From the IMG/VR virus record IMGVR_UViG_3300043467_000863, positions 1-23,880 of that record: a DNA stretch of 23,880 nucleotides; one strand, 5' to 3'. Positions 1-23,880 of the stretch are shown one piece after another. Positions within the stretch are counted from its first letter, which is position 1. Each line of letters starts with the position of its first letter. The DNA is from a virus. The position numbers were made by a program, and so were the translations under genes. The notes beneath the pieces were generated by a model. It did no database searches. It saw only the letters and a list, made by a program, of their open reading frames with translations, and had not been told where the DNA came from.

Positions 1-212
1 ACGATGCGCCGGCTGCCGGCACACCGCGCCGCAAGGCCCCACCACAGGGTCAGACGCGCGAACATGCGCCAACTTCCACCCGTAAAGAAATCTACGTGAC
101 ACCCGAACGTAAGCAGGCTATGATCGAGGCGGGCATATGGGACGACGTTTCACGTCGCAACCAAATGCTCAAGGCGTATCAGGCCTACGACAAAAACGGT
201 TCGGCAAACTAA
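1..212 (+). CDS. C-terminal end of an upstream phage protein (partial)
   Basis: An open frame enters from the left edge (in frame from base 3) and stops at TAA 210-212, leaving about 69 residues. The first third is Pro/Ala/Arg-rich and looks like a flexible linker. It is followed by a compact tail with the motif IYVTPERKQAMIEAG and then WDDVSRRNQMLKAY, which reads as two short amphipathic helices. I do not recognise a characterised function. Its place two genes before a capsid accessory gene and three before the capsid gene suggests a head-assembly protein such as a portal-adjacent or scaffold-type protein, but this is inference from position only. The Shine-Dalgarno sequence of the next gene (AAAGGAG, 211-217) overlaps the stop codon, so the two are probably co-translated from one message. 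Confidence 0.7.
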   Translation, partial: DAPAAGTPRRKAPPQGQTREHAPTSTRKEIYVTPERKQAMIEAGIWDDVSRRNQMLKAYQAYDKNGSAN

Positions 213-226
213 AGGAGTATGCCAAC

Positions 227-769
227 ATGAATGATGATCGTATGGACGACCGCCTCAAGAAGGAACAGGGTGTCGCTCGACGCGCCCGCGCAATGGATGA
301 CCGGCAGGTCACCGAAAACCGCGCGGTAACCGACGATGAGCGTCTCGAGATGTTCCGCATGCAAATGCACAACGACGCACTGCCTGATTTGCCACCAATC
401 CCCGGCTATCATGTGTGCTGGCTAACGACCACCAACCCGCGCGATCCCATCCAGCGGCGTACACAACTCGGATACGAGCCAGTGCGCCCCGAAGATGCTC
501 CCGGGCTGGAGTTCGCGACACAAAAGACCGGCGAATGGGTCGGTTTCATTGCGGTCAACGAGATGCTCGCGTTTAAGCTGCCCGAGAGCCTGTATCAGGC
601 TTTCATGAAGGAAGCTCACTACGACGCTCCGTTGCGCGAAGAAAACAAGCTCGCCGAAACCGCTGAGATTATGCGGGAACAGGCCGAGCGGTCGGGCAGT
701 CGGCTCTCCGTGGGTGATGGTCTCGAGGACATGCGTTTCAACGCGCCGCAGTTGGGTGATTTCAGCTAA
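227..769 (+). CDS. Conserved hypothetical head-region protein (180 aa)
   Basis: The start is placed at ATG 227 because AAAGGAG (211-217) lies 9 bases upstream. The same frame is open further left, but that part overlaps the end of the preceding gene. The protein begins with a highly charged, probably helical segment (residues 1-50), has a middle part with PPIPGYHVCWLTT and LGYEPVRPEDAPG (about 55-95), and ends in a charged helix (about 140-165) and an acidic tail. There is no signal peptide or membrane segment. It sits immediately before the capsid genes, where many phages keep a scaffold or assembly factor. The charged helical ends would fit such a role, but no recognisable scaffold motif is present. 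Similar proteins occur beside capsid genes of environmental podoviruses, to my recollection. Function unknown. Confidence 0.8.
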   Translation: MNDDRMDDRLKKEQGVARRARAMDDRQVTENRAVTDDERLEMFRMQMHNDALPDLPPIPGYHVCWLTTTNPRDPIQRRTQLGYEPVRPEDAPGLEFATQKTGEWVGFIAVNEMLAFKLPESLYQAFMKEAHYDAPLREENKLAETAEIMREQAERSGSRLSVGDGLEDMRFNAPQLGDFS

Positions 770-802
770 GGCGTTTCGCAACTCTCATCAAGGACTTAGG
801 AT

Positions 803-1381
803 ATGCCAAGTATCGCATCGCCGAACGGCCTAGTCCCAGTGAACCATCCGTCGGGCGTCATCCGCCCGTTCGCGATGACCATTGTGACCGGCTACACGTC
901 GAACATCTTCCAGAACCAGCCCGTCAAGATCGGCACCACGTCGACCTATGAGGGCACCATCGTAGTCGCCGCCGCCGGCGACGCTGAAGGTTTCATCGGC
1001 ACCTTTCAGGGCGTCGAGTTCACCGACAGCGACGGCCGTCGCCGCGTCTCGAACAAGTGGACGGCCTCGGCCGCAGCCACTGACATCGTGGCGTACGTCA
1101 CACTCGACAGCACGATCACCTACCAGATCCAGAGCAACGCTGCTCTGGTGGTCGCTGACATCGGCAAGCAGTATGACTACTCGGCAGCCGCCGGCAACAC
1201 GACCACTGGCCTCTCGAGCCAGTCGCTGAACGTCGCTTCTGTCGTCACTGACAGCGGCACCGCACAGCTCCGCCTGATCGGCATCGTCGCCGGTCCCGAC
1301 AACAATTGGGGTGACACCTATGTCAACGCTCTCGTGCAGATCGTTGAACATCAGAACGTCGCCGTCAAGAACGCTTACTAG
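803..1381 (+). CDS. Putative capsid accessory or decoration protein (192 aa)
   Basis: ATG 803 has AGGA and a second AGG within the 12 bases upstream. The 192-residue product starts with MPSIASPNGLVPVNHPSG and is rich in Thr, Ser, Val and Ala, with alternating hydrophobic residues typical of beta sandwiches (for example residues 50-110 and 140-185). It has no transmembrane segment and no cysteines. It lies directly upstream of the major capsid gene and ends 14 bases before it, the usual place for a head decoration or stabilisation protein. The opening, with a plain N-terminus followed by a beta core, is common to such neighbours of this type of capsid gene. The decoration role is inference from position and composition; a minor virion protein of another kind is possible. 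Confidence 0.75.
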   Translation: MPSIASPNGLVPVNHPSGVIRPFAMTIVTGYTSNIFQNQPVKIGTTSTYEGTIVVAAAGDAEGFIGTFQGVEFTDSDGRRRVSNKWTASAAATDIVAYVTLDSTITYQIQSNAALVVADIGKQYDYSAAAGNTTTGLSSQSLNVASVVTDSGTAQLRLIGIVAGPDNNWGDTYVNALVQIVEHQNVAVKNAY

Positions 1382-1394
1382 GAGGGCTTGAACC

Positions 1395-2309
1395 ATGGCT
1401 ATGCCAATGCGGAGTACTGACTTCCGCTCCATCGTTGAGCCTATTCTTAATGAAGAGTTCAACGGCATCTATGACCAGCGTGCAGACGAATGGTCGCAAG
1501 TCTTCAAAGAGTTCAAGGGTATTCCCCGGAACTACCATGAAGAGCCAGTCCTGTACGGCTTCGGCGCCGCACCGGAACTGCCGGACGGCATGCCCGTCAC
1601 CTACCAGTCGGGCGGCGTGCTGTTCATTCAGCGTTACGTCTACAAGGTCTACGGTCTTGCATTCGCGCTGACCAAGGTCCTCGTCGAAGATGGTGACCAC
1701 ATTCGCATCGGTCAGACCTACGCGCGTCACCTCGCGCAGTCGCTGATCGAAACCAAGGAAACCCTTGGCGCGAACGTCCTCAACCGCTCGTTCACCGCCG
1801 CCTATCCGGGTGGTGACGGCGTTGAGCTGGTGGCCACGAACCACCCAATCGCCAACGGCACCTTCTCGAACAAGCTCTCGACGGCCGCAAACCTGTCGCA
1901 GACCTCGCTTGAGCAGTTGCTGGTGCAGATCCGCAACGCCGTCGACAACAACGGCAAGCGCATCCGCTTGACGCCGAAGAAGTTGGTCGTTGGACCGAGC
2001 AACGTGTTTCAGGCCGAGGTTCTCCTCAAGTCTGTTCTGCGTGCCGGCACCGCGAACAATGATATTAATCCAGTCAAATCAATGGGTTTGCTGGATGGCG
2101 GTCAGGCTAACCTCTCGCGTATCACCTCGACCACCGCTTGGTGGGTACAGACTGATGCGCCCGAGGGTCTCAAGCTCGCGATGCGTCGCGGCCTCGAGAA
2201 GAGCATGGAAGGCGACTTCGAGACCGACAGCATGCGCTATAAGGCAACCGAACGCTACGCATTTGGTTGGACGGACCCGCGCGGCGTCTACGGCACACCC
2301 GGTATCTAA
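1395..2309 (+). CDS. Major capsid protein, HK97-fold type
   Basis: This is the best candidate for the shell-forming capsid protein. It starts at ATG 1395 with GGAGGG at 1381-1386. The 304-residue length is normal for the family. An N-terminal helix-rich arm (residues 1-45, FRSIVEPILNEEFNG) is followed by the HK97-like core. Typical landmarks are the AAYPGGDGVELVATNHP segment (about 135-151), where many phage capsid proteins carry GGDG...HP, and the end RYAFGWTDPRGVYGTPG. No protease domain or cleavage site is evident. A capsid protein of this kind is sometimes annotated as Mu gpT-like. The gene is followed after 42 bases by a strong terminator, consistent with its being the most highly expressed gene of a head transcript. 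Family call is firm; assignment to a precise subfamily is not. Confidence 0.88.
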   Translation: MAMPMRSTDFRSIVEPILNEEFNGIYDQRADEWSQVFKEFKGIPRNYHEEPVLYGFGAAPELPDGMPVTYQSGGVLFIQRYVYKVYGLAFALTKVLVEDGDHIRIGQTYARHLAQSLIETKETLGANVLNRSFTAAYPGGDGVELVATNHPIANGTFSNKLSTAANLSQTSLEQLLVQIRNAVDNNGKRIRLTPKKLVVGPSNVFQAEVLLKSVLRAGTANNDINPVKSMGLLDGGQANLSRITSTTAWWVQTDAPEGLKLAMRRGLEKSMEGDFETDSMRYKATERYAFGWTDPRGVYGTPGI

Positions 2310-2351
2310 TAAGTGTTTGAAATATAACATTTTTTAGGTTCTTGCAAAAGC

Positions 2352-2398
2352 CCCCTTCCGGTACTAGGTAACAAGCCTAGTCCGGAAGGGGATTTTTT
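2352..2398 (+). terminator. Rho-independent terminator after the capsid gene
   Basis: The 5' arm CCCCTTCCGG-T-ACTAGG (2352-2368, T2362 bulged) pairs with CCTAGTCCGGAAGGGG (2376-2391) across the loop TAACAAG, giving a 16-bp GC-rich stem. A run of six T (2393-2398) follows one base later. The 42 bases before it are AT-rich and hold no gene. The 3' arm also carries the only purine-rich Shine-Dalgarno candidate for the next gene (GTG 2399), so the element may control both termination and translation. Confidence 0.88.
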
Positions 2399-3022
2399 GT
2401 GCGCAAACAACACGACACTTGCACTTACGAGAACTGCGGAAGGCCCCACAAAGCGCGGGGGTATTGCCAGACGCATTACACGCAGCTCAAGCGCAACATA
2501 TTGCCCGTCGGCCCAATCAAAACCCGAGTAAGTGTCAAGCCCGATGAGTGCGTTGAAGACGGTTGCCACGATCCGGTGAAGGCCAAGGGTCTGTGTAAGA
2601 TGCACTATCAGCGCACGTTGCGGCACGGGCACACGCGCTATACGGATCGGAAGAAGGCGCCCCGCGATTGCATGATCGGCAGTTGCGACAGCCACGTGTA
2701 CGCCAGAGACCTGTGCCACGCGCATTACCTCAAGCAGCGAAAGTGGCAGTCATTTGGTGTGGACGCCGGTCGGTACCAAGAGATGTTGGCTGAACAGAAT
2801 GGCGTGTGCGCCATTTGCTCGCAACCGGAAAAGCACTCTGATAGCCAATCTGGGAAGCTGAAAGACTTGGCCGTCGATCACGACCACAAGACGGGCGTTG
2901 TCCGCGCGCTTCTGTGCTCGGCCTGCAACACCGCGCTGGGCCTGTTCAACGACGACACGGCGCTTCTCGACGCCGCAAAAGCGTACCTTCAGCAGCATCT
3001 AGCCACCGCACCGCAGACGTGA
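2399..3022 (+). CDS. HNH / endonuclease VII-type nuclease with three N-terminal Cys-His fingers
   Basis: A DNA-cleaving enzyme, probably a free-standing homing-type nuclease. The only possible start is GTG 2399, because the frame is closed by TAG at 2378 and the first internal ATG is far downstream. The 207-residue protein has three copies of CX4CX9CX2H: C8-C13-C23-H26, C51-C56-C66-H69 and C91-C96-C106-H109, about 40 residues apart. These probably bind zinc and DNA. The C-terminal half carries the nuclease: C137-A-I-C140, the active-site segment VDHDHKTG (159-166) and C173-S-A-C176-N177, the pattern of recombination endonuclease VII-like HNH enzymes. Insertion between capsid and other virion genes is typical of mobile phage nucleases. 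A role in packaging or Holliday-junction resolution is possible but less likely given the position. Confidence 0.88.
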   Translation: MRKQHDTCTYENCGRPHKARGYCQTHYTQLKRNILPVGPIKTRVSVKPDECVEDGCHDPVKAKGLCKMHYQRTLRHGHTRYTDRKKAPRDCMIGSCDSHVYARDLCHAHYLKQRKWQSFGVDAGRYQEMLAEQNGVCAICSQPEKHSDSQSGKLKDLAVDHDHKTGVVRALLCSACNTALGLFNDDTALLDAAKAYLQQHLATAPQT

Positions 3023-3070
3023 TAAAGCTGCCGTCGCTATAGCAGCACCTCTTCGCGAAGGAACACACAA

Positions 3071-3517
3071 ATGTCTCAGACTACATGGAGCGGGCCACTT
3101 GCCTCCGGCGATCGCCCGGCTGGCTACTCGGGTGGCCCCAATCTCGGCTTCGTCGTACTCAGTCAGACGATGCTGATCAGCCGCGACGCCACGCTCGTGC
3201 AGAGCGCCACGGTCAACCTGCCGTACAACTCGCAGATCATCAACATCCTTTGCGATGTGCTGACGCAGTACGACAGCGCGACTTCGGCCACGGTGTCTGT
3301 CGGCACCACCGCCGGCGGCACGACCTACGCCAGCGGCGTCAACGCCAAGACCGGCGTACGCGTGACCCCGACCTTCACTGCGGCGCAGCTCGCAGCGATG
3401 GCCAGCACGGGTTCGACTGGCCCGGTTGTGGCGACCGTCACCTCTGTCGGGCAGCCTGCTGTCGGTCAGGTGCGGGTCACCGTTACCTACGTCCAGACGG
3501 CATCGTCAACGGACTGA
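3071..3517 (+). CDS. Putative beta-rich virion protein (148 aa)
   Basis: Starts at ATG 3071 with AAGGAA (3059-3064) upstream; a 10-base palindrome CTTCGCGAAG (3051-3060) overlaps this site. The product is 148 residues, very rich in Thr, Ser, Val, Ala and Gly and almost free of charged residues after the first 50. The opening MSQTTWSGPLASGDRPAGYS is followed by alternating beta-strand-like sequence, with regular polar loops such as SATVSVGTTAGGTTYASG. It has one cysteine and no signal peptide. Composition and place between capsid and adaptor genes suggest a surface-exposed head or tail-attached protein. I do not recognise a named family. It resembles the next gene in composition only; I see no clear shared motif. 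Confidence 0.75.
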   Translation: MSQTTWSGPLASGDRPAGYSGGPNLGFVVLSQTMLISRDATLVQSATVNLPYNSQIINILCDVLTQYDSATSATVSVGTTAGGTTYASGVNAKTGVRVTPTFTAAQLAAMASTGSTGPVVATVTSVGQPAVGQVRVTVTYVQTASSTD

Positions 3518-3548
3518 TGACTATCCGCGCAAGCGGTGGTATACGAAG

Positions 3549-3572
3549 GGGGCCGGCTTAGCGGTCGGCCCC
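3549..3572 (+). terminator. Short GC-rich hairpin, possible weak terminator
   Basis: GGGGCCG (3549-3555) pairs with CGGCCCC (3566-3572) around a 10-base loop. The sequence after it is TAATTCTC rather than a T run, so intrinsic termination would be weak. It lies alone in the 76-base gap between two virion genes and could instead act in mRNA processing or stability. Confidence 0.35.
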
Positions 3573-3593
3573 TAATTCTCAAGGACCTCATCC

Positions 3594-4244
3594 ATGCGGC
3601 CTATTCAGAAGACACTGTCGTTTCAGGCGGCGAGCGCCACTGGGGTGACCACTGCGCAGACGCCAGTCAACGGCGTCAACCTGACCATCAACGGCACCTT
3701 TGCCTCCGGCGGTGTCGCGACATTCTACGGCGCGACCATCGTCGCCCTCACCAGCACGTCGAACCTGTCGACCGTGGTGTTCACCGTGAACGGCACCGAC
3801 GCCTCGGGCGTCACGATTTACGAGAACGTGACCGGGCCGAACAACACGACCGTGAACACGACCAAGCTATTCCAGACTGTCACCTCCGTGGCTGTCGCCA
3901 CCGTCACTGTCTTCACGACTGAGACGGTTTCCGTGGGCAACCCCAACAGCTCGTCCTATGGGACCGGAGCGTGGTGGCCCCTCGACATCTATGTGCCCAA
4001 TCAGGTGACCAACATCTCCTGCAACGAGTTGGCCGGTGCCGTGACGTACTCGGTCGAGTACACGAACGAGGATCCGTTCGACACCACGATCACGCAGCTC
4101 GCCGTGGCACACCCCGTGGCCGCGTTGACCGGCGCCACAACCAGCCAGACGCATTTCACCACGACCCTCATGAGGGCCGTGCGAGTGGTCACCAGCGGCA
4201 GCGGCACTCTCCGCGTCACCGTTGTCCAGCAGTCCACCGCGTAA
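3594..4244 (+). CDS. Putative beta-rich virion protein (216 aa)
   Basis: ATG 3594 follows AAGGA at 3581-3585. The 216-residue protein opens MRPIQKTLSFQAASATG and continues as Thr/Val/Ser-rich strands with Asn- and Gly-containing turns. A distinctive central segment has SYGTGAWWPLDIYVP (about residues 122-136), then VTYSVEYTNEDPFD (about 150-163), and a strand-rich end RVVTSGSGTLRVTVVQQST. There is no membrane segment and only one cysteine. It belongs to a run of virion genes. I read it as a small structural protein, perhaps capsid decoration or a head-fibre component. The call rests on composition and location; no characterised homologue is recognised. Confidence 0.75.
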   Translation: MRPIQKTLSFQAASATGVTTAQTPVNGVNLTINGTFASGGVATFYGATIVALTSTSNLSTVVFTVNGTDASGVTIYENVTGPNNTTVNTTKLFQTVTSVAVATVTVFTTETVSVGNPNSSSYGTGAWWPLDIYVPNQVTNISCNELAGAVTYSVEYTNEDPFDTTITQLAVAHPVAALTGATTSQTHFTTTLMRAVRVVTSGSGTLRVTVVQQSTA

Positions 4245-4255
4245 AGGCACCCACC

Positions 4256-5095
4256 GTGGCGAACTTTGAGGCGAAGCGAGCGAGAGACCGTCAGCAGATC
4301 GACGACGCCCTCGGCGTGTCGCAGCGCCTCAAGCCCCCCGGCCCGGTGCCCAACCAGCAGCAGCCGGCTGTGCGCGGTCAGGCTGGCCTCATGGCGCAGC
4401 AGATGCCCGCAGGTGCGCCGAACCCCGGCGCACCCTTCGGCGCGCCTCCCATGGGCGCCCAGCAGCCCATGGGAGGCCGCTTCGCAGGTATGCAGGCTGG
4501 CGTGCAGGGCCAAGCTGGCCCGGTCAGCCTCGGCGTGCAGGGTCAACTCGGACCCGGTGGCGGTTTTCAGGGTGTCAGCGGCGGCGCGGGCATGCCCGTA
4601 GCCGGTGGCAACGTCGGCGTGAACGCCGCCCTCGACAATGAGATGAAGCTGCGGATGCTTCAGGCGCGCTATCAGCGTGGCCCGGTGTCCGTGTCCGGCG
4701 GCTATGAACCCGGCGCTGGTTTCGGTGGCGAGATGCGCTACGAGGACGGCCCGGTGTCCGTGTCCGGCGGCTACGACCCGGCGCGCGGCGCCAACGTCAG
4801 CCTCGGCGTCCGCCGGCAGTTCAAGGAGGGTGGCCTCGCCACCGCCGGCGCGTGGACGCGCAAGGAGGGCCAGAACCCCGAGGGTGGCCTCAACGCGAAG
4901 GGCCGCGCGTCGCTGAAGGCGCAGGGGCAGGACATCAAGCCACCCGTCAGCGCCAAGCAGGCCAAGAAGTCGCCGAAAGCCGCCGCACGGCGCAGCTCGT
5001 TCTGCGCACGTATGGGTGGCATGGAGGGGCCGATGAAGGACGAGAAGGGCCGCCCGACGCGCAAGGCGCTGGCTCTGCGCAAGTGGGACTGCTGA
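4256..5095 (+). CDS. Gly/Pro/Gln-rich protein with conserved basic C-terminal domain (279 aa)
   Basis: I place the start at GTG 4256: AAAGG lies 8-12 bases upstream and the previous gene ends at 4244, although the frame is open far to the left. The N-terminus (residues 1-40) is charged and helical. Residues 40-150 are low-complexity Gly/Ala/Pro/Gln/Met. A short strand repeat GPVSVSGGY(E/D)P occurs twice, 23 residues apart. The last about 75 residues form a distinct basic domain with AWTRKEGQNPEGGLNAKGRA, then SSFCARMGGMEGP and the end LRKWDC. That domain recurs at the C-termini of many environmental phage proteins (a DUF I recall as DUF6321, not verified). Its conserved K/R/W residues suggest nucleic-acid or assembly binding, but function is unknown. 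The stop is 1 base from the next start. Confidence 0.78.
   Translation: MANFEAKRARDRQQIDDALGVSQRLKPPGPVPNQQQPAVRGQAGLMAQQMPAGAPNPGAPFGAPPMGAQQPMGGRFAGMQAGVQGQAGPVSLGVQGQLGPGGGFQGVSGGAGMPVAGGNVGVNAALDNEMKLRMLQARYQRGPVSVSGGYEPGAGFGGEMRYEDGPVSVSGGYDPARGANVSLGVRRQFKEGGLATAGAWTRKEGQNPEGGLNAKGRASLKAQGQDIKPPVSAKQAKKSPKAAARRSSFCARMGGMEGPMKDEKGRPTRKALALRKWDC
4679..4774 (+). repeat. Two-copy 69-base spaced direct repeat inside the Gly-rich gene
   Basis: A 25-26 base sequence beginning GGCCCGGTGTCCGTGTCCGG occurs at 4679 and again at 4748, encoding the repeated strand GPVSVSGGY. The spacing is 69 bases (23 codons), so the frame is kept. It looks like internal duplication of a beta-hairpin rather than a regulatory site. 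Confidence 0.8.
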
Positions 5096-5096
5096 C

Positions 5097-5273
5097 ATGA
5101 GTGACTTTGCCGTCAAGCCCATATGGGACAAGAAGCGCCCGAAAGACCTCGGCGAGCCGGAGAGCCTCTCCGTCAAGCGAAAAGCTGCAGCGAAACGTCG
5201 GGCGAAGGCTGCAGGTCGCCCATATCCAAATCTCGTCGACAACTTGGCTGCGGCCCGCAAGAAAGGTAAGTGA
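5097..5273 (+). CDS. Small basic conserved phage protein (58 aa)
   Basis: A compact gene fitted exactly between its neighbours: ATG 5097 is 2 bases after the previous stop, and TGA 5271-5273 is 1 base before the next ATG. The 58-residue product contains IWDKKRPKDLGEPESLSV, then a lysine/arginine-rich helix KRKAAAKRRAKAAGRPYPN and a short C-terminal helix ending in ARKKGK. Net charge is strongly positive. Small proteins with this pattern (KKRPK.LG.P.SL...AAAKRRAKAAGRPYPNLVDN) are familiar from marine and freshwater phages, always without a known function. A role in binding DNA inside the head, or as a ligand of the adjacent basic proteins, is conceivable. The tight coupling with both flanking genes argues strongly that it is real despite its size. 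Confidence 0.82.
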   Translation: MSDFAVKPIWDKKRPKDLGEPESLSVKRKAAAKRRAKAAGRPYPNLVDNLAAARKKGK

Positions 5274-5274
5274 C

Positions 5275-5847
5275 ATGGACGGTTTCAAAAACACGACGCG
5301 CATGACGAACATGGACGGCGGCTCCTGCTACGCCAAGGGCGGCAGCGTCAAGGGCGCCGCCAAGGTCGGTAAAGTGATGGGCGAGTTCAAGGCCGGCAAG
5401 CTGCACAGCGGCAGCAAGAGCGGCCCGACGGTGACCAACCCGAAGCAGGCCACGGCCATCGCCATGAGCGAGGCCCGCAAGGCCGGCGCCCCGATGAAGA
5501 AGGCCGGCGGCGGCCGCGTCAACCGCATGCCACCCATCGGCGACAGCGTGGCCAGCGGCAACCGCATGTCCGAGATGGAAGCCAAAGAGATGCGCGAGAT
5601 GATGCGCCGCGCCCCGGGCGCAGGTGCCATGTCCGAGCGCGAGATGCGTCAGGTGAAGAAGCGCGTGCCAGTGGCCCCGCGTCTGCCGCTGATCGGTGCC
5701 AGTGTGGACAGCGGCAACCGCATGTCGCTCATGGACGCCGCTGACCGTGCCGCCGTGCTGCGCACGACCCCGCGCGCCAAGGGCGGCGCGATGGCGAAGA
5801 AGGGCGGTGGCCTTGCCGCTATGCCAAAGGGTGGCAAGAGCTGCTGA
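5275..5847 (+). CDS. DUF6496-like basic protein (190 aa)
   Basis: The true start is ATG 5275, giving MDGFKNTTRMTNMDGG. The frame is open upstream, but that stretch is covered by the previous gene. Residues 20-70 carry the block KVMGEFKAGKLHSGSKSGPT followed by NPKQATAIAMSEARKAG, the hallmark of a small phage and bacterial family I recall as DUF6496. The rest is Met/Arg/Lys/Gly-rich with a twofold repeat: PPIGDSVASGNRMSEMEAKE and LPLIGASVDSGNRMSLMDAAD. It ends in a GGK-rich tail with a terminal cysteine. The very high content of Ala, Lys and Gly suggests a disordered, nucleic-acid-binding protein. With the two genes before it, it forms a run of three basic proteins. Function unknown. Confidence 0.8.
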   Translation: MDGFKNTTRMTNMDGGSCYAKGGSVKGAAKVGKVMGEFKAGKLHSGSKSGPTVTNPKQATAIAMSEARKAGAPMKKAGGGRVNRMPPIGDSVASGNRMSEMEAKEMREMMRRAPGAGAMSEREMRQVKKRVPVAPRLPLIGASVDSGNRMSLMDAADRAAVLRTTPRAKGGAMAKKGGGLAAMPKGGKSC

Positions 5848-5958
5848 CCCGCGAGGGGGTCGAGGTTGCAGCCTCGGTCCCCGCGTGATACAAGACACCG
5901 GCCAGAGATGCCCGCCCCCGGTGGCAGGCTGCTGCTCTAACCACGCAGGCGGGATCTG
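5848..5958 (+). other. Structured non-coding interval (111 bases)
   Basis: No gene fits here. The first part folds into a long hairpin (5850-5885): CGC, then GGGG (5855-5858) and CGAGG (5861-5865) pair with CCTCG (5872-5876), CCCC (5879-5882) and GCG around the loop TTGCAG, with two G-T pairs between the blocks. No T run follows. A second possible pairing is CACCGG (5896-) with CCGGTG further on, and a third is CCCGCC with GGCGGG just before the next gene, whose Shine-Dalgarno region lies in that last arm. It may be a processing or termination element; I find no full tRNA. Confidence 0.55.
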
Positions 5959-6945
5959 ATGGCATTCTCCTACACCGTATCGCAGACAGTCTTCAACACC
6001 GGGCGCGTTATCGATAACGCATTCCGGCGCTGCCGCATTCCGGCCGCGATGATCACTGCTGAGTACATCGACATCGCCAAGGATCAGCTATACCTGATCT
6101 TCGGCGAGCTGGCGAACCAAGGCACCCCCCTGTGGTGCATCGAGAAGCAGATTTACCCGCTGTACGACGGCATCGGCGACGTCACGACCGACACCGGCAC
6201 GGTGGACATCCTGAACAGCAACCTGCGCTGGCTTCAAGAAGTCTCAGGTGCCAATTACGACGGCCCGACGTTCCGCTCGGTGGACTTCTCCAACGCCACC
6301 TTCGTGACGACCGTGGGCATCTTCTGGACGGCCGCGTCAGTGCCGATCTCGCTGCAACGCAGCGACGACAGCGTGACGTGGACCACCATCCAGACGGAGA
6401 CGCCCAGCGCCGTCGCCGGGCAGTGGACGTGGTACGACCTCGACAGCAGCGTCGCGACGCAGTATTTTCGCGTGCTGGCCACCAGCGGCACGCTGAACTT
6501 CAGCCAGATTTACCTCGGCAACACGCCCACGGAAATCCCGCTCGCGCGCATCAACCGCGACGACTACACGAACCTGCCGAACAAGAGTTTCCAGTCCAAC
6601 CGGCCGCTGCAATACTGGTTCGACCGTCAGGTCAACCAGCCGGTCATGCACCTGTGGCCGGTGCCGAACTTGCAGGCGTCGACGTATCAGATCGTCTTGT
6701 GGCGCCAGCGTTACATCATGGACGTCGGCACGATGACGCAGGAAGTCGAAATCCCGCAGCGTTGGTATGAGGCCATCGTCGCCCTGCTCGCGACCCGGCT
6801 GGCCCTTGAGGTTCTCGAGGTTGACCCGCAGCTCGTGCCGACGCTGAACGCGCTGGCCGACAAGGCGCTGATGATTGCGCAGATGGAAGAGCGCGACAAC
6901 TCGCCGATGATGATCCAGCCGAACATCGGGCCGTACACGCGCTGA
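5959..6945 (+). CDS. Adaptor-like (P22 gp4/T7 gp11-type) tail protein with inserted beta domain
   Basis: Starts at ATG 5959. The 328-residue protein begins with a helical block (residues 1-60, FNTGRVIDNAFRRC, then AEYIDIAKDQLYLIFGELAN) followed by WCIEKQIYPLYDGIGDV. Residues about 95-190 look like an inserted galactose-binding (F5/8 type C, discoidin-like) domain: VGIFWTAASVPISLQRSDDS, the strand-rich WTWYDLDSS and RVLATSGTLNFSQIYLGN. The C-terminal part returns to a helical fold with VEIPQRWYEAIVALLATRL (about 265-285). Helical ends around a beta insertion and a late IPQRWYEAIV helix fit head-to-tail adaptor proteins of podoviruses. I infer a role in the connector below the portal, with the insertion exposed to the outside. 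The exact family is uncertain; a tail-attached decoration protein is the alternative. Confidence 0.6.
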   Translation: MAFSYTVSQTVFNTGRVIDNAFRRCRIPAAMITAEYIDIAKDQLYLIFGELANQGTPLWCIEKQIYPLYDGIGDVTTDTGTVDILNSNLRWLQEVSGANYDGPTFRSVDFSNATFVTTVGIFWTAASVPISLQRSDDSVTWTTIQTETPSAVAGQWTWYDLDSSVATQYFRVLATSGTLNFSQIYLGNTPTEIPLARINRDDYTNLPNKSFQSNRPLQYWFDRQVNQPVMHLWPVPNLQASTYQIVLWRQRYIMDVGTMTQEVEIPQRWYEAIVALLATRLALEVLEVDPQLVPTLNALADKALMIAQMEERDNSPMMIQPNIGPYTR

Positions 6946-7175
6946 TGCCAAATGAGGGCTTCCTCGACACGCGCGGCAAGCAGTGGCTGGCGATCGGCAT
7001 CTGCGACCGCTGCAAGCGCAAGTTCCCGCTTGAGGAGTTGTGGTCTGACCGCAACAACCCGGGGCTGAAGGTGTGCGCCGGCGACCTTGATGACTTCGAC
7101 CCGTGGCGCCTCCCGGCCAACGTCGAAGACAACATCGTCCTGCGCCACCCGCGCCCTGACGTGCCGTTGTCCTGA
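6945..7175 (+). CDS. Small three-Cys phage protein, copy A (76 aa)
   Basis: Its ATG overlaps the preceding stop (TGATG, 6943-6947), so it is probably translationally coupled. The 76-residue product has the core TRGKQWLAIGICDRCKRKFP with C20-X2-C23 and a third cysteine at C44 in GLKVC, followed by the acidic DLDDFDPWRLP and DNIVLRHPRPDVP. The layout suggests a small metal-binding knuckle (three Cys plus perhaps an Asp), though the fourth ligand is not obvious. It is a clear paralogue of the next gene, with the same cysteine spacing and the same DNIVL..-RPD ending. Position directly after the adaptor-like gene and before the fibre suggests a virion or tail-assembly role. Function unknown. Confidence 0.8.
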   Translation: MPNEGFLDTRGKQWLAIGICDRCKRKFPLEELWSDRNNPGLKVCAGDLDDFDPWRLPANVEDNIVLRHPRPDVPLS

Positions 7176-7495
7176 TGGCGCTGTTCCTCAACACGCGCGG
7201 CAATAGCACGCTCGGCATCGGGATATGCTCCCGCTGCTCGATCAAGATGCCGTTGCATAAACTGAACCCGGATCCGAACTCTCCGGGCCTGCGCGTGTGC
7301 GACAAGGACATGGATCAGTTTGACCCGTATCGCCTCGGGCCTCCGCCGACGGACAACATCGTGCTGCCGTTCACGCGGCCAGATACTCCTATCCCAACCA
7401 ACCCGTCTGGTGCTATATCGCAGGACGGCAACCTCTTCCTGATCACCGAGGACAGCGACGACTTCCTCACTTTTTCCGAGGGTAATGGCGCGTGA
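7175..7495 (+). CDS. Small three-Cys phage protein, copy B (106 aa)
   Basis: Starts at ATG 7175, again within TGATG. Residues 1-75 repeat the plan of the previous protein: TRGNSTLGIGICSRCSIKMP with C18-X2-C21, C42 in GLRVC, then DKDMDQFDPYRLG, DNIVLPFTRPDTP. Copy B has an extra acidic tail of about 30 residues (QDGNLFLITEDSDDFLTFSE) that copy A lacks. That tail resembles the short linear segments found at the ends of other phage structural proteins. The gene arose by tandem duplication with divergence. The two products could form a heterodimer or occupy neighbouring positions in the tail. The fibre gene starts within its last codons (GTGA overlap). Confidence 0.8.
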   Translation: MALFLNTRGNSTLGIGICSRCSIKMPLHKLNPDPNSPGLRVCDKDMDQFDPYRLGPPPTDNIVLPFTRPDTPIPTNPSGAISQDGNLFLITEDSDDFLTFSEGNGA

Positions 7496-10400
7496 GCAAT
7501 GTCCCCACAAACCTGATCCCCACGCGGATCACGCAGTTGCCAGAGTATGTCGGCACCAGCACGCTGGGCTACATGCCGTACGTCATCGACGGACGCACGT
7601 TCAAGGTGCAGTTCACCAACATTGCGGCCGTCGGCGCGGTGCCTTCCACGCGCGTCATTGCCACTGGCGACGGCCTCGAAGGTGGCGGCGACCTGAGCCA
7701 AGACCGCACGCTGTCGATCATCCCGCACGGCGTCGGCTACTCGCAACTGGACTTCACCGGCGCGATTGCCGGCACTTACGGCAGCGCGGACACGATCCCC
7801 GCCGTCACCATCGACGCCACGGGCCGCGTCTTGTCCATCGTCGACACGCCCGTCGTGCTGGCCAACTACGTGCCGACCAGCCGCACGGTGGCGGCCGGCG
7901 CCGGCCTCACTGGCGGCGGGCAACTCAACAACGACATCACGCTCGCACTCGACCCGTCGAATGCGACGCCACAACCCTTGGGTGCTGCCTCTGCCGGGAT
8001 CGGTTTGCTGGCTGCGCGGGAAGATCACGTCCACCCGGCGGTGGACTTGACCGATACCACGGAAACCCAAGGCGTGCTCCCCTTGGGCCGTGGCGGCACC
8101 GGCGACGCTATCTCCCCCGTCGTCGGTGCCGTTATCTACGCCGACAACGACAGCCTGAACCAGACTGTCGCGGGCAACGCCGGGCAGTTGCTCACCTCGG
8201 CCGGCGGCGCAGGCGCACCGTTCTGGCAGACCCTCGTCGCGGGTTCCGGCATCGTCATTTCGCAGGGCAGCGGCACGATCACCATCGACGCCTCTGGCGG
8301 CGGCACGGGAACCGTGACCAGCGTCAGCGGCACCGGCACGGTCAACGGCATCTCGCTCACCGGCACTGTGACGACGAGCGGCAGCCTGACGCTCGGCGGC
8401 ACGCTCTCTGGCGTTGACCTCACGACACAGGTCACGGGCACGCTGCCAGTCGCCAATGGCGGCACCGGCCAGACAACGTACACCGACGGGCAACTGCTGA
8501 TCGGCAGCAGCACGGGCAACACGCTGGCCAAGGCGACGCTCACTGCCGGTTCGGGCATTACGATCACCAACGGCCCCGGCAGCATCACCATTGACGCCAC
8601 CGGCGGCGGCACGGGCACCGTGACCAGCGTCGGCCTGTCGGGTGGCACCACGGGCCTCACGGCCACGTCCAGCACGACCAACCCCATCACCAGCAGCGGC
8701 ACGTTCACGCTCGGCGGCACGCTGGCCATCGCCAACGGCGGCACCAATGGCTCGGCTGTCCCGACGGCGGGCGGCGTGGCTTACGGCACAGGCACAGCCT
8801 ACGCGGTCAACGCCGCTGGGCCGGCTGGTTACGTCCTGACGTCGGGCGGCACGGCTCCGCCGGTGTGGACGCCCGTGGCGTCGCTGGCGGTCGGCACTGA
8901 GGCATACTGGGGTTCGTTCTGGGACACCACGACGCAGACAGCGGCCACGGCCAACACCGCGTACGCGCTCACGCTGAACAGCGCCGACGTAGAAAACAAC
9001 GGCGTGACTATCGTCACTGGCTCGCGCGTCACGTTCATCCACGCGGGCGTCTACAGCCTGACATTTTCCGCGCAGCTTGCGAACACGGACAACTCAAACA
9101 CCGCGCACATCGCAAATATCTGGATACGCAAGAACGGTGTGGATGTACCTGCATCGGACAGCAAATTCACGGTGCCGGGCAAGTTTGGAACTTTGCAGGG
9201 CGCGGTGATCGGCACCGTGAACTTCGTGCTGCCTCTCGCTGCAAGTGACTACATTGAGCTTATCTGGTCGACGAATGATACGTCACTGGCCGTGGCATCT
9301 TTCCCCGCAGGCACGACGCCCGTCAGCCCGGTTGTGCCGAGCATCATCTTCACTGCCGTGGCTGCGGCTCCGGTGGGCCTCGGCTATGCCGGCGTCGAGA
9401 GTTTAACTTCGCTGACGGTCGGCACCGGGTCGAGGACATTCACGGTCAACACGAACGCCACCGACACGGCCTTCATCGTCGGCAATCGCGTGCGGCTGGT
9501 CAACAGCTCCGTGAATTACATGGATGGCGTGATCACCGCGTACAGCGGCACGAGCATGACCGTCCTCGTCGATGGCACGGCGGGTTCCGGCACCTACACG
9601 GCGTGGTTCGTCACCCTCACGGGCAGTGTGGGCGGCGTGACGTCGTTCTCCGGCAACTCGACCGGCTTGACGCCATCGACGCCGACGGCGGGCGACATTG
9701 CCCTCGCCGGCACCCTCAACGTGGCCAACGGCGGCACCGGGCAAACCACGTACACCGACGGGCAACTGCTGATTGGCAACAGCACGGGCAACACGCTGGC
9801 CAAGGCCACGCTGTCGGCCGGCACGAACGTCAGCATCACCAACGGCGCCGGCGCGATCACGATCAACGCAACGGACCAGTTCGTGGGCACCGTCACGTCG
9901 GTCGGCGGCACCGGCACGGTCAACGGCATCACGCTGACCGGCACAGTGACCAGCAGCGGCTCGTTGACGCTCGGCGGTACACTCAGCGGCGTCTCGTTGA
10001 CGACACAGGTGTCTGGCACCCTGCCCGTGGCCAACGGTGGCACAGGCGTCACGACATCGACGGGCACGGGTTCCGTTGTGCTGTCGAACACGCCAACCCT
10101 CGTCACGCCGATCCTCGGTGCAGCCACCGCAACCAGCATCGCGCTGCCAAATAGCATTTCGTTGACTAACCCATCTGCCGAAACCCTTCTCATAAACGCT
10201 GCTGCCGCGACGGCCACAATGCGGTTCCGAGTGGCTGGTGATGACAGAATTACGATCACCGCCGCAGGCGACGTTGGGATCGGGACGAGTGCGCCAGCGG
10301 GCAGACTGGAGGTGTCAGGGGGCGACCTTGGCCTTCGCGGCGGCAAACTCTTTATTGGCCCAACAGTTGGCGGCAACGGAGCCTGCGCAATTCGTGGTAC

Positions 10401-11277
10401 GCTCAGTGGTGTGCTTGGGTCCATGATTTTTCAGACCGAGAACTCGTCTGCCGTTTTGACAGATGTAATGACCCTAGACAGCAGCGGTAACCTCGGGATC
10501 GGGACGAGTGCGCCAGCGTATCGGTTGGATGTTAAACCAGCCGCCTTTGCCGCTGGCACGGCGTTAGCCCCGGCGATAAACATTACGACCGCAAACAGCG
10601 CCGGTTCCGGCAATACGTCTCAGGGCGCGCTAACTTGGCAGACGCCGGGCGGCACCAGAGTTGCGTCGATCAACCCGTCCTTTGACGACCCAAGCGCCAC
10701 GTTCCGCACGTCGATGGCTTTTTCTACAAGCGACTTGGGCGGAACCAACACCGAGCGTATGCGCATCACCAGCGACGGAAACGTCGGGATCAACAACACG
10801 CCATCAGGAACTTACAAACTAGAAGTCACAGGCGCGGCGTATGCCTCGTCAATGGTTCTCGGGGCTGCGCTGCCTGTCGCCAGCGGTGGCACAGGCGTTA
10901 CGACATCCACCGGCACCGGCAGCACAGTGCTATCGACGGCCCCCGCACTGTCGGGCGCGACGCTGAACGATGGATACACGGAGGAGGTGTTTGCCGTCAC
11001 AGGCACGACCCCTGCGCTGTCACCGACGAATGGCTCCATCCAGACTTGGACGCTCACCGCGTCATCGACGCCGACTGCTGGGACATGGGCCGACGGGCAG
11101 TCTATGACGCTCATGATTAACGATGGCACAGCGTACACCGTAACGTGGACATCGCTTGCGGTGACATGGAAAACAGACGGTGGGGTCGCGCCGACGCTGA
11201 ACTTGACGGGCTTCACGGTCATCCAGCTTTGGAAAGTCGGTTCGGTGATCTACGGCGCTCGGGTGGGTAACGCCTGA
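7492..11277 (+). CDS. Long repetitive tail fibre protein (1261 aa) with C1q-like domain
   Basis: GTG 7492 overlaps the previous stop (GTGA). The N-terminus, PTNLIPTRITQLPEYVG, is a common virion-attachment opening of phage fibres. Residues about 55-460 are Gly/Thr/Ser-rich repeats such as GTGTVNGISLTGTVT and LPVANGGTGQTTYTDGQLL, expected to form a trimeric beta-fibre shaft. Residues about 468-625 form a C1q/TNF-like jelly-roll (YWGSFWDTTTQ, VTFIHAGVYSLTFSAQL, ANIWIRKNGVDVP, YIELIWSTND). Residues about 635-712 form a small beta module (RLVNSSVNYMDGVITAYSG). Further shaft repeats and RMRITSDGNVGI-type motifs follow. The C-terminus, LNLTGFTVIQLWKVGSVIYG, is a tip or trimer-end module. I see no S74-type chaperone. 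This is a receptor-binding fibre; host target unknown. Confidence 0.85.
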   Translation: MSNVPTNLIPTRITQLPEYVGTSTLGYMPYVIDGRTFKVQFTNIAAVGAVPSTRVIATGDGLEGGGDLSQDRTLSIIPHGVGYSQLDFTGAIAGTYGSADTIPAVTIDATGRVLSIVDTPVVLANYVPTSRTVAAGAGLTGGGQLNNDITLALDPSNATPQPLGAASAGIGLLAAREDHVHPAVDLTDTTETQGVLPLGRGGTGDAISPVVGAVIYADNDSLNQTVAGNAGQLLTSAGGAGAPFWQTLVAGSGIVISQGSGTITIDASGGGTGTVTSVSGTGTVNGISLTGTVTTSGSLTLGGTLSGVDLTTQVTGTLPVANGGTGQTTYTDGQLLIGSSTGNTLAKATLTAGSGITITNGPGSITIDATGGGTGTVTSVGLSGGTTGLTATSSTTNPITSSGTFTLGGTLAIANGGTNGSAVPTAGGVAYGTGTAYAVNAAGPAGYVLTSGGTAPPVWTPVASLAVGTEAYWGSFWDTTTQTAATANTAYALTLNSADVENNGVTIVTGSRVTFIHAGVYSLTFSAQLANTDNSNTAHIANIWIRKNGVDVPASDSKFTVPGKFGTLQGAVIGTVNFVLPLAASDYIELIWSTNDTSLAVASFPAGTTPVSPVVPSIIFTAVAAAPVGLGYAGVESLTSLTVGTGSRTFTVNTNATDTAFIVGNRVRLVNSSVNYMDGVITAYSGTSMTVLVDGTAGSGTYTAWFVTLTGSVGGVTSFSGNSTGLTPSTPTAGDIALAGTLNVANGGTGQTTYTDGQLLIGNSTGNTLAKATLSAGTNVSITNGAGAITINATDQFVGTVTSVGGTGTVNGITLTGTVTSSGSLTLGGTLSGVSLTTQVSGTLPVANGGTGVTTSTGTGSVVLSNTPTLVTPILGAATATSIALPNSISLTNPSAETLLINAAAATATMRFRVAGDDRITITAAGDVGIGTSAPAGRLEVSGGDLGLRGGKLFIGPTVGGNGACAIRGTLSGVLGSMIFQTENSSAVLTDVMTLDSSGNLGIGTSAPAYRLDVKPAAFAAGTALAPAINITTANSAGSGNTSQGALTWQTPGGTRVASINPSFDDPSATFRTSMAFSTSDLGGTNTERMRITSDGNVGINNTPSGTYKLEVTGAAYASSMVLGAALPVASGGTGVTTSTGTGSTVLSTAPALSGATLNDGYTEEVFAVTGTTPALSPTNGSIQTWTLTASSTPTAGTWADGQSMTLMINDGTAYTVTWTSLAVTWKTDGGVAPTLNLTGFTVIQLWKVGSVIYGARVGNA
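8302..8590 (+). repeat. Fibre shaft module, copy 1
   Basis: Encodes GTVTSVSGTGTVNGISLTG..., then LPVANGGTGQTTYTDGQLL and the STGNTLAKATL segment. Closely related modules, with many silent differences, are found again in this gene at 9721-10050 and in the second fibre gene at 18880-19210. They could support recombination within or between the two fibres. Confidence 0.75.
9721..10050 (+). repeat. Fibre shaft module, copy 2
   Basis: Holds the same two sub-blocks as the module at 8302 but in swapped order: the TTYTDGQLLIG-STGNTLAKATL block first, then GTGTVNGITLTGTVTSSGSL and LPVANGGTG. This order is also that of the copy in the second fibre at 18880, suggesting the copies were exchanged as blocks. 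Confidence 0.75.
10771..10900 (+). repeat. Module shared with the second fibre gene
   Basis: Encodes GNVGINNTPSGTYKLEVTG, AAYASSMVLGA and LPVASGGTG. The partner at 18778-18910 has almost the same protein sequence but differs at many third codon positions, so the copies are old or were acquired separately rather than recently duplicated. Confidence 0.78.
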
Positions 11278-12326
11278 TGCTGGCTGATAAACTTCGCGCT
11301 GCGGCGGCGGTTCCGGCTGCGGGAGGTGGGCAAGAGTATATTGCTGTAGCGCACTCGACTTCACCATACATCACCACTTACCCATGGAGCGGCAGCGGCT
11401 TTGGCAGCAAGTTTGCCAATCCAGCAGCGTATCCGGGATTTACCGCAACGGGCGTTGCGTTTACAGCGACAGGTAGCGCCATTGCAGTTTCAGATATTTC
11501 AACGCCATACGTTATCGCCTACCCGTGGAGCGGCTCTGGCTTCGGAACCAAATTTGCCAATCCGGCGACGTTGCCGACCGGCGTTGGCCGTGGCGTAGCG
11601 TTTTCACCTTCAGGCGATGCAATAGCGGTGTCACACGACACTAGCCCGTGGATAACCGCCTACCCGTGGAGCGGCTCTGGCTTCGGAACCAAATTTGCCA
11701 ATCCGGCGACGTTGCCGCCTAACGCATCAGGCGGTGGTGTAGCGTTCTCACCCTCTGGCAATGCTGTCGTTTCAACATCCGCTGGTCCGCCATACGTCTC
11801 TGCATACCCATGGAGCGGCAGTGGTTTTGGAACCAAATTTGCCAACCCGGCGACGTTGCCAACTGGCTCTGGCCGTGGCGTAGCGTTTTCACCTTCTGGC
11901 GCTGCAATTGCTGTGGTGCACTTTACGACACCATTTATCACTGCCTACCCGTGGAGCGGCAGTGGTTTTGGAACCAAATTTGCCAACCCAGCAACCTTGC
12001 TTACAGGCTATAGTAGCGGCGTGGCCTTCTCGCCTTCTGGCAATGCAATTGCTGCGGCGCACGGCACGACGCCATTCGTCTCGGCGTACCCGTGGTCAGG
12101 CAGCGGCTTTGGCACCAAGTTTGCTAATCCGGCGACGCTGCCGACCGACACCGGCAACGGCATAGCTTTTTCGCCTTCTGGCAATGCAATTGCAGTAGCA
12201 CACACCACTACACCATTTATCACTGCCTACCCATGGAGCGGCAGCGGTTTCGGCACAAAGTTTGCCAATCCGGCGACGCTGCCAGTAGAAACAGGACGCG
12301 GCGTAGCTTTTGGAGCAACACCATGA
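11277..12326 (+). CDS. Seven-repeat beta-propeller protein, probable receptor- or glycan-binding (349 aa)
   Basis: ATG 11277 overlaps the fibre stop (TGATG). After a 20-residue Ala-rich leader, the whole protein is seven repeats of 47 residues (one of 48). Each has the core (T/S/I)AYPWSGSGFGTKFANPA, then LPTG..(R/S/N), GVAFSPSGNAIAV and a strand such as HTTTPFI. The start EYIAVAHSTSPYITTYPW lacks the first GVAF strand, while the end GRGVAF supplies it, so the ring would close by the usual velcro between the two termini. Seven WD40/YVTN-like blades are the common propeller number. Differences between blades cluster in two loops (after LP, and the H.TTPF segment). No signal peptide. Next to a fibre gene, it is probably a tail-tip or fibre-attached binding protein. 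Confidence 0.85.
   Translation: MLADKLRAAAAVPAAGGGQEYIAVAHSTSPYITTYPWSGSGFGSKFANPAAYPGFTATGVAFTATGSAIAVSDISTPYVIAYPWSGSGFGTKFANPATLPTGVGRGVAFSPSGDAIAVSHDTSPWITAYPWSGSGFGTKFANPATLPPNASGGGVAFSPSGNAVVSTSAGPPYVSAYPWSGSGFGTKFANPATLPTGSGRGVAFSPSGAAIAVVHFTTPFITAYPWSGSGFGTKFANPATLLTGYSSGVAFSPSGNAIAAAHGTTPFVSAYPWSGSGFGTKFANPATLPTDTGNGIAFSPSGNAIAVAHTTTPFITAYPWSGSGFGTKFANPATLPVETGRGVAFGATP
11337..12326 (+). repeat. Seven tandem 141-base repeats (propeller blades)
   Basis: The TAC-CC(A/G)-TGG codons for YPW fall at 11379, 11520, 11661, 11805, 11946, 12087 and 12228, a spacing of 141 bases with one step of 144. The stretch coding for SGSGFGTKFANPATLP is nearly the same in each copy at DNA level, which points to recent amplification or ongoing gene conversion between blades. 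Confidence 0.92.
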
Positions 12327-12577
12327 ACATCCTCGAAACTGAACGCCAGACCATGCTCGTCGATGCGGCTGCACACCGCGAGCGCGAGGTCATGCACCAC
12401 CAAATCAACATCGACAATTACCGGCTGGCGCTGGCCGAGATTGCCAAGAACCACGCGAACGATGCTGACCTTGCGGAGTTTGCCGTGCGGCTTGAGGAGT
12501 TGCTGTCGTCCAGCATCCGCGAGCAGGCCAAGGAGCGCATCATGCTGACCGTCATGCGCCAGCAACTCGGAGGCTGA
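12323..12577 (+). CDS. Small helical protein after the propeller (84 aa)
   Basis: Its start ATG 12323 lies in ATGA overlapping the propeller stop; the frame is open earlier, but that part is antiphase propeller coding. The 84-residue product, starting MNILETERQTMLVDAAAHRE, is almost wholly charged amphipathic helix: HREREVMHHQINIDNYRLAL, then LAEFAVRLEELLSSSIREQA, and a basic C-terminal helix. A coiled-coil or helical bundle is expected. It has no cysteine and no membrane segment. It is coupled to the propeller upstream and lies 1 base from the chaperone-like gene downstream. A linker or chaperone for the propeller is plausible, but no family is recognised. Confidence 0.78.
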   Translation: MNILETERQTMLVDAAAHREREVMHHQINIDNYRLALAEIAKNHANDADLAEFAVRLEELLSSSIREQAKERIMLTVMRQQLGG

Positions 12578-12578
12578 C

Positions 12579-13058
12579 ATGTTGTACGTCAAAGTAAACC
12601 CGGACGGCGGTGCGATTATGTACTCGCCCACCGACCTGCGCATCGCCAACCCAGACACCAGCTTCCCGGCGGTGTTGACGGACGAGTGTCTCGCTGAGTG
12701 GGATGTGTACCCGTGCCAAGCCACGACGCCGCCGCCTGTTGATTACACGCAGAACCTGACGATGGGCGAGCCGGTTCTCATCGACGGTGTTTGGACACAG
12801 ACATGGATCGTGACCCCGGCCAGTCCTGACGAGATTGCCGAACGCGAGGCAGATATGCGCCAAGCAAACAAGGCGCAGGCGTCTACGCTCCTCACCGAGA
12901 CGGACTACACCGATCTACCGAACACCGCCGACAAGATCGTCAATTTGGGAGCCATTCTGGCGTACCGTGAAGTGCTCCGCATTATCGCGATAAACCCACC
13001 GCTGACCGTCGAGCAGTGGCCCGTCAAACCTAAGACACAGTGGAGATCAGGCCAGTGA
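12579..13058 (+). CDS. Probable tail fibre assembly chaperone-like protein (159 aa)
   Basis: ATG 12579 follows TGA by one base, and CGGAGG is 6 bases upstream. The protein starts MLYVKVNPDGGAIMYSPTDL and has a beta-rich front (residues 1-80, including EWDVYPCQATTPPP and VDGVW-type QTWIVTPAS), a helical middle (EIAEREADMRQANKAQA), then LPNTADKIVNLGAILAYREV and NPPLTVEQWPVKPKTQW. The YRE.LR.I...NPP....WP.KP ending is the signature of phage tail assembly chaperone proteins (the family I know as Phage_tail_APC, and similar to fibre-assembly proteins). Its place behind the fibre and propeller genes supports a role in folding or attaching them. Confidence in the ending is high, in the detailed role moderate. 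Confidence 0.72.
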   Translation: MLYVKVNPDGGAIMYSPTDLRIANPDTSFPAVLTDECLAEWDVYPCQATTPPPVDYTQNLTMGEPVLIDGVWTQTWIVTPASPDEIAEREADMRQANKAQASTLLTETDYTDLPNTADKIVNLGAILAYREVLRIIAINPPLTVEQWPVKPKTQWRSGQ

Positions 13059-13111
13059 CTAAGAAGACTGAGCGTCCCACTACCCGCATCGCGCAACCCG
13101 AGGGGATATAA
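13055..13111 (+). CDS. Possible very short overlapping ORF (18 aa)
   Basis: GTG 13055 overlaps the previous stop in GTGA and encodes MTKKTERPTTRIAQPEGI before TAA 13109-13111. GGAG lies 9 bases upstream. The reading is supported only by the coupling-style overlap; length alone cannot show it is translated. It may simply be the spacer before the next gene. Confidence 0.3.
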   Translation: MTKKTERPTTRIAQPEGI

Positions 13112-13113
13112 GC

Positions 13114-13443
13114 ATGACCATCGCGAACACATGGGCCGTCGTTCAGATGAACGCCTACCCGGAATACGCGGGCGAACCCGACGTCGTCTTCACGGTCCAC
13201 TGGACCCTGACCGCCACTGACGGCACTTATGCGGGGTCGGTCTACGGTTCCATCGGCGTCTCGCTGGCCGAGGGCAGCGCGTTCACGCCTTACGCCGACC
13301 TCGCCGAGGAGCAGGTCGTCGGTTGGGTGCAGAACGCCATGGGCGAGGAGCAGGTCGCAACCTACGAGGCCAACGTGGCCGGGCAAATCGAGGGCCAGCT
13401 TAACCCTACCGTCGTCACGCCTCCTCTCCCTTGGGGTGTGTGA
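13114..13443 (+). CDS. Conserved phage hypothetical protein (109 aa)
   Basis: ATG 13114 has GAGGGG 8-13 bases upstream. The product opens MTIANTWAVVQMNAYPEYAG and continues with VVFTVHWTLTATDGTYAGSV, SIGVSLAEGSAFTPYADLAE and the helix EEQVVGWVQNAMGEEQVATY, ending in a proline-rich PPLPWGV. The beta-then-helix plan and the YPEY.GE..VVFTVHW pattern are common to a short protein found beside tail and lysis genes in many environmental phages. No function is established, to my knowledge. No signal peptide or membrane segment. The next gene starts on its stop (TGATG), so the two are co-translated. A tail-attached or lysis-timing role is guesswork. Confidence 0.8.
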   Translation: MTIANTWAVVQMNAYPEYAGEPDVVFTVHWTLTATDGTYAGSVYGSIGVSLAEGSAFTPYADLAEEQVVGWVQNAMGEEQVATYEANVAGQIEGQLNPTVVTPPLPWGV

Positions 13444-13805
13444 TGATTGAGCAGCTTATCAGCCGGGTGTTCTACGCCCGCAATGTCGCGCACTTCGCGC
13501 ACTGGCGCGCCAAGGGCGACGGCAGCTTCGCCAAGCACATGGCGCTGGGTGAGTTCTACGACGGCGTCATCGACGCGCTGGACCCCCTCGTCGAGGCGTA
13601 TCAGGGTGCCTTCGATCTGATCGGCAACATCCCCTCGCCGGCGGCGCAGATCTCCGACCCCCTCAAGCTGCTTCAGGCCGACGCGGCGTGGATCGAGGAG
13701 AACCACGAGGGCATCTGCGGCGGCAATCGCGCCGTGGCCAACCTCATCGACACGCTGGCGGCTGTGTACCTGTCGGCGATCTACAAACTCCGCAACCTGA
13801 AATAA
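13443..13805 (+). CDS. Ferritin/Dps-like small protein (DUF5856-like, 120 aa)
   Basis: I choose ATG 13443 (TGATG with the preceding stop) over an in-frame ATG four codons upstream. The 120-residue product is wholly helical: LISRVFYARNVAHFAHWRAK, SFAKHMALGEFYDGVIDALD, LVEAYQGAFDLIGNIPSP, then two further helices. The A.R...H..HW....F..H.ALGEFYD motif, with spaced His, Asp and Glu residues, resembles the metal- and DNA-binding four-helix bundle of Dps/ferritin proteins; phage members are known as DUF5856. Whether it stores iron, protects DNA or has lost these functions cannot be told. It is one of the more unusual genes in the tail-lysis interval. It ends 11 bases before the small membrane protein. 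Confidence 0.7.
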   Translation: MIEQLISRVFYARNVAHFAHWRAKGDGSFAKHMALGEFYDGVIDALDPLVEAYQGAFDLIGNIPSPAAQISDPLKLLQADAAWIEENHEGICGGNRAVANLIDTLAAVYLSAIYKLRNLK

Positions 13806-13816
13806 CGGATACAGAC

Positions 13817-13984
13817 ATGGCCGAGATTGATGAGACGAAGGCGCGTCTGCAGACACACGAAGAGGTCTGCGCCCTGCGCTATGAGGGGCTGTGCGCCCGG
13901 CTGAAGCGGCTGGAGGCCGTCAGTCTGGGCGTCGCGGGTTTCATCATCGCCTTACTGCTGGCCATTGTCCTGAAGCTGAACTGA
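13817..13984 (+). CDS. Small coiled-coil/one-TM protein, XhlA- or holin-like (55 aa)
   Basis: The 55-residue protein starts at ATG 13817. The frame is open further left, but that lies inside the previous gene. Residues 1-32 are charged helix (MAEIDETKARLQTHEEVCAL, then CARLKRLEAV) and residues 36-53 form one hydrophobic span (GVAGFIIALLLAIVLKLN). An N-terminal coiled coil followed by a single C-terminal membrane anchor is the plan of XhlA-type phage membrane proteins that help holins. It lies ahead of the endolysin, holin and spanins, so a lysis accessory role is a reasonable inference. The next gene starts on its stop (TGATG). Confidence 0.65.
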   Translation: MAEIDETKARLQTHEEVCALRYEGLCARLKRLEAVSLGVAGFIIALLLAIVLKLN

Positions 13985-15030
13985 TGGCCAACCAGAACAC
14001 CGATCTCACGGCCGTCGACGCCGAGCGGATCGCTGTGTGGGAGGCGTGTGGCCGCAACCAGACCGTTGCCGCCAACAAACTTGGCTGCTCTCGCGACGCC
14101 ATCGTGAAAGCCATTCGCCGCACCTTTGGGCCGGAGGGCGCGCCTGCCAATTTCGCGCACCAAGAGACGGTGGTGGAGCCTCTGCCGCCATCCGACTTGC
14201 CATTCGACGAGCGGCTGGCGACCATGAAGGTGCGCAACAATCTGCGCATCAATCACGCCCGCGCGGCGGCTTGGCAGACTGTGCGAGTGCCGATCTCCGG
14301 GCCATACGGCATCTGCTGGTTTGGCGACCCGCACCTTGACGACCCGTTCTGCGACCTCGACAGCGTCGAGCGCCACGCGCGCATCTGCGCCAACACCGAG
14401 GGCATGTACGGCGCGAATGGCGGCGACAGCATCAACAACTGGGTCGGCAAACTGGAGCGGCTGTATGGCGAACAGTCGGCCACGGTGTCCGAGGGCTGGG
14501 AACTTGTCGAGTGGCTGCTGAAAGATCTCGGCGTCCGGTGGCTGATCTGGCTGCTTGGCAACCACGACACGTGGAACACAGGCAAGCGCATCTTTGACGG
14601 GCTGAACGCCAACCGCATCCTCATGCGCGACTGGGACGCAAAACTCAAACTGGTGTCGCCAGACGGTGCGGATGCTACGGTATGGGCGCGTCACAACTTC
14701 AAGGGTTCGTCAATCTACAACGAGTTGCACGGCCTCAAGCGCGCGGCCATGATGGATGAACACGCCGACATCTACGCGGCGTTCCACATCCACACGTTCG
14801 CCACCGGCAACATCGAGTTGCCCGGCGGGCGTCGGGCTTGTCTGGTGCGGGCGCGCGGCTACAAGGACGCCGACGATTACGCCCTCAAGGGGCAGTTTAC
14901 AGAACAACGTGATGGGCAGTCTGTCGTGACAATCGTGACACCTCGCGCCGGCCAGCGTCCGCTGGTGCAGGCGTTTGACAACGTCGAGATGGCGGCTGAC
15001 TTCCTCACGTTCCTCCGGCAAAAGGAATAG
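13984..15030 (+). CDS. HTH-fused calcineurin-like metallophosphoesterase (348 aa)
   Basis: ATG 13984 overlaps the previous stop. Residues about 11-47 form a helix-turn-helix resembling those of terminase small subunits (ERIAVWEACGRNQTVAANKL, SRDAIVKAIRRTFG). The catalytic part holds the metallophosphoesterase motifs in order: GDPHLD (D115, H117), GGDS (D148), GNHD (192-195), H237 and H268-I-H270 in AAFHIHTF. The dinuclear metal site is therefore complete, and the enzyme should be active on a phosphoester such as nucleic acid or nucleotide. A classical lambda-type phosphatase lacks the HTH. Its location among lysis genes is unusual. It may act on nucleic acid late in infection, or be a passenger gene carried in this module. 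Substrate unknown. Confidence 0.85.
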   Translation: MANQNTDLTAVDAERIAVWEACGRNQTVAANKLGCSRDAIVKAIRRTFGPEGAPANFAHQETVVEPLPPSDLPFDERLATMKVRNNLRINHARAAAWQTVRVPISGPYGICWFGDPHLDDPFCDLDSVERHARICANTEGMYGANGGDSINNWVGKLERLYGEQSATVSEGWELVEWLLKDLGVRWLIWLLGNHDTWNTGKRIFDGLNANRILMRDWDAKLKLVSPDGADATVWARHNFKGSSIYNELHGLKRAAMMDEHADIYAAFHIHTFATGNIELPGGRRACLVRARGYKDADDYALKGQFTEQRDGQSVVTIVTPRAGQRPLVQAFDNVEMAADFLTFLRQKE

Positions 15031-15033
15031 CGC

Positions 15034-15534
15034 ATGGCCACCCTTACACCCCGTCTCGGAGAACCGCTCTGGCTGACCCACGCGCGCAGCCTTGAGGGGT
15101 TGCGGGAGGTTCCCGGCCCGAAACACAATCCCCGCATCTTGCAGTGGCTGGCCAAGCTCGGCGCGTGGTGGAGCGACGACGAGACGCCGTGGTGTGGCAC
15201 CTTCGTCGCGCACTGCGTGGACGCGGTGGGCATAAAGCCCGCCAAGGCTTGGTTCCGCGCCAAGGCGTGGCACGATTGGGGCCAGCGGGTGCCGCCTCAA
15301 GTCGGCGCGATAGTCGTCTTCGCGAGGGCTGGCGGCGGTCACGTTGGCTTCATTGTCGGCGAGACGGCCACACACTACGCGGTGCTGGGCGGCAATCAGG
15401 GCAACATGGTCAACGTCACCAACATCCAGAAGAACCGCATGATCGCGTGCCGCTGGCCTTCCGGCCAGCCGTTTGCCGCCACGCCGCGCCTGCCGAAGGT
15501 GGCGGCGGTCGCGGGCAACGGGAATGAGGCGTGA
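15034..15534 (+). CDS. Endolysin-like peptidase/amidase (TIGR02594/CHAP type)
   Basis: Peptidoglycan-cutting lysis enzyme. ATG 15034 has AAAGGAATAG just upstream, near the stop of the previous gene. The 166 residues hold the NlpC/P60-CHAP layout: ARSLEGLREVPGPKHNP (about 17-33), catalytic C54 in DETPWCGTFVAHC, H103 in GGGHVGFIVGE, and the polar N121 in GGNQGN. This is the TIGR02594 pattern used by many phages of alphaproteobacteria and others. There is no signal peptide and no separate wall-binding domain, so a holin is needed to reach the wall; that gene follows. The tail (about 145-166) is low-complexity. Its stop overlaps the holin start. Confidence 0.83.
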   Translation: MATLTPRLGEPLWLTHARSLEGLREVPGPKHNPRILQWLAKLGAWWSDDETPWCGTFVAHCVDAVGIKPAKAWFRAKAWHDWGQRVPPQVGAIVVFARAGGGHVGFIVGETATHYAVLGGNQGNMVNVTNIQKNRMIACRWPSGQPFAATPRLPKVAAVAGNGNEA

Positions 15535-15761
15535 TGCTCACCCGCCTCATGCGGGCGCAGGAGATCGCCCTGTGCCTGATCCGCAAGTGGTGGCGCCCGC
15601 TGACGTGCGTCGGCATCGCCGGCTCGATGATCGTCCACGGCGTCGTGCTGCCGCTCATGACGCGCGCACACCCCGACTTGACTGGCCTTGCGGCACTGGT
15701 CACCGCCTGCGCGGCGGCATTTGCCGTCCGTGAGTGGGGCAAGATGAAAGGTATCGAATGA
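15534..15761 (+). CDS. Putative holin (75 aa, two membrane spans)
   Basis: ATG 15534 lies in TGATG with the endolysin stop; GTG 15531, one codon earlier, is also possible. The protein has a basic start (LTRLMRAQEIALCLIRKWWR), a hydrophobic span (TCVGIAGSMIVHGVVLPLM), a short loop with TRAHPDLTG and a second span (LAALVTACAAAFAVREWGK), ending in a charged tail. WRP.T..GIAGS..V.G....P and AAAFAVREW are familiar from the holin family of gene-transfer agents and alphaproteobacterial phages (three-TM type; I count two clear spans plus an amphipathic start). It would form the hole that releases the endolysin. Confidence rests on pattern and context. Confidence 0.75.
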   Translation: MLTRLMRAQEIALCLIRKWWRPLTCVGIAGSMIVHGVVLPLMTRAHPDLTGLAALVTACAAAFAVREWGKMKGIE

Positions 15762-16171
15762 ACCCGCTGGCCGTCTATGTTTTGGCTGCCGCCGCGCTGG
15801 CCAGCTTTGCCGCTGGCTGGACTGCGCGCGACTGGAAGTCCGACGCGGACGCCCTCGCGGTGGCGCAGCGGGCGGAGAAGGTGCTACAGCGCGAGCAAGC
15901 CAAGGCAGACAGCATGGCGGAGGAGTACGAGCGGGCGCGGGCCAAGATTGAGCCGTCGCGCGTCGAGGTGCGAAGCAACATCCGGGAGATTTACCGCAAT
16001 GTCGAAGTTCCTGCTGAGTGCGCTGCTGGTGACGCTGTTGTCGGCTTGCTCGACGCGACCCGTCGCGACGCCAACAGTGCGGCTTCAGGCCAACCTCGCG
16101 GCGAATTGCCCGCCGGTGCCGGCACCCCCAAGCCCGCTGATCGACCCGCTCCGCGTCGAGTGGGAGGCTGA
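15758..16171 (+). CDS. Inner-membrane spanin, Rz-like (137 aa)
   Basis: ATG 15758 overlaps the holin stop (ATGA). Residues 3-22 form an N-terminal membrane anchor (PLAVYVLAAAALASFAAGW) and residues 25-75 a long charged coiled coil (ARDWKSDADALAVAQRAEKV, then AKADSMAEEYERARAKIE), with a Pro/Gly/Ala-rich tail. This is the inner spanin plan: anchor plus periplasmic coiled coil. The outer partner starts within it in another frame, as in lambda Rz/Rz1. The pair fuses inner and outer membrane at lysis, so the host should be Gram-negative. Sequence similarity to lambda Rz is not obvious; the call rests on topology, length and the overlapping lipoprotein. Confidence 0.8.
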   Translation: MNPLAVYVLAAAALASFAAGWTARDWKSDADALAVAQRAEKVLQREQAKADSMAEEYERARAKIEPSRVEVRSNIREIYRNVEVPAECAAGDAVVGLLDATRRDANSAASGQPRGELPAGAGTPKPADRPAPRRVGG

Positions 16172-16259
16172 GATACTGCTGATGTACGGCGACTGCGCCG
16201 CGCGGCACCGGCTGACGGTGGAAGCGTGGCCGGAGACTGGTAAACTGCCTCAAAAGTGA
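15999..16259 (+). CDS. Outer-membrane spanin, Rz1-like lipoprotein (86 aa)
   Basis: The ATG 15999 frame is embedded in the inner spanin gene and continues 88 bases past it. The first 17 residues, MSKFLLSALLVTLLSACS, are a lipoprotein signal ending in the lipobox LSAC, with the lipidated Cys at 17. The mature part is short and proline-rich (CPPVPAPPSPLIDP) and ends in a helix (RVEWEAEILLMYGDCAARHR). Lipobox, Pro-rich stretch and embedding in the Rz frame match Rz1. It joins the inner spanin across the periplasm. The unusual extension beyond the Rz stop is common in environmental phages. Confidence 0.85.
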   Translation: MSKFLLSALLVTLLSACSTRPVATPTVRLQANLAANCPPVPAPPSPLIDPLRVEWEAEILLMYGDCAARHRLTVEAWPETGKLPQK

Positions 16260-16272
16260 TATAAGGTGCGCC

Positions 16273-16926
16273 ATGGCCACGACGATGACATTCGAGACGC
16301 TGAAGGATGATGTCCGACGCTACCTTGAGCGCGGCTCATCGTACGCGGCTGACGCCGTCGTATACGAGCAAATCCCCCGGCTGATCAACCTCGCCGAGCG
16401 CCGCATTGCGCGCGAGCTAAAGGTGCAGGGTTTCATCGCCGTCGTGTCCGACACGCTGACGGTCGGCCAGTCCGTGTACGCCAAGCCAGACCGCTGGCGC
16501 GACACCATATCGATCAACATCGGCACCGGCGCGTCGCTGGCCAACCGCACCATTCTGTTCGGCCGCGACTACGAGTATTGCCGCACGTACTGGCCGAACG
16601 AGAGCCAGACGGACACGCCGCGCTTCTACGCCGACTACAATTACGACAACTGGCTGCTGGCGCCCACGCCGGCGCAGGCGAACCCCATCGAGATCATGTA
16701 TTACGAGTTGCCGCCACTGCTCGACGACACCATCCAGACAAACTGGCTGACGGAGTATGCGCCGCAGCTTATCCTGTACGGCACCCTGCTTGAGGCCACG
16801 CCGTTCCTGAAGAATGACGAGCGCATCGGCACGTGGCAGCAGTTCTACGACCGCGCTGCCGCGATGCTCAACGGTGAAGATTTGGCGAAAATCTTCGACC
16901 GCGCAGCAGTGCGCAAGGAGGCATAA
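16273..16926 (+). CDS. Head-to-tail adaptor protein (SU10/phiEco32-like type, 217 aa)
   Basis: ATG 16273 has AAGGTG 7 bases before. The protein starts MATTMTFETLKDDVRRYLER and has a helical front with YEQIPRLINLAERRIARELK (about 35-55), a beta segment with LTVGQSVYAKPDRWRDTISI, then FGRDYEYCRTYWPNESQTDT, RFYADYNYDNWLLAPTPAQA and YYELPPLLDDT. It ends in helices with LTEYAPQLILYGTLLEATPF. This is the usual layout of adaptor proteins of podoviruses such as phiEco32/SU10 and resembles T7 gp11 and P22 gp4 in fold. It would sit under the portal as a ring, joining it to the hub encoded at 20210. It directly precedes the second fibre gene with no gap. Confidence 0.75.
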   Translation: MATTMTFETLKDDVRRYLERGSSYAADAVVYEQIPRLINLAERRIARELKVQGFIAVVSDTLTVGQSVYAKPDRWRDTISINIGTGASLANRTILFGRDYEYCRTYWPNESQTDTPRFYADYNYDNWLLAPTPAQANPIEIMYYELPPLLDDTIQTNWLTEYAPQLILYGTLLEATPFLKNDERIGTWQQFYDRAAAMLNGEDLAKIFDRAAVRKEA

Positions 16927-19647
16927 GTGAGCTACACATCCGTTTTCGGTGGCACTACGATTTTTCCCTCGGACGTGTCCTACCTCTCGATCGCGCTCAC
17001 GGTCGACACGCCCCTCGAGTGGCCGCTGGAGAGTTCCGGCAACCTCGACCCGGCGGCGCGCATCATCGACGTGACACCGGACGCCAGCGGCCGCAGCATC
17101 GTGATGCCGGACGCCACGCTCACGGGCGCCGGGCAGACAATCCTGTTCAACAACATCGACGCCACCTTCAGCTTCTTCGTCAAAGATTTCGCCGGCAACA
17201 CCCTCGCCACCGTGACACCCGGGACGCAGTGGCAGGTCTACCTTGCCGCCACCACGACAGCCGCCGGCACTTGGCGTGTGTTCCAGTACGGTGCCTCCAC
17301 GGCCACGGTACAGCCGTCTGCGCTGGCCGGCTATGGCCTGACAGTCACCGGCTCGACACTGTCACAGTCGCTGCCCGTCACCACCCTCTCGACCACGGGC
17401 GTCACGGTGTCTGTCGCCAATCGCGCCTCCGCCTTCGTGTGGACGGGCACTGGCGCGGGTACGCTCAACCTGCTCACGGCCGCCGCAGCCGGCAACAACT
17501 TCTTCATCTTCGTGCGCAACGAGGGTGGCGGCGACATGACCGTCGAGCCTGCCGGCACGGAGACGATCAACAGCGACGCCAATTTGATGCTGCGCCCGGG
17601 CGACAGCGCCACGCTCATCACGGACGGCACGACGTGGTACACCATCGGCCTCGGTCGTCAGGCCGTCTTCGCCTTCGACTACACGTCGATCAGCGTCACC
17701 GGCGGCAACTACACGCTGGCCGGCGCCGAGCTGAACCGCATTGCGTACAAGTTCGTCGGCCTGCTGACGAGCGATGTGTACATCATCGTGCCGCCGACCG
17801 TGCAGCAGTATTGGATTAACAACGCCACGACGGGCGCATTCAGCCTGTTCGTCCGCACCAGCGGCAACACGCCGAAACTCGTCGGGCAGGGTGCCAAGGG
17901 CATCTACTACTGCGACGGCACGAACATCATCCTCGGCTCAGATCCCACGACGCTCACCACGCCAATCGTCATCAGCGACGGCGGCACGGGCGCGACAACG
18001 GCGTCTGCCGCGCGCCTCAACCTCGGCATTACGCTGTTCGCAGATCCCATTGTCACGGCCACCTCGGGCGCGTCTGTCCGCACGACCATCGGCGCGGCGG
18101 CGTCTGGTGCCAACACCGACATCACCAGCCTCGCCGCCGGGCTTGGCACTGCCGGCGCGCCGTCGTACTCCTTCACGGGTGACCTCAACACTGGGATGTG
18201 GTCGCCCGGCGCAGACACCGTAGCGGTAAGCACTGGCGGCACGGAGAGGATGCGTCTCGACAGCGTAGGCAACCTCGGCCTCAATGTCACGCCCGTCGCT
18301 GGCTACGGCAACTCCATTCAGCTTAAACAGGCAGGTGCCAGTGCTGTTAGCTCCCTGCTGCAGCAGTCAGTTGGTACGGATAATCAGAACCTAGAACTGC
18401 TGAACAATGCCTTGCCGCCAGCAGGAGGGTACACCGCTGGGTACAATTACACGTACACCGGGGCTTCCGCCACCATGTACAGGTCGGAGAGCGGAGCGCA
18501 TAAGTGGTTCAACGCACCTACCGGCACGGCGGGCGCTGCGGTTACCTTCGCCGAGCGTATGCGCATCGATAGCACCGGCAACGTCGGGATTGGGACGAGT
18601 GCGCCAACTGCAAAGCTGAACGTAGCCGGAGATACCATAATCTCTGGTAACGCCGATGCGCGGCAAATTGGCTTCAACTTTTACGGAACGAGCCAGTACA
18701 ACTTCTACGTCGATGGCGCGACGGATGCCGCCAGAATGACCATCAGAAGCGGCACAACTAGCGTAGCGACCTTCGACAGCAGCGGCAACGTCGGCATCGG
18801 CAACACCCCCTCGGGCACCTACAAGCTCGAAGTCACGGGCGCGGCGTACACCTCGTCAATGGTCCTTGGCGCAGCCCTGCCTGTGGCCAGCGGCGGTACG
18901 GGCCAGACGACCTATACGAACGGCCAACTGCTGATCGGCAACACCACTGGCAACACGCTGGCTAAGGCAACGCTCACCGCCGGTTCGGGTATCTCCATCA
19001 CCAACGGTGCGGGTTCGATCACCATCGCCGCCACGGGTGGGGGCGGCACAGTCACTTCGGTCGGCGGCACTGGTACGGTCAACGGCATCACGCTGACCGG
19101 CACGGTCACCAGCAGCGGCAACCTCACGCTCGGCGGCACTCTTTCGGGCGTTTCGCTCACCTCGCAGGTATCGGGTACGCTGCCTATCGCCAACGGCGGC
19201 ACGGGGGCGACCACAGCCGCCAACGCGCGCACGGCGCTGTCGGCCGCCGCGTCCGGCGCGAACACAGATATTACTGCCCTCGACCAAGACGTAACGGTAA
19301 CCGCGACGGGCACCATCTCTGCCTCGACGATAGGCTATCGCGGCATTCCGCAGAACGCACAGGCGGGCGCATACACGCTCGTTCTTGCCGACGCGGGTAA
19401 GCACATCTCGAACACAACTGGCGGTTTCGCCATCCCCGCCAACGGCACCACGGCGTTCCCCATCGGCACGACCATCGTGCTGTACAACAACAGCAGCAGC
19501 AGCCAAAACGTCACCATCACCACGGACACACTACGGCTGGCAGGAACGGCGACGACGGGGACACTGGTGCTGGCGCAATATGGTCTCGCCACTTGTGTCA
19601 AAGTTAACACGACAGTGTGGGTTGCTTCCGGCGCGGGCCTAAGCTGA
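16927..19647 (+). CDS. Second long tail fibre protein (906 aa)
   Basis: GTG 16927 is directly after the adaptor stop, with AAGGAGG at 16915-16921. The N-terminus SYTSVFGGTTIFPSDVSYLS, then EWPLESSGNLDPAARIIDVT and MPDATLTGAGQTILFNN, is a virion-binding module I recall from environmental podovirus fibres (about residues 1-110). Beta modules follow (NNFFIFVRNEGGGDMTVEPA, VFAFDYTSISVTGGNYTLAG), then shaft repeats with DGGTGATTASAARLNLGI and several RMR(L/I)DS.GN(L/V)G(L/I) motifs. From about residue 620 come modules shared with the first fibre. The end, with AGAYTLVLADAGKHISNTTG and WVASGAGLS, is a tip. I infer a second receptor-binding or side fibre. Its position after the adaptor resembles T7-like fibre order. 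Confidence 0.82.
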   Translation: MSYTSVFGGTTIFPSDVSYLSIALTVDTPLEWPLESSGNLDPAARIIDVTPDASGRSIVMPDATLTGAGQTILFNNIDATFSFFVKDFAGNTLATVTPGTQWQVYLAATTTAAGTWRVFQYGASTATVQPSALAGYGLTVTGSTLSQSLPVTTLSTTGVTVSVANRASAFVWTGTGAGTLNLLTAAAAGNNFFIFVRNEGGGDMTVEPAGTETINSDANLMLRPGDSATLITDGTTWYTIGLGRQAVFAFDYTSISVTGGNYTLAGAELNRIAYKFVGLLTSDVYIIVPPTVQQYWINNATTGAFSLFVRTSGNTPKLVGQGAKGIYYCDGTNIILGSDPTTLTTPIVISDGGTGATTASAARLNLGITLFADPIVTATSGASVRTTIGAAASGANTDITSLAAGLGTAGAPSYSFTGDLNTGMWSPGADTVAVSTGGTERMRLDSVGNLGLNVTPVAGYGNSIQLKQAGASAVSSLLQQSVGTDNQNLELLNNALPPAGGYTAGYNYTYTGASATMYRSESGAHKWFNAPTGTAGAAVTFAERMRIDSTGNVGIGTSAPTAKLNVAGDTIISGNADARQIGFNFYGTSQYNFYVDGATDAARMTIRSGTTSVATFDSSGNVGIGNTPSGTYKLEVTGAAYTSSMVLGAALPVASGGTGQTTYTNGQLLIGNTTGNTLAKATLTAGSGISITNGAGSITIAATGGGGTVTSVGGTGTVNGITLTGTVTSSGNLTLGGTLSGVSLTSQVSGTLPIANGGTGATTAANARTALSAAASGANTDITALDQDVTVTATGTISASTIGYRGIPQNAQAGAYTLVLADAGKHISNTTGGFAIPANGTTAFPIGTTIVLYNNSSSSQNVTITTDTLRLAGTATTGTLVLAQYGLATCVKVNTTVWVASGAGLS
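18778..18910 (+). repeat. Module shared with the first fibre gene, partner copy
   Basis: Encodes GNVGIGNTPSGTYKLEVTG and AAYTSSMVLGA followed by LPVASGGTG. The matching stretch in the first fibre is 10771-10900. Protein sequence is almost the same, while third codon positions differ widely. Confidence 0.78.
18880..19210 (+). repeat. Fibre shaft module, copy 3
   Basis: Third instance of the GGTGQTTYTNGQLLIG / TGNTLAKATL / GTGTVNGITLTGTVTSSG block seen twice in the first fibre. It is in the order of the copy at 9721. It may be a recombination site between the two fibre genes. Confidence 0.75.
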
Positions 19648-20033
19648 TGTCGGGTGTCCTTTGCGCACCGACAGGCGGTCGTGTACCCTTGTCGTACTTG
19701 GGCAACGCGGTAGTCACTGTTGGCGTCCTTAGCAGCACCAACTATGGGTTTATCAGCAACCAAGGCAGCATTCTTCCGCAGACTTGGGCGGCGTCGGGTC
19801 TACCTGTGCGCTCTCTGTACGGCGGCGGGTCAGGGCCGTATTTTATCGTTTTTGAAGTAACTGGTGTCGCGCCGAATAGCGGCTGGACTACGCTGACGAT
19901 AGGCTCAGACAGCTACCAGAGGGTTGATGCATCCTACTCCGTGGGCACCACCAGCAGATGGCAGTGGTCTTCTCTCCCGAGTAACCCGTTCGGCACTACC
20001 GTAGGCGCGACGAGGGACATCACATGGTCGTGA
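19647..20033 (+). CDS. Small beta-sandwich tail-tip-like protein (128 aa)
   Basis: I choose ATG 19647, in TGATG with the fibre stop, over the in-frame ATG 30 bases upstream. The protein has STNYGFISNQGSILPQTWAA, VRSLYGGGSGPYFIVFEVTG, WTTLTIGSDSYQRVDASYSV and SRWQWSSLPSNPFG. The pattern YG(F/Y)....GS..P.T..G..V..LY....F...F.G....W.T......Y......Y......W.W...NPF recurs as a terminal domain of phage tail fibres, to my recollection. Here it forms a separate small gene. It may attach to the end of the second fibre as a tip or chaperone. There is no signal peptide. The next gene starts within its last 10 bases. Confidence 0.7.
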   Translation: MSGVLCAPTGGRVPLSYLGNAVVTVGVLSSTNYGFISNQGSILPQTWAASGLPVRSLYGGGSGPYFIVFEVTGVAPNSGWTTLTIGSDSYQRVDASYSVGTTSRWQWSSLPSNPFGTTVGATRDITWS

Positions 20034-20200
20034 CGATCCAGTATCCGGCGAACGTCGCCGAGTGGTACGCCCGAGGCACGGGCCTCCAAGGCGGTGAAGA
20101 GGTGTACTTCGAGGTGCCTGCGGTGTTCGACGCCAGCGGCGCGTGTGACGTGCCTGCCACTGACGCAAAGGTACTGCAGTTCCTCGACACCGCGATTTAG
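20024..20200 (+). CDS. Small hypothetical protein (58 aa) before the hub gene
   Basis: ATG 20024 overlaps the preceding gene by 10 bases and has GAGGG 8-12 bases upstream. The protein starts MVVTIQYPANVAEWYARGTG and continues EEVYFEVPAVFDASGACDVP, ending TDAKVLQFLDTAI. The compact mixed sequence has one cysteine and no membrane segment. Its stop overlaps the Shine-Dalgarno AGGAG (20199-20203) of the hub gene, so it is probably part of the same translated unit. I do not recognise the family. A small tail-associated or fibre-linked protein is likely from context alone. Confidence 0.65.
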   Translation: MVVTIQYPANVAEWYARGTGLQGGEEVYFEVPAVFDASGACDVPATDAKVLQFLDTAI

Positions 20201-20209
20201 GAGCCTGCT

Positions 20210-21982
20210 GTGGCTGAAAACATCGTCCAGATAAAGTCGCTGCCCGGCATCAAGCGGGACGGCACGAAGTTTGAAGGCGACCAGTATGTCGACGGGCAGT
20301 GGGTGCGCTTCCAGCGCGCCCTGCCGCGCAAGATCGGCGGCTACCGCTCGATCAACAAGTTCCTGCGCGGTGTGGTGCGGACGCTGCACGAGTACACGCA
20401 GGACAGCCTGACGTACGTCCACGGCGGATCGGCGAACTTGCTGGAGCGTTTCTTCATCGACGGCAGCTTCAACACCAGCGTCATCAGCAACCGGACGCCG
20501 ACCACGCTGGTCGCGAACGCCAACAACCTGTGGCAGTTCGACGTGGACACGGCCCTCGGCGGTGGCCTGCAACTGGTGGCGCAGGTGGCCCCGAACCTCA
20601 ACTGCATCTGCAACAGCACCGGCGGCCAGCTCTTCACCGGCGACGAGTTCGGCACGACGCCCCTCGTCGAGGTGACGAGCCTGCCGGCGGTGTACAGCGC
20701 CACCGGCGGCATCGTCTCCCTGCACCCGTACACCGTCGCCTTCGGCAATGACGGCTTCGTCATGTGGTCGGTGCCGGGCGATCCCACGGACTACACCGGC
20801 TCGGGCGCGGGCAACGCCTTCGTCACGGGGCAGAAGATCGTGCGCGGCATGCCGCTGCGCGGCGGCCCGGGCAACTCGCCCTCGGGCTTGCTGTGGTCGG
20901 CAGACAGCCTGATCCGCATGTCCTACATCGGCGGCACCGCCACGTTCCAGTTTGACACCATCAGCGCGCAGTCGTCGATCCTGTCGGCGCAGTCCGTCAT
21001 CGAGTACGACGGCATCTTCTACTGGATCGGCAGCGACCGCTTCCTGTCGTTCAACGGCGTCGTGCGCGAGGTGCCGAACACGCTGAACCTCAACTTCTTC
21101 TTCGACAATCTCAACTTCGCGCAGCGCCAGAAGGTGTTCGCCTACAAGGTGCCGCGCTTCGGTGAGATCTGGTGGTGCTTTCCGAAGGGTGACAGCGTCG
21201 AGCCGGATCACGCCGTGATCTACAACATCCGCGAGAATACGTGGTACGACACGCCCCTGCCGAATGGCGGGCGCGGCGCGGGCCTCTTCCCGACAGTGTT
21301 CCCCAAGCCGCTGTTGAGTGGCGTCGCGCCGCAGGACGCGCAGGTCACCGCTGCGGCGGTCGCCGTCGCGGGTTCCGGTTACGCCGTCGGAAACGTCCTG
21401 ACCGTGCTGGGCGGCGACTATTCAATCGTCGCCGAGTTGACCGTAGCCACCGTGAACGGCACCGGCGGCGTCCTGACCGTCAGCGTCTCGAATGCCGGCT
21501 CGTACAATGAGACGCCGGCCGACCCCGTCAGCGTGACGGGCGGCGCCGGGACGTTGGCCACTTTTGACCTGACGTTCACCAACCCGTACCAGTTCTGGGT
21601 GCATGAGGTCGGGACGGACGAGATAGACGGGCTGGACGTCAACCCGATCTTGTCGTTCTTCGAGACGGCCGACATCTCGATGCCCGTCATGAACCAGACG
21701 AGCCGGGCGCTGCAGGTGCTGATGATTGAGCCGGACTTCGTGCAGTCCGGTGACATGACGGTCGAGGTGCGCGGCCGCGCCAATGCCCGCGCGCCGGAGG
21801 TCACCGGCGTGGCGAAGACCTTCGTCGAGACGCCGCAGACGCCGCAGGAGCAGGTCGTCTACTTCAAGGAGCAGCGGCGCGAGTTGCGCTTCCGTTTCAC
21901 GAGCAACTGCGTCGGCGGCAACTATCAAGCCGGTCTCATTCTGGCGCACCTGCAGCCGGGCGACGGGACGACGATCGGATGA
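20210..21982 (+). CDS. Tail hub/nozzle protein, P22 gp10-like (590 aa)
   Basis: GTG 20210 follows AGGAG by 6 bases. It begins MAENIVQIKSLPGIKRDGTK, the typical opening of packaged-DNA-stabilisation (P22 gp10-type) or nozzle proteins, and continues with EGDQYVDGQWVRFQRALPRK and IGGYRSIN. The central part is an irregular beta propeller-like region (HPYTVAFGNDGFVMWSVPGD, ILSAQSVIEYDGIFYWIGSD, FGEIWWCFPKGD, AVIYNIRENTWYDTPLP). Residues about 377-455 form an inserted beta domain (AVAVAGSGYAVGNVLTVLGG, VSVSNAGSYNETP, GGAGTLATFDLTF) that recurs in many phage tail proteins. The end, RFRFTSNCVGGNYQAGLILA, is typical too. It should form the hexameric tube below the adaptor ring, through which DNA leaves. 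Confidence 0.82.
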   Translation: MAENIVQIKSLPGIKRDGTKFEGDQYVDGQWVRFQRALPRKIGGYRSINKFLRGVVRTLHEYTQDSLTYVHGGSANLLERFFIDGSFNTSVISNRTPTTLVANANNLWQFDVDTALGGGLQLVAQVAPNLNCICNSTGGQLFTGDEFGTTPLVEVTSLPAVYSATGGIVSLHPYTVAFGNDGFVMWSVPGDPTDYTGSGAGNAFVTGQKIVRGMPLRGGPGNSPSGLLWSADSLIRMSYIGGTATFQFDTISAQSSILSAQSVIEYDGIFYWIGSDRFLSFNGVVREVPNTLNLNFFFDNLNFAQRQKVFAYKVPRFGEIWWCFPKGDSVEPDHAVIYNIRENTWYDTPLPNGGRGAGLFPTVFPKPLLSGVAPQDAQVTAAAVAVAGSGYAVGNVLTVLGGDYSIVAELTVATVNGTGGVLTVSVSNAGSYNETPADPVSVTGGAGTLATFDLTFTNPYQFWVHEVGTDEIDGLDVNPILSFFETADISMPVMNQTSRALQVLMIEPDFVQSGDMTVEVRGRANARAPEVTGVAKTFVETPQTPQEQVVYFKEQRRELRFRFTSNCVGGNYQAGLILAHLQPGDGTTIG

Positions 21983-22212
21983 TCGACCCGCACGGCATGA
22001 CTTTACGGGACTACGCAGATAGTGTAGTGCTATCCGTCGGCGACGCTTGGTCTTTCGGTAAACTCACCGACGAGAACGAGTGGCAGTCGTGGGCTGCAGG
22101 GTTTGTACGCGCGTCACCGTTTACGCAGCGCACCGTGCCAGACCCCTTTGGTTTCACTGATTGGCGGGAGTGGGCGATGCGCGTGTACCCAATGCTGCAG
22201 GGGCAGGGCTGA
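21979..22212 (+). CDS. Small conserved hypothetical protein (77 aa)
   Basis: ATG 21979 overlaps the hub stop (ATGA). The product, MIDPHGMTLRDYADSVVLSV then EWQSWAAGFVRASPFTQRTV and FGFTDWREWAMRVYPML, is compact and aromatic-rich, with W and F residues spaced along two likely helices. It has no signal peptide or cysteines. Short proteins of this type (DW..WA.R.Y) are common just behind the hub gene in podovirus-like environmental genomes and are generally unannotated. It may be an assembly factor for the hub, or the first protein of the injection apparatus. The next gene starts on its stop codon (TGATG), so expression should be coupled. Confidence 0.75.
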   Translation: MIDPHGMTLRDYADSVVLSVGDAWSFGKLTDENEWQSWAAGFVRASPFTQRTVPDPFGFTDWREWAMRVYPMLQGQG

Positions 22213-23880
22213 TGCGCTACGACGACTTTTCGTACGGTGGCGACATGTACGGCGGCGACACGTACAGCGACGTTGGGCAGTCGCCCTTCGCCGTTGCGCC
22301 GACAGCACCCGCGCCGTCTCTCGCCGTCGACCCGTACGCGGCACCGCCGGCGTACAGCCAAGAAGAAATCCAGCGCGCGGCACAGGCTTATGTGGAACAG
22401 CAGCAAAAAGCAAACGCGCTCTCCACGCAAAACACCGACGCTCTCAACAGCTACATCGCCCAGCAGGCAGCGAAAGGCATAGAGGTAGCCTCGACAAACG
22501 CGACGGGGGGCGGCCCAATGGGCACTTCCGGCGTCTTTGGCTTGCCTGATTTTGGCCCACGTTTCGATCCGGCGAACCCAACCGCCAGCACCGGACAGGT
22601 GTTTCGTTTCGATACGGGAAGCCAAGTCGGCGTGCCGGGCGCGTCAGGCGAAATGGAATACAGAAACGCCGCTCCGGTGGTGTTCCAGCCCGGCGAAAAG
22701 TACATCCTGACGGACCCGGCGAGCAAAAAGGTCCTTGGCACCGCCACCACCCCGGAGGAGATGGCCAGCCTCGTCGACATGTCGGGCAAACTGCCCTACG
22801 GATTTCAGTTGTTTCAGGCCAATGAGCAGGGTGGTTTTACCCCCGGCCAAGAGCTTTTTGGCAAGGACGACCCGCGCGCCACTGGGGTGATGGGGGCGAT
22901 AGCCAACTACGGCATCCCCCTCGGGATGTCGCTCCTCGCTGGGCCTCTTGGCCCTCTCGCGGCCGCAGCCGCCGCTGCGGGAACCACCGGGGTCACTAAG
23001 TTGACTTCGGGTTACACCCCGAAGGACGCGCTCATAGCGGCGGCTATCTCAGGGGCAACTGCTGGCGCGCTTAAAGGTTTCACCGGCCCGACTAACCCGT
23101 TGGGTCTTGAGCCATTTGGAACAGCGGCAAAAAACGCCGCCGCTGAAGCTGCTGCCCAAGGGGCCGGCGGCGCCCTCGCTCAAGGGGCTGGCGGCGCTCT
23201 CAGCCAAGCGATACCCGGTGAAATCTTGGTCAGCGCGTTGAAGAACGCCGCGCCCAGCCTTGTCTCGCAGGTTGCACCATCTTTGGTGCAGGCCGGCGTG
23301 TCCGGTCTCAGCAACGCGCTGCTGCCCTCGCAGCCAGCGACCGTGCCGAGGACGGAGGCTCTTGACCCGGATCTTATCACCGTCACGGGCGTGCGTCCCG
23401 ACAACATATTGACGAATGTTGGCTCGGTACTGCCTGCCGCGTCGTCACTCGCCGTGCAACCGGCTGCCGCGTCACTTGCCGTGCAGCCGCCGACCACGAC
23501 CGCTGAGACGGCTCCAGCAGAAGACGAGATTGTCGTCACGAAGGACAAATACGTACCGTCAGGTGTCGCCAGCAACATCCTGACAGGTGTTGGCTCGGTA
23601 CTCGCGCCGGCTGCCGCGTCACTTGCCGTGCAGCCGCCGACCACGACCGCTGAGACGGCTCCAGCAGAAGACGAGATTGTCGTCACGAAGGACAAATACG
23701 TACCGTCAGGTGTCGCCAGCAACATCCTGACAGGTGTTGGCTCGGTACTCGCGCCGGCTGCCGCGTCACTTGCCGTGCAGCCGCCGACCACGACCGCTGA
23801 GACGGCTCCAGCAGAAGACGAGATTGTCGTCACGAAGGACAAATACGTACCGTCAGGTGTCGCCAGCAACATCCTGACAG
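22212..23880 (+). CDS. Large Ala/Gly-rich virion protein, open at right edge (at least 556 aa)
   Basis: ATG 22212 overlaps the preceding stop (TGATG), and the frame stays open to the window end. The N-terminus is Tyr/Gly/Asp-rich (MRYDDFSYGGDMYGGDTYSD), then a Gln-rich helix (SQEEIQRAAQAYVEQQQKAN). A compact domain follows with NPTASTGQVFRFDTGSQVGV, VVFQPGEKYILTDPASKKVL and LPYGFQLFQANEQGG. A hydrophobic stretch (about residues 226-261, GIPLGMSLLAGPLGPLAAAA) may be membrane-active. Alanine-rich helices come next, then from about 23463 a 49-residue repeat with DEIVVTKDKYVP. Location after hub and a membrane-active segment suggest an ejection or internal virion protein. The C-terminus and any enzyme domain lie beyond the window. 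Confidence 0.75.
   Translation, partial: MRYDDFSYGGDMYGGDTYSDVGQSPFAVAPTAPAPSLAVDPYAAPPAYSQEEIQRAAQAYVEQQQKANALSTQNTDALNSYIAQQAAKGIEVASTNATGGGPMGTSGVFGLPDFGPRFDPANPTASTGQVFRFDTGSQVGVPGASGEMEYRNAAPVVFQPGEKYILTDPASKKVLGTATTPEEMASLVDMSGKLPYGFQLFQANEQGGFTPGQELFGKDDPRATGVMGAIANYGIPLGMSLLAGPLGPLAAAAAAAGTTGVTKLTSGYTPKDALIAAAISGATAGALKGFTGPTNPLGLEPFGTAAKNAAAEAAAQGAGGALAQGAGGALSQAIPGEILVSALKNAAPSLVSQVAPSLVQAGVSGLSNALLPSQPATVPRTEALDPDLITVTGVRPDNILTNVGSVLPAASSLAVQPAAASLAVQPPTTTAETAPAEDEIVVTKDKYVPSGVASNILTGVGSVLAPAAASLAVQPPTTTAETAPAEDEIVVTKDKYVPSGVASNILTGVGSVLAPAAASLAVQPPTTTAETAPAEDEIVVTKDKYVPSGVASNILT
23463..23880 (+). repeat. Perfect 147-base tandem repeat, at least 2.8 copies
   Basis: The unit, starting GCTGCCGCGTCACTTGCC, begins at 23463, 23610 and 23757. 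The first two copies are identical base for base, and the third matches until the window ends. The unit is 49 codons long and stays in frame. A degenerate forerunner is visible just before it (23391-23462, with TTGGCTCGGTACTG and GCCGTGCAACCG). It codes for a spacer containing AETAPAEDEIVVTKDKYVPS. Confidence 0.93.

Follow-up and report, generated by a model that had tools for sequence, protein, structure and literature searches.

How is a nuclease gene expressed when it follows a capsid gene so closely that its ribosome-binding site (RBS) lies within a terminator-like hairpin between the two genes? This question is raised by an IMG/VR phage fragment (IMGVR_UViG_3300043467_000863, positions 1 to 23,880; hereafter the window, 23,880 nt in all), whose closest cultured capsid relatives are the Caulobacter phages RW, KcrB, RLK, and GB2A (87.8% protein identity). 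On its + strand the window carries a major capsid protein gene (1395–2309), identified by a profile match to Phage_capsid_4 (PF25209) and by tblastn relatives annotated as major capsid protein, followed by the gene of a free-standing 207-amino acid nuclease (2399–3022, +), the GTG of which is the earliest in-frame start following a stop codon. The nuclease combines N-terminal zinc-knuckle-like Cys/His repeats with a C-terminal Endonuclease_7 domain (PF02945; residues 116–198, E 5.8e-21), and D160, H161, H163, C173, C176, and N177 are invariant among nine members of its family, as expected of conserved metal-binding or catalytic residues. The next virion gene (3071–3517, +) has a homologue directly behind the capsid gene in siblings that lack the nuclease. 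Elsewhere in the window, a 349-amino acid ORF (11277–12326) is built of repeated YPWSGSGFGTKFANPATLP units and encodes a propeller-like repeat protein, and a − strand ORF at the contig end (23180–23872) consists of long, near-identical tandem units, which may represent a + strand repeat-rich gene or an assembly edge.

RNA spanning positions 2330–2430 folds with −38.3 kcal/mol, compared with −22.5 ± 3.2 in 200 shuffles (z −4.9), and forms a hairpin at 2352–2391 (+) with 17 pairs, in which the 5′ arm (2352–2361 and 2363–2369, T2362 being bulged) pairs with the 3′ arm (2375–2391) across a loop at 2370–2374. Folding and coordinates confirmed that, as the first-pass annotation of this DNA had claimed, the Shine-Dalgarno sequence (SD) GGAAGGGG (2384–2391, +) is inside the 3′ arm and the GTG comes right after a T run (T6, 2393–2398, +). 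The best SD window, GAAGGGGA (2385–2392), is located in this arm 6 nt upstream of the GTG. The annotation had also proposed that read-through RNA carries a sequestered ribosome site, as in T4 homing endonucleases. Both the proposal and the comparison gain support, since a stable hairpin pairs with the endonuclease SD and the window SD has a mean unpaired probability of 0.13 when the 5′ arm is present, rising to 0.63 when this arm is left out. The overlap of hairpin and SD is not a matter of chance because the same layout recurs with different stem sequences in 24 distinct leaders (see below). The hairpin was absent from the list of a simple terminator scan, whose rules (short loop, bulge-free stem) would in our reading exclude it, and an Rfam search of the window and six loci gave no matching family.

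To which of the two genes the hairpin belongs was analyzed by comparing the DNA that follows the capsid stop codon in capsid-anchored relatives. The nearest siblings (L008–L010; 98% capsid protein identity, 89% to 91% DNA identity) lack the nuclease and have a different hairpin, GGGGGGCTTCGGCCCCCC; the gene directly behind it is homologous to that following the nuclease in the window. We therefore rejected the idea that the hairpin is older than the nuclease and, with it, the earlier suggestion that the nuclease had settled downstream of an existing capsid terminator. In 9 relatives with the nuclease (L013, L019, L023, L028, L030, L033, L048, L050, and L051), the 3′ arm of the hairpin adjoins the nuclease start codon. 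Among the nuclease-less relatives examined, the same hairpin, the presence of which the first-pass annotation had named as evidence against a joint origin, was found only in L049. This locus (2912–3100) is a deletion derivative that keeps the leader hairpin and the ATG and has lost most of the nuclease, a C-terminal piece of which is still in frame. On the capsid tree, presence or absence of the nuclease changes 8 times, at least 6 of which are forced by well-supported branches, although this count is approximate because some of the contigs scored as absent end soon past the capsid gene (L011, L035). In all members checked the nuclease gene lies behind a capsid gene. Such scattered occurrence at one site flanked by conserved genes is characteristic of free-standing homing endonucleases, and the nuclease therefore probably homes. 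Bacterial genomes searched for close nuclease relatives contained none, and gave nine distant matches only. Altogether, the presence of the hairpin follows that of the nuclease, which makes it a component of the nuclease cassette, standing where siblings have another hairpin.

To characterize this leader in the family, we used a protein scan in which the leader was not a condition and which yielded more than 50 nuclease relatives with 48% to 76% identity to that of the window. Their leaders, together with four from other searches, gave 40 distinct sequences, 24 representatives of which were analyzed. The inspected leaders of complete relatives end in a hairpin, an SD arm, and a start codon. 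RNAalifold on a MAFFT alignment of the leaders returned no consensus pairs because the arms are too diverged to be aligned by sequence (mean identity of the 5′ arms and spacers 49%, minimum 12%), and we therefore measured covariation without alignment, by comparing the pairing of each 5′ arm with its own and with foreign downstream arms. Pairing with the own arm averaged −23.2 kcal/mol, versus −10.7 kcal/mol with the arms of divergent members, and the own arm was preferred in 23 of the 24 leaders. Since the stems have strongly diverged and are still complementary, this indicates that the stem is under selection.

The invariant or nearly invariant columns of the leaders lie mostly outside the outer stem: a TTG located 57 to 61 nt before the start codon, and TAGGNTACA at the loop. 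These elements are always 17 nt apart, in the pattern TTG-N17-TAGGNT, which resembles a σ70-like promoter. In the window, the putative −35 hexamer is TTGCAA (2342–2347, +), the TTG of which is invariant in the 24 leaders; the spacer (2348–2364, +), which holds most of the hairpin 5′ arm, has exactly 17 nt in 24/24 leaders; and the −10-like hexamer is TAGGTA (2365–2370, +), a degraded form of the family consensus TAGGAT, as in L111, or TAGGCT, which is followed by ACA. TTGACA occurs in some distant members, as in TTGACA-N17-TAGGAT (L242) and TTGACA-N17-TAAGAT (L243). Column information in the 24 leaders amounts to 2.0 bits for the TTG and 1.53 for the −10, versus 0.67 for the spacer. At the registered position, promoter scores averaged 8.1 of 12 in this family (family 1), compared with 5.7 ± 0.2 in shuffles, as judged by a σ70-like consensus that may not be that of the host. 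Because single leaders mostly score no better than shuffles often do, the promoter case rests on the conserved register, and the window copy, with 6 of 12, has the lowest score of the family. A DNA pattern scan for the promoter motif plus a T-run gave 35 contigs, of which those that also have a matching hairpin precede genes of this nuclease family, and the remaining ones look like chance matches.

From the position of the −10, transcription of the nuclease's own RNA is predicted to start about 7 nt past this element, at 2374–2378 (+) in the window. A start there would lie within the loop or at the very beginning of the 3′ arm, and the own RNA could therefore not form the stem. In the family, the mean SD unpaired probability is 0.06 in read-through RNA containing both arms and rises to 0.59 when the RNA begins at the predicted position. 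Motif and register of the putative promoter, whose RNA would be without the 5′ arm, are conserved in the family, with a degraded copy in the window, where the damage to the −10 implies that self-expression may be weak.

We consider it likely that the nuclease gene carries a mobile expression leader of its own, the 57 nt upstream of the GTG, in which a single hairpin works as a switch. The capsid message, reading in from upstream, would have both arms, so that the stem would form and bury the SD, and in the window copy this RNA would presumably also end at the T-run; late read-through would then yield little nuclease. Within this DNA would also lie the σ70-like promoter, with the −35 just before the stem, the spacer mostly in the 5′ arm, and the −10 reaching the loop. 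RNA started at this promoter would lack the 5′ arm and leave the SD open, allowing the nuclease to be expressed independently. Such timing would have the probable benefit of keeping nuclease levels low during capsid synthesis. The view that the hairpin silences the nuclease therefore holds for the buried SD, but silencing is not simple: with a conserved promoter-like pair inside the hairpin it becomes a choice between read-through RNA with a hidden site and own RNA with a free site. The first-pass annotation had named a transcription start between the hairpin and the GTG as an observation that would speak against it, and the family alignment predicts that transcription begins between the hairpin arm and the GTG.

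A plain reading of the locus is that an intrinsic capsid terminator happens to have an SD-like arm beside the GTG, and that the nuclease is unregulated. In the window, a GC-rich stem is indeed directly followed by a U run (2352–2398), in line with the earlier claim that the hairpin ends the capsid message, and most nuclease-less relatives also have some hairpin behind the capsid gene. However, the hairpin tracks the nuclease and not the capsid, a terminator has no need of a conserved TTG-N17-TAGGNT, and the T-run is not conserved: in distant members (L241, L242, L243, L247, L251, L252, L253, and L254), the stem, the SD arm, and the start codon are present without it. We regard this reading as very unlikely. 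The retention of stem and buried SD without a T-run indicates that termination is an optional part, and the core of the cassette is accordingly defined, from these comparisons, by the predicted promoter and the RBS hairpin, the T-run having apparently been added or kept in the subclade that contains the window.

Sequestration of the RBS alone, which was the view of the first-pass annotation, would leave a trickle of translation from read-through RNA and make TTG...TAGGNTACA another kind of element, for instance a protein-binding site. The modest promoter scores of single leaders and the degraded −10 of the window agree with it, but it does not account for a constant 17-nt spacing across an otherwise unconserved arm, for the pairing of TTGACA with TAGGAT or TAAGAT in the distant members, or for the near-consensus pairs (10 to 11 of 12) of a second nuclease family described below, and we judge it unlikely, if less so than the plain terminator. 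More improbable than either is that the inverted repeat acts as DNA, with the nuclease binding it as an operator or as a cruciform. The Endonuclease_7 domain would fit recognition of branched DNA of the T4 endonuclease VII type, and I-TevI of T4, which represses its own promoter via an operator site (PMC2988022), is a precedent for autorepression. Against this, the stems are highly diverged, with spacer identity averaging 0.49 and falling as low as 0.12, while most of the nucleases share 48% to 76% identity with that of the window. The promoter-like blocks are therefore the only constant sequence that could be recognized, and an SD placed in the 3′ arm speaks for a role as RNA.

Related designs have been described in phage T4, where gene 49 (endonuclease VII) has a structured initiation region. 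The same is true of T4 genes e and soc (PMC3014915, PMC2988022); the long early RNA of gene e forms an inhibitory stem, and late promoters in its 5′ strand give stem-less RNA (PMC3014915). These are resident phage genes, whereas the window nuclease is probably mobile, and no terminator role has been described for the e leader. Closer to our case, the late promoter of T4 I-TevI is so placed that late RNA misses sequence of the RBS-hiding structure (PMC2988022), and similar arrangements have been reported for I-TevII, I-TevIII, segB, and Aeh1 mobE (Edgell, Gibb, and Belfort 2010, PMC2988022). The window leader shares with these an RBS hidden in upstream RNA and, as predicted here, an own promoter positioned so as to leave the 5′ portion of the hairpin out of its RNA. 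It is found in different phages, belongs to another nuclease family, and follows a capsid gene; it also differs in the terminator tail that the stem has in the subclade including the window, and in the promoter: the T4 endonuclease leaders use phage middle or late promoters, and here the 5′ arm is the 17-nt spacer of a putative two-element σ70-like promoter. By reading, none of the listed leaders contains the T4 late promoter TATAAATA, a conserved −35 element being present instead. Internal intrinsic terminators are tied to the free-standing homing endonucleases mobE and segF next to host genes (PMC2988022); unlike that of the window, they lie within the coding sequence itself, and no overlap with an RBS hairpin is described for them. 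In a literature search that covered few subscription papers, we found nothing on a combination of promoter, RBS hairpin, and terminator outside T4-like phages. With such a leader, a selfish gene could adjoin one of the most heavily transcribed genes of a virus and yet stay out of its message, a single short sequence serving to end the neighbour's RNA, hide the read-through ribosome site, and start an RNA of its own. T4 achieves hiding and own start with phage promoters, while the design here would use a host-like one and could therefore occur in many ordinary phages; it is also small enough to serve as a switch that responds to the position of the RNA start.

Scanning all loci, we noticed a second nuclease family with an HNH_3-like N-terminus and Endonuclease_7 (L107; relatives L291–L316), whose genes follow another group of apparent capsid genes (six loci with upstream DNA viewed). 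In their leaders, which lie about 80 nt upstream of the matched sequence, a promoter-like pair is placed around the 5′ arm. Near-consensus pairs occur in L292, L293 (TTGACA-N18-TATGAT, 11 of 12), L315, and L316; the mean promoter score is 9.0 versus 6.7 ± 0.2 in shuffles, and the SD unpaired probability rises from 0.05 in read-through RNA to 0.70 in RNA from the predicted start. By common cut-offs, the nested switch was detected in 9/27 members of family 1, 13/20 of family 2, and 18/963 other ORFs, although the SD is buried in 26 of the 27 members of family 1. A leader common to all Endonuclease_7 genes was rejected, the only genes to pass among 39 others being 3 misfiled members of the two families. 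Since no further Endonuclease_7 gene in this survey has the nested layout, it is a trait of certain families and not of the fold.

GIY-YIG genes behind the capsid gene in L053 (2643–2717) and L062 (5930–6004) have TAAAAT or TAAACT at the loop, and SD exposure increases from read-through to short RNA from 0.03 to 0.54 and from 0.10 to 0.89, respectively. For the capsid-adjacent gene of the cultured Caulobacter phage RW, with its leader at about 6985–7043 of L002, it increases from 0.22 to 0.81; in phage GB2A, too, this gene is preceded by a comparable leader. These three loci were picked by inspection and do not represent a blind test; by reading, the GIY-YIG leaders of L034 and L039 do not have the nested layout, and L269 and L258, which appeared nested by eye, were discarded because the SD became no more than slightly or moderately better exposed. 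We tentatively suggest, with somewhat less than even confidence, that unrelated classes of genes behind the capsid (zinc-knuckle plus Endonuclease_7, HNH_3-like plus Endonuclease_7, and GIY-YIG nucleases, and a DUF723/CapR protein of cultured Caulobacter phages) have repeatedly acquired the same leader, a host-type promoter in an RBS-hiding hairpin that in some lines is also the capsid-message terminator. This would be a convergent expression cassette of selfish genes outside T4-like phages, and the comparable leader behind the capsid in L002 makes cultured Caulobacter phages accessible to direct testing.

Further leaders were observed beside these loci. A non-nuclease gene of 308 amino acids in L155 (1660–1780) has ACTCCTTGCGT and ACGCAAGGAGT around the SD and TATACT overlapping the 5′ arm, and possibly uses the same promoter-in-hairpin arrangement. 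The virion gene behind the capsid gene or the capsid-adjacent nuclease has a conserved structured leader in L207 (about 3106–3170), L232 (about 3110–3175), and L056 (about 5966–6035), and also in L054, L060, L075, L081, and others; it was not seen in the window and had no Rfam match in the loci searched. This leader combines an outer stem and an inner hairpin with base pairing of a pseudoknot-like type, such as ATGCACA/TGTGCAT or ACATGC/GCATGT; it ends at the SD and shows visibly compensating changes. The nuclease ORFs of L013, L028, and L048 extend into it.
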